Assembly (NCBI GenBank): GCA_020848735.1
Contig: JADLHO010000080.1
Coordinates: 1 to 64,000 of the forward strand
Direction: 5' to 3'
DNA length: 64,000 nucleotides
From: Planctomycetota bacterium
Lineage (GTDB): Bacteria > Planctomycetota > UBA1135 > UBA2386
In this document: piece by piece, positions 1 to 64,000 of the stretch
How the letters are laid out: the number at the start of each line of letters is the position of its first letter
Numbering within the stretch: the first letter of the stretch is position 1
The notes under the pieces: model-generated
Seen by the model: the letters and a program-made list of their open reading frames with translations, nothing else
What the model was told of the DNA's origin: nothing
The model's database searches: none
Program-made: the position numbers and the translations under genes

Positions 1-811
1 CCTCGCCCCGCGCTTCGAGGACCCGAGCGCGCGGGCGCTGTTGCTCGGCGCCGCCCGCGCGCTGCCGCGGTCGCCGCACCTGCGCGGCGACACCGCGCGC
101 GCGGTGGCCGTCCTGCGGCGCAAGGACGAGCTCCTCGCGCGCCTCGCGCGGGCCGACGCGGCCATCGCGCCCTCGCAGTTCCTCGCGGCCATGTTCGAGC
201 GGAACGGCTTCCCGGGTCCGAAGCTCCGCACCGTGCCCTACGGCCTCGAGCCCGGCCGCGTCGAACGCCGCGCGGTGACCCGTCCGCGGCGGCCCCTGCG
301 CGTCGGTTTCGCCGGCGTGCTCTCGCCCTGGAAGGCACCGCACGTGCTCGTGCGCGCCGCGCTGCGCGTCCGCGGCGAGCTGACCGTCACCCTCCACGGC
401 CGCACCGAGGAGGGCATGTTCCAGGGCTACATCGACGAGCTGCGCCGCGAGGCCGCCGCGGATCCGCGCATCCGCTTCCCCGGCCCCTTCGACCACGGCC
501 AGCTCAGCGACGTGATGGCCGAGCTCGACCTGCTCGTCGTCCCATCCGTCTGGTACGAGAACACGCCCTTCGTCGTGCTCGAGGCCTTCGAGGCCGGCGT
601 GCCCGTCGCCGTCTCCGCTCTCGGCGGCATGACCGAGGTCGTCGAACCCGGCGTCCACGGCTTCACGTTCCCCGCCGGAGACGTCGCGGCGCTCGCCGCG
701 CTGCTGCAACGCCTCGTCGACGCCCCCGCCGCGCTCGCGACGCTCCGGCCGCGGCCGGTCGAATCGATCGCCGGCAACGTCGACGTGTTCGAACCGTTGT
801 GGCGCGGCTGA
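1..811 (+). CDS. Glycosyltransferase family 4 (GT-B), 5' end outside window
   Basis: The reading frame is already open at the left edge, so only the C-terminal part is present (about 269 codons); a TTG at 41 lies inside it and is unlikely to be the true start. The visible part has the GT-B C-terminal nucleotide-sugar domain: a VGFAGVLSPWKAPHVLV segment that opens the second Rossmann fold, a VPSVWYENTPFVVLEAFEAG segment carrying the E-x7-E signature (glutamates of LEAFEAG), and GMTEVVEPGVHGF. Proteins of this family move a sugar from a nucleotide donor onto glycan or lipid acceptors, usually on the cytoplasmic face for envelope polysaccharide. Donor and acceptor cannot be read from the sequence. 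It is followed 21 bp later by a convergent gene. Confidence 0.85.
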   Translation, partial: LAPRFEDPSARALLLGAARALPRSPHLRGDTARAVAVLRRKDELLARLARADAAIAPSQFLAAMFERNGFPGPKLRTVPYGLEPGRVERRAVTRPRRPLRVGFAGVLSPWKAPHVLVRAALRVRGELTVTLHGRTEEGMFQGYIDELRREAAADPRIRFPGPFDHGQLSDVMAELDLLVVPSVWYENTPFVVLEAFEAGVPVAVSALGGMTEVVEPGVHGFTFPAGDVAALAALLQRLVDAPAALATLRPRPVESIAGNVDVFEPLWRG

Positions 812-832
812 GCGCCGGAAGGACCTGCTCCG

Positions 833-1639
833 TCAGCGCGCGTCGAGCTCGAGCGTCTCGCCGGCGGGCACGAAGCGGAGCCCGGGCTCATCGTCGCCGC
901 GCGCCTGCACCACGGTCACCCCACCCGCACCGAGCACGCGAGCCACGCCGCCGCGCACCACCAGCGCCGTGCCCTCGTCGATGCCGTACCCCGTGCACTC
1001 GGGATGTGCGCGCACCGCGGCGACGAGACGCGCCTCGCGCTGCCGCGCGCGGAAGTGCTGGTCGATGATGGCGCCGGGCAGGAGATCGAGACCGGTGCCG
1101 ATCTGCGGCTCCGGATTCCCGCCGGCGATCATGACCTTGCTCTGGATCGCGGCGCCGGCGGAGCTGCCGCCGATGACGCCGCCGCGCGCCAGCAGGGCGT
1201 GCAGTTCGCGCTCGACGCGCGTGCCGGCGAAGACCTCGGCGAGCCTCTTCTGGTCGCCGCCGCCGAACCAGACGGCCGTCGCCTGCCGCAACGGCGCGAC
1301 GAAGGCCTCGTCGTCGGCCTCCGCGCGGCTGCGCGTGTGCAGGACCATGGGCTCGGCGATCCCGCGCGCGCGCCAGCGAGCCAGTTGGCGTTCGAGCGCG
1401 TCGGCGTCGTCCGCGCTGCGGCTGGCGCCCGGGATGAGCACCAGCCGCGCACTCGCGCCACCCGCGTCGCTCACGAACCCGGCGAGGACGTCCGGGGCGA
1501 GGGTCCCGCCACCGCAGATCCAGAGCACGCCTCCTGGTGACTCACCGACGCAGCTCGTGGCGGCGGGTCCGGCGCACGCGGCGCACAGGAACGCGCACGC
1601 GGCGAAGAGGGCGAGGACGATGCCGGGTCGGGGTCTCAT
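833..1639 (-). CDS. Secreted cyanophycinase-like peptidase (S51 family)
   Basis: 268 aa from ATG at 1639. The N-terminus is a signal peptide of lipoprotein type (hydrophobic stretch ending in CAACAG), so the protein is probably exported. The body matches the cyanophycinase/peptidase E fold: VWFGGGDQ near the middle, the nucleophile elbow GGSSAGA (second Ser the likely catalytic residue), DQHF followed by an R-x-R-x3-RL pattern, and GYGIDEGTALVV near the end. Family members hydrolyse beta-Asp-Arg dipeptides or other peptides. Whether cyanophycin is the substrate is unknown; no cyanophycin synthetase is in the window, and secreted homologues may act on other peptides. Its ATG overlaps the thioesterase stop (ATGA), so the two are probably translated together. 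Confidence 0.8.
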   Translation of the reverse strand: MRPRPGIVLALFAACAFLCAACAGPAATSCVGESPGGVLWICGGGTLAPDVLAGFVSDAGGASARLVLIPGASRSADDADALERQLARWRARGIAEPMVLHTRSRAEADDEAFVAPLRQATAVWFGGGDQKRLAEVFAGTRVERELHALLARGGVIGGSSAGAAIQSKVMIAGGNPEPQIGTGLDLLPGAIIDQHFRARQREARLVAAVRAHPECTGYGIDEGTALVVRGGVARVLGAGGVTVVQARGDDEPGLRFVPAGETLELDAR

Positions 1640-2058
1640 GTCGCGCGATCGCTCCGCTCGGGAATGCCTTCGCGCCGGGCGACGCGGCGACGGATCTCCG
1701 CGGGGATCGCTTCGCTGCGCAGGCCGGCGTCGGTCCAGACGAGCGTCGCCGTGCCCGTGACGAGCAGTTCGCCCGACGTGCTCTCGACGCGGTACTCCAT
1801 GTCGAAGCTCGCTCCCCCGAGACGGGTCACGCGCGCGGTCACGCCGACCCGGCTCCCCGCCCGGCCCGGTCGCACGAAGCGCAGCGCCGTGCTCCCGAGG
1901 AGGAAGGGGAAGCTCTCGCCGCGCATCGCGTCGAGCGCGCGGAAGTAGGCGAGGCGGGCCTCCTCGAAGACGCTCAGGAAGACCGCGTTGTTGACGACGC
2001 CCTGCAGGTCGCCGTCGCTCCAGCGCAGCGTGACCTCGGTGCGGAAGGGCTCGATCAC
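1636..2058 (-). CDS. Acyl-CoA thioesterase, 4HBT hotdog family
   Basis: 140 aa from a GTG start. It has the single hotdog fold of the 4-hydroxybenzoyl-CoA thioesterase/YbgC group: an N-terminal strand, then WSDGDLQGVVNNAVFLSVF, in which the position usually written D-x-x-G-H-V-N-N contains the catalytic-region Asp and the NN pair that begins the long helix. The His commonly found before V-N-N is Val here. Family members hydrolyse acyl-CoA thioesters in the cytoplasm; the chain preferred cannot be inferred. The stop overlaps the next gene by 4 bases. A 165-bp gap separates it from the divergent protease gene. Confidence 0.82.
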   Translation of the reverse strand: MIEPFRTEVTLRWSDGDLQGVVNNAVFLSVFEEARLAYFRALDAMRGESFPFLLGSTALRFVRPGRAGSRVGVTARVTRLGGASFDMEYRVESTSGELLVTGTATLVWTDAGLRSEAIPAEIRRRVARREGIPERSDRAT

Positions 2059-2223
2059 GCGGGCACCTTAGCGCGGCGCGGCGGGCGGGCCGAGACGGCA
2101 CCGCGCGACATCCGGCGCTGGCGCGGGGAGGCTCCGCGGCCGATCTTCGTCCAGACGATCTCCGCTCCAGGCCGACGCCAAGGCGCCGCACGCGCGCCGA
2201 AGCCCAACGCCGCACCCACCGCG
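2059..2223. promoter_or_regulatory. Divergent intergenic region, thioesterase / HtrA-like protease
   Basis: These 165 bp lie between two genes transcribed away from each other and so must hold both promoters. I see no convincing -35/-10 pair or operator palindrome; the assignment rests on gene orientation alone. Confidence 0.4.
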
Positions 2224-3660
2224 ATGAATCTCCGAAGCCAGAGTCCCCGCCACGGCGCCGCCCTCATCCTCGGCATCTCGCTGGCCCTCGCGGCCCCGTG
2301 CCCGGCGCAGGGACTGAAGCCTCCGACCCTGCTCGAGACCGCGGCCCCCGAGGCCGACGAGCTCGACATCCGCACGACCCCGGTCGTGCGCGCGGTGCAG
2401 CGCGCCGCGGACTCGGTGGTCAGCATCTACGTGCTCGACGCGGCCGCGCCGCGCGAGAGCGAGGCGCTCGAAGGCCAGGGTTCCGGTGTGATCGTCGACG
2501 AGTCCGGGCTCGTCATCACGAACTGGCACGTGATCGGACCGGTCGTCCTGCAGCCCGGGCGCCACCGCGTGCAGGTGCGTCTTCGCGACGAACGCCGCTT
2601 CGCGGCCGACGTGCTCAGCAGCTCCCCCGACCACGACCTGGCACTCCTGCAGCTCGAACTTGGCGGTGCCAAGGTCAAGCCCGTCACCGCGGGTCGCTCC
2701 GAGGGCCTCATGATCGGCGAGACGGTGATCGCGATCGGCAATCCCGAAGGCCAGGCGAACACCGTCACCACCGGTGTCCTGTCCGCGATCGATCGCTCGA
2801 TCACGGTGCGTGCGCCCGATGGCCAGGTCCGCCGCTACACCGGCCTGCTGCAGACCGACGCCGCGATCAACCGCGGCAACAGCGGCGGCGCCCTGCTCGA
2901 CATCACCGGCAAGCTCGTCGGCGTGAACAACGCGATGGCGGTCGGCGTCGAGAACATCGGCTTCGCGATCCCCGTCGACACCGTGAAGCGCGTCTTCCAG
3001 GACGTGCTGCTCTCGGCCGACAACCTCGCGAGCGTCTGGCTCGGCGCCCGCGTCGAGGACGTCGATGGCGTGCCGGTCGTCACCGCGGTCGCTCCGGCGA
3101 GTCCTGCGGCGCGCGCCGGGGTGCGCAGCGGCGATCGCCTGGCGCGCGTGTTCGACCGCGATGTCTCCAGCGCCCTCGACTATGCGCGAGCCCTCGCCGC
3201 GGTGCGGCCCGGTCAGGAGGTGCCCTTCGACCTGCTCCGCGGCCGCGCGGAGCGCGTGGCCCTGCGGGTCCGCGCGATGAGCAACACCGAGCGCGATCTG
3301 CTCGCCCGCACCGGGCTCGAACTCGAGATCGTCGACTCGAAGCAGGACGCGGAGACCGTGCGCAAGGCGACCCTGCTCTTCTACTCGGGTGCGCGGCGCG
3401 GCCGGGTGCCGAGCCTCGGCAGCGTGCTCCGCGTGCGCGAGGTCCAACCCGACAGCCCGGCCGCGGATCTCGGCTTCCGCGCCGGCGACGTCATCGTCGC
3501 GACGCGCGTGCCGGACTTCTTCGGTGCACGCACGGCCGCCCTGCGGAGCGTCGAGGAGTTCGCCGACGCGGCGCGGCAGTTCAGCGGCGGCCGGATGTTC
3601 CTCGTCGTGATGCGCGACGGCGAGGCCCTGGAAGGCGAACTCGACGTGAAGCGCCTCTGA
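2224..3660 (+). CDS. Secreted HtrA/DegP-type serine protease with two PDZ domains
   Basis: 478 aa. The ATG at 2224 gives a clean signal peptide (basic start, hydrophobic GAALILGISLALAAP, cleavage near AQG at 30). The trypsin-like domain spans about 60-265 with the full triad: His102 in TNWHVI, Asp138 in SPDHDLAL and Ser220 in INRGNSGGAL. Two PDZ domains follow, about 270-365 and 385-478, the second with a clear DSPAADLGFRAGDVIV segment. Family members degrade or refold damaged proteins in the periplasm, with PDZ domains selecting substrates. The frame stays open upstream to 1537, but that part overlaps the antisense thioesterase and lacks an export signal, so the internal start is preferred. 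It stands alone as a transcription unit. Confidence 0.92.
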   Translation: MNLRSQSPRHGAALILGISLALAAPCPAQGLKPPTLLETAAPEADELDIRTTPVVRAVQRAADSVVSIYVLDAAAPRESEALEGQGSGVIVDESGLVITNWHVIGPVVLQPGRHRVQVRLRDERRFAADVLSSSPDHDLALLQLELGGAKVKPVTAGRSEGLMIGETVIAIGNPEGQANTVTTGVLSAIDRSITVRAPDGQVRRYTGLLQTDAAINRGNSGGALLDITGKLVGVNNAMAVGVENIGFAIPVDTVKRVFQDVLLSADNLASVWLGARVEDVDGVPVVTAVAPASPAARAGVRSGDRLARVFDRDVSSALDYARALAAVRPGQEVPFDLLRGRAERVALRVRAMSNTERDLLARTGLELEIVDSKQDAETVRKATLLFYSGARRGRVPSLGSVLRVREVQPDSPAADLGFRAGDVIVATRVPDFFGARTAALRSVEEFADAARQFSGGRMFLVVMRDGEALEGELDVKRL

Positions 3661-3661
3661 A

Positions 3662-3692
3662 GCCCGGCGTCGGGCCCGTGCGTCGCAGACGC
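3662..3692. terminator. Two small hairpins between convergent genes
   Basis: The 32-bp convergent gap holds two perfect 5-bp stems: GCCCG/CGGGC at 3662-3675 and GCGTC/GACGC at 3680-3692. There is no T tract, so this is a candidate bidirectional transcription end, weakly supported. Confidence 0.35.
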
Positions 3693-5639
3693 CTAAGCCG
3701 GAGCGGCGACCGGACCGAGGCGGCGCAGGGTCAGTCCGAAGAGCAGCGCGATCAGGAGCCCGGTACCGAGCGCGAGGCCGCCGTTCCGCACCCCGGCCGC
3801 GCGCGCGCGCTCGATCGCGGCGAGCTCCGTCGTCGCGGAAGCGCGCCGCGCCGTGAGCAGCGCGGCCTCGTCCGCCGGCGGCTCGAGCTCGAGGGCTCGC
3901 GCATACTCGAGATCGGCACCCTGCACGTCGTGCAGCGCCCAGCGCGCATCCCCCGCCAGGAAGCGCAGGTACCAGCTCTCGGCGCTCGCCGTGCCGACCG
4001 AGGCGAGCGCGGCCTCGTGATCGCCGTGCAGCATCGCGTCGTAGGCCGCGGCTTCGGCGACCGTCGCGGACGAGGACCCCGCGATCGGGATCAACGCGGT
4101 CGCGCCGCTGCGCCCGGCGAGCGAGTCCTCGTGCAACGCGTCGAGCAGCGGCCGGTCGTCGACCAGCGGCTCTTCGGCCGGGCCGAACTGCCGCCAGCGG
4201 CGCGGATCGGCGAGCAGTTCGTCGACCGCGCGCAGGGGCTCCGGATCCGACGCGAGAGGCGCGAGGCGGGTCGGCTCGAAGGCCGCACCCAGCCGCGCCA
4301 CGATCAGGACGTTGCGCGACGCGGGGACGCGGAACGCGTGCGCGCTGCCGAACACGCTCGCGAGAGTTCCGGCGATCGCGCTCACGACCGGGTCGTCGAA
4401 GCGGACGCCGCCGCAGTTGATCGCGACGAGTCCGCCCGCGGCCAGCCGGCGCGCCACGGCCGCGAAGAACTCGCGGCTCGCGACGTGAGCCGGCACGTAG
4501 ACCTGGCGCTCGTAGCAATCGACGAGCACGAGATCGAAGCTCGAGCTCGCAATCTCGACGAAGACGCGCGCATCGAGGCCGGCGTCGACCTCGCCGTCGT
4601 CGAACGCCGAGAACCACGCGCGGCCGAGCCGGGTCACCGCGGGATCGATCTCGACCGAGTGCGTCGTGCCCGCGGGGTAGCGCGCGCGGAAGAGGCGCTC
4701 GAAGGTGCCGGCGGCCGCGCCGAGCGAGAGCACGCGCGGCCCCGATCGCGCCGCCGCGTCGTCGAGGGCGCGTGGCAGGGCGACGAACCAGTCGTAGTAG
4801 CGGCGGTTCGTCCAGGGCATGCCGTCGAGCTTGATGGAGTGGAACGAGTCGAGCCCCTCGTTGATGCGCAGCACGGTCGCCGCGGGCTCCGCGTCGCGCG
4901 CGGGCAAGCGCGCGACCTGCAGGAACTGGTAGGCGCTCTCGACCTCGGCGAGCAGCTCCTCGCCCGCGTTCGCGGGCCGCAGCGGCCCCTGCGGAGCCAG
5001 GGGCACGAGCGCGAGCAGCATCGCGACGAGCGCCGCTCCACGTGCGGGCGCGGCGACCCAGGCCGCGAGTCCGAGGCATGCCGCCGCGATCCAGATCGTC
5101 GCCCGCGAGCCGAGCTCGGGCACGAGGACATGCGTGGTGAGGAACGTGCCGGCGAGACTGCCGAGCGTGCCGAACGCGCCGACCAACCCGCTGGCGCGCC
5201 CCGCATCGACGCGCGCGTGCGCGAGCGCGGCCACGAGCAGCGGTGTGGCCGCGCCGGCCAGGCCGACCGGCGCAGCGAAGGCGAGCAGCGTCGCGGCGAG
5301 GGAACCCAGCACCAGGACGCGGCCCGCGTGCTCGAGCGCGAGGCCCTCGGGAACGAGCAGCCGACCGAGCCAGGGTGCGACGAAGGGCACGACCGCGACG
5401 ATGACCGCGGCGACGAGCAGGACCTGCCGCAGACGCCGCGGCTCCCGACCGGCGACGGCGAGTCGACCACCGAGCCATGCCCCACCCGCGAGGGCGACGA
5501 GCAGGACGCCGATGACGTTGGTCCAGACGTAGGCGCTGTCCCCGAACGACGGCGCGAAGAGGCGGACGGCGGCGAGTTCGATCGCGAGCACGGCGAAGCC
5601 CGCGAGCGCGGCCACCAGCGCCGCGCGGCGCGGGCTCAC
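3693..5639 (-). CDS. Membrane-bound spermidine-synthase-like protein (fused transporter-like and methyltransferase-fold domains)
   Basis: 648 aa from a GTG start that overlaps the previous stop (GTGA). The first about 210 residues form 6-7 hydrophobic helices resembling the MFS-like half of fused MFS/spermidine synthase proteins. A Rossmann methyltransferase-fold domain follows, with VLSLGAAAGTFERLF as the cofactor-binding loop, VEIDPAV as the acidic loop and FDLVLVDCYERQVYVP as the region that carries catalytic acids in aminopropyltransferases. A short TPR-like stretch and a last membrane helix close the protein. These fused proteins are common in planctomycetes and their reaction is unproven; polyamine synthesis is only a homology-based guess. 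The unusual C-terminal helix would place the catalytic domain between two membrane anchors. Confidence 0.72.
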   Translation of the reverse strand: MSPRRAALVAALAGFAVLAIELAAVRLFAPSFGDSAYVWTNVIGVLLVALAGGAWLGGRLAVAGREPRRLRQVLLVAAVIVAVVPFVAPWLGRLLVPEGLALEHAGRVLVLGSLAATLLAFAAPVGLAGAATPLLVAALAHARVDAGRASGLVGAFGTLGSLAGTFLTTHVLVPELGSRATIWIAAACLGLAAWVAAPARGAALVAMLLALVPLAPQGPLRPANAGEELLAEVESAYQFLQVARLPARDAEPAATVLRINEGLDSFHSIKLDGMPWTNRRYYDWFVALPRALDDAAARSGPRVLSLGAAAGTFERLFRARYPAGTTHSVEIDPAVTRLGRAWFSAFDDGEVDAGLDARVFVEIASSSFDLVLVDCYERQVYVPAHVASREFFAAVARRLAAGGLVAINCGGVRFDDPVVSAIAGTLASVFGSAHAFRVPASRNVLIVARLGAAFEPTRLAPLASDPEPLRAVDELLADPRRWRQFGPAEEPLVDDRPLLDALHEDSLAGRSGATALIPIAGSSSATVAEAAAYDAMLHGDHEAALASVGTASAESWYLRFLAGDARWALHDVQGADLEYARALELEPPADEAALLTARRASATTELAAIERARAAGVRNGGLALGTGLLIALLFGLTLRRLGPVAAPA

Positions 5640-6991
5640 TTCTCGGCCTTCGGCACCTGGACGCTGTACTCGGCCGTGAAGATCCAGGTCGGATCGAACG
5701 CGGTCATCAACTGCTCGGTCATGAACGAGAAGCTGCGCACGCGCTTCTCGGTGAAGAGCTTGCCGTTGACGTCGACGGTGAACTCACGGCTCAGGTCGAC
5801 GATCGAGTCGTTGAGCAGGAGCTGGAACTGCTCGACGCCGCGCGTCTCGACCTTGATGCGGTTCGCGCTGCGATCGGCCTCGACGACCAGCCGCACCCGC
5901 TTGTCGGGTGCGGTGCCGAGCAGGGGATCGGCCTGCGTGATGTTCGCCCAGTGCACCTTCCGGAACTTGTCGCTGTTCGGCTCGACGATCAGCTTCGTCC
6001 GATCGACCGGCCGCAGCTGCGAACCGATCCAGGCCTCGATCTCGGGCTGCGACTCCTTCCACGGATAGGCGCCCTTGCCCTCGAGCACCGTGCACTTGCC
6101 GCCCTCGAGATCGTTGAGCGCCTTGCTGAGCGCATCGCACGCGGCCTTCGTCTCGGCGCTCGCCAGGAGCAGGACCGGCAGCCCCATCAGGCTGCCCAGG
6201 CGAACCTCGGGCGGCAGGGCCACCGGATCGCGCACGACGATGCCCGCGAAGCGGTACGGGAAGTAGCTCGCGAGGCGGAGACCGAAGGCCGAGTTGCCCT
6301 TGCCGCAGTCGAGGAAGAGGCGGTTGCGGTCGTAGTTCAGCGGCTTGAGCTGCGAACCCATCGGCAGGAGGACCTGCTTGATGCGCGAGCTCTCGACGAC
6401 CTCGCCGTTGGGCTGCGAGTAGTCGGGCAGCGGATCGAAGTCCATGCCCTCGGGGACGTCGGCCACGACGAAGAAGGAGTTCTCGGTCGCCGTCGTGCCT
6501 TCCCAGGTGTCGGCGAAGTACTCGCGCGCGCCCTGCCACTTCTCCCCGTTCATCCCGGGCAGCACGACGATCGCGCGCAGCGGTGCGTCCTCGGCCTTGT
6601 AGGTCTTCGGGATGAACACCGCGTGCGCCGGCACGCGATCCGTGGCCTTCTCGCTCTTGAGCAGGCCGCTCCCGTTGATGCGCGCATGGCTGAAGGGCTG
6701 GGCGAAGATCGCGCGCAGGTCCACCATCGAGCCGAGCAGATCGGCCTTCTTGCTGCGCGTCTCCCACTCCTTCACGACCTTCTCGCGCTCCTTCGCCGCG
6801 TCGGACTGCAGCTTGCGCTGGCGCTTGTCCTCGGGCGAGAGCTCGCGGCTCTCATGCCACGGCTCGAACCACTTCTGGACCATGCCCTGCAGCTTCTTCA
6901 GGTCGGCGGCGGAGAGCGTCGGCTCCTGCGCCCGTGCGACCGGGGCGAAGAGGGCGGCGGCGAGGACGGCGAAGGCCAGCTTGCTGGTCAT
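5636..6991 (-). CDS. Secreted protein of degenerate alpha/beta-hydrolase type, function unknown
   Basis: 451 aa starting at ATG 6991, chosen because it begins a good signal peptide (SKLAFAVLAAALFAPVARAQ, cleavage after ARAQ). Residues 45-80 are highly charged and helical. From about 120 the pattern is that of an alpha/beta hydrolase: RAIVVLPGMNG as a first core strand and loop, FFVVADVPEG, then a strand and turn LFLDCGKGNSAFGLRLA at 226-240 where a G-x-S-x-G elbow is expected. The elbow reads CGKGNSA, so the standard nucleophile Ser is displaced or absent, and activity is doubtful. The last about 100 residues are beta-rich. It overlaps the spermidine-synthase-like gene by 4 bases, so the two are likely co-translated. 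Confidence 0.6.
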   Translation of the reverse strand: MTSKLAFAVLAAALFAPVARAQEPTLSAADLKKLQGMVQKWFEPWHESRELSPEDKRQRKLQSDAAKEREKVVKEWETRSKKADLLGSMVDLRAIFAQPFSHARINGSGLLKSEKATDRVPAHAVFIPKTYKAEDAPLRAIVVLPGMNGEKWQGAREYFADTWEGTTATENSFFVVADVPEGMDFDPLPDYSQPNGEVVESSRIKQVLLPMGSQLKPLNYDRNRLFLDCGKGNSAFGLRLASYFPYRFAGIVVRDPVALPPEVRLGSLMGLPVLLLASAETKAACDALSKALNDLEGGKCTVLEGKGAYPWKESQPEIEAWIGSQLRPVDRTKLIVEPNSDKFRKVHWANITQADPLLGTAPDKRVRLVVEADRSANRIKVETRGVEQFQLLLNDSIVDLSREFTVDVNGKLFTEKRVRSFSFMTEQLMTAFDPTWIFTAEYSVQVPKAEK

Positions 6992-7114
6992 CTCGTTCGA
7001 GGGGTGCGGCGGTTGCCGTGACGGCCCAACCGGGAGCGCCACGTCGCACGGCTCGGTGCGCGTGCGCGGGTACGGGATACGCGAAGGTCGCGGATGCGAT
7101 CCGCGGTGCGAAAC

Positions 7115-8083
7115 TTAGCGCGCGCGCGCGGGACTGTCATGGCGCTGCGCCGAGGCGTCGGCCGGCCCGAGCCGGGACTCGAGCACGGCATCGAGCCAGA
7201 GCCAACGCGCCAGCTCGGCGTTGGGCCGCTGTGCGACGAGCGCGCGCAGGGCGACGAGCGGCTCCGGCAGCGCCTCGCGCAGACCGCCGCGCGCGAGCAG
7301 GGCCAGGTTCGTCGTGCCGGGGCCGTCCCCCGGCCGCGGCTCACGTGCGACACTCGTGCGGAAGGCCTCGAGGGCCACCGCCCGCCGCCCCGCGGCGAGC
7401 TCCGCGAGACCGAGGTCGTTCCAGGCGATCACGTCGTCGGGCTCACGCTCGAGCGCCGTGCGGTAGCGGGCGATCGACTCGTCGAGGCGGCCGAGGAAGC
7501 GCAGGGCGAGCGCGTGGTTGCAGAGATCCGCGCTGCTGCCGCGCCCGTCGGCGAGGCTCTCGAGGGCGAAGAGCCCGAGCGCGGTGTCGCCCGAGCGCAG
7601 GCAGCGCCCGGCTTCCTCGAGGAGCGCACCGTAGGCCGCACCGCTCGCGGCGAGCAGGAAGGCCCTCACCGCGGCCGGATGTGCGTGGCGCTGCGCATGC
7701 GCGCGCGCGAGCGCGCCGCGGGCGTCGCCCATCGCGAGGCTCACGCGCAGCGCGGCTTCGACGACGAACGCGTCGCGCGGATCGCGCTCGGCCGCGCTCG
7801 CGTAGAGCTGCGCCGCGAGGCGCAGGTCCCCCGCGCGTTCCGCGGCGTAGCCCGCCGCCGGCAGACGCGGTGCGGCGAGCGCCGCGGGCACGCGCAGGAA
7901 GGCGTGCAAGGCGCGGCGATAGGCCTCGCGACGCGCGCTCTCGTCGAGATCGTCGCGGGAGTCGGCAGCGCTCGCCGCCGCGTACTCGCGGTCGAAGGCG
8001 GCGAGCGGGTCCTGGGCGGCGGCGGCGGCCGCGAGCGCGACCGCGAGCGCCGGCACGCGCCACGTGCCCGCCCACCGCGTCAC
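7115..8083 (-). CDS. Exported TPR-repeat protein
   Basis: 322 aa from a GTG start overlapping the purM stop (GTGA). The N-terminus is a signal peptide (VPALAVALAAAAAAQDP). At least five degenerate tetratricopeptide units follow; the clearest read YASAAERDPRDAFVVEAAL, LDESIARYRTALEREPDD and IAWNDLGLAELAAGRRAVAL. TPR arrays hold protein complexes together, here probably in the periplasm. No enzymatic motif is present. Coupling to purM is likely only translational convenience, as no shared pathway is evident. Confidence 0.72.
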   Translation of the reverse strand: MTRWAGTWRVPALAVALAAAAAAQDPLAAFDREYAAASAADSRDDLDESARREAYRRALHAFLRVPAALAAPRLPAAGYAAERAGDLRLAAQLYASAAERDPRDAFVVEAALRVSLAMGDARGALARAHAQRHAHPAAVRAFLLAASGAAYGALLEEAGRCLRSGDTALGLFALESLADGRGSSADLCNHALALRFLGRLDESIARYRTALEREPDDVIAWNDLGLAELAAGRRAVALEAFRTSVAREPRPGDGPGTTNLALLARGGLREALPEPLVALRALVAQRPNAELARWLWLDAVLESRLGPADASAQRHDSPARAR

Positions 8084-9120
8084 AGGATGCGGACCTCGCG
8101 CGGGCCTTCGATCACCTTGCCGACGACATGGCTCGTCTCACCGGCGCCGGCGCAGAGCGAGCGCAGTTCGTCGACGTGCTCGCGCGCGACGAAGACCAGC
8201 ATGCCCACGCCCATGTTGAGGACGCGGTACGCCTCGTCTTCGCTGACGCGACCCCGCGCGACGATCAGGTCGAAGATCGGCGGCCGCGGCATCGCGTCCT
8301 TGCGGAACTCGATCGAGCAACCCGCCGGCAGCACGCGCGGCACGTTGTCGGGCAGGCCACCGCCGGTGATGTGCGCCATGCCGTGGACGAGACCTCGATC
8401 GAGCGCCGGCGCCAGCGCCCGCAGGTAGGACTTGTGCGGGACGAGCAGGGCGTCGGCGACCGACGCGCCCGCGAGCTCCGCGGGCCGCGACTCGAGGTCG
8501 AGCTTCGCGATCTCGAAGAGGACGCGCCGCGCGAGCGAGTAGCCGTTCGTGTGCAGCCCCGAGGACGGCAGGGCCACCGCGATGTCGCCGGGCTTCAGCC
8601 GCGTGCCGTCGAGCAGCCGCCGGCGATCGACACAGCCGACGATGGTCCCGGCGACGTCGATCTCACCCTCGCGGTAGACGCCCGGCATCTCCGCCGTCTC
8701 GCCGCCGAGCAGGGCACAGCCGTTGTGCTGACAGGCCTCGGCGAGCCCTTCGATCAGCTCGGTGACCTGCGCGGGGATCATCTTGTCGACCGCGATGTAG
8801 TCGAGGAAGAAGAGCGGCCGCGCACCCTGGACGAGGATGTCGCCGACGCAGTGGTTCACGAGGTCGAAGCCCAGGCCACGCAGGCGGCCGGCCGCCTTCG
8901 CGACCTTCACCTTCGTGCCGATGCCGTCGGTGCTCGCGACGAGGAGCTGGCCGGCGGCGCCGGCCTTCTCGAGATCGAAGAGACCGCCGAAGAGGCCGAT
9001 GTCCCCGACCACGCCGGGGGTGAAACTCGCGCGGATGGCGGGATACGCATCCCGCACCGCGCGGTACTTCGCGTCGATGTCGACTCCGGCGGCGCGATAG
9101 GCCGAACTCTCGATCGTCAA
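8080..9120 (-). CDS. purM: Phosphoribosylformylglycinamidine cyclo-ligase (AIR synthetase)
   Basis: 346 aa, essentially the usual length. It catalyses the ATP-dependent ring closure of FGAM to 5-aminoimidazole ribonucleotide in purine synthesis. Signatures seen: the N-terminal YRAAGVDIDAKYRAV, STDGIGTKVKVA, NHCVGDILVQGARPLFFLDY, CALLGGETAEMPGVY, LPSSGLHTNGYSLARRVL and the C-terminal HITGGGLPDNVPRVLP. The start is the TTG at 9120, the only plausible one in frame, with a GGAG 9 bases upstream. It is the promoter-proximal gene of a minus-strand run, divergent from dxr, and its stop overlaps the TPR gene. Confidence 0.95.
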   Translation of the reverse strand: MTIESSAYRAAGVDIDAKYRAVRDAYPAIRASFTPGVVGDIGLFGGLFDLEKAGAAGQLLVASTDGIGTKVKVAKAAGRLRGLGFDLVNHCVGDILVQGARPLFFLDYIAVDKMIPAQVTELIEGLAEACQHNGCALLGGETAEMPGVYREGEIDVAGTIVGCVDRRRLLDGTRLKPGDIAVALPSSGLHTNGYSLARRVLFEIAKLDLESRPAELAGASVADALLVPHKSYLRALAPALDRGLVHGMAHITGGGLPDNVPRVLPAGCSIEFRKDAMPRPPIFDLIVARGRVSEDEAYRVLNMGVGMLVFVAREHVDELRSLCAGAGETSHVVGKVIEGPREVRIL

Positions 9121-9381
9121 CGGAGGTCTCCGACTCGGAACTCGCGTCGGAACCGCGGTGGCGGCTCGCGACAGATCAGGCGCGCGCTCCGGGCCGGCTG
9201 GGTGTCGGCCGCAACGGAACACGCGGCGCGGCATCATCGGTCGCGTGGCGAGGCTCGGCAACGTCGTTCTCGCCGCGCCGCGATCGGACCCGAGCTCATG
9301 CCTTGCGCCTGCTTCGGCGGCATCGCATCCTTGCCGGAGCGACGGCGCCCGGCATGGTCCGCTGCGCGGCGCACCAACGAC
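9121..9381. promoter_or_regulatory. Divergent intergenic region purM / dxr
   Basis: This 261-bp gap separates genes transcribed in opposite directions and should carry both promoters. No recognisable operator, riboswitch or small gene was found in it. Confidence 0.4.
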
Positions 9382-10557
9382 ATGAAGCGCCGCATCGCAG
9401 TCCTGGGCAGCACCGGCTCGGTCGGCGTCCAGGCCCTGAGCCTCATCGCGGATCGCCAGGACCGCTTCGAGCTCGTCCTGCTCGGCGCGCGGCGCTCCGC
9501 GGCGGCGCTGCTCGACCAGGCCCGCCGGTTCCGCCCGGGCGCGGTCTGCCTCGCCGAGGGCAACGGTCGCGAAGCGTCGCTCGCCGCGGACTGCGCCTGG
9601 TTCGAGGGCGAGGGCGGCCTCCTCGACGCACTCGAGCAGACCCAGCCCGAACTCGTCCTCAATGCGATCACCGGCGCCGCGGGCCTGCCGGCCTCGGAGT
9701 GGACGCTGCGCACGGGGCGCACGCTGGCGCTGGCCAACAAGGAATCGCTCGTCGTCGCGGGCGCGCACCTCCGGGCCCTCGCCGCGTCGACCGGGGCGCG
9801 CATCCTGCCGGTGGACTCCGAGCACTGTGCGATCGCGCAGTGCCTCCACGGCGAGCGTCTCGAACGCGTGCGCCGGATCTGGCTGACCGCGTCGGGTGGG
9901 CCCTTCCGCGAACGGCCGCTCGCCGACTTCGCGAGCATCACTCCAGCCGAGGCCCTCCGACACCCGACCTGGGACATGGGTCCGCGGATCACCATCGGCT
10001 CGGCGACGATGATGAACAAGGCCTTCGAGGTGCTCGAGGCGCACTGGCTCTTCGGACTCGAGCCCGAGCGCATCGCCGTCGTCGTCCACCCGCAGAGCAT
10101 CGTGCACTCGATGGTCGAATTCGTCGATGGCTCGCTCGTCGCGCAGCTCGGCGTCCCCGACATGCGCGTACCGATCCTCTACTGCCTGGGCTGGCCGGAC
10201 CGCCTCCCCTTCGAGGGCTTCTCGCCCTTCGATCCGCTGCGGTTCGCGCGGCTCGGCTTCGAGCCCATCGACGAACGGCGCTTCCCGGCGATCCCGCTCG
10301 CCTACGAGGTGCTCGCGCGCGGCGGCGACTCCGGCGCCACGCTCAACGCCGCCGACGAGGTCGCGACCGCGGCGTTCCTCGCCGGACGGATCGCGTTCCC
10401 CGCGATCACCGAGCTGGTGACGCAGGTGCTACGCGCGACCGAACCGGGTCCCGTCCGCAGCCTCGACGACGCACACCGCGCCGATCGCGCGGCGCGCGCG
10501 GCCGCCGAACTCCGCCTCGCCGGTGCCGCGCGCGCCGGAGCGCAGCGCGTGCCATGA
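9382..10557 (+). CDS. dxr: 1-deoxy-D-xylulose 5-phosphate reductoisomerase
   Basis: 391 aa, typical length. It converts DXP to 2-C-methyl-D-erythritol 4-phosphate with NADPH, the first committed step of the MEP isoprenoid pathway. Evidence: the dinucleotide-binding motif IAVLGSTGSVGVQAL at the start, LALANKESLVVAG, the metal and substrate loop LPVDSEHCAIAQCL, TASGGPFR, the HPTWDMGPRITIGSATMMNKAFEV region, and HPQSIVHSMVEFVDGS. The ATG at 9382 puts the Rossmann motif at residue 9. The stop overlaps the rseP start (ATGA); dxr-rseP linkage is common in bacteria. Confidence 0.96.
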   Translation: MKRRIAVLGSTGSVGVQALSLIADRQDRFELVLLGARRSAAALLDQARRFRPGAVCLAEGNGREASLAADCAWFEGEGGLLDALEQTQPELVLNAITGAAGLPASEWTLRTGRTLALANKESLVVAGAHLRALAASTGARILPVDSEHCAIAQCLHGERLERVRRIWLTASGGPFRERPLADFASITPAEALRHPTWDMGPRITIGSATMMNKAFEVLEAHWLFGLEPERIAVVVHPQSIVHSMVEFVDGSLVAQLGVPDMRVPILYCLGWPDRLPFEGFSPFDPLRFARLGFEPIDERRFPAIPLAYEVLARGGDSGATLNAADEVATAAFLAGRIAFPAITELVTQVLRATEPGPVRSLDDAHRADRAARAAAELRLAGAARAGAQRVP

Positions 10558-12368
10558 CCTTCCTGATCTCCGCCCTCGGCGCCGCGCTCGGCATCGGACT
10601 GCTCATCTTCGTCCACGAGCTCGGCCACTACCTCGCGGCGCGCTTCGCCGGCATCCGGGTCGAGGTGTTCTCGCTGGGCTTCGGACCGCGCCTCCTGGGC
10701 TTCCAGCTCGGCGACACGGACTACCGCCTCTCGGCCGTCCCCCTCGGTGGCTACGTGCGCGTCGCCGGCGAGGATCCGGTCGAACGACGTGGCCTCGCAC
10801 CCGACGAGCTCTACGCGAAGGGTCACTTCGCCCGCGCGGCCTTCTTCGCCGGCGGCGTCGTGATGAACGTGCTGTTCGCGCTCGTCGCGTTCCCGCTCGT
10901 CTTCGGCCTCGGCGTCTCCTTCCCGGCACCCGTGATCGGTGGCGTGGAGGCCGGGGGACCCGCGTGGCGCGCCGGCCTCCTGCCCGACGACCGGGTCGTC
11001 GAGGTCGCCGGCAAGGCGATGTACAGCTACGAGAACCTCATCGTCGAGATCGCGCTCGCCGGTGGGCGCGGGCCGATCGAGCTGACCATCGAGCGCGAGG
11101 GCCAGCGACGCAGCGTGTCGGTGGAGCCCGTCTACGAGAAGGAGAGCGGCATCTACGAGATCGGGATCTCCGCGCCGTACCGGCTCGATGCGCCGCGCAT
11201 CGAGGACGTCGCCGGCAGCGGGCCCGCCGCCGCCGCGGGGCTGCGCTCCGGGGATCGCCTGCTGGCGATCGATGGCCGCCTCGTCAGCGGAACGAGCCGC
11301 GCCGAGCTGCTCGAGGGCATCCGCCCGAACGACACGCTCGAGCTCGAACTGCTCCGCGGCGACGAACGCCTCACGGCGAAGCTCACCGCCGGTCGCGCGG
11401 CCGCGCGCCCTCCGCAGCTCGGCATCCTCGCCATCCGGCCGCGCGTCGCCGCACTGCGGGAGGCCGCGGCGATCGCGCAGCTCGGCCTGCGCGTCGGTGA
11501 CCGTGTGCTCGCCATCGATGGCGTGCCCTATTCCCAGCAGGTGCTCGTGCCGGCATCGCGCGGTCCCGGCCCGATCCGCGTGCTCGTGCACCGCGACGGT
11601 CGCGTGCTCGAACTCGCGACGGTCCTCGACGCCGCCGGGGTGACCGCCCTGAACCGCGACGTCGCGATGGATGCACCGACGGGCGACATCGTGGTCGCTC
11701 CGCGGCCCGGCTCCCCCGCCGAGGCCGCGGGCGTGCTGGCCGGTGACATCGTGCGGCGCGTCGACGAACGCCCCGTCCACGACTGGAACGAACTCCTCGG
11801 CGCCGGTCGCGCCGCCGGCGAGCGCAGGCTCACGCTCGTCGTCGACCGGCTCGCCGCCGACGGCGCGCTGTCGCGTCACGACATCGCGCTCAGCGCGGCG
11901 CCCGTCGTCGACGCCGACCTCGGGTTCGCCGCGACCTTCGATCCGCGCACCGAGCGGATCCGCGCCACCGACTTCGGCGACGCGATGCGGCTCGGCTTCG
12001 TCGCGTCGTCGGACATGGTCAAGCAGATCTACGTCACGCTGAAGCGGCTCGTGACGGGCGACGTCTCCGCGCGCAACCTGAGCGGCATCGTCGGGATCTC
12101 GGTGGTCTCGTACCGCAGTGCGCAGCGCGGCTGGATCGAGCTGCTCTGGTTGCTCGCCGCGCTGAGCCTGAACCTCGCGATCGTCAACCTGCTGCCGATC
12201 CCGCTCCTCGACGGCGGCCACCTGCTCTTCCTCGCGATCGAACGCGTGCGCGGGGCACCCGTGAGCGCGCGCGTGATGAACTACAGCCAGGTGGTGGGAC
12301 TCGTCTTCGTGCTGGCGCTCGTCGTGTTCGTGACGTTCAACGACATCCGCCGCATCTTCTTTTCCTGA
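10554..12368 (+). CDS. rseP: RseP-type site-2 intramembrane zinc metalloprotease
   Basis: 604 aa, about 150 longer than the usual 450. The first helix carries the zinc motif HELGH (21-25) and the C-terminal membrane region carries NLLPIPLLDGGH (Asp of LDGG at 553), giving the third zinc ligand. Between them lie periplasmic PDZ units; I can trace about four PDZ-like segments, each with a G-x-x-x-GD-x-V/L-I core (VAGKAMYSYENL, LAIDGRLVSG, LAIDGVPYSQ, VDERPVHDWNEL), against two in E. coli. The family cleaves anti-sigma factors and remnant signal peptides inside the membrane. The extra PDZ units explain the length. An ECF sigma and anti-sigma-like pair lies 9 kb away, but no direct link is shown. 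Confidence 0.93.
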   Translation: MTFLISALGAALGIGLLIFVHELGHYLAARFAGIRVEVFSLGFGPRLLGFQLGDTDYRLSAVPLGGYVRVAGEDPVERRGLAPDELYAKGHFARAAFFAGGVVMNVLFALVAFPLVFGLGVSFPAPVIGGVEAGGPAWRAGLLPDDRVVEVAGKAMYSYENLIVEIALAGGRGPIELTIEREGQRRSVSVEPVYEKESGIYEIGISAPYRLDAPRIEDVAGSGPAAAAGLRSGDRLLAIDGRLVSGTSRAELLEGIRPNDTLELELLRGDERLTAKLTAGRAAARPPQLGILAIRPRVAALREAAAIAQLGLRVGDRVLAIDGVPYSQQVLVPASRGPGPIRVLVHRDGRVLELATVLDAAGVTALNRDVAMDAPTGDIVVAPRPGSPAEAAGVLAGDIVRRVDERPVHDWNELLGAGRAAGERRLTLVVDRLAADGALSRHDIALSAAPVVDADLGFAATFDPRTERIRATDFGDAMRLGFVASSDMVKQIYVTLKRLVTGDVSARNLSGIVGISVVSYRSAQRGWIELLWLLAALSLNLAIVNLLPIPLLDGGHLLFLAIERVRGAPVSARVMNYSQVVGLVFVLALVVFVTFNDIRRIFFS

Positions 12369-12408
12369 TCCCGCATCGCGTGGCGCCCGGCGCCGCGCCG
12401 CGAACCGC

Positions 12409-13281
12409 GTGTCGAGCGCCCTGCTTCCCTGGCTCCGCCTCCTGCGCGTGGGCACCCTGTTCTCGCCCGCGGCCGACGTCGTCGCGGGTCTCGCGATCGC
12501 CGGCCTGCCCTGGTCGTCGGACGCCCTGCGCGCCTGCCTCGCGAGCGTCGCGCTCTACGCCGCCGGCATGGTGCTCAACGACCACGCCGACCGCCGCGTC
12601 GACGCGGTGCAGCGTCCCGAGCGCCCCATCCCGTCGGGCCGCATCCGGGCCGCGCACGCGCTCGGGCTCGGCGTCGCGCTGCTGGCGACCGCCCTGCTGC
12701 TCTCCCCGCTCTGGCCCTTGCACGCGGCCATGGGACTGCTCGTCCTCGCCTACGACTACGCGAACAAGCGCTCCGCCGCGTTCGGCGTCCTCGCCCTCGG
12801 ACTGCTGCGCGGCACGAACCTGCTCTCGGGAGTGGTCGCGGTGAGCGGCAGCCTGCCCGACGACATGGCCCTGCGCACGGCCGCGCTCGCGTATGCGGCC
12901 TACATCGCCGCGGTGACCGTGCTGGGCATCTTCGAAGACGAGCCGCGCGTCGCCGCGCGCGCGGTGCGTGCCGTGCAGACCCTGCCGCCGGGAGCGGCGC
13001 TCTTCGCGATCCTCTCGATCGAGGGTCGGGCGCTGGGGAATCCCGGCCTGGCCACGCTGATCGCCGCGCTGCTCGCGCTCGCGTTCCTCCTCCGCCTGCG
13101 GGACCGGACGCGCGTCTGGGATCGGGGCGCGATCCGCGCCTCGATGACCTGGCTCCTGCTGGGCACGATGCTCTACACGGCGCTGCTCTGCCTCGCCGTG
13201 GGACGACCGGTGGAAGCGCTGGCGATCGCCGTCGCGGCCTTCCTCGCGCGCGCGATCAGCCGCCGGATCGCGCTGACCTGA
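12409..13281 (+). CDS. UbiA-family prenyltransferase
   Basis: 290 aa from a GTG start, with about eight to nine hydrophobic helices. The first aspartate-rich motif is NDHADRRVD at 57-65, the N-D-x-x-D-x-x-x-D signature that binds the Mg-pyrophosphate of the prenyl donor, followed by RPERPIPSG, typical of the family. The second motif is weaker: YDYANKR at about 117. Such enzymes attach prenyl chains to aromatic or other acceptors (quinones, haem, chlorophyll, or the EboC-type group). The acceptor is not predictable. It lies 40 bp after rseP and near dxr, a neighbouring isoprenoid gene, so co-expression is plausible. Confidence 0.85.
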   Translation: MSSALLPWLRLLRVGTLFSPAADVVAGLAIAGLPWSSDALRACLASVALYAAGMVLNDHADRRVDAVQRPERPIPSGRIRAAHALGLGVALLATALLLSPLWPLHAAMGLLVLAYDYANKRSAAFGVLALGLLRGTNLLSGVVAVSGSLPDDMALRTAALAYAAYIAAVTVLGIFEDEPRVAARAVRAVQTLPPGAALFAILSIEGRALGNPGLATLIAALLALAFLLRLRDRTRVWDRGAIRASMTWLLLGTMLYTALLCLAVGRPVEALAIAVAAFLARAISRRIALT

Positions 13282-13327
13282 GGGACGGCGCCGGAGCGAA
13301 GACCCGCGACGCCCGCGCGCCGCGCGC

Positions 13328-13351
13328 GCGAGCCCGCGAGCCCGCGAGCCC
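13328..13351. repeat. Three tandem 8-bp repeats in convergent gap
   Basis: GCGAGCCC is repeated three times without spacing in the 74-bp gap between two convergent genes, preceded by a CG-dinucleotide run. It is probably a slippage product and has no visible T tract for termination. Confidence 0.7.
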
Positions 13352-13355
13352 TTGA

Positions 13356-14183
13356 TCAGACCCCGGTCGTGTGCAGCTCGTGCCACGCCGCGCGCGCTTC
13401 GTCCTTCGTCATGAGCGCCGCGCGCACGAGCAGCTTCAGCGCTTCCTTCGCGCGTTCGTGATCGGTGCCGAGGCGCCGGAACCACGCGTCGAGGGCCGAG
13501 CCCGTCCGCGCCGTCGTCGGGAACGGCGCGTCTTCCACCGGCTGGGCCGGCATCGGCACCGCCTCCAGCGTTGCTCCCGGCGTGGCGGGTCCCGACTGCG
13601 GCGACGGCGTCGGCACGGCCTCGGCGAGCGGGGCGGCCGGAGCCGGTTCGCGAACCGCGGGCGGGGGAACCGCGGCCTCGACCTGGGCATCCGCGGGCGC
13701 AAGCTCCCGCTCGAGGGCCACGTCGAACGGATCGCGGCCGATGTGCTGGTCCGCGGTGCTCACGTTGCCCGCGTAGCGGAAGCCGTCGAGCGCCGGCCCG
13801 ACGAGGTTCTGCATGTGCGGCTCGAACTCCTGCCGCGCCACGCCGCGCTTCTCCGCGGACTGCACGACGGCCATCAGCTCCTGCGCGCGGCGGATCGTCT
13901 CCCGCAGGAACTCCGACATGTCCCGTGAGATCGTCGCGTCGAGTTGCTCTTCGGCGTTCTCCGTCACGGCGGCGACGATCCCCGCCGCCTGCTTGGTCGC
14001 CGCGGCGAAGAACTCGTGCACCTCGCGTGTGAGCTGTTGCTCGCGGACCTCCTTCTGCTCCGCGGCCTCGAGCTGCCGCAGGACGAGGGCGTTGTCGCCG
14101 AGATCGCGATGCGGAGCACCCTCCAACCGGCGCTTGTTGCGCTGGCGCCGATAGCTGTCGAAATGCTGGAAGTTGTCGTTCAT
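13356..14183 (-). CDS. Hypothetical protein with coiled coil and Pro/Ala linker
   Basis: 275 aa from ATG 14183. I do not recognise a family. Residues about 1-110 are charged and helical (coiled-coil-like, e.g. LRQLEAAEQKEVREQQLTREV), followed by a stretch with VQSAEKRGVARQEFE. Residues 165-225 form a Pro/Ala-rich low-complexity linker, and the last 45 residues form another helical segment (WFRRLGTDHERAKEALKLLVRA). There is no signal peptide or membrane segment, so it is probably cytoplasmic. It follows the nucleotidyltransferase gene by 43 bp on the same strand and may share its transcript. The regular protein-like composition and clean start support a real gene. Confidence 0.6.
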   Translation of the reverse strand: MNDNFQHFDSYRRQRNKRRLEGAPHRDLGDNALVLRQLEAAEQKEVREQQLTREVHEFFAAATKQAAGIVAAVTENAEEQLDATISRDMSEFLRETIRRAQELMAVVQSAEKRGVARQEFEPHMQNLVGPALDGFRYAGNVSTADQHIGRDPFDVALERELAPADAQVEAAVPPPAVREPAPAAPLAEAVPTPSPQSGPATPGATLEAVPMPAQPVEDAPFPTTARTGSALDAWFRRLGTDHERAKEALKLLVRAALMTKDEARAAWHELHTTGV

Positions 14184-14226
14184 CGGGCCTCCGGAGCGAG
14201 GGTCCGACGACTCCCCGCCTCCGCGC

Positions 14227-15345
14227 CTATCGGGCCGCGTCGGGTCCGCGCTTGACCCGCTCCGCGGCGAGTTCCGCGACGATCACGCATGCGGCGTCCC
14301 GATCGACGACACCGCGCTCCGCGATCCGGCGCTGCGCCTCGCGGACGAGCGCGCCGAGCTCCGGACCCGGCGCGACGCCGAAGGCGAGGAAATCGCGTCC
14401 CGAAACGAGCTCCGCGCGCAGCGGGCCCCTCACGTAACGCGCGGCCACCGCGCGGCGCAGGGCGCGCGGCGCCTCGAGCCCCGCGAGCACCTCGAGTGCG
14501 AGCGCGGCCTCGCCGCCGCAGAGCGTGCGCCAGCGTGCGACGTGGTCGCCGCCCAGCGACGCGTTCGCGGCGTCGAGCGCACGGCGCACGGTGTCGAAGT
14601 GCGGGCCCAGCCAGGGCATCGCGAAGGCGAGCACCGCGGTGTCGAGGAGGCGTGCGGCACCCGCCACGGCGAAGCGGCCATCGACGAGATCGTCGAGCTC
14701 CGCGAAGCGGCGCTGCGGCACGAGCTGGGCCACGCTCGGCGCACAGCGGGCGAGGGCCGCCGCCGTCGCCGGCATCGGCCGCAGGGCCGTGCGCGCCTCG
14801 AGGCGGATGGCGCGCAGGATGCGCAGCGGGTCCTCGTCGAGCCGCAGCACGGGCTCGCCGATCGCACGGAAGCGGCCGGCCGCGAGATCGTCGAGACCAC
14901 CGACCGGGTCGAGGATCGTCCCATCGAGTGGGTCCGCGTAGAGCGCGTTGACGGTGAAGTCGCGCCGCGGGGCATCGAGCTCCGCGTCGTCGACGAAGGC
15001 CACCGCATGCGGGCGACGATCGACGCCGTACTCCGACTCGACGCGGAACGTGGTGTGCACGACGTCGCGCTCGACGCCATCGCAGGCGACACGCCAGGAG
15101 CAGGTGCCGAGTTCGAGGTCGACGGCGACGGGCACCGCACGCCCCGGCCCGCGCAGCCCCTCGAGCAGGGCGACGAGCTCGACCGGCCGGCAGGCGCTCG
15201 CGAGGTCGAGGTCCCGCAACGGCAGACCGAGGCAGGCATCGCGCACGGTGCCGCCGACGAGCCAGACCCGGGCGCCGCGTGCGCGTACGCGTTCGCAGAA
15301 CGTCAGCAGCTCGACGGGGAGTTCGTGCGGGACGGGGTCGAACAC
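14227..15345 (-). CDS. CCA tRNA nucleotidyltransferase / poly(A) polymerase family protein
   Basis: 372 aa from a GTG at 15345, the best start before the divergent gene. The class II nucleotidyltransferase head is clear: LVGGTVRDACLG (30-40), catalytic acids in LRDLDLAS (D45 and D47), RRDFTVNALYADP, and EDPLRILRAIRLEAR around 168. No HD phosphohydrolase domain is evident. CCA-adding and poly(A)-adding enzymes share this head, and the sequence alone does not separate them; a CCA-adding or A-adding role in tRNA 3'-end maturation is the most likely. The coiled-coil gene lies directly downstream. Confidence 0.85.
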   Translation of the reverse strand: MFDPVPHELPVELLTFCERVRARGARVWLVGGTVRDACLGLPLRDLDLASACRPVELVALLEGLRGPGRAVPVAVDLELGTCSWRVACDGVERDVVHTTFRVESEYGVDRRPHAVAFVDDAELDAPRRDFTVNALYADPLDGTILDPVGGLDDLAAGRFRAIGEPVLRLDEDPLRILRAIRLEARTALRPMPATAAALARCAPSVAQLVPQRRFAELDDLVDGRFAVAGAARLLDTAVLAFAMPWLGPHFDTVRRALDAANASLGGDHVARWRTLCGGEAALALEVLAGLEAPRALRRAVAARYVRGPLRAELVSGRDFLAFGVAPGPELGALVREAQRRIAERGVVDRDAACVIVAELAAERVKRGPDAAR

Positions 15346-15408
15346 GGTCGGGCGGCGATCTTCGGTCGACGCGCGCAGCGAGTCGACTACAGTTCCGCGC
15401 CGTTCCCG

Positions 15409-16029
15409 ATGCGCGCCCTCCTCGACGTCGGCAATCTCTGCGTGCTCCTCGGCATCGCCGCGCTCGGCGTCGCGTGCTGGGTGCCATCCTGGTCCGCGGC
15501 GCGCGTCGCGCGCGTCGAGAACCGCGCCCTCGAGGTCGCCGAGGAACTCCTCGCGCTCGTGCGCAAGGAGCGGAACACCGCAGCCGACGAGCCCCTGCCC
15601 GCCGCGGTCCGCGAGGCCAGCCTCGCCGCGCTGCGCGCCGCATGCCTGGGCCGCGGACAGCCCAACAGCGACCTGCCCGCGTTCGAGACCAACGACCCGA
15701 CGGGACCCGCGACCTTCGGCAATCGCCACTACCTCTTCCGCGTGCAGCTCCGGGCGACGCAAGACGGCGCCGCCGAGCCCGGCGATGGCGCCCGCGTCCT
15801 CGAGGTCTTCGCCTGGCCGCGCAATCTCCTGCCCCCGGGCCGCAGCGTGTTCTGCCTCGCCGAGGACGGCAAGCGCGCCTACACCCGCAACCTCATCGCG
15901 AACTTCGCGGGCCTCGACCACGCGCCGCCGCCGGATGCGGCCCTGCCGCGCTCCGAGTCGGTCGATCCCGCCAACGGCAGCTACCGCGCCGCGAACGACG
16001 AGCGCTGGCTGCCGCTGCTCGGCTCCTGA
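15409..16029 (+). CDS. Membrane-anchored hypothetical protein
   Basis: 206 aa from ATG 15409. The first 25 residues form an uncleaved-looking membrane helix (NLCVLLGIAALGVACWVPSW), followed by a helical stalk and a globular part with FGNRHYLFRVQL, FAWPRNLLPPGRSVFCLAEDG and KRAYTRNLIANFAGL. The arrangement recalls pseudopilin-like or DUF2950-like planctomycete proteins, in which the domain ends with a strand reporting processed data, but I cannot assign it. It is a single gene divergent from the nucleotidyltransferase (63-bp gap) and nearly abuts a convergent gene. Confidence 0.6.
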   Translation: MRALLDVGNLCVLLGIAALGVACWVPSWSAARVARVENRALEVAEELLALVRKERNTAADEPLPAAVREASLAALRAACLGRGQPNSDLPAFETNDPTGPATFGNRHYLFRVQLRATQDGAAEPGDGARVLEVFAWPRNLLPPGRSVFCLAEDGKRAYTRNLIANFAGLDHAPPPDAALPRSESVDPANGSYRAANDERWLPLLGS

Positions 16030-16036
16030 GCGCCGC

Positions 16037-17788
16037 TCAGAAGAACTCGAACAGGAAGTCCTGCAGGACCTCGCGCATGCCTGGCGCCTCCGTGCGGAGC
16101 ATGGCGCGCAGCCGGACCTGATCGTCGAGCGTGAGGTCGCGGCGCAGCACCTCGAGCGCGAAGAGCCGGATCTGCGGCAACTCGCTCGTGTCCGCGAACA
16201 CCCGCCGGAGCTCGGCGAAGATCGGCGCGGCGACCTCGACCGCGCCGCGGTCGAGTGCGACATTGGCCAGCGCGTTCATGAGCAGGGCACGCCGCACGTA
16301 GTCCGCCTTCGGCAGCGCGCGGAAGAACTCGAGCATCTCCCCTTCCGCGCCCCGGCAGTTCGGGATCAGCGTCGCGATGAGGCCGAGGCGCTTGGCGTCG
16401 CTCGTCCCGACGGCGAGGAACACGTCGCGCAGCGGCGCGAAGGCCTGTGCGGCGGTGGTCAGCGCGATGGCCCGCAGGAACGAGTCCTTCTCCGCGTCGG
16501 GCGCGGAGTTCAGCCGCTCGACGAGCGGCGGGATCACGCCCGGGTCGCGGGCCGCGACCAGATCCTGGATCGCGAGCGACATCCCCGCTCCGGTGCCGGT
16601 TCGCACCGTCTGCACGAGATCGTCGAGCACTCCCCGTCGCTGCCGCAGCACGAGTTGGGCCAGCGCGGCGCGCCGGACCTCGGCGGACGAATCGACCGCG
16701 AGCGAGTCGAGGGTGAGGTCGACGTCCTCGCCGCTCTGCTTGCCGAGCACGGCGACGAGCCCGAGCCGCACCATCGGGTCGGGATCGGTCGAGAGCTGCA
16801 GCAGTTCGTGGAGCAGGTCGTCGAGCCGCGCGAGCGGCAGCACCGCGACGGCCTCGCGCCGCACGGCGGGATCCTTGGAGCGGAGCATCTCGCGCAGCGC
16901 GAGTTCCGCGGCCGTGTCCCCCGTCGCCTGGTGCAGGGCGACGAGACGCGTGCGCACGAGGATCGGCACGTCGTCGCCGAAGGCCTCGAAGACCGCGAGC
17001 GCCTGATCGATCGGGAGCAGCAGCGCGGCGTCCGCAACGGGCGAGTGCACGTTGGCCGCACGGGCATCGGCGAGGATGCGCCGGTAGCCCGCGATGATCT
17101 CCTCCGGCGGCAGGAAGCGCCGCGCGGCATCGGCCCAGGCCTTGATCCCGCGCGTTCCCACGCGGTCGATCATCCCGCCCGCGACGCGCACGGACTCGAG
17201 GGTCCCGCAACCGACGAGCGCCTCCATCGCGGCGTCGCGGAGCGCGTCGCGCGGGGACTCGAGCGCGCGCAGGATCGCGTCGGCGGCCGCCGGCACCTTC
17301 GCGGTCGCGAGACTGCCGAGCAGGTTCTCCGCCCAGTCCGACTCCTCCTTCGTCTGCAACGCGCGGTCGAGCGCCTCCACCATCACCGACGCGTCCTCGC
17401 CCGCCAGGCGACCGCAGAAGTCGCGCGCGAAGCGCCAGGACTCCTTCGTGCCGGCGCCCGCCGCCTTGCGCACCACGGCCTCGAGCGCCTGCCGCCGCGT
17501 GCGGTCGTAGGTCCTGCCTGGCTCGCGCGGCGAGAGGTGTGGCCGCGTCGGCGCACCGGGGAAGTCCGCATGCCAGGGCGTGAGGGTGATCGGCGGGGCG
17601 ACGGGTTTCGGCGCGTCCGATGCCGCTCCTTCCGGCGTCGGCGTCCCGCCCGACCCGGTTCCCGCGCTCAGCCCCGGCGGAGCCTTGGACGGGGTGCCGT
17701 TTCCCGACGGCGGCTCAGCGCCACAGGCCGCGAGGAAGGCAAGGGCGAGGGCAGGCACGAGCCCGCGGCGGACGGCGATCTCTGGCAT
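16037..17788 (-). CDS. HEAT-repeat lipoprotein
   Basis: 583 aa. It starts with a lipoprotein signal ending in the lipobox FLAAC, then a Gly/Pro/Thr-rich tether of about 50 residues. From about 90 to the end it is an alpha-solenoid of HEAT-like repeats; recurring units include DALRDAAMEALVGCG, DPAVRREAVAVLPLARL, DPMVRLGLVAVLGK and SAEVRRAALAQLVL. Such solenoids bind partner proteins. It would be anchored in a membrane with the solenoid outside the cytoplasm. It is the last gene of a run with the TolC-like gene (52-bp gap), suggesting an envelope-associated role. Confidence 0.75.
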   Translation of the reverse strand: MPEIAVRRGLVPALALAFLAACGAEPPSGNGTPSKAPPGLSAGTGSGGTPTPEGAASDAPKPVAPPITLTPWHADFPGAPTRPHLSPREPGRTYDRTRRQALEAVVRKAAGAGTKESWRFARDFCGRLAGEDASVMVEALDRALQTKEESDWAENLLGSLATAKVPAAADAILRALESPRDALRDAAMEALVGCGTLESVRVAGGMIDRVGTRGIKAWADAARRFLPPEEIIAGYRRILADARAANVHSPVADAALLLPIDQALAVFEAFGDDVPILVRTRLVALHQATGDTAAELALREMLRSKDPAVRREAVAVLPLARLDDLLHELLQLSTDPDPMVRLGLVAVLGKQSGEDVDLTLDSLAVDSSAEVRRAALAQLVLRQRRGVLDDLVQTVRTGTGAGMSLAIQDLVAARDPGVIPPLVERLNSAPDAEKDSFLRAIALTTAAQAFAPLRDVFLAVGTSDAKRLGLIATLIPNCRGAEGEMLEFFRALPKADYVRRALLMNALANVALDRGAVEVAAPIFAELRRVFADTSELPQIRLFALEVLRRDLTLDDQVRLRAMLRTEAPGMREVLQDFLFEFF

Positions 17789-17840
17789 CGGGGGATGATA
17801 GTCCGGGGTTTCGACCGGTCACCGGACGCGGGCGATCCCC

Positions 17841-19433
17841 TCACTCGGGGACGCGCAGGGCGCCCATGCCGTGCTCGAGGCGCGACTGCCCCACGCGGTA
17901 GTCCAATTGGTTGCGCAGGAGCCGGCGCCGTGCGTCGAGCAGTTCCTGGTTCCGCTGCTGCACTTCGAAGATCGTCCCGCGACCGACGCGCAGCAGCTCG
18001 CGCGAGGTGTCGAGCTGCGTCTCCGCGAGCCGCTGGCTCTCGCGCGCCGCGCGCACGCTCTCGGCGAGCGTCGCGAGATCGCGCAGCGCCGCGCGCACCT
18101 CGCGCACCACCGCGATCTCCGTCGCGTGGAGCTGTCGGCGGGCCTGCTCGAGCGCGACCAGCGCACGGTCGCGCGTCGCACGCGCCGAGCTGTTGCCGAT
18201 CGGGATCGAGAACTGGAGGCCGAGCCGCCAGTCGGGGTACTCCAGATCGGTCGCGTCGCGCCACGCATCGGGCGACGCCTCGCGCGTGCCGTCGGTCGAG
18301 TACTCGCCCACGAGGTCGAGCTGCGGCAGCAGCCCGCGCGAGGCCTCCTCCCAGGCGAGCTCCGCCGCCCGGACCGCGGAGCGCGCGACGACCATCTCCG
18401 GCCGCAGCTCGAGCGCCCGCTTCGCCGCGTCGCGCCAGTCCTCGGGCGGAGCATCGAAGGCGGTCTCGATCGGCGTGATCGGCCGGATGCCGCGCGTCCA
18501 GAGCCGCTCGTCGCGCTCCCCGAAGAGAAGCTCGCGGAGTTCGTCCTCGCGTCGGCGGATCTCGTTCTCGGCGCGGATGAGCGCCTCCTGCCGCCGCGCG
18601 ACGTCGGCCTCGTCGAAGACCCGGTCGCGTTCCGCGAGCTCGCGCACGCGGATGCGCTCGTTCGTGATGCGCAGCTGCTCGTTCGCGAGCTCGAGGGCCT
18701 GCGCATTGACGAGCCAATCCTCGCGCGCGAAGACGAGCTCCCAATAGGCGACGACGATCTGCAGCAGCGTGTCCTGCACCGATTGCTGGAAGCGCGCCTT
18801 CGCCCCGCTCACGCTCTCCTCGGCCGCATGCACGTCGTACAGCGCCGAGTCGGTCCATGCGCCGCGGAGCAGCGGCTGCGTCACGCGCCCCGTCAGCTCG
18901 AAGGTGTAGAGCCGCGAGGGGAAGCCCGAGATCGAGGCCGATTGACGCAGCCGCAGCGGTGCGAAGGCGACCTCGTAGAGCGCGCCCGTCGCGAGCCGCT
19001 GGCGGATGCCGAGTTCCCCGCCGGCGCTGCGCCGGACGATCTCCGGCTGGAACACGTTCGAGCTCGGGCTCTTGGTCTCCCCGAGGTCGGCGTTCCCGAA
19101 GAGCTCGGGCTCGAAGAAGCCCTCGGCGATGCGGACCTCGTGCGAACGCAGGAGGGGCGTCAGCTCCTCCGCCCGCAGCGGCAGGTTGTTCTGGCGCCCG
19201 AAGCGCAGGGCGTCGTCGAGCCGCAGTTCCAGCGGGCTCTCTCCGCCGAGATCCGTCGGGATCGGGATCGTGCTCGGCTCCTGCAGCGCGCCCCCCGGCA
19301 CGGTCGGCTTCGCCTGCGGGGGAACTGTCGGGTTCGTCGGAACGGCCGGATCCTGCTGCGCGCGTCCGCGGGCCGCGAATGCGGCCAGGACGAGCAGGGC
19401 AGACAGGCAAGGGAGCGGACGCGATTGCGGCAC
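17841..19433 (-). CDS. TolC-family outer membrane channel protein
   Basis: 530 aa from a GTG start with a signal peptide (LSALLVLAAFAARGRAQ). After a Pro-rich linker comes the outer-membrane-efflux-protein fold: two similar halves of long helices and beta segments, e.g. LRLDDALRFGRQNNLPLRAE at the start of the first half, NEQLRITNERIRVREL as a helix of the barrel tunnel, LRPEMVVARSAVRAAELAWEEA opening the second half, and SRELLRVGRGTIFEVQQRNQEL near the end. Family proteins form the export duct for tripartite efflux or type I secretion. No adaptor or pump gene is adjacent, so the substrate is unknown. Confidence 0.88.
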   Translation of the reverse strand: MPQSRPLPCLSALLVLAAFAARGRAQQDPAVPTNPTVPPQAKPTVPGGALQEPSTIPIPTDLGGESPLELRLDDALRFGRQNNLPLRAEELTPLLRSHEVRIAEGFFEPELFGNADLGETKSPSSNVFQPEIVRRSAGGELGIRQRLATGALYEVAFAPLRLRQSASISGFPSRLYTFELTGRVTQPLLRGAWTDSALYDVHAAEESVSGAKARFQQSVQDTLLQIVVAYWELVFAREDWLVNAQALELANEQLRITNERIRVRELAERDRVFDEADVARRQEALIRAENEIRRREDELRELLFGERDERLWTRGIRPITPIETAFDAPPEDWRDAAKRALELRPEMVVARSAVRAAELAWEEASRGLLPQLDLVGEYSTDGTREASPDAWRDATDLEYPDWRLGLQFSIPIGNSSARATRDRALVALEQARRQLHATEIAVVREVRAALRDLATLAESVRAARESQRLAETQLDTSRELLRVGRGTIFEVQQRNQELLDARRRLLRNQLDYRVGQSRLEHGMGALRVPE

Positions 19434-19540
19434 GGGCTGGGCTCGACTCCGGTGTGGTGTCGACGGGGCGACGGGGGCAGGGATGTTGTCGCATCACCCG
19501 GAGCGACGCAAACGCACGCTTCCCGATCCGCGGCGCCGCG

Positions 19541-21016
19541 CTACGCGTTCCGGCGGGGTCCCGGCACCCGACTGCCGAACCCGCGATCCTGGCCGCGTGC
19601 CGCGGCGTCCGAACAGAGCGCCAGCAGCAGTGCGGCGGTGTCGCGGAGTCCCGTCGGCGTCGGGAGCGCCGCGAGCCCGCGCAGCTCGAGCTGCAGCTCG
19701 GCCCAGCCCGCACGCAGCGGGTACTTGCTCCAGGTGTAGTGGACGAGCGCCGTGTAGTCGGGGAGCAGGAGGCGCGCGGGCCAGAACGCGAGCGCGGCAT
19801 CCGCGGCGGAGAGCTCGACGAGATCGCCGAAGCCGTAGGCGATCGCCGCGTGCAGCTCGGGAGTCTCGAAGCGCTGCATCCGCGCCAGACGCTCCTCGAG
19901 GTGCGCGGCGATCGACATGCGCGCACGCAGGCTGAGCGCGGCGTCCGCGCCGAAGGCCGGGGCGAGCGCGAGGACCCGGCCCGCCTCGGCGAGCCGCGGG
20001 GCGGGCTCCGTCCACGACAGCAGCGGCGGCCGACGGCCATCGGGCGCACGCTCGAGCGCCGCCTCGGCGAGCCGTTCGGCGCGCTGCGCGACGAAGGCCC
20101 CGAGCGCATCGGTCTCGAGGACCGCGAGATCGGCGAGCGCCGCGAGCGCGACCGCGGCGCGGCCCGCATCGAGGCGGTCGACCCGGCGCGCGAGCTCGTC
20201 GCGACAGGCATCGAGCAATTCGCGCCGCCCGCGGATCGCGCCCGATGCCAGCAGGGCGCGCAGCGCACAGGCGAGGTCCTCGACGTCGGGCTCGGCCTGC
20301 GCGAGCAGCTGGACCGTGCGCGCACCGAGTTCGTCGACGAGCCGCGTGACACGCGCCTCGACGTCGGCCGCTCCGGTGGCATACCGCCAGCGCGCGCGCA
20401 GCTCCGGGGAGGCCCGCCGCTCGAGCGCCGCACGCGTCTGCGCGAGCAGATTCTCCGCCGCCAGCCAATCGGCGAAGTCCGCGGGCAAGGGACGCGCCGC
20501 GAGGCGCTCCCAGGCGGCGACGAAGTCCGGCGCATCGATCGCCGGGGCGAGGACCGGCCGCAGCGCCGGGGCCGTGGGACGCGTGGCGTGGCCCAGCGCG
20601 ACGAACGCGCGCGGCGCCGTCGCCGACCAGTCGATGCGCGCCGTCGACGGCGCGGGGTCGACCGCGTCCGGCCGCACGTAGCGATTGCCGAGCCAGAGCA
20701 TCACGATCGCCACCGCCGCGGCGCGGAGCAGGAACCCGACCCGCGCCGCCACCGAGCGCTGCGGCAGGGCGTGCAGGCGCCGACGCCACTCGACCTCGCG
20801 CGCCATCGTCGCGAGGAACGCGGGATCGGTCGGCGTGCGGAGCGCCCGCATGCTCTCGAAGAGCGCGCGCGTCTCCGCGAGCTCGACCGCGAGTTCGAGC
20901 TCGCGACCGACGCGCGCCTGCATCGCAGCGCGCGACGCGGCGTCGCCCTCGCCGAGCGCGTAGCCGACGATGTCGAGCGCGTCGTCGTCGCGGTCGTGGT
21001 CGGAGTCGCGGTTCAT
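19541..21016 (-). CDS. Putative membrane-bound anti-sigma factor-like protein
   Basis: 491 aa from ATG 21016. It begins with an acidic region and a helical stretch (LDIVGYALGEGDAASRAAMQARV) like the N-terminal sigma-binding part of anti-sigma factors, has one membrane helix near 105 (AARVGFLLRAAAVAIVMLWLG), and then a large all-helical outer domain of about 360 residues with no family I recognise. No zinc-binding H-x3-C-x2-C motif is present. The gene starts 48 bp after the ECF sigma gene in the same direction, and the position strongly suggests it controls that sigma factor. The long outer domain could be the sensor. Confidence 0.6.
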   Translation of the reverse strand: MNRDSDHDRDDDALDIVGYALGEGDAASRAAMQARVGRELELAVELAETRALFESMRALRTPTDPAFLATMAREVEWRRRLHALPQRSVAARVGFLLRAAAVAIVMLWLGNRYVRPDAVDPAPSTARIDWSATAPRAFVALGHATRPTAPALRPVLAPAIDAPDFVAAWERLAARPLPADFADWLAAENLLAQTRAALERRASPELRARWRYATGAADVEARVTRLVDELGARTVQLLAQAEPDVEDLACALRALLASGAIRGRRELLDACRDELARRVDRLDAGRAAVALAALADLAVLETDALGAFVAQRAERLAEAALERAPDGRRPPLLSWTEPAPRLAEAGRVLALAPAFGADAALSLRARMSIAAHLEERLARMQRFETPELHAAIAYGFGDLVELSAADAALAFWPARLLLPDYTALVHYTWSKYPLRAGWAELQLELRGLAALPTPTGLRDTAALLLALCSDAAARGQDRGFGSRVPGPRRNA

Positions 21017-21064
21017 CGGAGCGAGGGGCGGGAGGCGAGGGAGGCGTGGGAGGCGCGCAGCGAT

Positions 21065-21745
21065 TCAGGCGCCGCCGACGCGCCGCAGGGAGGCGTTCAT
21101 CCCGGCGCGAAACGGTCCGCCTTCGACGCACCGTTCCTGATCTCCGAGCAACTCACGGAGCGCGCGCACCGAGTTGTGCATGCGCGACTTGACGGTGCCG
21201 ACCGGGATGCCGAGCACGTCGGCGACCTGGCCGTAGGGCAGCTCCTGGTAGACCGCGAGCTCGAAGACGAGCCGATGCGGCTCGGAGAGTCGCTCGAGGC
21301 CATCGCGCAGGCGCCGCTTCTCCTCGGCGTCGGTCGCGCAGTCGCTCGGGTCGGGAGCGCTCGACGAGGGCTCGAAGCCGTCGAGCAGCGCCTGGTCGAG
21401 GGAGTAGAAGCGGGCCTGGGGACGCGAGGCGCGGTAGTGGTCGATCCAGAGGTTCGTCGCGATGCGGAACAGGTAGGTCGAGAGCTTGCCCTCGGGCCGA
21501 TACCCGCGAACCCCCCGCAGGAGCTTCAGGAAGAGGCACTGCGTGAGGTCCTCCGCGCGCGCGAGGTCCCAGCTCAGGCGGTAGAAGAACTGGATCAGGC
21601 GGTCCTGATACTCCGTCACGATCGCGTCGAAGGCCGCGCGATCCCCGTCGCGGAAGCGCGCGAGCAGGTCGGTGCCGAGTTCCGGATCGGCCGGTTTCGG
21701 TCGCGCGGCTTCACGCGGGGTTTCGCGAGCGGGACGGGGTCGCAT
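21065..21745 (-). CDS. ECF-type RNA polymerase sigma factor
   Basis: 226 aa. Region 2 lies at about 27-107: FRDGDRAAFDAIVTEYQDRL, the -10 recognition segment DLTQCLFLKLLRGVRGY and FRIATNLWIDHYR. After a 40-residue acidic linker, region 4 (about 148-195) reads LSEPHRLVFELAVYQELPYGQVADVLGIPVGTVKSRMH, a helix-turn-helix for -35 contact. The first about 20 residues are a basic/Pro tail. It is the first gene of a run with the anti-sigma-like, TolC-like and HEAT lipoprotein genes, so it may autoregulate that run. Confidence 0.92.
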   Translation of the reverse strand: MRPRPARETPREAARPKPADPELGTDLLARFRDGDRAAFDAIVTEYQDRLIQFFYRLSWDLARAEDLTQCLFLKLLRGVRGYRPEGKLSTYLFRIATNLWIDHYRASRPQARFYSLDQALLDGFEPSSSAPDPSDCATDAEEKRRLRDGLERLSEPHRLVFELAVYQELPYGQVADVLGIPVGTVKSRMHNSVRALRELLGDQERCVEGGPFRAGMNASLRRVGGA

Positions 21746-21810
21746 GTGCGGGCAGAACGATATCGGCAGCCGTCCGGTTCAGTCTGGCCTCGCGAGCGCC
21801 CGGCCGCCGC

Positions 21811-22305
21811 TCACGACCAGCCCATGCCGGCGGCCTCGACGAGCCCGTCGAGCCAGTCGAAGCCCTGCTCCGCGCTGAGCTCGGCGCTGCGGCCCTCGCC
21901 CCCGTCCGGGCGCGGACCGAGCCGCACGGTGAGCGTGCGCGGCGGCAGGTACTCCGCGATGCGATCCGCCCACTCGACCACCGCCACGCCGCGGCGTTCG
22001 TCGAGCCAGGCGAGCCCCCCGTCGGCGAGGAAGGCCCTGGTCTTCTCGGCGAGGTAGGCGTCGACGTGGATCATCGGCACGGGTCCCTCGTGCTCGACGA
22101 CGAGGAGATAGGTCGGACTCGCGACCGCCCCCGGGTCCTCGACGCGCAGCCCTCTCGCCACACCGCGGGCCAGCGCCGTCTTCCCGGCCCCCAGTTCGCC
22201 GATCAGCGCGAGCAGTTCGCCGGGCCGCAGCCGCGCGCCGAGCCAGGCCCCGAGCGCCTCCGTCTCGGCGGCGCTCCTCAGGAGGAGTCGGACGCGACGG
22301 GTCAT
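21811..22305 (-). CDS. tsaE: tRNA threonylcarbamoyladenosine biosynthesis ATPase TsaE
   Basis: 164 aa. Walker A GELGAGKT at 36-43, the SPTYLLVVEHEG segment at about 64 and VVEWADRIAEYLPP at about 110 fit the YjeE/TsaE fold. TsaE supports the TsaB-TsaD complex that makes t6A37 on ANN-decoding tRNAs. The ATG overlaps the thiL stop (ATGA), so translation of the two genes is coupled; thiL-tsaE linkage has no obvious pathway meaning. Confidence 0.9.
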   Translation of the reverse strand: MTRRVRLLLRSAAETEALGAWLGARLRPGELLALIGELGAGKTALARGVARGLRVEDPGAVASPTYLLVVEHEGPVPMIHVDAYLAEKTRAFLADGGLAWLDERRGVAVVEWADRIAEYLPPRTLTVRLGPRPDGGEGRSAELSAEQGFDWLDGLVEAAGMGWS

Positions 22306-23255
22306 GGGACGTGTTGCCAGCCCTTCGGCTCGACGCGTTGCCGCCCGTCGGCCGTTTCGAGCCAGAGCCCCGGCTCCGCGACCAGGCGCCCGATCGGTCG
22401 CCGCGCCGCGCGCAGGCACGCGAGCCCCGGCCATCGCAGCCGGGGCGACGCGGCGACGAGCAGTTCGTGGTCCTCCCCGTCGCCGAGCGCGTGCTCGAGG
22501 GCCGTGCGGCCGTCGCGCCGCGCGAGGCGCCGGGCGGAAGCCGCGATGGGGATGGCGGCGGCGTCGAGCACGGCACCCGGCACGTCCGAGGCGCGGAGCA
22601 GGGTCCAGAGGTCGACGAGCAGGCCGTCGCTGACGTCGATCGCCGCGCGCACGCCCGGCAGTCGGGCGAGCGCCTCGCCGGCCGCGACGCGCGGCTCGAA
22701 GCGCAGATGCCGACCGAGGCGCGAGCCGCCGAGCGGACCGGTGACGTGGAGCGTGTCGCCGACCCGTGCGCCCGAGCGCCGCAGCGCGCGGCCCGTCAGG
22801 CGCCCGAGCGCGGTCACGGTGACGACGAGGGGTCCGTCGGCGACCGCGACGTCGCCGCCGACGACCTGCGCGCCGCCGGCGCCGGCCGCCGCCCGGAGGC
22901 CCGCGAAGAGCTGGCGCTGGGCGCGCGGCGTCGTGCCCCTGCGGAACACGATCGACACGAGCAGGAACTCGGGCCGCGCCCCCATCGCCGCGAGGTCCGA
23001 GACGTTGCGGTTGATCACCTTGCGCGCGACGAGTGCCCGCGGCGTGCGCGCATCGAAGTGCACGCCTTCGACGACGGGGTCGCAGGCGAGCACGAGCTCC
23101 CGCGACGCGCAGCGCACGACGGCCGCGTCGTCGCCGATCCCGATCGGCACGCGCGCGGGGTCGCGCGGGAAGAATCCGGCGAGCCACGCGGTGAGCGCGC
23201 GTTCGGGGGGCACGCGCGCGGCGGCTCCACGGCGGGCTCGGGAAGGCGAGGCCAT
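22302..23255 (-). CDS. thiL: Thiamine-monophosphate kinase
   Basis: 317 aa. ThiL phosphorylates thiamine monophosphate to the active diphosphate form with ATP. It shows the PurM/ThiL-type ATP-binding fold: GIGDDAAVV near the start, ACDPVVEGVHFD, VINRNVSDLAAMGARPEFLLVS, GGDVAVADGPLVVTVTALG, the VTGPLGGSRLG loop and AAIDVSDGLLVDLW in the C-terminal half. The ATG at 23255 was chosen because it precedes the family N-terminus. It sits between a small membrane protein gene and tsaE, downstream of a ThiE/TenI-like gene, giving a small thiamine cluster. Confidence 0.9.
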   Translation of the reverse strand: MASPSRARRGAAARVPPERALTAWLAGFFPRDPARVPIGIGDDAAVVRCASRELVLACDPVVEGVHFDARTPRALVARKVINRNVSDLAAMGARPEFLLVSIVFRRGTTPRAQRQLFAGLRAAAGAGGAQVVGGDVAVADGPLVVTVTALGRLTGRALRRSGARVGDTLHVTGPLGGSRLGRHLRFEPRVAAGEALARLPGVRAAIDVSDGLLVDLWTLLRASDVPGAVLDAAAIPIAASARRLARRDGRTALEHALGDGEDHELLVAASPRLRWPGLACLRAARRPIGRLVAEPGLWLETADGRQRVEPKGWQHVP

Positions 23256-23265
23256 CGATCGCCGC

Positions 23266-23646
23266 TCAGCGGAGTCCCGCCGGCGCGGGCTCCGACGAGG
23301 ACACGAAACCGCTGAGCACGAGACCGCGTACGGCGGCGCGCGGCACGCCCTCGGGGAAGGCCTTGCCGCCCGCGTCCGCGAGCCGGACGAGCTCGCCGTC
23401 CGCACGCTCGACGCGCACGAGCGCGAGGCCGTCGGCCGTCGCGAGGAAGACCACCGAACCCGCCGGCAGCTCGGCGGGTCGCTTCGCGACGAGACAGGAG
23501 GTCCCGGCCGGATAGGCGTCGGTGAGGAGCAGCTCGCCGCCAGGCACCGTGAGGAAGCCGTAGTGCAGGTAGAGCAGCAGACCGGACGCGAGGGCCAAGG
23601 GGAGGATCGCGCGGCGCAGCCAGCGGGCCAGCGTGTTGGGAGTCAC
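23266..23646 (-). CDS. Small membrane protein resembling a degenerate S26 signal-peptidase fold
   Basis: 126 aa from a GTG overlapping the thiE-like stop (GTGA). One N-terminal membrane helix (ILPLALASGLLLYLHYGFL) is followed by a compact beta domain: LLLTDAYPAGTSCLVAKRP, LPAGSVVFLATADG and LALVRVERADGELVRLAD. The order of elements recalls the S24/S26 fold (P-x-G-x-x-V-L-V, G-D-V-V-x-F, then K-R-V), but the Ser of the Ser/Lys dyad is not seen (TDAYPAG) and the Lys position is Arg. It is either an inactive signal-peptidase relative or an unrelated protein; family assignment is tentative. The coding status is supported by the tight spacing on both sides. Confidence 0.6.
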   Translation of the reverse strand: MTPNTLARWLRRAILPLALASGLLLYLHYGFLTVPGGELLLTDAYPAGTSCLVAKRPAELPAGSVVFLATADGLALVRVERADGELVRLADAGGKAFPEGVPRAAVRGLVLSGFVSSSEPAPAGLR

Positions 23647-24290
23647 GGCGGGCCGAGGATAGCGTCGACCGCACGCACGAGCGCGGCCGCGCGCGCGGGC
23701 GCGTCCGCATCGTCGATCGCGAGTGCGCCGAGCACGGCGAAGCCGCAGGGCCAGGTGCCGGGCGGCAGCGCGGCGAGCGTCGTCGCCGTGAAGCCGCCGA
23801 GCCAGAGGACCGGGCTCGTCGTCTGCGCCATGAGCGCACGTGCGCCCGCGACGCCGAGCGGAATCGCCGCCGGCTTGCTCGCCGTCGCGAGGACCGGCGC
23901 GAGGACGAGCCCATCCGCGGCGCGCGCCGCGCGCAGCTCCTCCGCATCGTGCGCACTCGCCGAGACCAGCGCACCCGCCGGCAGGCGCGCGCGCAGCGCC
24001 GCGACGCGCGCGGGGCCCGCCTTCAGGTGCACCCCATGGGCGAGTCCGAAGCCCACGAGCCCGGGCCGCTCGTTGACGAACAGGACGCCGCCGAGCGCGT
24101 CGAGGCGCGCCCGCCACGACGCGAGCCGCGGCGCGAGTGCCTCGTCCGGCAGCGAGGGCTCGCGCACCTGCACGGCGCGCACCCCACCCGTGAGCGCGGC
24201 GCCCACGAGACGATCGAGCCGCGCGAGGTCGCCCTGCCCGTCGCTGACGAGCACGAGTCGCAGCGCCCGCCGCAGCCGTGCGTCGTCCAT
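23643..24290 (-). CDS. ThiE/TenI-family protein, substrate residues altered
   Basis: 215 aa TIM-barrel protein of the thiamine-phosphate synthase/TenI group: VLVSDGQGDLARL, AVQVREPSLPDEALA, VLFVNERPGLVGFGLAHGVHLKAG, LVSASAHDAEELRAA, and LWLGGFTATTLAALPP. True ThiE carries Q-x-R-x-K at the second segment; here it is QVREP, with no Lys, and the phosphate-side H-L-G-Q reads HLKA. Synthase activity is therefore uncertain; a TenI-like role in thiamine salvage is equally possible. It lies 3 bp after the helicase-associated gene and is followed by the small membrane protein and thiL. Confidence 0.75.
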   Translation of the reverse strand: MDDARLRRALRLVLVSDGQGDLARLDRLVGAALTGGVRAVQVREPSLPDEALAPRLASWRARLDALGGVLFVNERPGLVGFGLAHGVHLKAGPARVAALRARLPAGALVSASAHDAEELRAARAADGLVLAPVLATASKPAAIPLGVAGARALMAQTTSPVLWLGGFTATTLAALPPGTWPCGFAVLGALAIDDADAPARAAALVRAVDAILGPP

Positions 24291-24293
24291 CGA

Positions 24294-26351
24294 TCAGCGT
24301 CCGTCGTCGTCGTCGGGCTCGCGCGGCTCGTCACGCCGCTCGATGAGGAAGCCCAGATCGCGCGCGAGCTCCTGCAGGCGATCGAGGTCGACCGTGCGGC
24401 GGAGCTTCACGCTGACCGGACAGCTCCGCTCCGCGACGCCCTTGCCGAGCGCCGGTTGCGCGACGAAGCGATCGATCAGCTCCGCGCGGCGCGCGCGCAG
24501 CGTGCGGTGTTCGTCGAGCACGAGCACCCCGGCCTGATCGCCCCAGTCCTCGAGGCTGTAGACGATGTTCTGCGGCAGCGGCACGCGGCTCCGGTCGGTG
24601 AGCTCCTGCACGATCTGCGCGAGGGTCATCCCGTCCTGGAGCGCGCCGTGCACCGAGTCCTTCGTCAGGCGGAAGTGATGCACGTGGTCGCTCTTCTGCC
24701 GCTCGCAGAAGCGATCGAAGGCGTGGACGACCTCGTGCTCGTCGTCGCCGGGGAAGAGCAGGACCTCGAAGTCGGGGTTGACGACCGCCGACGAACGCGC
24801 GCCACCGACGTCGCCCGCGGCCTCGCCGCCGAGGAGCTCCGCGCCGAGGCGCGAGATGCGGATCGCGACGGGACGGCCATCGCGCAGTCCGAGTTCGACG
24901 AGTCCGAGCGGATAGAGGCGACGCTTCACCCAGTCGGCGAGGTGCAGGCAGAGCTGGTGCACGCTCTCCGTCGGCACGTAGTCGCCGCCCTTGAAGCGCG
25001 ACGCGAAGTAGTCCTCGACGTGGAGTTCGTCGAGCTTGCCGAGGTAGCCGTTCCGCGCGAGGAAGGGCACGAACAGCGCCTCGTGCCAGACGTCGGGCTG
25101 CAGGCGTCGCAGCAGGCGCAGCAGGATGCGCCGCAGGCGCACCTGGTGGTAGTGCTCGCCCTGTGCCGCACGCTCCTCGACCGCGAACGCGAGCATCGAT
25201 CGGAGCTTGTCGAGCAGGCCGAGGCCCTCGAAGTCCATCCCCGTCGGCGAGAGCTTCAGGCCGCGCTCACCGCTGCGCTCGACGAAGCGCCGCGAGAGAC
25301 AGAACTGGTAGATGAAGCGCGCCTGGGTCTCGGCCGGCATGTAGCCGCCGGGGATCGCGAGGAACGACTTGGTGATCCGCTTGCTCGAGGCCTTGTAGAG
25401 CAGGCCGTCGACGGTGAACTGCACGCGCGTCGAGCCGACCTCGCGCAGGAAGCGGCCGACGTTGCCCACCAGATCCACGCCGCTCGCCAGCGGCTCGTCG
25501 ACGCGCGGTTCCCCGTGCTCGGCGCTCCAGCCCTGCAGACAGGCGAGCGCGATCTCGTAGAAGACGACGATCGTCTTCTCCACCGACTCGATGCCGAAGC
25601 GATCGAGGCGCAGCGCCGCGACCGTGCCGAGCATCGCATCCTCGAAGCACTTGCGGACGAGGTCGAGGTCGACCTCGATCTCGAGATCGGCCGCGACGCG
25701 CGGCAGCTCCGCCGCCGGCATCACGCCGCCGTACACCGCGAGCGCCCGGTCGAAGACCGCCCGCACCGCCGCCGGCAGGGCCCGCACGCGCGTCCGGATG
25801 GACCCGTCGAGCAGGTAGATCTTGTAGACGCGGCGCGCGTGCTCGAGCGCCTTCTCGCGGCCGTCGGGGTCCTGCTCCGCGCGGCGGTAGTAGCGCTCCT
25901 GCAGGAAGCCCTTCAGCGAGAGCGTCCCCTTCAACTCGGCCTCGAGGCGACGGCGCTGCTCGAGGATGCTCGAGGCGAGTTCCGCCGGCACCGCCCAGGA
26001 CTCCTGACCCTCGACCGGGAAGAGGAAGCCCTCGCGCATCAGCGCGACGAGCGAGGCCTCGACCTCGAAGCGCGAGCGGAACGCCGCCTGCTGCACGTTG
26101 AGCAGGTCCCGGACGTCGCGCCGGTGCTGCTGCTGCGCGAGGAAGCCCTCGAGCAGGTCCGCGAGCTTCTCGGGGAGCTCCTTCACGCGGCGCTGGACGA
26201 GCTCACCGTCGGTCATCCGCGTCAGGAGCAGGCGGACGAGGTGTGCGCGTCGCTCGTTGCCGTCGCAGGCGGCGCCCCAGCGCTCGAGCGTGCTGCGCAG
26301 GTCGCGCTCCGAATGGCCGCGCACGAGCGTGCGAAGCGTCACGTTGCCCAT
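24294..26351 (-). CDS. XPB partner: helicase-associated (Helicase_C_3-type) protein
   Basis: 685 aa from ATG 26351, which overlaps the XPB stop by 13 bases. The N-terminal half is helical with winged-helix-like segments (SLVALMREGFLFPVEGQ, VQFTVDGLLYKASSKRIT). The C-terminal part, about 520-640, has the XPB/Ssl2-like conserved pattern: VVNPDFEVLLFPGDDE, FCERQKSDHVHHFRLTKDSV, MTLAQIVQELTDRSRVPLPQ and IVYSLEDWGDQAGVLVLDEH. Proteins of this family lie next to XPB helicases in actinobacteria (Rv0862c beside Rv0861c in M. tuberculosis, from memory). No nuclease motif is evident. A DNA-binding or XPB-regulating role is inferred from the domain and the gene pairing. Confidence 0.8.
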   Translation of the reverse strand: MGNVTLRTLVRGHSERDLRSTLERWGAACDGNERRAHLVRLLLTRMTDGELVQRRVKELPEKLADLLEGFLAQQQHRRDVRDLLNVQQAAFRSRFEVEASLVALMREGFLFPVEGQESWAVPAELASSILEQRRRLEAELKGTLSLKGFLQERYYRRAEQDPDGREKALEHARRVYKIYLLDGSIRTRVRALPAAVRAVFDRALAVYGGVMPAAELPRVAADLEIEVDLDLVRKCFEDAMLGTVAALRLDRFGIESVEKTIVVFYEIALACLQGWSAEHGEPRVDEPLASGVDLVGNVGRFLREVGSTRVQFTVDGLLYKASSKRITKSFLAIPGGYMPAETQARFIYQFCLSRRFVERSGERGLKLSPTGMDFEGLGLLDKLRSMLAFAVEERAAQGEHYHQVRLRRILLRLLRRLQPDVWHEALFVPFLARNGYLGKLDELHVEDYFASRFKGGDYVPTESVHQLCLHLADWVKRRLYPLGLVELGLRDGRPVAIRISRLGAELLGGEAAGDVGGARSSAVVNPDFEVLLFPGDDEHEVVHAFDRFCERQKSDHVHHFRLTKDSVHGALQDGMTLAQIVQELTDRSRVPLPQNIVYSLEDWGDQAGVLVLDEHRTLRARRAELIDRFVAQPALGKGVAERSCPVSVKLRRTVDLDRLQELARDLGFLIERRDEPREPDDDDGR

Positions 26352-28057
26352 GCTCTCTCCTCGCGACCCGGACCCTCACCGAGGTCCGTGCCGACGATCT
26401 CGTAGGCGTAGCCCTGTTCCGCCAGGAAGAGCTGGCGACGGGCGCTGAAATCCAGGTCGCAGGTGTCGTCGCTCACGAGCGAATAGAAGACGGCGCTGCC
26501 GCCCCCATCGCCCTTCGGGCGCAGCACGCGACCGAGCCGCTGCGCCTCCTCCTGCCGGCTGCCGAAGGTGCCGGAGACCTGCACGAGCACGTTCGCATCG
26601 GGCAGGTCGATCGCGAAATTGCCCACCTTGCTCACGACCAGCGTCTGCAAGGTGCCCTCGCGGAACAACGCATAGAGCCGCTCGCGCTCCGAGGTCGGCG
26701 TGCGCCCCGTGATGAGCTCGAGACCGAAGGTGCGCGCGAGCACGCGGAGCTGATCGAGGTACTGCCCGATGACGAGCACCCGATCGCCGGCGTGGCGCGC
26801 GAGGAGGCGGCCCACGGCATCGAGCTTGCGCTCGTTCTCCGCGGCGAGCTTCTGCCGGCGACGCGGCGCGGCACTGGCATACATCTGCGCGCGCAGCGGC
26901 CCGAGCGGCACACGCACCTCCACGCAGCGCGCCGACGCGAGCCAGCCCTGCTTCTCGAGGTCGCGCCACGGCAGCTCGTAGCGCTTCGGCCCGATCAGGG
27001 AGAAGACGTCGCCCTCGCGACCGTCCTCGCGCACGAGCGTCGCCGTGAGCCCGAGACGACGCCGCGCCTGGATCGCCGCCGTCGCGCGGAACACCGGTGC
27101 CGGCAGCAGATGGACCTCGTCGTAGACGATGAGACCCCAGTCGTTCTGCTCGAGCAGCGCGAAGTGCTGGAAGGGATCCACCTTGCTCTTGCGCCAGGTG
27201 AGGATCTGGTAGGTCGCGATCGTCACCGGGGCGACCTCCTTGCGATCGCCGGTGTACTCGCCGACCTCGTCCTCGCGGAGCGTCGTCTTGTCGAGGAGCT
27301 CCGTGCGCCACTGGCGCACCGCGACCGTGTTCGTGGTGAGGACGAGCGTCCGCGTCTTCGCGAGCGCCAGCACCGCGAGCCCCACGACGGTCTTGCCGGC
27401 ACCGCAGGGCAGCACGACGACCCCCGAACCGCCGCGCGCGGCGCCGTCCTGCCAGAACGCGGCGGCCGCCTCGCGCTGGTACTCCCGCGGCGCGAAGTCC
27501 CGGCCCGTCCGCGCCACACCGCGCAGGTCGATCGCGAGGGGCGCTCCGCCGCGGTAGCCGGCCTCGTCGCGCACGGGATAGCCGAGCTTCACGAGGCAGT
27601 GCTTGAGCACGCCGCGGTGCTCCGCCGGGAACGGCACGCCGTCCGCGTCCGCGCGCTCCGCCGCGAGCAACGGGGCGATCGAGCGCGAGCCGAGGATCGC
27701 CGCGAACTCGTCGGGATCGAGCACCTCCATCCGCAGCTCCGCCTGGTGCCTCGCCGGCACGAAGCGGATGAGCCCGTAGCGGGCATACCAGCGCCGCACC
27801 TCGTCGAGCACCGAGTTCGCGACGGGATAGCGCGAGGCCGAGCGCAGGTACTCGACGATCGCCGCGAGCGGATGGCCGAGCGCCGCGGCGTTCCAGATGC
27901 TGATCGGCGTGATGCGATAGAAGTGGACGTGCTCCGGCGACTTCTCGAGTTCGGCGAACTGCGCGAGGCGCGCGCGCGCCTCCTCGAAGCGCGGGTGCTG
28001 GACCTCCAGGAGCACCGTGCGGTCGGCCTGCACGACGAGCGGATTGGCGGCGTTCAC
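26339..28057 (-). CDS. XPB/Rad25-family DNA repair helicase (SF2)
   Basis: 572 aa from GTG 28057; GTGA overlap with the UvrA stop. The N-terminal 180 residues correspond to the XPB damage-recognition region. The helicase core has Walker A LPCGAGKT (216-223), TTNTVAVRQW, DEVH at 313-316, LTATLVREDG with the XPB-specific RED triplet at 343-345, a thumb-like insertion around 357-410, VIGQYLDQL, VSKVGNFAIDLP and motif VI QRLGRVLRP (507-514). XPB opens DNA at damage or promoters in eukaryotes and acts with nucleases in archaea. Being coupled to UvrA on one side and to a helicase-associated protein on the other suggests it works in excision repair here, but this is inference. Confidence 0.92.
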   Translation of the reverse strand: MNAANPLVVQADRTVLLEVQHPRFEEARARLAQFAELEKSPEHVHFYRITPISIWNAAALGHPLAAIVEYLRSASRYPVANSVLDEVRRWYARYGLIRFVPARHQAELRMEVLDPDEFAAILGSRSIAPLLAAERADADGVPFPAEHRGVLKHCLVKLGYPVRDEAGYRGGAPLAIDLRGVARTGRDFAPREYQREAAAAFWQDGAARGGSGVVVLPCGAGKTVVGLAVLALAKTRTLVLTTNTVAVRQWRTELLDKTTLREDEVGEYTGDRKEVAPVTIATYQILTWRKSKVDPFQHFALLEQNDWGLIVYDEVHLLPAPVFRATAAIQARRRLGLTATLVREDGREGDVFSLIGPKRYELPWRDLEKQGWLASARCVEVRVPLGPLRAQMYASAAPRRRQKLAAENERKLDAVGRLLARHAGDRVLVIGQYLDQLRVLARTFGLELITGRTPTSERERLYALFREGTLQTLVVSKVGNFAIDLPDANVLVQVSGTFGSRQEEAQRLGRVLRPKGDGGGSAVFYSLVSDDTCDLDFSARRQLFLAEQGYAYEIVGTDLGEGPGREERAWAT

Positions 28058-31000
28058 GTCGCGCTCTCCCGGTCCGCCTTCGCGGGGCGACGCTTCGACC
28101 GCGTCCGCGGGGCGACCGACGGAACCGTCGGTCGGTCGCGCCCCATCGCGGCGGCGAGGAATGGACCGGTCACGCTGTGCTGGCTCTCGATCATCGCCTC
28201 GGGGCTGCCTTCGAAGATCACCCGTCCGCCGGCGGGGCCGGCACCGGGACCGAGTTCGATCACGTGGTCCGCGCACTTCACGACGTCGAGGTGATGCTCG
28301 ACCACGATCACGCTGTCGCCGCGGGTCACGAGGCGTTGCAGCACGTCGAGGAGCTTCCGCACGTCGTCGAGGTGCAGGCCCGTCGTCGGCTCGTCGAGCA
28401 CGTAGAGCACGTGCTCCGCGGGGCGGCGTGCGAGCTGCGCCACGAGCTTGATGCGCTGGGCCTCGCCACCCGACAGCGTGTTCCCCGCCTGGCCGAGCCG
28501 CAGGTAGCCGAGGCCGACGTCGGCGAGGAGCTGCAGGGGCCGGCGGATCGACGGGTGATCCGCGAAGAAGGTCAGCGCCTCGTCGACCTCCATCGCCAGC
28601 ACGTCGGCGATCGACTTGCCGTGCAGCTCCACCGTCAGGGTCTCCGCGTCGTAGCGTCGGCCACGGCAGGTCTCGCAGGTCACCCACACGTCCGCGAGGA
28701 AGTGCATCTCGACCTTCTGCTGCCCCTTGCCCTCGCAGGCCGGACAGCGCCCTTCCGCCACGTTGAAGGAGAAGCGCCCCGGCCCGAAGCCCTTGACCCG
28801 GCTCTGCGGCAGCTGCGCGAACAGCTCACGGATCGGCCCGAAGACCCCGGTGTAGGTCGCGGGATTGCTCGCCGGCGTGGTGCCGATCGGCGACTGATCG
28901 ACGACGACCGTCACGAAGGGCGGCGCGTCCTTCGCCACGTAGCGGCCCGTCTCGAGCCGCGGCAGCAGCGTGTCCATGACGAGCGAGGACTTCCCGGAGC
29001 CCGACATGCCCGTCACCGCGACGAACCCGCCGAGCGGGAACTCGATGTCGAAGCCCGTCAGGTTGTGCGTGTCGCAGTTCGCGAGCGCCAGCGCGCCGCG
29101 CGGCTCGCGACGGACACCCGGGACCTCGATGCGCAGCTCCCCGCGGAGATACGCACCCGTCAGGCTCCCGGCCGCGGCCGCGAGCTCGCCCGGCGAACCC
29201 GCCGCGACGACCCGCCCACCGCGATGCCCCGCGCCGGGGCCCATGTCGACGACGTGGTCCGCGCGCCGGATCACCGCCTCGTCGTGCTCCACCGCGATGA
29301 CCGTGTTCCCGAGGTCGCGCAGCTCGAGGAGCGTGTCGACGAGCCGCGCCGTGTCGCTCGGGTGGAGGCCGATCGTCGGTTCGTCGAGGACGTAGAGGAC
29401 GCCGACGAGGCGGTTGCCGAGCTGCGTCGCGAGGCGGATGCGCTGGGCCTCGCCGCCCGACAACGTCGCCGCGGAGCGTTCCAACGTGAGGTAGCCGAGC
29501 CCCACCGAGCGCAGGAAGCCCAGGCGGTTGCGCAGCTCGGCCATCACGTCCTTGCCGATCGCGGTCTCGCTCGCGCGCAGGCGCAGCTTCGCGAGGCGCT
29601 CCGCGGCATCGTCGACCGAGAGGCGCGTGAACGACGGCAAGGACATGCCGCCGACGAGCACCGCCCGCTGCGCCGGCGCGAGGCGCTCCCCGTGACACGC
29701 CGGACAGCTCTCGTCGCGCATGATCGAGCCGAAGCGCTCGGCGGTGTGCGTCGGATCCTGACCGTGGTACCAGGCCTCGATCTGCCGGCAGAGCCCCTTC
29801 CACGTGACCGCCATGTCCCAGCGCTTCGTGCGCTCGGACGAGCTCGACTTGAAGACGACGTCGTAGCGCCGCTCCCCGGTGCCGAAGAGCAGGACCTGCC
29901 GCGCGGCGTCCGGCAGCTCCGCGAAGGGCAGCGCGAGGTCGAAGCCGTGCGCGGCCGCCACCGCGAGCGCCACCGTGTGGTACCAACCGCCGCGCTTGGT
30001 GAGGAAGGTGAACGCCGCGCCCTTGTGCGGGATGGCCCCGCCGAAGAGCGGCTTCTGCGGCAACGCGACCAGCAGCTCGGGAACGCAGACCGCACTGCGA
30101 CCGAGACCGGTGCACGCCGGGCAGGCCCCCGAGTGGTGGTTGAACGAGAACCAGCGCGGATGCGGGTCCTTCGGCGTCACGTGCCCGCACTCGGGACACG
30201 AGCGGTCGGTCGTGTAGATCGCCTGCTCGCCCGCGACGCTGCGCAACACGACGCGACCGTGGGCGAGCGCCTCGGCCTGCTGCACCGCGTCGACGAGGCG
30301 CGTGCGATCGTCGAAGGTCCCACGGTCGACCACGAGGAAGCACTCGTGCACGCGGTCGTCGGCGGCGATCGGGATCGGCTGCTCCAGTCGATGCTCCACC
30401 CCGTCGACGAGCACGCGCACGAAGCCCTGCTCGCGCCAGCCGCGCCGCAGCTCCTCGAGGTACTCCGCGAGCCGCCCGGCATCGGCCTTGTGCTGGGCCG
30501 GGATCGCGACCGGCGCGAGCACGTAGCCGCGGGCGGCGCCGAAGCGCTCGGCGGCGTCGCGCGCGATCGCGCCGGGTGTCCACTGCGTGAGCTCCTGGCC
30601 GTGCGTCGGACAGTGCGGACGGCCGATGCGCGCGAAGAGCCGGCGCAGGTAGTCCTGGATCTCCGTCGCCGTCGCGACCGTCGAGCGCGGGCTGCGCGTC
30701 GAGTTCTTCTGGTCGATCGCGATGGCCGGCCCGAGCCCCTCGAGCTTGTCGACCGGTGCGCGGTCCATGCGCCCCAGGAAGCGGCGCGCGTACGTCGACA
30801 TGCTCTCGACGAAGCGCCGTTGGCCCTCGCTGAACAGCGTGTCGAACGCGAGGCTGGTCTTGCCCGAACCGCTCGGGCCCGTGATCACGGTGAAGCGATC
30901 GAGCGGGATCTCGACGTCCACGCTGCGCAGGTTGTGCTTGCGCGCGCCGCGCACGGTGATCGCGGTCGGTGCCGCGACGCGCGGGGCGGGGCGGCCCTTG

Positions 31001-33858
31001 GCGAGCGGTGCCGCGCGCCGGCCGAGCATCGGGGCGAGCGCGCGCCCCGTCTGCGACTCGCGCACGCGCACGAGCTGCTCCGGCGTGCCGGTCGCGACGA
31101 TCGTGCCGCCCTTCGGTCCGCCCTCGGGACCGAGGTCCACGATCCAATCGGCGCACTTCACCACGTCGAGGTTGTGCTCGATCACGAGCACCGTGTTGCC
31201 GGCCTCGACGAGGCGCGTGAGGCACGCGAGCAGGCGCCGCACGTCGTCGAAGTGCAGTCCGGTCGTCGGCTCGTCGAGGATGTAGATCGTCTTGCCGCTC
31301 GCCGGCCGCTGCAGTTCGGTCGCGAGCTTCACGCGCTGCGCCTCGCCGCCCGAGAGCGTCGTCGAGGGCTGACCGAGCTTCACGTAGCCGAGGCCGACGT
31401 CGCGCAGCGCCTCGAGCGCGCGGGCGAGCTTCGGGAACGCCGCGAAGTGCGCGTGCGCATCGTCGACCGTCAGGTCGAGCACCTGCGCGACGTTCTTGCC
31501 CTTGAACTCGATCTCGAGCGTCTCGTCGTTGAAGCGCCGGCCATCGCAGGCCTCGCACTCGACCTCGACCGGGGCGAGGAACTGCATCTCGAGCGTGCGC
31601 ACGCCCGCGCCTTCGCAGGTCTCGCAACGGCCGCCCGCGACGTTGAACGAGAAGCGTCCCTTGCGGTACTCGCGCAGGTTCGAGTCCGGCAGCGCGGCGA
31701 ACAGCTCGCGCACGTGATCCCAGAGCCCGGTGTACGTCGCGGGGTTGCTGCGCGGCGTCCGTCCGATCGGCGACTGGTCGATCTCGACCAGCTTGTCGAG
31801 CAGGTCGATGCCTTCGACCCGCGCGTGGCGACCGGGTGCCTCGCTCGCGCCGTGCAGCTCGCGCTGCAGCACGCGCTTGAGGATGAGGTTCACGAGCGTC
31901 GACTTGCCGGACCCCGAGACGCCCGTCACGGCGACGAAGCAACCGAGCGGGACCTCGAGGTCCACGCCGCGCAGGTTGTGGTGCGCGGCCCCGAACACGC
32001 GCAACCAGCCGGAGGGACCGGCGGGCCGGCGCGTCGCGGGGATCTCGATCGCGAGCTCCCCGCGCAGGTAGCGCGCCGTCAGCGAACTGCCGTTCGCGAG
32101 CTCGGCCGGTGGGCCCGAGCCCACGATCGTGCCGCCGTGCACGCCGGCACCGGGGCCGACGTCGACGAGCCAGTCGCTGCTGCGGATCGTGTCCTCGTCG
32201 TGTTCGACGACGCAGACCGTGTTGCCGCGGTCGCGCAGCGCGCGCAGCGTGGTGAGCAGACGGCCCTGGTCGCGCGGATGCAGCCCGATGCTCGGCTCGT
32301 CGAGCACGTAGAGGATGCCGCGGAGACCCGCGCCCACCTGCGCCGCGAGCCGGATGCGCTGGCTCTCGCCGCCCGACAGCGTGTTCGCGCGGCGATCGAG
32401 CGTGAGGTAGCCGAGGCCGACCTCGTCGAGGAACGCGAGCCGGAAGGCGATCTCGCGCAGGATCTCCTCGGCGATCTGCGCGCGGTTGCCGTGCAACGCG
32501 AGACCGGCGGCCCAGCGCCGCGCGTCCTCGATCGGCAGCGCGAGGACCTCCGGCAGCGCCTGTCCTTCGAAATGCACCGCGCGCGCCGCCGCGTTCAGGC
32601 GCGTGCCCTGGCACGCGGGACAGGGCTGCGACCGCCGGTAGCGATCGAGGTGCCGCGCCGTCGCCGGACCGTGCACGGACTCGAGGTGCGGGATCAGTCC
32701 GGGGAAGGCGCCGCGCTCCTTCCCGCTCATGCGCAGCTTCTCGCCGCCGCGCTCCCAGCGGAACTCGAAGGTCTGCTTGCCGGTGCCGTGCAGCACCGCC
32801 TTCTTGGCCTTCGCGGGCAGGGCGCGCCAGGGCGTGTCGAGGTCGAAGCCGAGCGCCTCGCCGACCTGGCCGACGTGCTCGAGCCCGAGGCGACCGTAGG
32901 CGAGCTTGCCGTCGGCGGTGAAGCCGTGCAGTGCGAGTTCGCGCAGCGACGCGTCCGCGTCGCGCACGAGCAGCTCGGCGTCGAAGCGATGCACCTCGCC
33001 GAGCCCATCGCAGTCGGGGCAGGCCCCGATCGGGCTGTTGAACGAGAAGAGCCGCGGTTCGAGTTCGGGCACCGCCCCGTGTCCGGCCGGGCAGGCGCGC
33101 GCCGTCGAGAAGGTCTCCGCCCGCGACTCGTCCTCGGCGTCGAGCACGACGACCGAGCCCTCGCCGAGCTTCACCGCCTGTTCGAGCGACTCGGCGAGGC
33201 GCGAACGGTCCTCCGCGGCGACGCGCACGCGATCGACGACGAGCTCGATCGAGTGGTAGCGGTAGCGCTCGAGCGCGATGTCCTCGTCGAGCCGGCGCAC
33301 GACGCCGTCGATGCGCGCCCGCACGAAGCCGCGCGCGCGCCAGCCCGCGAGTTCCTGCCGGTACTCCCCCTTGCGCTCGCGCACCACCGGCGCGAGCACG
33401 AGCACGCGCCGGCCGTCGCGCGTCGCGAGCAGGGTCTCGACGATCCGGTCGACCGACCAGGCCTCGACGCGCGCCCCGCACTCGGGACAGCTCGGCACGC
33501 CGAGCCGTGACCAGAGCAGGCGGAGGAAGTCGGCGAGCTCGGTGAGGGTGCCGACCGTCGAGCGCGGGGAATGGCCGACCGACTTCTGGTCGATCGAGAC
33601 CGTCGGGGAGAGCCCGTCGACGAAGTCGACGCGCGGCTTCTCCATCCGCCCGAGGAACTGCCGCGCGTAGCTCGAGAGGCTCTCGAGGAAGCGCCGCTGC
33701 CCCTCCTGATAGATCGTGTTGTAGGCGAGGCTCGACTTCCCCGAGCCCGAGACGCCGGTGAAGGTCACGAGGGCGTCGCGCGGGAACTCGAGGTCGACGT
33801 TCCTCAGGTTGTGCTCGCGCGCTCCGCGGACGGTGACGTGACGCTGCGCCTCGGTCAT
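28054..33858 (-). CDS. uvrA: Tandem double UvrA (two complete UvrA units in one chain)
   Basis: 1934 aa, about twice the usual 940. Four Walker A motifs are seen: [10 protein letters not shown] near 35, [10 protein letters not shown] near 649, [10 protein letters not shown] near 997 and [10 protein letters not shown] near 1622. Four signatures follow as [11 protein letters not shown] (about 494), [11 protein letters not shown] (about 835), [11 protein letters not shown] (about 1466) and [11 protein letters not shown] (about 1794). Each half has UvrB-contact and zinc-finger regions. In the first half the ABC-I finger is altered: ACPAGHG replaces C-P-x-C. The junction is near residue 964. The unit binds distorted DNA and loads UvrB. 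A fused tandem UvrA is known in chlamydiae. The ATG at 33858 gives the standard N-terminus. The stop overlaps XPB. Confidence 0.95.
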
Positions 33859-33937
33859 CGCTGATGGGGATGCCCCGTACCGCGGGGGAACCTGGCGAGC
33901 ATAGCGCGACCCCGCGCACGCGAAGGAAGGCTCGCCG

Positions 33938-34795
33938 TCACGGTGCGCCGCCGACCGCCGCCAGCAGGTCGGTGTGGAGCAGGCCGTTGCTCGCGAGCAT
34001 CTGACCGCCGAAGAGCCAATCGCCACCGCCCGCGAGGTCGCTGACCCGACCCTTGGCCTCCTGCACGATCAGCGCGCCGGCCGCGACGTCGTAGGGCTGG
34101 AGGTAGAGCTCCCAGTAGGCGTCGACCGTGCCGTCGGCCACGAGGCAGAGATCGATCTCGGCCGAGCCCTGCCGCCGCAGGTCCCGGCAGAGGGGCAGCA
34201 CGCGACGGATGCGCTCGACGTTGTCGTCCCGACCGGGCTCGTTGCGGTTGTAGCTGAAGCCCGTGCTGAGCAGCGCATCCGCGAGTTCACGCGTCGCGCT
34301 GACCGCGATGCGCACGCCGTCGCGGAAGGCGCCGCGCCCGCGCTGCGCGGTCCAGACCTGCCCCAGCCGCGGGGCGTGCACGACCGCCACGAGCGGTTCG
34401 CCCGCCCGGTAGAGCGCGACCGCGACGCAGTACGCCGGCAGCCCGTGGACGTAATTGGTGGTGCCGTCGAGCGGGTCGACGATCCACAGGTCGCGAGCGG
34501 TCTTGCTGATCGCGCCGGCCGGGGTGAGCGCACCCTCCTCCGCGAGCACCGCGTCGTGCGGGCGTGCGGCGAGGAGCTCGGAGACCACCGCGTGCTCGGC
34601 GGCGCGGTCCGCGGCCGTGACGAGTTCGCGGCGCCGGCCCTTGCTCTCGTGGCGGATCGCACCGTGGGCCGGGGTGTGCGCGAGCAGCAGCTCGGCGCCC
34701 CGCCGCGCGGCGCGACACGCGAGCGCGAGGAGCTCGTCGAGTTCGCCTTCGCCGAGTTCGCCCTCGCCGCAACCGCCCTCGCCGACCGCGCTCAC
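33938..34795 (-). CDS. Inositol-monophosphatase-family phosphatase
   Basis: 285 aa from GTG 34795, which overlaps the dacB stop (GTGA). The family core is intact: LVTAADRAAEHAVV (58-71), LAEEGAL with the metal-binding Glu, WIVDPLDGTTNYVHG (104-118) with the DPLDGT metal site, and a C-terminal metal Asp in PYDVAAGALIVQEAKG. Substrates in the family include inositol monophosphate, fructose bisphosphate, histidinol phosphate and PAP; the local sequence does not decide. The first about 20 residues repeat GEGEL and have no counterpart in the family, so a later start is possible although none with a better context was found. Confidence 0.86.
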   Translation of the reverse strand: MSAVGEGGCGEGELGEGELDELLALACRAARRGAELLLAHTPAHGAIRHESKGRRRELVTAADRAAEHAVVSELLAARPHDAVLAEEGALTPAGAISKTARDLWIVDPLDGTTNYVHGLPAYCVAVALYRAGEPLVAVVHAPRLGQVWTAQRGRGAFRDGVRIAVSATRELADALLSTGFSYNRNEPGRDDNVERIRRVLPLCRDLRRQGSAEIDLCLVADGTVDAYWELYLQPYDVAAGALIVQEAKGRVSDLAGGGDWLFGGQMLASNGLLHTDLLAAVGGAP

Positions 34796-36237
34796 CGGCC
34801 GGCCCCGTCGAGCGCCTGCACGAGCTGCTCCTGGAGCTGCCGGGGATCGGGGGCACCGCGCCCCGCACGCTGCGTGTCGCAGAGGATCGAGAACGCGACG
34901 ATGCGATCGCCGGACTTCGCGAGGTAACCCGAGAGCGTGCTCGCGCCGTTGATCGTGCCGGTCTTCGCGCGCACGCGGCCCTCGAGACCGCTGCCGCGGA
35001 AGCGCCGCTCGAGCGTGCCGTCCTGTCCCGCGCGCGGCAGCGCCGCGATGAAGCACGCGCCGTCGGCGCGCGCCGCGACGGCGGCGAGCACGTCGACGAG
35101 GAACTGCGGCGTGCAGCGGTTGTCGCGCGAGAGCCCCGAGCCGTCGACGAACACGAGCGCGTCGGGCAGCGCGCCGCCGACGAGTCCGGGCAGCGCCTCG
35201 CGCAGGGCCGCGAGCGAACCCGGGAAGCTGGCATCGCCGCGCGCCGCACCGAGCGCGCGCAGGATCTGCTCCGCGTCGATGTTGCTCGAGTCGCGCAGCG
35301 CACGCTCCAGCGCCGGCAGGAGCGGGGTCGCGACCGGTGCGAGCTCCCGCGAGCTCGGGGGCGCGTCCGGATGGACGAGGATGCCGTGGTCGGCGAGCGC
35401 GGCCCGCAGCGCACGCACGACGACCCCGGTCGGATCCGCGCTGCTCCCGCGCACGAGGCGCGCGCTGCCCTTGGTCCAGAACGCGCCGTCGAGTTCGAGC
35501 ACCTCGTCGCGTTCGCGCACGTGGTAGCGACCGCCCTCGCGGCGATCGGCGGTGGCCCGCAGCGCACCGGTGATGCGGTAGCCGGTCCACGGTGCGACGA
35601 GGCGCGCCGCGACGCCCTCGGCGTCGGCCGCGAGCTCGATCGTCCAGGTCGAACCCTCGAGCAGCAGTCCCGAGCTCGGCGCGCAGTAGTCGAGGTGGAG
35701 CTGGTCGCGGGGCCAGCTCGCCGGCCGATCGGGTCCGACGAAGCTCCCGGCCTCGACGCGGATCCCGCGCACCGCGCCGACCCCGGCGTCGCGGAGCTGC
35801 TTCGCCACGCCGTGCAGGATGCGCTTGGGGTCGTACTCGGTGCCGCTCAGCCAGTTGGGATCGCCGCCGGCGACGACCACGAGTTCCCCCTCGCGCAGCG
35901 CGAAGCGGGTGACGAAACGATGCTCGGCACCGAGCGTCGCCAGGGCGGCGGCGGCGGTGAGCAGCTTCTGGTTGCTCGCCGGGGCGAAGCCTTCGCGCGC
36001 GCGGTGCGCCGCGAGCACGGTCGCGGCGTCGAGTTCGCGCGCGGCGATCCCGACGCGGAGACCCGCAGCCTCCGCCGCGGCGACGAGGGCCTCGACGCCC
36101 TGAGGCGCACGGCTGCGCAAGGCGCGCTGGGCCGGCAGGACGGCGGCCAGGCCGAGCGCGAGCCACGTGGCACCGAGCGATCGGCGCCGCAGCGCACGCG
36201 GGAGAATCGAGACGGCAGGGAGAGCCGGGCGACGCAT
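34792..36237 (-). CDS. dacB: D-alanyl-D-alanine carboxypeptidase/endopeptidase, PBP4 (DacB) type
   Basis: 481 aa starting at ATG 36237, which begins a basic signal sequence (LGATWLALGLAAVLPAQ). All three penicillin-binding motifs are present: SxxK as ASNQK (Ser88, Lys91), SxN as SSN at about 316 and KTG as KTGTINGA at about 425. Between motifs 1 and 2 is the long insert typical of class C low-mass PBPs, with VVAGGDPNWLSG. The enzyme trims cross-links or pentapeptides of peptidoglycan in the periplasm. That it is present agrees with reports that many planctomycetes keep a peptidoglycan wall. Its stop overlaps the phosphatase gene. Confidence 0.92.
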   Translation of the reverse strand: MRRPALPAVSILPRALRRRSLGATWLALGLAAVLPAQRALRSRAPQGVEALVAAAEAAGLRVGIAARELDAATVLAAHRAREGFAPASNQKLLTAAAALATLGAEHRFVTRFALREGELVVVAGGDPNWLSGTEYDPKRILHGVAKQLRDAGVGAVRGIRVEAGSFVGPDRPASWPRDQLHLDYCAPSSGLLLEGSTWTIELAADAEGVAARLVAPWTGYRITGALRATADRREGGRYHVRERDEVLELDGAFWTKGSARLVRGSSADPTGVVVRALRAALADHGILVHPDAPPSSRELAPVATPLLPALERALRDSSNIDAEQILRALGAARGDASFPGSLAALREALPGLVGGALPDALVFVDGSGLSRDNRCTPQFLVDVLAAVAARADGACFIAALPRAGQDGTLERRFRGSGLEGRVRAKTGTINGASTLSGYLAKSGDRIVAFSILCDTQRAGRGAPDPRQLQEQLVQALDGAGR

Positions 36238-36514
36238 GTGCCGCGAGCGTAGCGTGCGCCCGCAGGGCGTCGCGAGAAGCCCTTGGCGCGCGCCATCCGG
36301 CTCGGCACGCGAAGGCCCGACGAGCCCGACGAAAATCTTGTGCGCGAGGCGCGGCCCGGACGACCGCATGCCGTCTCGGGCGCTCGGCGGACGACGAAGT
36401 CACGGTGCCGTCGGCCGCTAGATTCGGGGTGGACTCGCGGCGAGCCCCACCATATGCAGTGCCCCCCGCGGCACCGCGCCAGGGTGGAACGGCGCCGCGA
36501 CCCCCCGATCAGCA

Positions 36515-36552
36515 TCACGGTCAGTAGCCAGCTTCACGGTCAGGAGTCAGGT
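36515..36552 (+). repeat. 19-bp tandem direct repeat upstream of nrdJ
   Basis: Two head-to-tail 19-bp units, 36515-36533 and 36534-36552, match at 16 of 19 positions and share TCACGGTCAG at their left end. The second contains GGTCAGGAGTC, partly like a B12 box (AGYCMGGAGACC). The pair could be two binding sites for a regulator, part of a folded leader, or a chance duplication. Confidence 0.6.
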
Positions 36553-36557
36553 GGCAC

Positions 36558-36577
36558 GGCCCCCGTCCGCGGGGGCC
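36558..36577 (+). other. Perfect hairpin in nrdJ leader
   Basis: GGCCCCCG pairs with CGGGGGCC over 8 bp around a TCCG loop. No T tract follows, so it is more likely a folded leader element than an intrinsic terminator. Confidence 0.55.
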
Positions 36578-36682
36578 ACGCCGGGTGGGCTCGCGACGCC
36601 TTCGCTCTCGGCGCCGCAGCCGCATCGCCCGTGCGCGCCGAGTTCTGCGGTCTGTCGAGCCAAGTCTCACGCCGAGTGTCGA

Positions 36683-36704
36683 GCCGACCCGGGCACGGGT
36701 CGGC
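36683..36704 (+). other. Second perfect hairpin in nrdJ leader
   Basis: GCCGACCCG pairs with CGGGTCGGC over 9 bp around a GGCA loop, about 200 bp before the nrdJ start. A DNA palindrome for a protein is an alternative reading. Confidence 0.55.
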
Positions 36705-36910
36705 GGACCACGCGGGATCGCACGGCATCGCGCTGTCGTCGCGACGCCGCGGCGCGGTCCCTCGGCGCGACGAGGCGGGACCGCAGCGGCGGCCGGACCC
36801 GACGCCGGGCGTCGAGCTGGTGCAAGCGGTGTCGGTCGGGGTCGGTGGCATCACGGCGTGGAAGCTCCGCTCCGCGACGTGGTGAACGACAGGCGTTCCG
36901 GAGGCAGACG

Positions 36911-40702
<3,792 letters not shown>

Positions 40703-40715
40703 GCACCCCAAGGCG

Positions 40716-40756
40716 ACCGCGGTGTCGCGGGCGATGCGCTCGCCCGCCCCCGCGGT
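40716..40756 (+). terminator. Hairpin after nrdJ
   Basis: Two nested perfect stems, ACCGCGG/CCGCGGT and GCGGGCGA/TCGCCCGC with small internal loops, give a 15-bp hairpin 13 bases after the nrdJ stop. The T tract is weak (TTAG), so termination may be Rho-assisted. Confidence 0.6.
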
Positions 40757-40832
40757 TAGCCTGCGCGCGCGACGCGCCCGTGCTGCACACCCCTCTGCAG
40801 CCGCTCCCCGGCACGCGTCGTCTCGCACGTCG

Positions 40833-41084
40833 ATGCGCCTATCCCCTCTCGGCTCGTCGGGTGTTCCCCAGAGCAGCCCCGTCCTCTTCCTGCCAGGACT
40901 CGTGCTGGTCGGGATCGGCTTCGCGATCCTGATCCTCCCGCAGCTCCTGGCCTACCTCGTCGCCGGCTTCTTCCTCCTGGTCGGCACCCTGCTCCTCGCC
41001 GCCGCGTGGCAGATGCGCCGTGGGCCCCTGACCCGCGGCGTCGTCGGATTCCTGGACCGGCTCCGCGGCGGCAACGGACGCTGA
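40833..41084 (+). CDS. Small two-helix membrane protein
   Basis: 83 aa from ATG 40833. After a short basic/Ser-rich start come two hydrophobic segments, VLFLPGLVLVGIGFAILIL and LLAYLVAGFFLLVGTLLLAAAW, then a basic tail (GFLDRLRGGNGR). It looks like small inner-membrane proteins of unknown role found near respiratory or division genes. No family is recognised. No Shine-Dalgarno sequence is visible, so the start is a guess; the membrane segments themselves support coding. Confidence 0.5.
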   Translation: MRLSPLGSSGVPQSSPVLFLPGLVLVGIGFAILILPQLLAYLVAGFFLLVGTLLLAAAWQMRRGPLTRGVVGFLDRLRGGNGR

Positions 41085-41181
41085 CAAGGCACGCTCCAAG
41101 GCGACCCGCGGCACGACTCCGCCGCGACGGCGCCAGCCTCAATGAGGCGCGATCCCGCAGACGAAACGCTGCCGGATCGCG

Positions 41182-44166
41182 ATGGGAGCGTCAGGACATC
41201 GTTTCGCGTGCGCGGCCGCGCTCGCCGGACTCGCCGCCTGTGGCGGTGGCAGCGGAGCGGTTCCGCGTTCGTCGGGCTCGAACCTCGACAGCGGAACGCT
41301 CGCCGTCGTCGAACTCGTGCCCGCCCCCGGCGCGGTGCAGGTCGACCCGGACGCGTCGATCGAGGCGCTGTTCGACGGCGTGCTCGCACAGGACTGCCTG
41401 CTCGATCCCGACACCGGCATCTTCCGGGTCCGCGATGGCGCACGCGTGTCCGCCTTGCTCGAACTCGACCATGGCCGCCGCATCGTCGCCACGCCGACGG
41501 CACCGCTCGATCCGGAGACGGACTACGAGTGGCGGGTCGCCGCGCTGACCTGCGACGTCGACGGCCGACTCCTCGACACCCCGCTGCGTGTGCCCTTCCG
41601 CACGGTCGACGGGACGCCGCCGTTCCTCGTCGGCAGCGAGCCACGGGACGGCGCCAGCGGCACCCCGCGCGCCGGGCCCTATCGCCTCGCGTTCGACGAT
41701 GCGCTCGACGCCGCCAGCATCGATACCGCGAGCCTCACGCTGCTCGATGCCCGCGGCACGGCCGTGCCGATCACGTGGACGGTGGACGGTGCGAACCTCG
41801 AGCTCCGCCCGCGCGTGGAGCTGCCGGGTGACCGCGAGTACCGCATCGTCGTGCGCGGCGCGCGCGATCGCTCCGGCAACCGCAACGGGAGCTCCCTCGC
41901 GACGCGCTTCCGCACCGCGCTCGACCGCGAACCGCCGCGGCTCGTCGCGACGTGGCCGCCGCCCGGCGCGATCGTCTCGCCGCGCGCGCGCGTCGAGCTC
42001 GGCTTCGACGAGGCGATCGAGCTCCCGCCCGCGACCGAACAGCGCCCCGACCTCGTCGACGATCTCGGCGAGTCGTTCGGGATCGCGCTGCAGCTCGCCG
42101 AGGATCGACGCCGCCTCGAACTCGTGCCGCTCGAGCCGCTCCCGCAGGGTGTGCTCGTGTCCCTGCGCCTCGGACCCGATCATCCGGTCGCCGATCTCAG
42201 CGGGAACCAGAGCGCGCACCCGGTCGAGTTCTCGTTCCGCATCGGCGAGGACCAGGCCGCACCGCGGCTCCTCAGCAGCTCGCCCGCCGACGCTGCGTTG
42301 CGCGTCGATCCCGCGGCCGCCCTGCGCTGGCACTTCGACGAACCGCTCGACCCGCTCTGGCTCACGCCCGACGCCGTCGAGCTCGACGCCGGCGGCCGCG
42401 TGCTCCCGCTCGCGACGCTCGAACTCGGCGCCGACGGTCGAAGCCTCGTGGGCACCCCCGCCGAGCCGCTGCCGTTGGACACGGCCCTCACGTGCCGGCT
42501 CCGCGCGGCGCCGCGCGCCGTGCGCGATCCCGCGGGCAACGCCCTCGACGCCGACCTCGTCACGACCTTCGTCACGTCCGCGGACGCCACACCGTTGACG
42601 CTCGTCGTGTGGCCCGAGCCCGGTGCGGTCGGCGTGCCCTTCGACGCGACGATCGCGATGCTCGCCGACGCCGCGCTCGATCCGACGACGCTCGATACCA
42701 CCCGCGTGCGCGTGCTCGACGCGCGCGACGAGCCGGTCGCCGGCACGCTCGCCCTCGAGCGCGGCGATCGCGTGATCCGCTTCGTCCCACAGGACCGCTG
42801 GACGCCGGGCGCCGCGTACCGCATCTGCGTCGCCGGCGGACTCGCCGGCCTCCGCAAGGCGAGCGGCAACGCGCTCGCGGCCGACCACGAACAGGTCTTC
42901 ACGGTCGGCTTCCGGGCCGACACCGACCCGCCGGAACTCGAGGTCACCGTCGATGGCATCGCCGCGCCGCGCAACGCGAGCCGCGTGCTCTCGTCGCGAC
43001 ACGTGACCCTCGACCTCCGCGCCCAGGCCGGCACCGATCCTTCGCTCGACCTCTCGCGCGCCGTGCTCGAGCTCACGGGGCCGTCGGACGTGCCCGCACC
43101 GGAGCTGCTCTTCTCCCGCGCGACGATCGGCGCACGCACGCTGCGCGTGCAGCTCACGCGCGACGAGCGCCTCGCGCCGGGCCGCTACGTGCTGCACGGC
43201 AGCGTCCGGGATCTCTCCGGCAACCTCGGCGTCGCGCCGCCGCTCGAGTTCGAGATCGCCGACCCGACGACGGACGTGACCCCGTTCGAGCGCACGCAGA
43301 TCGTCTGGGTCCGCTTCGACATGGACCGCGACGGCAACGGGCGCGGCGACTTCGACGACGACCTGCTCCGGTTGGGACTCGCGAGCGAGGGTGATCCGCT
43401 CGGCACGAACGCCCGCATCGCCGCGATCCTGCGGGACGCCGTGCTGGCCGCGGCGCATGGGCTCTTCGGCCGCCGCCCCGACGGTTCGCCGCTCGGTCCG
43501 GATTCGGTGCCGCTCCGCTTCGTCTCGCGCGCACCGCTCGGCCTCACGTCGATGCAGATCGCGGTCGGCGGCCTCGATCCCGAAGGCGCGCGCGGCCGCG
43601 GCTTCGGCGATCCGTCGTCGGGCACGCTCGGCCGCGCACGCTTCGATCACCGCAACGCGCTCGTCAACGAACACGCGATCGAACTCTCACCCGGACTCGG
43701 GGTCTTCCCGAGCGAGCTGTTCCTCTTCGAGGCGCGCGTCCATCTCGACGTCTATCCGTCCTTCGTCACGTCGTTCGCGCGGCGCTTCCTGCCGCTCGTC
43801 CAGGGGATGGGTGGCACGCCTGCGGGTTCGCATGCGCTCGATGCGCGCGTGCTCGATCCCGGCTTCGACCCGGACTCCGCGAGCGGCGCGGAGCGCGCGC
43901 GCTTCGAGAGCATCTGGCGCGCCGCCGACGATTGGGCGGTCGGCGACGCGACGATCCTCGCGCACGAGGTGGGACACGCCGTCGGCCTCGTCGCCCCCGG
44001 CGTCGACTCCCGTGGCCTGCACGGCGACGCGACCCTGCACGACGAGTACTCCGAGCCCGGCCTCGTGATGGCGCCGGCGATCGGCTTCGACGCGATCGTC
44101 GCGCTGCCCTTCGCCTTCCGGGACCTCGACGCCGCGTATCTGCGGCAAAGGGTGTTGCTGCGATGA
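41182..44166 (+). CDS. Lipoprotein with Ig-like (Big_5) repeats and a C-terminal HExxH metalloprotease-like domain
   Basis: 994 aa. A lipoprotein signal peptide ends in LAACGGG. About 40-700 is a series of roughly 100-residue Ig-like units of SbsA/Big_5 type, each ending in a D-x-x-G-N turn (DRSGNRNGSS, DLSGNQSAHP, DPAGNALDAD, KASGNALAAD, DLSGNLGVAP). FDMDRDGNGRGDFDDD near 712 resembles a calcium-binding loop. The last part holds ATILAHEVGHAVGL at about 928, an HExxHxxG zinc-binding motif, followed by GLHGDATLHDEY, which may hold a third ligand. It is a surface-anchored protein with a probable peptidase end; substrate unknown. Its stop overlaps the next start. Confidence 0.75.
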   Translation: MGASGHRFACAAALAGLAACGGGSGAVPRSSGSNLDSGTLAVVELVPAPGAVQVDPDASIEALFDGVLAQDCLLDPDTGIFRVRDGARVSALLELDHGRRIVATPTAPLDPETDYEWRVAALTCDVDGRLLDTPLRVPFRTVDGTPPFLVGSEPRDGASGTPRAGPYRLAFDDALDAASIDTASLTLLDARGTAVPITWTVDGANLELRPRVELPGDREYRIVVRGARDRSGNRNGSSLATRFRTALDREPPRLVATWPPPGAIVSPRARVELGFDEAIELPPATEQRPDLVDDLGESFGIALQLAEDRRRLELVPLEPLPQGVLVSLRLGPDHPVADLSGNQSAHPVEFSFRIGEDQAAPRLLSSSPADAALRVDPAAALRWHFDEPLDPLWLTPDAVELDAGGRVLPLATLELGADGRSLVGTPAEPLPLDTALTCRLRAAPRAVRDPAGNALDADLVTTFVTSADATPLTLVVWPEPGAVGVPFDATIAMLADAALDPTTLDTTRVRVLDARDEPVAGTLALERGDRVIRFVPQDRWTPGAAYRICVAGGLAGLRKASGNALAADHEQVFTVGFRADTDPPELEVTVDGIAAPRNASRVLSSRHVTLDLRAQAGTDPSLDLSRAVLELTGPSDVPAPELLFSRATIGARTLRVQLTRDERLAPGRYVLHGSVRDLSGNLGVAPPLEFEIADPTTDVTPFERTQIVWVRFDMDRDGNGRGDFDDDLLRLGLASEGDPLGTNARIAAILRDAVLAAAHGLFGRRPDGSPLGPDSVPLRFVSRAPLGLTSMQIAVGGLDPEGARGRGFGDPSSGTLGRARFDHRNALVNEHAIELSPGLGVFPSELFLFEARVHLDVYPSFVTSFARRFLPLVQGMGGTPAGSHALDARVLDPGFDPDSASGAERARFESIWRAADDWAVGDATILAHEVGHAVGLVAPGVDSRGLHGDATLHDEYSEPGLVMAPAIGFDAIVALPFAFRDLDAAYLRQRVLLR

Positions 44167-45056
44167 CCCAGCTCCGCTTCGCCCTCGTCGCGATCGCCCT
44201 CGCCGCGCCGCGCGTGGCGACGCAGACCGCGGCCTCGACGCTCGCCGCGCTCGCGGAGCGCGCCGAGATCGTCGTCGTCGCGCGCGTGCTGCACGTCGAC
44301 GAACGCGGTGAGGCGGGGCGTCGCGTGGCCTTCGCGACCCTCGAACGCCTGCGGGGTGACGCCGGCGAGCGCTTCGCCCTCGCGGAACCCGGTGCGACGG
44401 GTTGCGGCCGTGCCCTCGCGGGACTCGCACCGGGTGCCGGCTACCTGCTGTTCCTCCGCCGCGACGGCGAGCGCGTCCTGCCGCTCGTCCTGGATGCGCG
44501 CGCGATTCTGCGCCTCGAGCCCGCGCTGCGGACCCACGTCGCCGCGCTCCTGGGCGCGGCCGACGATCGTCAGCGCTGCGAGCTGCTGGCCGCGGCACTG
44601 GACTCGCCGAGCGCACGCGTGCGCAGCGATGCGATCGAGGCGCTGAGCCGGCATCGCGGCGCGGCGTCGATCGGCGCGACCGCGCGGCGCCTCGTCGCCG
44701 TCGCGTTCGATGCGGCGCTCGCGGGTTCGAGCACCGACGCGCTGGCCTTCGCCACGCTCACCGAGCGCCTCGACACGCCCGAGCTCGACGCGCGGCTCGC
44801 GACGGCGGCGCTCGATCTGCCGCACCAAGGGCTGCGCGCGGCGCTCCGCGCGAGTCTCGCCCGTTGCTCCACCGAGCGCATCGCGCGCGCGTGTCGCGAC
44901 GCCGGACTCGCGAGTCGCCCGCTCGCGCGCCGTCGCGAGCTCGGCGCCGCGTTGCGGGACTCGCTGACAGGCGACCTCCGCGCGGCGCTCGCCCTCGACG
45001 ACCACCGCGTCCCGGCACCGACCCCGTTCCGCGCCGTCGATCCGTTCCGCCGATGA
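44163..45056 (+). CDS. Secreted hypothetical protein
   Basis: 297 aa, ATGA-coupled to the lipoprotein gene before it. A signal peptide (RFALVAIALAAPRVATQ) is followed by a domain with the pattern ERAEIVVVARVLHVDERGEAGR, ATLERLRGDAGERF, TGCGRALAGLAPGAGYLLFLRRDGER, similar to small beta-barrel domains that sense or bind ligands in secreted proteins. The rest is helical and HEAT-like (SARVRSDAIEALSRHRGAAS). I do not recognise a defined family. Coupling suggests it acts with the HExxH lipoprotein, perhaps as chaperone or inhibitor; this is a guess from position. Confidence 0.6.
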   Translation: MTQLRFALVAIALAAPRVATQTAASTLAALAERAEIVVVARVLHVDERGEAGRRVAFATLERLRGDAGERFALAEPGATGCGRALAGLAPGAGYLLFLRRDGERVLPLVLDARAILRLEPALRTHVAALLGAADDRQRCELLAAALDSPSARVRSDAIEALSRHRGAASIGATARRLVAVAFDAALAGSSTDALAFATLTERLDTPELDARLATAALDLPHQGLRAALRASLARCSTERIARACRDAGLASRPLARRRELGAALRDSLTGDLRAALALDDHRVPAPTPFRAVDPFRR

Positions 45057-46912
45057 CGAAGCCACCGGACCACCGCGAAGCGATCGCCCGCCTGACGGGA
45101 TTCGATCTCAGGCAACCGCTCGGCGCGCTCGTCGGCGATGGGCGAGCCGTGCGTGCGCTGCGCCGCGCCGGCATCGAGACGCTCTTCGACTTCCTCCGCA
45201 CGCCGCGCGCCGAACTGCTGCGCCGTCCGGGCGTCGGCCCCCGCGTGTGGGAACGCGCGTGTGCCGCGCTCGAGAGCCGTCTCCGTGGGACCGGCGAGGT
45301 CCCCGCGCGAAGCGACGCGGGCATCGACGTCGACGGCGCGGGCTTCGTCGCGATCCTGCGCCGCGTGCGCGACGCACTGGACGAGAACGCGCGCCGTCTC
45401 CTCGACGCCGTGCTCGGGATCGGCCGGCGCGCGCAGAGCGCCGAGAGCGCCGCGATCGTGCTGCGCATCGCGCGGGCCGAGCTGCCGACGTGCACCGCCG
45501 CCGTGCGCGATGCGCTGAGCACCCACGCATCGGGCCCGCTCGCGCGGTTCGTCGACGAAGCGCAGCGCGAGCTCGAGGTCCACGAGGGCGTGATCGGCAT
45601 CGACGACCTCGCCACGGGCTCGTCGCTGCGCGAGGCCGCACGCCGCGCGCCGGAGCCCGCACTGCCGCTGCGCCTGCTCGCCCTCTGGCAGCCCGATGCG
45701 TTCACGATGGACGGCGACCATCTCTGCGGCGTGTCCGCGGAGGGACTCCGCCTGCTCGTGCGCGCGGTGCGCCAGGCGCTGACGACGCTGCCCTCGCCCA
45801 TCCGCGTCGCCGATCTCGAGCGCGCCGCCGGACTCGATCCGAAGCGTCACGCGCTCCTGCTGCACGTGCTGCAACGCGTGCTGGCGGTCGCGATCGTCGT
45901 GCATCCCGAACACGGCGAGACCATCGGCCGTTCGCGACGTTCCCTGCCGGGACGGATCGAGCTCATCCTCGAGGACAACGACGGCCCGCTCGGCCTCGAC
46001 GACCTGCTCTTCCGCCACCGCGATCGCTTCGGCGGCGTGCGGCGCGCTCGCCTGCGCACGGCCTTGCGCTCGCACGGCAGCTTCCTCGAGCTCGGCCCCG
46101 AGCTCTGGTCGCTGCGGGCGCGCCATCTCGACGAGCTCGAGCTGCTGCGTCCCGAGGCCGAACGACTCGCGGCGGAGATCGTCGCCGCGGATGCCCGCGT
46201 GTCGCTGCGCGAGCGCATGCGCGCGGGTGAGCTCAGCGAGCGCTCCGCGTGGTTGCTCGCCGACCTGCTGCGCCGCGAACGCAGCGTGCGCGCGCTGGGG
46301 CGCGGCGAGTTCTGTCCGCGTCGCCGCGGCTCGCCGCCGCTCGTCCGGAGCATCGCCGACGAGCTGCGCCGCGCGATGGGCGAGGTCCCCTTCGCACGCT
46401 TCCTGCAGAACCAGCCCGCGGGGCGCCGGCGCCTCGTGTCCCGCCTGCTGCGCGCGAACCGGCTCTTCGTGTCGCCGTCGCGCGACCGCGTCGACCTGCT
46501 GGAGAACTGGCCCTTCGATGCGGCCCGCCTGAACCTCCTGCTGCGCAGCGTCGCGATCGCACTCGAAGAACGCGGTGGCTACGCCGCCGTGTCGCGCCTC
46601 CGACCGACGCTCGCCGAGGCCGGCTTCGACCAGGGCTTCCTCACCGACCACCTCCTCCTCGACCTCCTGCGCCGTCACGGCGACTTCGAGCTGCTCCAGG
46701 GCGGCTTCGTCGCGGTTCGCGGCGTGGGACTCGCCCGCTGGATCCTCCGCACCGCGCGGCGCATCCTGCGCGCGCACGTGAGCGGCCTCTCCCTCGCGCA
46801 GCTCCTCGCCGAGCGCCCCGAACTCGCGGAGTTCGAAGGCTGCCTCGCCACGCTCCTGCAACACGATCCCCTCGTGCAATCCGCCGACGGACTGCGGTTC
46901 CAGGTCGTCTGA
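45053..46912 (+). CDS. Large probable nucleic-acid-binding protein with HhH-like and winged-helix-like segments
   Basis: 619 aa, ATGA-coupled to the gene before. No signal peptide, so cytoplasmic. The N-terminus (about 30-75) resembles a helix-hairpin-helix or RNA-polymerase alpha C-terminal type domain: RAVRALRRAGIETLFDFLRT followed by LRRPGVGPRVWERACAAL. Several later segments look like winged helices or HARE-type domains: PIRVADLERAAGLDPKRHAL, LGLDDLLFRHRDRFGGVRRA, SHGSFLELGPELWSLR and HGDFELLQGGFVAVRGVGL. The repeated pattern of domain then 'FLEL.p.lwsL' is unusual. It has no enzymatic motif. A transcription-associated role is suggested by the architecture only. Confidence 0.6.
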   Translation: MTKPPDHREAIARLTGFDLRQPLGALVGDGRAVRALRRAGIETLFDFLRTPRAELLRRPGVGPRVWERACAALESRLRGTGEVPARSDAGIDVDGAGFVAILRRVRDALDENARRLLDAVLGIGRRAQSAESAAIVLRIARAELPTCTAAVRDALSTHASGPLARFVDEAQRELEVHEGVIGIDDLATGSSLREAARRAPEPALPLRLLALWQPDAFTMDGDHLCGVSAEGLRLLVRAVRQALTTLPSPIRVADLERAAGLDPKRHALLLHVLQRVLAVAIVVHPEHGETIGRSRRSLPGRIELILEDNDGPLGLDDLLFRHRDRFGGVRRARLRTALRSHGSFLELGPELWSLRARHLDELELLRPEAERLAAEIVAADARVSLRERMRAGELSERSAWLLADLLRRERSVRALGRGEFCPRRRGSPPLVRSIADELRRAMGEVPFARFLQNQPAGRRRLVSRLLRANRLFVSPSRDRVDLLENWPFDAARLNLLLRSVAIALEERGGYAAVSRLRPTLAEAGFDQGFLTDHLLLDLLRRHGDFELLQGGFVAVRGVGLARWILRTARRILRAHVSGLSLAQLLAERPELAEFEGCLATLLQHDPLVQSADGLRFQVV

Positions 46913-46927
46913 GCGGGCGCGCCGGCC

Positions 46928-47800
46928 TCAGGTCGACGCGTCGTCCGCGCGCAGGATGCGCTCTCCCACGGCGAGCGCGAGCGGCACCCCGAGCAGGCCC
47001 GCGAGCACATCGGTGACGTAGTGATAGCGGAGCACGACGGTGCTGAGGACGAGCAGGGTCGCCGGCACGAGCAGGATCCAGAACACGCGCCGCACGTACC
47101 GCCAGGCGAGCACGAGCGAGAGCACGCTGAGCATCGTGTGCCCCGAGGGAAAGCAGTTCCAACGGTGCAGCTCGGCCGCCGCGAGCGCGGCGTGCAGTTC
47201 ACGGGCGAGCCAGACCCCCTCGATCTCCCGGGCGTGCCAGAGGAAGCGACTCGGCGGGAGCGTCGGCCAGATCAGGTAGCCGACGTAGCTCGTCAGGAAG
47301 CCGAAGAGGACGAGCGCCAGACAGCGATCGAAGACCACGAGGCCATGGCGGTGCCACGCCGCTGCGATCACTACGATCGGCACGAAGTAGAACGCCGCGT
47401 AGCAGAGCTGCAGGACCTCGACGAAGAGCGGCGCATGCCAGGCCTGTGCCGCGACGGTCGGATCGCCGCCGAACAGCGCCCGGTCGAACGCGAGCCAGCG
47501 CCACTCGTAGGGCTCGGGATGCAGGGCAGGCAGGATCCAGGCCAGGCTCGAGAAGACGAAGAGCAGCCCGACCGTCGTCACGATCGCCCGCGCGACGGCG
47601 AGCCCGCGCGGCGTGCGACAGAGCCGCGGCAACGCGAGCACGAGCACGAGGAGCGCGGCGTGCGTCGCCGCGTGGAGCCAGGGTCGTCCCTCCGGTGCGC
47701 CGGCGCCGAACACGAGATCGATCGCGATCAGCAGCAGGAGATAGAAGGTCCAGATCCGCTCGTGGGCACGCGGGTGGCAAGGAGCGAGGGTGCCGTTCAG
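46928..47800 (-). CDS. PAP2-superfamily membrane phosphatase
   Basis: About 290 aa. Six hydrophobic helices enclose the PAP2 signature: NCFPSGHTMLSV and, after a helix, LRYHYVTDVLAG, which carry the catalytic His residues and Arg. Family members remove phosphate from lipids such as phosphatidate, undecaprenyl pyrophosphate or form inositol-ceramide head groups. The start is problematic: in frame there is a CTG at 47800 that forms CTGA with the rhomboid stop, matching the overlap style of the region. An ATG further upstream at 47956 would add an Arg-rich stretch reading through the rhomboid gene, and a GTG inside would remove the first helix. I favour CTG without certainty. Confidence 0.75.
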   Translation of the reverse strand: MNGTLAPCHPRAHERIWTFYLLLLIAIDLVFGAGAPEGRPWLHAATHAALLVLVLALPRLCRTPRGLAVARAIVTTVGLLFVFSSLAWILPALHPEPYEWRWLAFDRALFGGDPTVAAQAWHAPLFVEVLQLCYAAFYFVPIVVIAAAWHRHGLVVFDRCLALVLFGFLTSYVGYLIWPTLPPSRFLWHAREIEGVWLARELHAALAAAELHRWNCFPSGHTMLSVLSLVLAWRYVRRVFWILLVPATLLVLSTVVLRYHYVTDVLAGLLGVPLALAVGERILRADDAST

Positions 47801-48519
47801 CGCCGCCTCCGGCCGCGCGCCGAAGCCCGCGCGTAGAGCAGGGGCAGTCCGACGAGTCCCGCGACGGCGCCGGCGAGGAGTGCCGGAGGATCGAGCGGAC
47901 GGGAGCCGGGCAATGCCAGCAACTGCACGGCGTGCGGCCAGTGCAATGCCGCCCACGCGAGCGCGAGGACCAGCACCGGCACCGAGAGGAAGACCGGCCA
48001 GAGCACCACGAGGAAGAGGATCCGCACCTGCGCCTTCGGCCGCAACACCAGATAGGCGCTCAGCGATCCGGCCACGGCGCCGGAGGCACCGGTGGCGATC
48101 CCCGGCGTGTCCGAGGCACCGCAGCGGAGTTCGACCAGGGCTGCCGCGACGCCGACGAAGACGTGGAAGAGCAGGAAGCGCAGCGAACCGGCGCGGTGCT
48201 CCAGGCGGGCACCGCAGATGCTGAACGCGAAGACATTGGCGAGCAGCGCGAGCGGCGCGCCGTGGAGGAACTGATACCCCACCAGCGGGATGGGCAACGC
48301 CGCGACCGCGAGCACGCGCGCGAAGCCTTCGGCACGGCTTACGAGCGCCAGCCGCTCGTGCCAGGCGGCGGCGTCGAGGCCGAACTCACGCTGCGTGACG
48401 ACGAGCGCAGGGAGCGGATCGTCCAGCGCCAGCCCGTAGCCGAGGACCCAGCCCGCAAGGAGCAGCCAGGTCAGCGGCGTGAGCCCGCGCGGCCCGAGAT
48501 CGTCGTGCAGCGGGATCAC
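47797..48519 (-). CDS. Rhomboid-family membrane protein, probably missing the catalytic His
   Basis: 240 aa from a GTG start, with about six to seven membrane helices. The rhomboid pattern is visible: LHGAPLALLANVFAFSICGARLEHRAG (the H-x-N loop and the G-x-x-L-E turn) and ATGASGAVAG with the serine of GxSG at 146. The partner helix that normally reads A-H-x-x-G-x-x-x-G has PPALLAGAVAGLVG, so the His of the Ser-His dyad is not seen. It is probably an inactive, iRhom-like or pseudoprotease member, or one using another His. It lies 38 bp after the thioredoxin-like gene stop and its end overlaps the PAP2 gene. Confidence 0.78.
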   Translation of the reverse strand: MIPLHDDLGPRGLTPLTWLLLAGWVLGYGLALDDPLPALVVTQREFGLDAAAWHERLALVSRAEGFARVLAVAALPIPLVGYQFLHGAPLALLANVFAFSICGARLEHRAGSLRFLLFHVFVGVAAALVELRCGASDTPGIATGASGAVAGSLSAYLVLRPKAQVRILFLVVLWPVFLSVPVLVLALAWAALHWPHAVQLLALPGSRPLDPPALLAGAVAGLVGLPLLYARASARGRRRR

Positions 48520-48558
48520 GACGCTCCGCAGTCAGCCCGCGGCGCGCGCCGACGGAGC

Positions 48559-49566
48559 TCAGTCCTTCTTCTTCTCTTCGCCACTCTCCTCGCCGCCCTT
48601 CTTGAGCTCGGCGACCATCTGCTGGAGGCGCTCGACCATCGGGTGCTCGGGCAGCACGGCCATCGCGGCCTCGAAGTGCGCGATGGCCTTCGCGACGTCG
48701 CCGCCGCGCTGACGGCAGATGCCGGCGATGTAGCACATCTCCATCTTCGGCTCGCCGCTGAGCAGGGCGGCCTTCTCGGTGAGGAAGGACTCGAGCTTCT
48801 CGGCCGCAGGGCCCCACTCGCCCTTCATCGCGAGCTCGTTGATCGACTCCTTGATGCCCGCGATCTCGGCCTTCATGGCGATCGCCGCCTTGGCCGTCGC
48901 GAACTTCTCCTTGAGCCCGGCCTTGCCGTCGGCGTCGAGGGCGATGATCTCGTCCATCCAGCCGAGGTAATGGCCGCGCAGTTCCTCGGGCAGCGAGTCG
49001 ACCGCCTCCGCGAGCAGCTTCGCGCGCTCGACACCCTTGGCGCCGTCGGCCTTCGCCTTCAGTCCATCACGGGCGACGCGCGCCTCCTGCAGCTCCTTCA
49101 CGTGGCCCAGGTACTTCTCGGGGCCACCGGGCTGATAGCCGGTCTGGCCATAGGGCAGGCCGTCGGCATCCGCGAGGAAGATCGTCGGGAAGCCCTCGAC
49201 CCCGAACTGCGTCTGCAGGCGCTGGTTCTGGGCCTTGAGCTCGTCGCTCTGCTCCTTCTGGCGCGGGAAATCGAGCTCGACGAACACGAAGAGCTCCGTC
49301 GCGGGGCCGGAGAACTCGGCGTGCGAGAAGACCTCCTCGTGGAGCTTGATGCACCAGCCGCACCAATCCGAACCGGTGAAGTCGACGAGGAGGTCCTTGC
49401 CCTCCTTCTTCGCCTGGGCCTTGGCGGCCTCCCAATCCGTCACCCACTTGGGCTCGGCGCCGTGCTCGGCGGGCGCGACTTCCTTCGCGACGGGTTCCTG
49501 CGGGAGGGGAGAGAACGACGCCAGCGGAGCGGCGCCGACGACGGCGACAGTCAGCAACGAGATCAT
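48559..49566 (-). CDS. Secreted thioredoxin-fold protein with CGWC active site and helical tail
   Basis: 335 aa starting at ATG 49566, which opens a signal peptide (SLLTVAVVGAAPLASF). The thioredoxin-fold domain (about 40-150) contains DFTGSDWCGWCIKLHEEVF with Cys69 and Cys72, and FGVEGFPTIFLADADG with the cis-Pro. The C-terminal half is helical and TPR-like (FEAAMAVLPEHPMVERLQQMV), ending in a Lys/Glu-rich tail. Such proteins reduce or isomerise disulphides outside the cytoplasm, or supply reductant to cytochrome maturation. It leads into the neighbouring redoxin genes, forming a redox cluster. Confidence 0.88.
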   Translation of the reverse strand: MISLLTVAVVGAAPLASFSPLPQEPVAKEVAPAEHGAEPKWVTDWEAAKAQAKKEGKDLLVDFTGSDWCGWCIKLHEEVFSHAEFSGPATELFVFVELDFPRQKEQSDELKAQNQRLQTQFGVEGFPTIFLADADGLPYGQTGYQPGGPEKYLGHVKELQEARVARDGLKAKADGAKGVERAKLLAEAVDSLPEELRGHYLGWMDEIIALDADGKAGLKEKFATAKAAIAMKAEIAGIKESINELAMKGEWGPAAEKLESFLTEKAALLSGEPKMEMCYIAGICRQRGGDVAKAIAHFEAAMAVLPEHPMVERLQQMVAELKKGGEESGEEKKKD

Positions 49567-49664
49567 GGGGTACTTGCCTGGATCGGAGATCGACGGGCGG
49601 GCGGCTGGCATACGACGTCACCCGGCGACTGTCGCCGTCAATCTCGGAGAAGTCCGAGGCGCGC

Positions 49665-50222
49665 TCAATTCGCCAGGCCGGCGACCAGCTTGCCGAGGCC
49701 CTCGGCCGTTAGCTCCTTCGCGAGGGTCCCGGCGATGTTGCCGTCGGGACGGAATGCGATCGCGAGCGGGAACAGCGTGGAGATGCGCGCCGCATCCTCG
49801 AGAGGCACCGCCTCGTCGAGGGCCACCGTCTCGGTCGAGGACCAGACGAGGATCTCGGTCGTGAGATTGCGCTTCTCCGCCACGCGCCGCGCCGCACCGG
49901 TGGCAGCCTCGAGGGTCCCCCCGCCGGTCCGATCGACGCAGAGGAGCATCAGCCTCCCACCGGCCTCGCGCAGCGCGGTGCTCGCCGTCATCACGCGCTC
50001 CATCGACTCGACGCTGTCACCGTCCCAGGTCGCGAAGGTGGCGAGCAGCAGCGCCTTGCCCCGCGCCGCCTCGAGGGCGGCGCGCAGACCGGCGCCATCG
50101 ACGGCACGCACGCTCGCCTCGGCGCCCCGGGAGCAGCCGCTCGCGAAGAGCGCGGCGAGCGCCGCGCTCGCGAGCGTTCCACGACCCGCGCCACGAACGA
50201 GCGGAGCCACCACGCGCGTCAT
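49665..50222 (-). CDS. Lipoprotein of thioredoxin fold without redox cysteines
   Basis: 185 aa. A lipobox LFASGC at 26-31 follows the signal helix. The rest fits a short thioredoxin fold: ALLLATFATWDGDSVESMERV where the CxxC would be, and LFPLAIAFRPDGNIAGTL at the cis-Pro strand. The site reads WDGDS, so there are no active Cys residues; it is more likely a binding or scaffold protein than a reductase. Its ATG overlaps the stop of the redoxin gene before it (ATGA). Confidence 0.68.
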   Translation of the reverse strand: MTRVVAPLVRGAGRGTLASAALAALFASGCSRGAEASVRAVDGAGLRAALEAARGKALLLATFATWDGDSVESMERVMTASTALREAGGRLMLLCVDRTGGGTLEAATGAARRVAEKRNLTTEILVWSSTETVALDEAVPLEDAARISTLFPLAIAFRPDGNIAGTLAKELTAEGLGKLVAGLAN

Positions 50223-51052
50223 CGACCTTCCCGGCGCGCGCCCTGGGCGCGCGGCCGCTTGATCGTGCAGCCGACCGGCGGCGTCTCGCTCGGCTCGACC
50301 GTCTCGCCCGCGACGAGCGCGTCGAGGACCGTGCGCAGATAGGGCTTCGCGTCTTCACCCTTGCGGCCCTGCGGGTCGTCGTCGATCGCGCCGCGGTAGG
50401 TCAGCACGCCGTCGCGCGCGAACACGTAGATGTCGGGCGTCGTCTTCGCGAGGAACTCGTCGGCCACGCGGCTGCCGTGGTCGACGAGCACCGTGTAGGG
50501 CAGCTCGTTCTCGGCGAGGTAGGCGCGGATCTTGGCATAGGGCTTCGGCGCGTCCTCGGCCGGCGGCAGGGGCTTGCCGTCCTCACCGCGCGCCGGGCCG
50601 TCGTCGATCTCCTGGCCCGACTCGTTGCTGTTGATCATCAGGAAGCGGACGCCCTTGCCGCCGTACTCGCGCACGATCGCCGCCATGCGATCCTCGTAGC
50701 CGCGCATGATCGGGCACTTCGTCGACCAGAAGCACACGACCACGATCTGGTCCGCGTAATCCGCCGAGCGGTGCACGGTGCCGTCGAGATCCGGGAGCTG
50801 AAGCATCCGCTTCGGCCGCTGGCCCACGGCGAGCGGCTGCGGATCCTGCGTGGACTTCGCCTCCGGGGCGGGCTTCGCCTCCGGCTTCACTGGGCGAGTC
50901 TCCACTGGGCGAGCCTCCACTGGGCGCGTCTCCACTGGCCGAGTCTCCACGGGCCGCGGCTTGGGTTGAGGCACGGGCTCCTGCGCACGGAGGGAGACTC
51001 CGGCGAGGGTGAGGACGAACGGGACGAGGGAGACGAGGGTCTGGATTCTCAT
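50219..51052 (-). CDS. Secreted AhpC/TSA-redoxin-family protein with Pro-Val-Glu-Thr-Arg repeat linker
   Basis: 277 aa from ATG 51052, with AGGAGG upstream. Signal peptide TLVSLVPFVLTLAGVSLRAQ. A linker of Pro-Val-Glu-Thr-Arg units (about 34-58) is followed by the redoxin domain: PDLDGTVHRSADYADQIVVV, FWSTKCPIMRGYEDRMAA with the peroxidatic-like Cys113, VRFLMINSNES and TTPDIYVFARDGVLTYRGAI. The resolving Cys is not evident, though a Cys lies near the C-terminus. The family includes thiol peroxidases and thiol-disulphide exchange proteins. The stop overlaps the lipoprotein gene, so the two are coupled. Confidence 0.85.
   Translation of the reverse strand: MRIQTLVSLVPFVLTLAGVSLRAQEPVPQPKPRPVETRPVETRPVEARPVETRPVKPEAKPAPEAKSTQDPQPLAVGQRPKRMLQLPDLDGTVHRSADYADQIVVVCFWSTKCPIMRGYEDRMAAIVREYGGKGVRFLMINSNESGQEIDDGPARGEDGKPLPPAEDAPKPYAKIRAYLAENELPYTVLVDHGSRVADEFLAKTTPDIYVFARDGVLTYRGAIDDDPQGRKGEDAKPYLRTVLDALVAGETVEPSETPPVGCTIKRPRAQGARREGR
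50891..50950 (-). repeat. Four 15-bp tandem repeats in the redoxin linker
   Basis: Four in-frame copies of TGGGCGAGTCTCCAC (plus strand) with one or two changes each encode the Pro-Val-Glu-Thr/Ala-Arg linker. The unit length of 15 bp keeps frame, so copy number may vary between strains. Confidence 0.9.
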
Positions 51053-51161
51053 GGCAGCCTCCTGGCAGGCACGGCGCCTGCGCGCGGGGCGGGAGCTTAG
51101 TTCGCCGCCCCCGTCCACCCCAAGCGCCGCGGTGTGTCGAGCACGCAACGTCCGGAGCCGC

Positions 51162-52313
51162 TCATCGATTGGCGAGCGCCACACCGAGGGCGACGAGCCC
51201 GAGACCGAGCACGACCGCTCCCGCGATCTTCCAGAAGCTGTAGGGACGTTCGCCGCAGACCTCGCCGGTGCCGCCGTTCACGGCGACCCGGTAGAGCTTC
51301 GCGCCGAAGCGGTAGGTGAGCAGCCAGACCGGGAGCAGCAGGTGCTTGTAGGTCAGCGCGTGGTACTCCGAATGGATGCGGTGGACGCGCTGCTCGTCAC
51401 CGCCGATGCGGGACTCGACCTCCGCGCGCAGGGCAGCGTCCATCCGCGACTTGCCTTCCGCGAAGGCCGCGTCGAGCTCCACGTCGTAGGTCCGCGCGAG
51501 GAATCCGCTGAGGGCCTCCGCCGCGAACGGCAGGCAACGGTCGAGCGGCCAGGGGTCGAGGGCACGCACATGACCGGCGGGCATCCCCTTCTCGCTCTGC
51601 GCGCGCGCGCCGTAGACGAGCACGTCGTCGAAGAAGCGGCGGAACTGACCCGAAGCGGGGTACCAACGCGTCCGCCGCACGCGCCTCGCATCCTTGCCGC
51701 TGCCGACGGTCACCCAGTAATGCTCGCCGCGTTCGCCGACGTAACGCGTGTCCGTCGCCGCGTCGAAGGTCCAATACGGGAGGTAGACCCCGGCGAAGCG
51801 CCCGCTCGCACCCTGTTTCGCGAAGGCCGATGGCGCGAACCACCGCGATTTCACCCACGCGACGAGCCGCGTCTGGGCGAGGTCCTTCGGCACGAGGAAG
51901 GGCAGCACCGCATCGACGGGGATGCGGTCCTTCGCGACGTGCGCGTCCTCGATCTGCAGGGGTGCCGCGCAATACGGGCAGGCCGACGCGGTCAGCGTGC
52001 CCTCGAAGCGCGTCTCGCCGCCGCAATCGCGGCAGCGGATCTCGCGGGCCGCCCCATCGCGCGGCGTGGCCTTGGTCCGGCCCGCGGCGAGCCGGGCGAG
52101 CCCCGCCGCGAGATCGCGCTCGGCGACCGTCGCGTCGTCGGCGATGCCGAGATCCTGCTCGTGTCCGCAATAGGGGCACTTCAGGCTCTGCGCGGCGACG
52201 TCGAATTGCAGGTTCGCACCGCAGCCGGCACAGGGGAACACGCGCGGGCGATCCTGCGGCCGAGCGGCGCCGGCGCCATCGCTGCGCACGAGGGTTGGAT
52301 CGGACTGGACCAC
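51162..52313 (-). CDS. Zinc-ribbon membrane protein next to SPFH gene
   Basis: 383 aa from GTG 52313. Two zinc-ribbon pairs are seen at the N-terminus: PCAGCGANLQF with KCPYCGHEQDL, and RCRDCGGETRF with CPYCAAPLQI. After a long middle domain of unknown type (VYLPYWTFDAATDTRYVGERG; ARTYDVELDAAFAEGKSRM) one membrane helix ends the protein (IAGAVVLGLGLVALGVALA). Such proteins often lie beside SPFH/'virion core' genes. A membrane-associated sensing or scaffolding role is plausible but unproven. The start is chosen for the neighbour spacing and lacks a strong ribosome site. Confidence 0.72.
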   Translation of the reverse strand: MVQSDPTLVRSDGAGAARPQDRPRVFPCAGCGANLQFDVAAQSLKCPYCGHEQDLGIADDATVAERDLAAGLARLAAGRTKATPRDGAAREIRCRDCGGETRFEGTLTASACPYCAAPLQIEDAHVAKDRIPVDAVLPFLVPKDLAQTRLVAWVKSRWFAPSAFAKQGASGRFAGVYLPYWTFDAATDTRYVGERGEHYWVTVGSGKDARRVRRTRWYPASGQFRRFFDDVLVYGARAQSEKGMPAGHVRALDPWPLDRCLPFAAEALSGFLARTYDVELDAAFAEGKSRMDAALRAEVESRIGGDEQRVHRIHSEYHALTYKHLLLPVWLLTYRFGAKLYRVAVNGGTGEVCGERPYSFWKIAGAVVLGLGLVALGVALANR

Positions 52314-52432
52314 GTGGATCTCGGTCGGCTCGAAGTTCGGACGGCGGGGGGTCCGTCGGACGCGACGTGGCCGCCGGGACGGCCAGCGGCTGCGCGCCGA
52401 GAACCCCGGATGCGGGAGCTCCGGGCGCCCCC

Positions 52433-53524
52433 TCAGGCGATCGGCGGCGGAACGGGAGGCCCGAAGAGCGCGGCGAGCTGCGGCACCTGCCCCGCGGGGG
52501 TCCACGCGGCCATGCCTGCGCACCACACCATCGTGTTCGGTCCGAGCTGGCCGCTGCGGACCAACTGCGGGAGCTGCGCGGCCTCGAAGGGGCCGAGCGC
52601 CGCGCCAGCCTGGGCGACGTGCCACGCCGCCGCGGGCACGGGCGGCGGCGCGACCGCCGGTCCGGAGCCCGCGAACGACCGCGCCATCTGCTGCGCCATC
52701 GCGAAGCCCATCCCCATGCCGAGGCCCTCGGCGCCCCCACCGGCGGGATTGTTCGCCGCCTGCGTCATCGCCGCGCCCATCTGGTACTGCTGGAAGCGAC
52801 CGAGGTCGCCGAGCACGCCCATCGAGCTGCGCGCGTCGAGCGCCTTCTCGACCTCCTCGGGCAGCGAGATGTTGACGATGAAGAGCTGCGGGATGTCGAG
52901 GCCGTACTCGTCGTCGATCCGCTCCACCGCCGCCGCGCGCAGCTCGTTCGCCAGCTTCTGGTAGTTCTGCGCGAGGTCGAGCGCCGCGATCTGCGCCTTG
53001 CCGATCACGTCGGCGAGCGACTGGTTGACGACGCCGCGCATCAGGGTCTCGAGCTCGCTCGTCTCGTAGACGCCATCGGTGCCGACGAGCTCGGTGAGCA
53101 GCCGGACCGGGTCCTGGGCGCGCAGCGTGTAGGTGCCGAAGGCCCGCAGCCGGATCGGACCGAACTCCGGGTCACGCAGCATGATCGGGTTCGGCGTCCC
53201 CCACTTGAGGTCGGTCACGGTCCGCGTGCTGACGAAGTAGACCTCGGCCTTGAAGGGGCTGTCGAAGCCGTACTTCCAGCCCTGCAGCGTGCTCAGCACC
53301 GGCAGGTTGCGCGTGGTGAGCTGGTGCGTCCCCGGCTCGAACACGTCGGCGAGCTTGCCCTCGTGCACGAAGACCGCGACCTGCCCCGGCCGCACGATCA
53401 GCATCGCGCCGTTCTTGATCTGGTTGTGGTACCGCGGGAAGCGCCAGACGAGCGTGTGGTTGGTGTCGTCCAGCCACTCGATGATGTCGATGAACTCGGC
53501 GCGGATCTTCGAGAACAGCCCCAT
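52433..53524 (-). CDS. SPFH-domain protein with C-terminal GYF_2 domain
   Basis: 363 aa, ATG 53524 with GGAG 6 bases upstream. The SPFH/stomatin-prohibitin domain occupies about 20-240: LIVRPGQVAVFVHEGKLADVFEPG, LLTELVGTDGVYETSELETLMRGVVNQ and YGLDIPQLFIVNISLP. After a Gly/Ala/Met-rich linker comes a GYF_2 domain (WHVAQAGAALGPFEAAQLPQ to WTPAGQ). No N-terminal membrane helix is present, unlike classical prohibitins. The family organises membrane microdomains or large oligomers; GYF_2 binds proline-rich partners. The zinc-ribbon gene follows by 119 bp. Confidence 0.88.
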   Translation of the reverse strand: MGLFSKIRAEFIDIIEWLDDTNHTLVWRFPRYHNQIKNGAMLIVRPGQVAVFVHEGKLADVFEPGTHQLTTRNLPVLSTLQGWKYGFDSPFKAEVYFVSTRTVTDLKWGTPNPIMLRDPEFGPIRLRAFGTYTLRAQDPVRLLTELVGTDGVYETSELETLMRGVVNQSLADVIGKAQIAALDLAQNYQKLANELRAAAVERIDDEYGLDIPQLFIVNISLPEEVEKALDARSSMGVLGDLGRFQQYQMGAAMTQAANNPAGGGAEGLGMGMGFAMAQQMARSFAGSGPAVAPPPVPAAAWHVAQAGAALGPFEAAQLPQLVRSGQLGPNTMVWCAGMAAWTPAGQVPQLAALFGPPVPPPIA

Positions 53525-53638
53525 GGATACTCCGTCGTGGGTGGGTCGGGCTTGTAGCGGAAGCGGGTCGGGATCGCGAGCGCGCTCCAACCGGCGAGCG
53601 CGTCCGGCATTCAGAGCACGGCCTCGGCCGCGGGACAC

Positions 53639-55138
53639 TCAGCGGTCGTAGCCGCGCAGGGGGAACTCCGTCGATGGGCTGCGACGCTCGGCGAAGAGCG
53701 TGCGCGCGCGGGCGACGAGCTCGGGCTCGGCGTCGGCGAGGTCGCGCGTCTCGCCCGGATCGCGAGCCAGGTCGTAGAGCTCGATGCGATCGGCGCCGCG
53801 CTCGATGTCGCGCAGGACCGCCTTGTGGTCCCCCATGCGCACGGCCTTCTGGCCGCCATAGCCGCGGAACTCGAAGGCGAGCACCTCGCGCGCGGGGCGC
53901 TCCTGCGGCCGACCGCGCAGGATGGGCAGGAAGCTGAGCCCGTCGCTGTCGGCCGGCATCTCCGCGCCGACCAGTTCGGCGAACGTCGGGAGCAGGTCCT
54001 GCGCGGCGATGACCGCGTCGCTCACCGTGCCCGGCGCGATGTGCCCCGGCCAGCGCACGAGCCAGGGCACGCGGATCCCGCCCTCGTAGACGCTGCCCTT
54101 GCGGCCCCGCAGCGGGCCGGTCGACGCGAAGAACGCGGTGTCGACGCCGCCGACGTCGTGCGTCGGCCCGTTGTCGCTCGAGAAGACCACGAGGGTCCGC
54201 TCCGCGAGTCCGAGCTCGTCGAGCAGGGCGAGCAGCTCGCCCACCTGACGATCGAGATCGCCGATCATCGCCGCGTAACCGGCGCGCGGCCGCGGGTGCG
54301 GCACGTAGCCGCGCGCGCCGTCGTAGGGCGTCGCGTCCCATTCCGTCGGATAGGCGTCGACCAGGTCCGCGGGCGGCTGCATCGCGAGGTGCGGCTGGAC
54401 GAAGGGCACGTAGAGGAAGAACGGCCGCCCGGCGTGCGCGCGGACGAAGCCCTTCGCGGCGGCGAGGATGCGCGCGGGTGCGTACTCGTTCCCGCGGAAG
54501 CGCGCGTAGCCGGTCTCGCCCTCCGACAGCTTGCCGTGCCCGGGGACGCCCGGGTTGTCGAGCCAGAGGCGCGTGCCGTCGACCCAGAGCCAATCCGGGT
54601 AGTAGCTGTGGGCCTGTCGCTGGCAGATGTAGCCGAAGAAGCGCGCGAAGCCCTGGCGGTTCGGATCGCCGCTGCTCCCGACGGCCCCGAGTCCCCACTT
54701 GCCGAATGCCCCCGTGGCGTAGCCCGCGTCGCGCACGAGCTCGGCGAGCGTGACGGCCCCGTCGCTCAACGGGTGTTGACCCTCGGGCTTCACCTCGCGG
54801 TTGTCGCGGATCTCCGCGTAGGGGCTGCTCCTCCCGGTGAGCAAGACGGCGCGCGACGGCGCGCAGACGGGAGCCCCGCAATAACCCTGCGTGAAGCGCA
54901 GACCCTGCGCCGCGAGCCGGTCGAGCGCGGGGGTCGCGATCTTCCGCTGCCCGTAGCAGCCGAGTTCGCCCCAGCCGAGGTCGTCGGCGAGCATCACGAC
55001 GAGATTCGGCGGCCGCTCGCCCGCGGCGTCGTGTCCCGACTGGCCCCGCGCGGCGCCGAGGAGGGCGGATCCGGCGAGCAGGAGCGCGGTCCACCGGGGC
55101 CAGTGCGGCGGAGTGCGGAGCCGGACGGGTGAGCGCAT
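53639..55138 (-). CDS. Secreted sulfatase, formylglycine (CAPSR) type
   Basis: 499 aa starting at ATG 55138, with a signal peptide (TALLLAGSALLGAARGQ). The sulfatase fold is clear: NLVVMLADDLGWGELGCYG with metal-binding Asp52-Asp53, GAPVCAPSRAVLLTGR with the Cys of CAPSR converted to formylglycine, FFLYVPFVQPHLAMQPP, and VVFSSDNGPTHDVGG for the second metal. It resembles arylsulfatase-type enzymes that remove sulfate from glycans; planctomycetes carry many. A formylglycine-generating enzyme is needed and none is in the window. The substrate is unknown. Divergent from pckA. Confidence 0.93.
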   Translation of the reverse strand: MRSPVRLRTPPHWPRWTALLLAGSALLGAARGQSGHDAAGERPPNLVVMLADDLGWGELGCYGQRKIATPALDRLAAQGLRFTQGYCGAPVCAPSRAVLLTGRSSPYAEIRDNREVKPEGQHPLSDGAVTLAELVRDAGYATGAFGKWGLGAVGSSGDPNRQGFARFFGYICQRQAHSYYPDWLWVDGTRLWLDNPGVPGHGKLSEGETGYARFRGNEYAPARILAAAKGFVRAHAGRPFFLYVPFVQPHLAMQPPADLVDAYPTEWDATPYDGARGYVPHPRPRAGYAAMIGDLDRQVGELLALLDELGLAERTLVVFSSDNGPTHDVGGVDTAFFASTGPLRGRKGSVYEGGIRVPWLVRWPGHIAPGTVSDAVIAAQDLLPTFAELVGAEMPADSDGLSFLPILRGRPQERPAREVLAFEFRGYGGQKAVRMGDHKAVLRDIERGADRIELYDLARDPGETRDLADAEPELVARARTLFAERRSPSTEFPLRGYDR

Positions 55139-55313
55139 GGGAGCGTCGGTACCGGGCGCTCCGGCCGCGCGCAAGCGCGTCGTCGCAGCGCGGGCCGGCG
55201 ACCGCGCCGCACGATGCGGAATCCGCGGGACGCCTCGCTAGGATCCGCGGTCCGACTCGGACCGACCCGAGCGCGTTCCACCCCTCCTTCGCGTCCCTCC
55301 CGCCTCAAGCGAC
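55139..55313. promoter_or_regulatory. Divergent intergenic region sulfatase / pckA
   Basis: A 175-bp region between divergently transcribed genes, expected to hold both promoters. No convincing -35/-10 or operator motif was found. Confidence 0.35.
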
Positions 55314-56894
<1,581 letters not shown>

Positions 56895-56946
56895 GCCGCT
56901 CCGCGATCCCTCGCCTCCCCGTCCCTGAGTCGTCGATCCTCGCCGC

Positions 56947-58377
56947 ATGCCCTTGGCCCTGCCCGAGCCGGGCGAGATCCGGCGCCTCGGTCCCACCCGT
57001 CATCCGTCGCCCCTGCGCGCGCGTCGCTCGCGGTTCATCGCGGACCGCGAGCACGTGCTCGTCAACGCGGAGACGGAACAGCTCGCGGAGTACCTGAGCG
57101 AGCATCGCCCGATCCCGGCCTTCGAGGTCGCCGGCCCGCGCGAGCAGCTCTACTTCGAGCCGGGTCGTGTCACCGCGGGGATCGTGACCTGCGGCGGCCT
57201 CTGTCCGGGACTCAACGACGTCGTCCGCGCGCTCACGCTCACGCTCTGGCACCAGTACGGCGTGCGCCGCGTGCTCGGCTTCCGCTACGGCTATCTCGGT
57301 CTCTCGAGCAAGGCTCCCGAGCCGCCCTTGCACCTCGACCCCGAGCTCGTCTCCCGCATCCACGACTCGGGCGGCACCGTGCTCGGCACCTCCCGCGGCC
57401 CCCAGTCGCTCGACGACATGATCGACACCCTCACGCGCGAGGGTGTCGACATGCTCTTCACCATCGGCGGCGACGGCACCCTCCGCGGGGCCTGGGCACT
57501 CGAGGAGCGCCTGCGCACGCGCCGCGTGCCGACCGCCGTCGTCGGGATCCCGAAGACGATCGACAACGACATTCACTGGGTCGAGCGCTCCTTCGGCCTC
57601 GCGACGGCCGTCGAGGCCGCCGACGTCGCCATCGCCTGCGCGCACGCCGAGGCGCGCGGCGTCTGGAACGGCATCGGCGTCGTCAAGCTGATGGGGCGCC
57701 GCGCGGGCTTCATCGCCGCCTATGCGACGCTCGCGAACAACGACGTCAATTTCTGCCTGGTCCCGGAGTTCCCCGTGCCGCTCGACGGCGAGCGCGGCCT
57801 CCTGCGTGCGCTCGAGAAGCGGCTCGCGGCCCGGCGCCACGCGGTGATCGCGGTGGCCGAGGGCTTCGGCCAGGATCTGCTCGCCGCGGACGACGCGGGG
57901 CGTGACGCATCGGGGAACGCGAAGCTCGCCGACATCGGCCCCTTCCTCGTCGAGCGCATCCGCCAGCATTTCGCGGCCTCCGGCGAGCCGATCTCGATCA
58001 AGTACATCGACCCCAGCTACATCGTGCGGAGCATGCCGGCGAACAGCCACGACGCCGAGCTGTGCACCGCGCTCGCCCAGCACGCCGTGCACGCCGCCAT
58101 GACCGGCCGCACGGGGCTGGTGATCGGCCGCGGCAACGGCCGATACACGCACGTGCCGATCCCGATGGCGGTCGCCACTCCTCGCTGCATCCCCACGCAC
58201 GCGCCGGTCTGGCAGCGCGTGCTCGACACGACGGGCCAGGCCGAACTGCTCGACTTCTACGCCCAGTCGCTCGGTCCGCAGGGCACGCGGTCCACCGACC
58301 CGCGTGTCCAGGTGCCGTTCATCCCGGTGCGCGACGCCGGCGCCGACGACGACCAGAGTCCACGAGACCCACGCTGA
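56947..58377 (+). CDS. 6-phosphofructokinase, GGDGT/PKTIDND type
   Basis: 476 aa. The PFK fold is marked by [16 protein letters not shown] (81-96), [12 protein letters not shown] (171-182) and [25 protein letters not shown] (199-223), MGRRAGFIA and [16 protein letters not shown]. The Gly in GGDG favours ATP over pyrophosphate as donor, since PPi-dependent enzymes usually have GGDD; the PKTIDND form is shared with the long plant-like and PPi group. It phosphorylates fructose 6-phosphate. About 70 N-terminal residues precede the fold. It starts 53 bp after pckA and its stop lies 10 bp before the aldolase start, suggesting one transcript. Confidence 0.92.
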
Positions 58378-58387
58378 TCCCATCCCG

Positions 58388-59440
58388 ATGACCAAGCTCC
58401 ACGAACTCCTCGGCAAGGACGCCGAGGCCCTGCTCGGCTACCAGGCCAAGGGTTTCCCGAAGGCCAACCTCCATCTGCCGGGCCCCGACTTCGTCGACCG
58501 CATCATGGCGCAGACGGACCGCTCCCCGCAGGTCCTGCGCAACTTCCAGGCGCTGCTCGGCGCGGGTCGGCTCGCGAACACCGGCTACGTCTCGATCCTG
58601 CCGGTCGACCAGGGCATCGAGCACTCGGCCGGTGCCTCGTTCGCACCGAACCCGATCTACTTCGATCCGGAGAACATCGTGAAGCTCGCGATCGAGGGCG
58701 GCTGCAATGCGGTCGCCTCGACGCTCGGCGTGCTGGGCTCGGTCAGCCGACGCTACGCCCACAAGATCCCGTTCATGGTGAAGCTCAATCACAACGAGCT
58801 CATGACGCTGCCGAACAAGTACCGGCAGGTCATGTTCGCCCAGGTCGAGCAGGCCTTCGATCTCGGGGCGGTCGCGGTCGGCGCGACGATCTACTTCGGT
58901 TCCGACGAATCGATGGACGAGCTCCGCGAGGTGGCCGAAGCCTTCCAGCGCGCCCATCAGCTCGGCATGGTGACCGTGCTCTGGTGCTACCTGCGCAACA
59001 ACGGCTTCAAGAAGGACGACGTCGACTACCACGCGGCCGCGGACCTCACGGGCCAGGCCAATCACCTCGGGGCGACGATCGAGGCCGACATCGTCAAGCA
59101 GAAGCTCCCGGAGAACAACGGCGGCTTCAACGCGATCAAGTTCGGCAAGACCCACAAGAAGGTCTACAGCGACCTCACGCCGGGCGATCACCCGATCGAG
59201 CTGTGCCGCTACCAGATCGCGTGCAACTACCTCGGCCGCGTCCCGCTCATCAACTCGGGCGGTGCGTCGGGAGAGAACGACTTCGCGGAAGCGGCGCGCA
59301 CGGCGGTGATCAACAAGCGCGCGGGCGGCATGGGCCTGATCTCGGGCCGCAAGGCCTTCCAGCGCCCGATGAAGGAAGGTGTCCAGATCCTCAACACGAT
59401 CCAGGACGTCTACCTCGACAAGTCCGTCTCGATCGCGTGA
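58388..59440 (+). CDS. fbaB: Class I fructose-bisphosphate aldolase (DhnA/FbaB type)
   Basis: 350 aa, the same length as E. coli FbaB. It splits fructose 1,6-bisphosphate to glyceraldehyde 3-phosphate and dihydroxyacetone phosphate through a Schiff base. Seen: [56 protein letters not shown] and [15 protein letters not shown] at the phosphate site. No metal-binding class II motif is present. It starts 10 bp after phosphofructokinase, so pfk and aldolase act on consecutive steps from one transcript. Confidence 0.95.
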
Positions 59441-59516
59441 CGGCGGAGGGCCTGCCTCGGGAATCCACCGCACGCCGCTCAGGCGCGGGCGGATCGCGAT
59501 CCGATGCAGACCCGCA

Positions 59517-60539
59517 ATGGGTTCTGCATCAGGCGACTCGGGCAAGAGCCGTTCCGTCCTCGATCCGTATTGCACGGAGCTCCAGCGGCTCGCGAGCACC
59601 CTCTGCGGGGTGCTCGACGTGGCGGAGCGACGGTCGGACCTCACGGCCGAAGGCGACGCCGACGCGCTGTCGCGCCTGACGGGCCTCGTCGCGGACCTCG
59701 CGCGGCGCTTCGAACGCTTCCGCGCGACGCTGCCCGTGCGCGGCGCCGCGCCGCAGGGCAGCGCCCGCGATCACGCCGGTGCCCCGCCGGCGATCGAGAC
59801 CCTCGCCGCGCCCGCCGTGCAGGCCTCCCTCGCGGAGACGATGACGGCCTCGTCGACCGCGCGCCGCCAGGAGGTCCTCCAGTGGCTCGAGGCCGCGCCG
59901 AAGCCCGGCGGCAAGCGCGCGGCGGGTCCCGGCGCCCCGCGCGGTGGCCCGGGCGTGCGCACGGGTCCTGCCGGCGGCAGCCCACCCACCCTCGGCGGCG
60001 CCCAGGGCCTGCTCGCCGCGCTGACGGCGCGCGTCGGCGTGGAATCGCCGATGAAGGGCACCATCGACTCGATGCCGATCCCGCGCGTCTTCGAGCTCCT
60101 CGTGCGCCTCCAGCGCACGGGCTGCCTGCACGTGCGCACGGCGGGCGAGCATCTCCGCTTCGTCCTCGTCGAAGGGATGATCGTCGCCACGGCGACCGAC
60201 AACCAACCCCAGGACCAGCGCCTCGGCGAACTGCTGCGTCACCTCGGCCTCATCCCGCGTCGCCACCTGCAGACGCTGGTCGAGCGCGCCGAACGCGAGC
60301 AGCGCCCGCTCGGTGCGCTCCTCGTCGACGAGCAGCTCGTCTCGATCGCGCAGCTCACGCGCGCGCTGACGATCCAGGTGCAGGCCCGCTTCGAACGCGC
60401 CTTCAAGGCCAAGGAAGGGGCCTACCTCTTCGTGCCCGACTCGGGCCAACGCGTCGACGATCGGCTCCGCGTCGACGCCCGCGCCCTGCTCGCCGATCTC
60501 GGTGAACCACGGGCGACGCCGACCACGCCGTCGAACTGA
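59517..60539 (+). CDS. DUF4388-domain protein, paralogue A
   Basis: 340 aa from ATG 59517. A helical N-terminal domain (YCTELQRLASTLCGVLDVAERRSDL) is followed by a Pro/Gly-rich linker and, from about 180, a DUF4388/PATAN-type domain: GTIDSMPIPRVFELLVRLQRTGCLHVRTAGEHL, LGELLRHLGLIPRRHLQTLV and GALLVDEQLVSIAQLTRAL. The domain, found in response-regulator and GTPase-control systems, is a likely signal-sensing or partner-binding module. No receiver domain is fused. Its N- and C-terminal parts match the protein 800 bp downstream. Confidence 0.75.
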   Translation: MGSASGDSGKSRSVLDPYCTELQRLASTLCGVLDVAERRSDLTAEGDADALSRLTGLVADLARRFERFRATLPVRGAAPQGSARDHAGAPPAIETLAAPAVQASLAETMTASSTARRQEVLQWLEAAPKPGGKRAAGPGAPRGGPGVRTGPAGGSPPTLGGAQGLLAALTARVGVESPMKGTIDSMPIPRVFELLVRLQRTGCLHVRTAGEHLRFVLVEGMIVATATDNQPQDQRLGELLRHLGLIPRRHLQTLVERAEREQRPLGALLVDEQLVSIAQLTRALTIQVQARFERAFKAKEGAYLFVPDSGQRVDDRLRVDARALLADLGEPRATPTTPSN

Positions 60540-60562
60540 GGGACGCCGCGTATCCTGCGCGC

Positions 60563-61282
60563 GTGTTCCGGCCGCAGGTCGTCTGGTTCCCCGCCGCGCA
60601 GGCCAGCGAGCGCGCGCTCGCCGAATCGAGCGCCTGGCTCGATGCCGACGAACGTGCTCGCGCGGCACGCTTCGCCACGCTCGCCGCGGCGCGCGACTTC
60701 GTCGCGGGGCGATGGCTGCTGCGCAAGGAGCTCGCGCGGTGGACGGCGATCCCCCCCGCCGCGTGGCGATTCGAACTAGACGACCACGGTCGCCCGCGAC
60801 CCGTTCCTCCGGAGCCGACACAGGTCGCGCCCCCCTCGATCAACCTGAGTCACGGCGGCGGCCTGATCGCGGTGGCCAGCTGCGCGGGAGGGGTGATCGG
60901 CGTCGACGTCGAGGACGTCGGCCGGGCACTCCCGTCGCGACGCCTCGAGCGCTTCCTCGCCCGCGAGGAGTACTCCGACCTGGAGCGCCTCGACGGCCGC
61001 GCGCGTCTCGATCGCTTCTGGCGCACGTGGACCCTGAAGGAGGCCTACCTCAAGGCCCGTGGCACGGGCATCGCGGGTTCGCTCAGTTCCTTCGCGATCG
61101 GCTTCGACGCCGCCGATCGACCGCGCTTCCTCCGACGCGATGGGGCGGATGGCGACGACGTGCAGTGGCGGCTCTTCGAATGCCGACCCACGGAGACCAC
61201 CCGACTCGGGATCGCCTGCAGCGGAACCGGACTCGCCGAGGGCGAGCCGGTCCTTCGGCGCTGCGACGAGGCCTTGTCGTGA
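60563..61282 (+). CDS. 4'-phosphopantetheinyl transferase (Sfp type)
   Basis: 239 aa from a GTG start. Sfp-type signatures: INLSHGGGLIAVA near 93, IGVDVEDVGR (about 112) with the Mg-binding Asp, and FWRTWTLKEAYLKARGTG (about 150) with the W-x-x-K-E-A-x-x-K motif. It transfers phosphopantetheine from CoA to the Ser of a carrier protein. Its length suggests a Sfp-like rather than AcpS-like enzyme, so it may serve a polyketide or nonribosomal carrier as well as fatty-acid ACP. It stands between two DUF4388 paralogues, all plus strand with gaps of 23 and 27 bp. Confidence 0.9.
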   Translation: MFRPQVVWFPAAQASERALAESSAWLDADERARAARFATLAAARDFVAGRWLLRKELARWTAIPPAAWRFELDDHGRPRPVPPEPTQVAPPSINLSHGGGLIAVASCAGGVIGVDVEDVGRALPSRRLERFLAREEYSDLERLDGRARLDRFWRTWTLKEAYLKARGTGIAGSLSSFAIGFDAADRPRFLRRDGADGDDVQWRLFECRPTETTRLGIACSGTGLAEGEPVLRRCDEALS

Positions 61283-61309
61283 TCCAACCCGCAGGGCAGT
61301 CCTGGCCGG

Positions 61310-62407
61310 ATGACGAACGACCCCCACGCCGCGCATCGCGACGAAGTCCGCGCTCCCGCGACGTCGCGGACCTCGATCGTCGCCGCGTATTGCCAGGAGG
61401 TGGGCAAGCTCGCGACGACCCTCGCAGACCTCCTCGACGTGGCCGCATCGCGCGCGGACAGCTTCACCCCCGGTGACCGGGACGCGCTCCTGGCGCTCGG
61501 GGAGTCCATCGGCCGGCTCGCGAGTCACGTCGATCGCGCCGCCGCCGCGCGCGACGATGCGCCCGCCGCACCCCTGGCCCAAGCTCCGGCTCCGGCTCCC
61601 GCTCCGGCCGCACCGAGCGCGGCGGCGACGAAGCCCGTCTACGACCATCCCTTCGAGACGCGACCGATGCCGGGGATCTCACGCACGGAGATCACGCAGG
61701 CGGTGAGCGGCATGCTCGAGCCCGAGCGCAGCCGTCGCGGCGCCGACTACGCGGACTTCATGAACTGGGTCCGCCGCGACTTCGAAGCCTGCCAGAGCGT
61801 CGACACGACGCCGATGGGTGCGGTCCCGGCCCCGGCCGAGGCACCGCGCCCGACCAAGACCGTCGTGCCGCGTGAACGCCTGCTCGAGACCCTGCAGCAG
61901 GAGATCGGCCACGCCGCACGCATCCAGGGCACGACCGACTCGATCCCGATGAAGGCCGTGTTCCAGCTCATCGAGGGGGGCCGCAAGACCGGCTGCCTCC
62001 ACCTGCGCACGCCGACGGAGCATCTGCAGTTCATGTTCGACGGCGGCAACGTCGTCGCCGTGTCCAGCGACGATCCCCCGCGCGGCCTGCGCCTCGGGGA
62101 CATCCTGGTCCGACTCGGCCACGTCGACGAGGCGACGCTCACCGCGTTCCTCACGCGCATCCGGGCGACCGGTGTCCCGCTCGGCGAAGCGCTGGCGCGC
62201 GAGTCGCTCGTCACGGTCGAGCAGCTCGCCGAGGCCCTCCAGAATCAGCTGCACGAGCAGTTCGCCCGGATGGAGCGCGAGCCGAATGCGGCGTACGGCT
62301 TCGTGCCCGCGACCCGCTCCGATCACGATGGCAAGCTGAAGGTCACGCCGCGCGAACTCCTGCTCGAGTCGGCGCGCCGCAGCGACGAAGCCCGCCGCGG
62401 GACCTGA
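61310..62407 (+). CDS. DUF4388-domain protein, paralogue B
   Basis: 365 aa from ATG 61310. It matches paralogue A end to end: an N-terminal helical segment (YCQEVGKLATTLADLLDVAASRADS against YCTELQRLASTL...), a longer Pro/Ala-rich linker with an extra helical part (RRGADYADFMNWVRRDFEACQ), and from about 207 a DUF4388 domain (TTDSIPMKAVFQLIEGGRKTGCLHLRTPTEHL) plus GDILVRLGHVDEATL and GEALARESLVTVEQLAEALQ. The two paralogues flank the phosphopantetheinyl transferase. A regulatory or partner-binding role for carrier-protein biology is only a contextual guess. Confidence 0.75.
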   Translation: MTNDPHAAHRDEVRAPATSRTSIVAAYCQEVGKLATTLADLLDVAASRADSFTPGDRDALLALGESIGRLASHVDRAAAARDDAPAAPLAQAPAPAPAPAAPSAAATKPVYDHPFETRPMPGISRTEITQAVSGMLEPERSRRGADYADFMNWVRRDFEACQSVDTTPMGAVPAPAEAPRPTKTVVPRERLLETLQQEIGHAARIQGTTDSIPMKAVFQLIEGGRKTGCLHLRTPTEHLQFMFDGGNVVAVSSDDPPRGLRLGDILVRLGHVDEATLTAFLTRIRATGVPLGEALARESLVTVEQLAEALQNQLHEQFARMEREPNAAYGFVPATRSDHDGKLKVTPRELLLESARRSDEARRGT

Positions 62408-62456
62408 GCGCGAACGCCGCGTGGACGCCGTCGCGGCGGACGGCGATCGTGCGCGC

Positions 62457-64000
62457 ATGCTCCTCTCGTCCTTGCTCGCGCTCGCGCTCGCGACCACCCT
62501 CGTCCCGCAGGATGCCGAGGGGCTGCGGCCCGGCAACCTCGCGGCCTTGCCCCGCTTGCCCGCGCCCTTCGCCGGGGATTGGCTGATCGAGCCCGTCACG
62601 ACGCGCGCCGGCGTGTACCGCGGCGCCCACGACGGGGAACTCGTGCTCGACAATGGTCTCGTGCGGCGGCGTTTCGTCCTCGCACCGGCCTGCGCGACGA
62701 TCGCGATCGACTCCCTCGGGGATGAGCGCAGCGTCCTGCGCGCCGTCCGCCCCGAGGCGGTGCTCCGCGTCGACGGTGTCGAGCTGCGCGTCGGCGGGCT
62801 CCTGGGGCAACCCAACCACGCCTGGCTGCAATCCGACTGGCTCGCCCGGATGAGCGCGGATCAGAGCGCGCTCACGCTCGTCGAATGGCGCAGCGGTCCG
62901 ACGCAGGCGCCGTTCGCCTGGCGACGCACGCGACCGAGTTCGGAGGCGCGGCCCTGGCCCGCCCCCGGCGTCCGTCTCGAACTCCGCTTCGCCCTCGCCC
63001 CCGATGCCGCGCGCGCGAGCGTGAGCCGCTCCCGCCCGGAGCTCGACGAGACGGCGCGCGAGGCCTGCGTGGCGCGCCTGACGGCGCTCGAGCTCGTCGT
63101 CGTCCATGAGCTCTACGACGGGATCCCCGCGTTCCAGAAGCAGATCCAGCTCCACAACCGCGGCACCGCGACCGTGCGCCTCGACGAGGTGATCGTCGAC
63201 CGGCTCGCGGTCGTCGAGACCGAGAACCTCGTCGAGGCGAAGGACGATTGGCGCCTCCCCGACCTCGACGTCTTCTCGGACCATGCCTTCGGCGGGATGT
63301 CGCACCGCGACAGCAACCGCATCGCGCATTGGTCCCCCGACCCCGAGTACCACACCCAGGTCAACTACGAGCGCCGCACGCCCTGCCTGCTCGAGCTGCG
63401 ACCGCCGCAGGGCCCCGGGGTCGACGTCTTGGCCGGCACGAGCTGGAAGAGCTTCCGCGCGGTGATGCTGGTCCACGATTCGACCGAGCGCGAACGCAAG
63501 GGCCTCGCGGTGCGTCGGGTGTTCCGCACGCTCGCGCCCTGGTGCACCGAGAACCCGCTCATGATGCACGTGCTCCCGGCGAGCGACGAGATCGTGCGTC
63601 GCGCGGTCGACCAATGTGCCGCGGTGGGATTCGAGATGGTGATCCTCTCGTTCGGTTCGGGCTTCGACATCGAGAGCGAGGATCCCGCCTACCTCGCGCG
63701 GATGAAGGCACTCGCCGCGTACGCGCACGACCGGGGCATCCAGCTCGGCGGCTACTCCCTGTTCTCGAGTCGCCGCATCTCCGACGCCGACGACGTCGTC
63801 GATCCCGCGACGGGGCGCCCCGGCGGCGCGAAGTTCGGTTCGGCGCCCTGTGCGTGCAGCGCGTGGGGCCTGCGCTACTTCGACAAGCTGCAGCGCTTCT
63901 TCGTGGCCACCGACTTCGATCTGCTCGAACACGATGGCCCGTATCCGGGCGACGTGTGTGGTGCGACCGACCATCCCGGCCACCGCGACGCCGCCGACTC
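62457..64000 (+). CDS. Secreted glycosidase-like protein (alpha-galactosidase/GH36-like), 3' end outside window
   Basis: 514 complete codons from ATG 62457 to the right edge with no stop. A signal peptide (LLSSLLALALATTLVPQ) is followed by a beta-rich N-terminal domain with DWLIEPVTTRAGVYRG and LVLDNGLVRRRFVL, then a catalytic-type barrel region: PLMMHVLPASDEIVRRAVDQ, EMVILSFGSGFDIES, GIQLGGYSLFSSRRI and, at the cut end, DLLEHDGPYPGDVC. The last segment resembles melibiase-type enzymes, in which an acidic residue near the EHDG position acts in catalysis. The exact family and substrate are uncertain. A sulfatase lies 8 kb away, fitting extracellular glycan use. Confidence 0.65.
   Translation, partial: MLLSSLLALALATTLVPQDAEGLRPGNLAALPRLPAPFAGDWLIEPVTTRAGVYRGAHDGELVLDNGLVRRRFVLAPACATIAIDSLGDERSVLRAVRPEAVLRVDGVELRVGGLLGQPNHAWLQSDWLARMSADQSALTLVEWRSGPTQAPFAWRRTRPSSEARPWPAPGVRLELRFALAPDAARASVSRSRPELDETAREACVARLTALELVVVHELYDGIPAFQKQIQLHNRGTATVRLDEVIVDRLAVVETENLVEAKDDWRLPDLDVFSDHAFGGMSHRDSNRIAHWSPDPEYHTQVNYERRTPCLLELRPPQGPGVDVLAGTSWKSFRAVMLVHDSTERERKGLAVRRVFRTLAPWCTENPLMMHVLPASDEIVRRAVDQCAAVGFEMVILSFGSGFDIESEDPAYLARMKALAAYAHDRGIQLGGYSLFSSRRISDADDVVDPATGRPGGAKFGSAPCACSAWGLRYFDKLQRFFVATDFDLLEHDGPYPGDVCGATDHPGHRDAAD

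What the first reader, a model, noticed from the sequence alone, without database searches (positions are those of the whole stretch)
24294..33858. Tandem UvrA, XPB helicase and helicase-associated protein in one translationally coupled operon
The stop of a double-length UvrA overlaps the start of an XPB-type helicase by GTGA, and the XPB stop overlaps the start of a Helicase_C_3-type partner by 13 bases. Bacterial damage recognition (UvrA) and an archaeo-eukaryotic type repair motor are thus expressed together. XPB beside the Helicase_C_3 family is known in actinobacteria, but I know of no description of the trio with a tandem UvrA. A composite excision-repair or transcription-coupled repair machine is a plausible reading.
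Basis: partly seen in the sequence, partly recalled or inferred. Interest (0 to 1): 0.8.

Follow-up and report, generated by a model that had tools for sequence, protein, structure and literature searches.

The report
UvrA, XPB and p52-like repair operon
A group of planctomycete bacteria keeps the gene for its DNA-damage sensor UvrA in one operon with the XPB motor and with a protein predicted to fold like p52, the subunit that holds XPB inside the human repair and transcription complex TFIIH, which gives bacterial XPB a testable role in excision repair.

Summary
In detail: a 1934-aa tandem UvrA overlaps xpb by GTGA, and xpb overlaps the third gene by 13 nt. The genome is a Planctomycetota MAG, and this is the only UvrA found in its assembly.

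The trio is conserved: 77 of 89 XPB loci read from the same order, 12 of 40 from other planctomycete families, and 10 of 80 named loci, all ten planctomycete by title. The uvrA stop lies within 35 nt of the XPB homology start in 98 of 101 linked loci.

The third protein is the surprise. Its AlphaFold model (pLDDT 84.5) has p52/Tfb2 of TFIIH as its 16 best PDB hits, then the XPB N-terminal domain. In TFIIH these two homologous domains pair to hold XPB. A Paenibacillus XPB neighbour gives the same result.

In family f8 no canonical UvrA was found (0 of 26 genomes), though UvrB and UvrC are there (20 of 20 tested); a degenerate xpb-linked tandem UvrA is the only one found.

Best reading: excision repair in which UvrA finds damage and a minimal TFIIH-like XPB/p52 pair opens DNA for UvrB. 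Contact with UvrA is inferred. Against it: suhB and thiE are syntenic too, and some genomes keep tandem UvrA without XPB and partner.

The parts
28054..33858 (-). tandem UvrA (1934 aa): two complete UvrA units; four Walker A, LSGGE, Walker B and CxxCxGxG motifs; UvrB-interaction and DNA-binding insertion domains in both halves
26339..28057 (-). XPB helicase (572 aa) with eukaryote-type N-terminal domain, Walker A, DEVH box, RED motif; start overlaps the uvrA stop by GTGA
24294..26351 (-). p52/Tfb2-like XPB partner (685 aa): region resembling the p52 middle domain, then a clutch domain (about aa 517-609, PF13625); overlaps xpb by 13 nt
33938..34741 (-). suhB-type inositol monophosphatase, upstream syntenic neighbour (start approximate, from the Pfam match)
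23643..24290 (-). thiE-type thiamine phosphate synthase, next gene downstream of the partner
22302..23405 (-). AIRS-domain gene (thiL-like by recall), further syntenic neighbour; start uncertain

Best explanation
The three genes form a conserved planctomycete nucleotide-excision-repair operon. The tandem UvrA is a covalent pseudo-dimer that finds distorted DNA and loads UvrB. XPB is a double-stranded-DNA translocase held by a p52-like protein, through a clutch-to-XPB-N-terminal-domain pairing as in TFIIH. UvrA brings this XPB/p52-like pair to the lesion, where XPB turns and opens the duplex so that UvrB can verify damage and UvrC can cut. Shown here: gene order, spacing, families, the p52-like predicted fold, and the state of UvrA, UvrB and UvrC across relatives. 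Inferred: that the XPB/p52-like pair forms and binds UvrA, and the order of the steps.
For: Trio in 77 of 89 order loci and 12 of 40 phylum loci. uvrA stop to XPB homology start at most 35 nt in 98 of 101 linked loci, 8 nt in 22 of 24 of f1. Partner model pLDDT 84.5: Foldseek ranks 1-16 are p52/Tfb2 chains (best E 4.1e-8), ranks 17-39 p52 or XPB chains, first unrelated row E 0.17. VIA: p52 Z 14.9 (243 residues, rmsd 8.0); crystal N-terminal half of p52, without the clutch (6tru_D), Z 10.3 (155 residues, rmsd 3.8). Tfb2 Pfam over 154 whole genomes: 21 of 33 rows at E up to 1 fall on the partner, 7 on XPB, 5 elsewhere. Paenibacillus partner: Foldseek ranks 1-18 p52, best E 1.3e-9. [quoted passage not shown] Linked UvrA without insertion domain but with UvrB-interaction domain in f4, f5, f24. 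f8: 0 of 26 genomes with a UvrA over the cut-off, UvrB and UvrC in 20 of 20 tested.
Against: suhB, thiE and an AIRS gene are syntenic too, so gene order alone can be inertia. In 3 of 4 f35 and 2 of 3 f63 loci suhB lies directly before xpb, without uvrA. G138 and G139 have a tandem UvrA but no XPB over the cut-off and no partner match; in G127 XPB is incomplete and the partner only a weak partial match: UvrA does not need them. Pairs of xpb with such a partner occur in other phyla without uvrA. p52 alignments have low TM-scores (query-normalised 0.20 or less) and mostly high rmsd. The p52 N-terminal domain is not convincingly matched. No Tfb2 match passes the Pfam cut-off; 124 of 154 genomes gave no row at all, and 6 of 14 control genomes gave sub-threshold rows. 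In PMC7708078 (passages) XPB with p52, p34, p8 and XPA showed no measurable translocase activity outside full core TFIIH. The f8 linked UvrA has no LSGGE and half the Walker A motifs.
Confidence: 0.57

Rival explanations
1. Conserved synteny only. XPB with its p52-like partner is one functional pair, and uvrA sits upstream inside an old suhB-uvrA-xpb-p52-thiE-AIRS block for expression or by inheritance, without physical contact.
For: suhB, thiE and the AIRS gene recur in the block; most f35 and f63 loci have suhB-xpb-p52 without uvrA; tandem UvrA persists in G138 and G139 where XPB and partner were not found; xpb-partner neighbours lack uvrA in other phyla.
Against: Near-constant short spacing; linked UvrA specialised by loss of its insertion domain while a separate canonical UvrA is present in f4, f6 and f24; in f8 only the linked UvrA was found with UvrB and UvrC.
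Confidence: 0.28
2. The XPB/p52-like pair acts on transcription (promoter opening or stalled RNA polymerase), and uvrA is coupled for transcription-coupled repair.
For: In TFIIH the XPB-p52 pair serves both transcription and repair (passages). A sigma-70-family gene lies at window 21065-21745, below the thiE and AIRS genes; its conservation was not tested.
Against: Mfd present in 35 of 35 genomes tested; the neighbours tested for synteny (suhB, thiE, AIRS gene) are not transcription genes.
Confidence: 0.1
3. A defence or conflict system built on UvrA-like ABC and SF2 motors.
For: PADLOC models match: mad3 (568 bits) and mad8 (222 bits) to the UvrA ABC domains, PbeA (66 bits) to the helicase; none to the partner.
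Against: These look like general ATPase similarities to full UvrA and XPB equivalogs; the trio is conserved across most families of an order, and the linked UvrA is the only UvrA found in the window genome.
Confidence: 0.03

Closest known systems
TFIIH XPB-p52(-p8) subcomplex of eukaryotes
   Same: XPB with N-terminal domain; a partner with a p52-like middle region followed by a clutch homologous to the XPB N-terminal domain (Greber 2019, passages)
   Different: Bacterial, in an operon with UvrA; p8 and the other TFIIH subunits were not searched for; partner larger (685 aa) and below the Tfb2 Pfam cut-off
Bacterial UvrABC excision repair
   Same: UvrA with all four ATP sites and both accessory domains; UvrB and UvrC elsewhere in the genome
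   Different: UvrA is a tandem fusion whose stop overlaps the start of xpb
Tandem UvrA model NF001885/PRK00635 (chlamydial by recall)
   Same: UvrA model of similar length (1809 positions)
   Different: 1297.8 bits against a cut-off of 3054
Archaeal XPB-Bax1
   Same: XPB paired with a dedicated partner
   Different: Bax1 is a nuclease that contacts the ThM and HD2 regions of XPB (review passages); this partner has no nuclease domain match and is p52-like
Mycobacterial XPB (Balasingham 2012)
   Same: Bacterial XPB with N-terminal domain
   Different: Studied alone; the authors state that homologs of other TFIIH subunits had not been identified in bacteria (passages)

Membership tests
bacterial XPB (NF045503) | score over the curated cut-off | tested here: met
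   812 vs 610 bits
bacterial XPB (NF045503) | Walker A, DEVH box, RED motif, XPB N-terminal domain | tested here: met
   invariant G219, G221-T223 (A220 nearly), D313-H316, R343-D345 in 17 rows; PF13625 at aa 7-134
UvrA (TIGR00630) | full-length match over the cut-off in each half, with UvrB-interaction and DNA-binding domains | tested here: met
   PF17760 and PF17755 two stretches each; motifs
NF001885 tandem UvrA | score over the curated cut-off | tested here: not met
   1297.8 vs 3054 bits
p52/Tfb2 (by fold) | clutch domain of XPB-NTD fold | tested here: met
   PF13625; XPB chains Z 15.8 over model 518-671, 150 residues, rmsd 7.8; predicted model
p52/Tfb2 (by fold) | p52 middle domain 1 before the clutch, in that order | tested here: met
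   p52 top Foldseek hits over about 520 columns; 8ebu_D model 271-609 to p52 128-400; 6tru_D without clutch Z 10.3, rmsd 3.8, chain 123-318; predicted model
p52/Tfb2 (by fold) | p52 N-terminal domain | tested here: inconclusive
   covered only in rows with rmsd near 17 A and inconsistent ranges, such as 9pd3_D and 8ebt_D
p52/Tfb2 (by fold) | C-terminal p8-binding domain | tested here: inconclusive
   human p52 alignments of the window model stop at residue 399-400; those of the Paenibacillus model reach 458-462
Pfam PF03849 Tfb2 | gathering score | tested here: not met
   0 of 154 genomes over the cut-off; 3 of 13 homologues match weakly, best E 0.013
p52/Tfb2 (by function) | binds XPB and stimulates its ATPase | not testable with these tools
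   needs biochemistry
TFIIH complex | p62, p44, p34, p8 and XPD subunits | not tested
   not searched
XPB-Bax1 | partner is a Bax1-type nuclease | tested here: not met
   only PF13625 matched in the window partner

The most novel reading that the evidence does not exclude
Bacteria carry a minimal TFIIH-like core, XPB anchored by a p52 homologue, in several phyla (Planctomycetota and Firmicutes by model). The eukaryotic XPB-p52 clutch pairing therefore predates TFIIH or was exchanged between domains. In Planctomycetota this core was wired into bacterial excision repair by an operon with a tandem UvrA, and in family f8 the specialised UvrA of that operon replaced canonical UvrA.
Probability: 0.5. 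Interest if true: 0.9.

Novelty: new variant of a known kind. Interest (0 to 1): 0.8.

Why it matters
What bacterial XPB does is open: a 2012 study says homologs of other TFIIH subunits had not been identified in bacteria (passages), and a 2026 review still calls the function of XPB in archaea and bacteria elusive (passages). A p52-like partner gives bacterial XPB a testable role as an anchored translocase, and the operon with UvrA names the pathway to test. It would also give a two- or three-protein system for studying the XPB-p52 clutch, whose XPB side carries human disease mutations (passages), and it bears on the origin of TFIIH.

Tried and rejected
Transcription-coupled repair by replacement of Mfd: not supported, Mfd present in 35 of 35. 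Defence system: see rivals. Partner as helicase or nuclease: no such domain. Sequence search of the partner alone against PDB gave only one row, an unrelated protein at E 1.7; its profile gave XPB N-terminal domains (best E 4.7e-4) and six Tfb2/p52 sequences at E 0.05-0.43, among which unrelated rows such as vimentin (0.064) also lie. Tandem UvrA as an XPB-specific feature: rejected, frames of 2335-2392 aa with UvrA matches occur in G200, G220, G325, G377 and G424, which have no XPB match at E 1e-100. A first tree of UvrA halves split the tandems wrongly and is not used; one search replaces it, with the degenerate linked UvrAs of f4, f5 and f24 left out as long branches and f8 not included. 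Paper searches that turned up no bacterial p52 and no uvrA-xpb operon (listings; passages of five papers read); the library lacks most subscription journals and preprints. No tRNA or Rfam match in the window.

Limits of the counts: in the order I fetched 88 XPB places from 87 of 154 genomes (136 over the cut-off), picked by hand, partly for contig length; the 89th locus is the window. XPB matches at E 0.001 are not specific (14 of 14 controls ring). In the UvrA search of the order only five candidates per genome were scored. Forty phylum loci of 60 planned were held. Chain identity of p52 and XPB in the fold tables comes for 8ebt_D, 7o4i_2, 8ebt_A and 6nmi_A and from the titles of 6trs and 6tru; the other chains were judged by length and by recall.

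Full report
OBSERVATION. On the minus strand the window holds a 1934-aa UvrA (33858-28054), XPB (28057-26339, 572 aa) and a 685-aa partner (26351-24294). The overlaps are as reported: GTGA and 13 nt. UvrA has two full units, each over the TIGR00630 cut-off of 729.8 bits; the next best match in the assembly (6.4 Mb, 277 contigs, 89.3% complete) has 37.4 bits. Four Walker A, LSGGE, Walker B and CxxCxGxG motifs are present, and the UvrB-interaction and DNA-binding domains are matched in two stretches each. XPB is over the NF045503 cut-off and matches human and yeast TFIIH XPB better than archaeal XPB.

ORGANISM. The closest named XPB record is a Planctomycetota MAG (L138, 75% identity).

CONSERVATION. 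In the same order XPB is over the cut-off in 136 of 154 genomes, and the partner matches in 140 of 154 (E 1e-10). Among 89 XPB loci read (88 fetched plus the window), uvrA lies within 300 nt upstream on the same strand in 78, and the full trio is in 77. Exceptions include three f2 XPB places with another type of neighbour, most of f3 (2 of 8 linked), and contig ends. Of 40 loci from other planctomycete families 13 have linked uvrA and 12 the trio (f11, f15, f24, f27, f43, f47). Of the 80 named loci 10 have it: eight titled Planctomycetota and two titled Singulisphaera, a planctomycete genus by recall. The uvrA stop to XPB homology start is at most 35 nt in 98 of 101 linked loci (some named loci repeat G loci). 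A tree of UvrA halves (51 rows) puts 21 of 22 N halves together (support 90/99) and 22 of 23 C halves together (100/100); the tandem of L250 (f55) is separate. Tandems not linked to xpb (L135, L136, L240) fall in the same two groups. So the main tandem is old and was mostly inherited as one gene.

LINKED UvrA SPECIALISES. In f4, f5 and f24 the linked tandem UvrA shows no DNA-binding insertion domain in either half but keeps the UvrB-interaction domain; in f6 one half lacks the insertion (one protein each by Pfam, f4 also by profile in a second). Separate stand-alone UvrAs are seen in f4 and f6 and f24; for f5 five matches were counted but not placed. In f8 the linked frame is mostly 1317-1434 aa, has no LSGGE in 17 of 17, and keeps two Walker A motifs in 16 of 17 and one in the remaining, shorter frame. 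suhB precedes it in 17 of 17 loci, so it is the syntenic counterpart. In f8 none of 26 genomes has a UvrA match better than E 7.1e-72 (genomes 73-90% complete, five candidates scored in each), while UvrB and UvrC match in 20 of 20 f8 genomes tested (35 of 35 overall, one of the 35 below the cut-off in each search: G101 for UvrB, in two pieces, and G083 of f3 for UvrC, a short fragment).

THE PARTNER. Pfam sees only Helicase_C_3 at aa 524-637. Its AlphaFold2 model (13 sequences, mean pLDDT 84.5, pTM 0.71) was compared with PDB. Foldseek ranks 1-16 are p52/Tfb2 chains of TFIIH (best E 4.1e-8, 521 columns); ranks 17-39 are p52 or XPB chains, and the first unrelated row has E 0.17. TM-scores are low and rmsd high. 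VIA-align gives XPB Z 15.8 (150 residues, rmsd 7.8), p52 Z 14.9 (243 residues, rmsd 8.0), and the N-terminal crystal half of p52, without the clutch (6tru_D, chain 123-318), Z 10.3 (155 residues, rmsd 3.8); unrelated rows reach Z 9.2 at most. High overall rmsd fits a flexible chain: PMC7708078 (passages) calls p52 flexible, with domain orientations that differ between crystal and cryo-EM, and says its NTD, MD1 and MD2 showed no significant structural homology to known domains. By sequence, the partner profile gives XPB at best E 4.7e-4 and six p52/Tfb2 sequences at E 0.05-0.43 in one segment, with unrelated proteins in the same E range. Tfb2 matches 3 of 13 homologues weakly, best E 0.013; eight other families match one member each at E 0.02-0.19. 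Over 154 whole genomes the Tfb2 model gives 33 rows at E up to 1 in 30 genomes: by comparison on the partner, 7 on XPB and 5 elsewhere; none is over the cut-off, the best is E 1.8e-4, and 6 of 14 control genomes also gave sub-threshold rows. The sequence signals on the partner lie in the clutch region, which XPB shares, so the p52 assignment beyond the clutch rests on predicted structure.

OTHER BACTERIA. Genes with this domain abut or overlap the xpb end in Paenibacillus (L153, L209), Latescibacterota (L145), Hydrogenedentota (L180) and Spirochaetales (L174) records. The Paenibacillus turpanensis partner (model pLDDT 65.6; its alignment has five planctomycete rows of 11) gives p52 in ranks 1-18, best E 1.3e-9; unrelated rows start at rank 35, E 1.6e-3, with WYL-type regulators. 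VIA rows reach human p52 residue 458-462, with rmsd 13-18.

MECHANISM. [quoted passage not shown] The same two domains are encoded here in overlapping genes. With UvrA first, the simplest reading is lesion finding by UvrA, duplex opening by XPB held by the p52-like protein, then UvrB and UvrC. Contact with UvrA is inferred.

AGAINST. The block also holds suhB, thiE and an AIRS gene. In 3 of 4 f35 and 2 of 3 f63 loci suhB comes directly before xpb, without uvrA. G138 and G139 have tandem UvrA without XPB over the cut-off or a partner match, and G127 has an incomplete XPB and a weak partial partner. XPB with p52, p34, p8 and XPA had no measurable translocase activity in PMC7708078 (passages), so a minimal pair may need more. 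Mfd is present in 35 of 35.

NOVELTY. Bacterial XPB, tandem UvrA models and excision repair are known. My searches (Tried and rejected) found no paper on a bacterial p52 or on this operon. I rate it a new variant of a known kind.

Noticed in passing
L046-L051, L057, L060, L061, L064-L066, L083, L086, L091, L093, L128 (family f8 loci): A planctomycete family, many with small genomes, shows UvrB and UvrC but no canonical UvrA was found; only a degenerate tandem UvrA beside xpb.
   Followed up: partly
L153:11680-13554: The Paenibacillus turpanensis gene overlapping the xpb end is p52-like by model and ends in a domain resembling Sm/Hfq and WYL folds (Z about 9).
   Followed up: partly
L169, L184, L207: Thorarchaeota records hold XPB and, 1.7-3.6 kb downstream, a Helicase_C_3 protein; the one scanned (L169) has a weak Tfb2 match (E 0.055).
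   Followed up: no
L044, L045, L124: XPB places in f2 without uvrA and with a different, more distant Helicase_C_3 neighbour; G035 and G059 also have another XPB place.
   Followed up: no
L129 (G127), L136 (G139), L137 (G138): Tandem UvrA kept while XPB and partner are incomplete (G127) or not found (G138, G139), as if XPB and partner are lost together.
   Followed up: partly
window 21065-21745: Sigma-70-family gene (regions 2 and 4) below the thiE and AIRS genes on the same strand; conservation not tested.
   Followed up: no
window 36551-40702: Class II (B12-dependent) ribonucleotide reductase, 1383 aa, plus strand.
   Followed up: no
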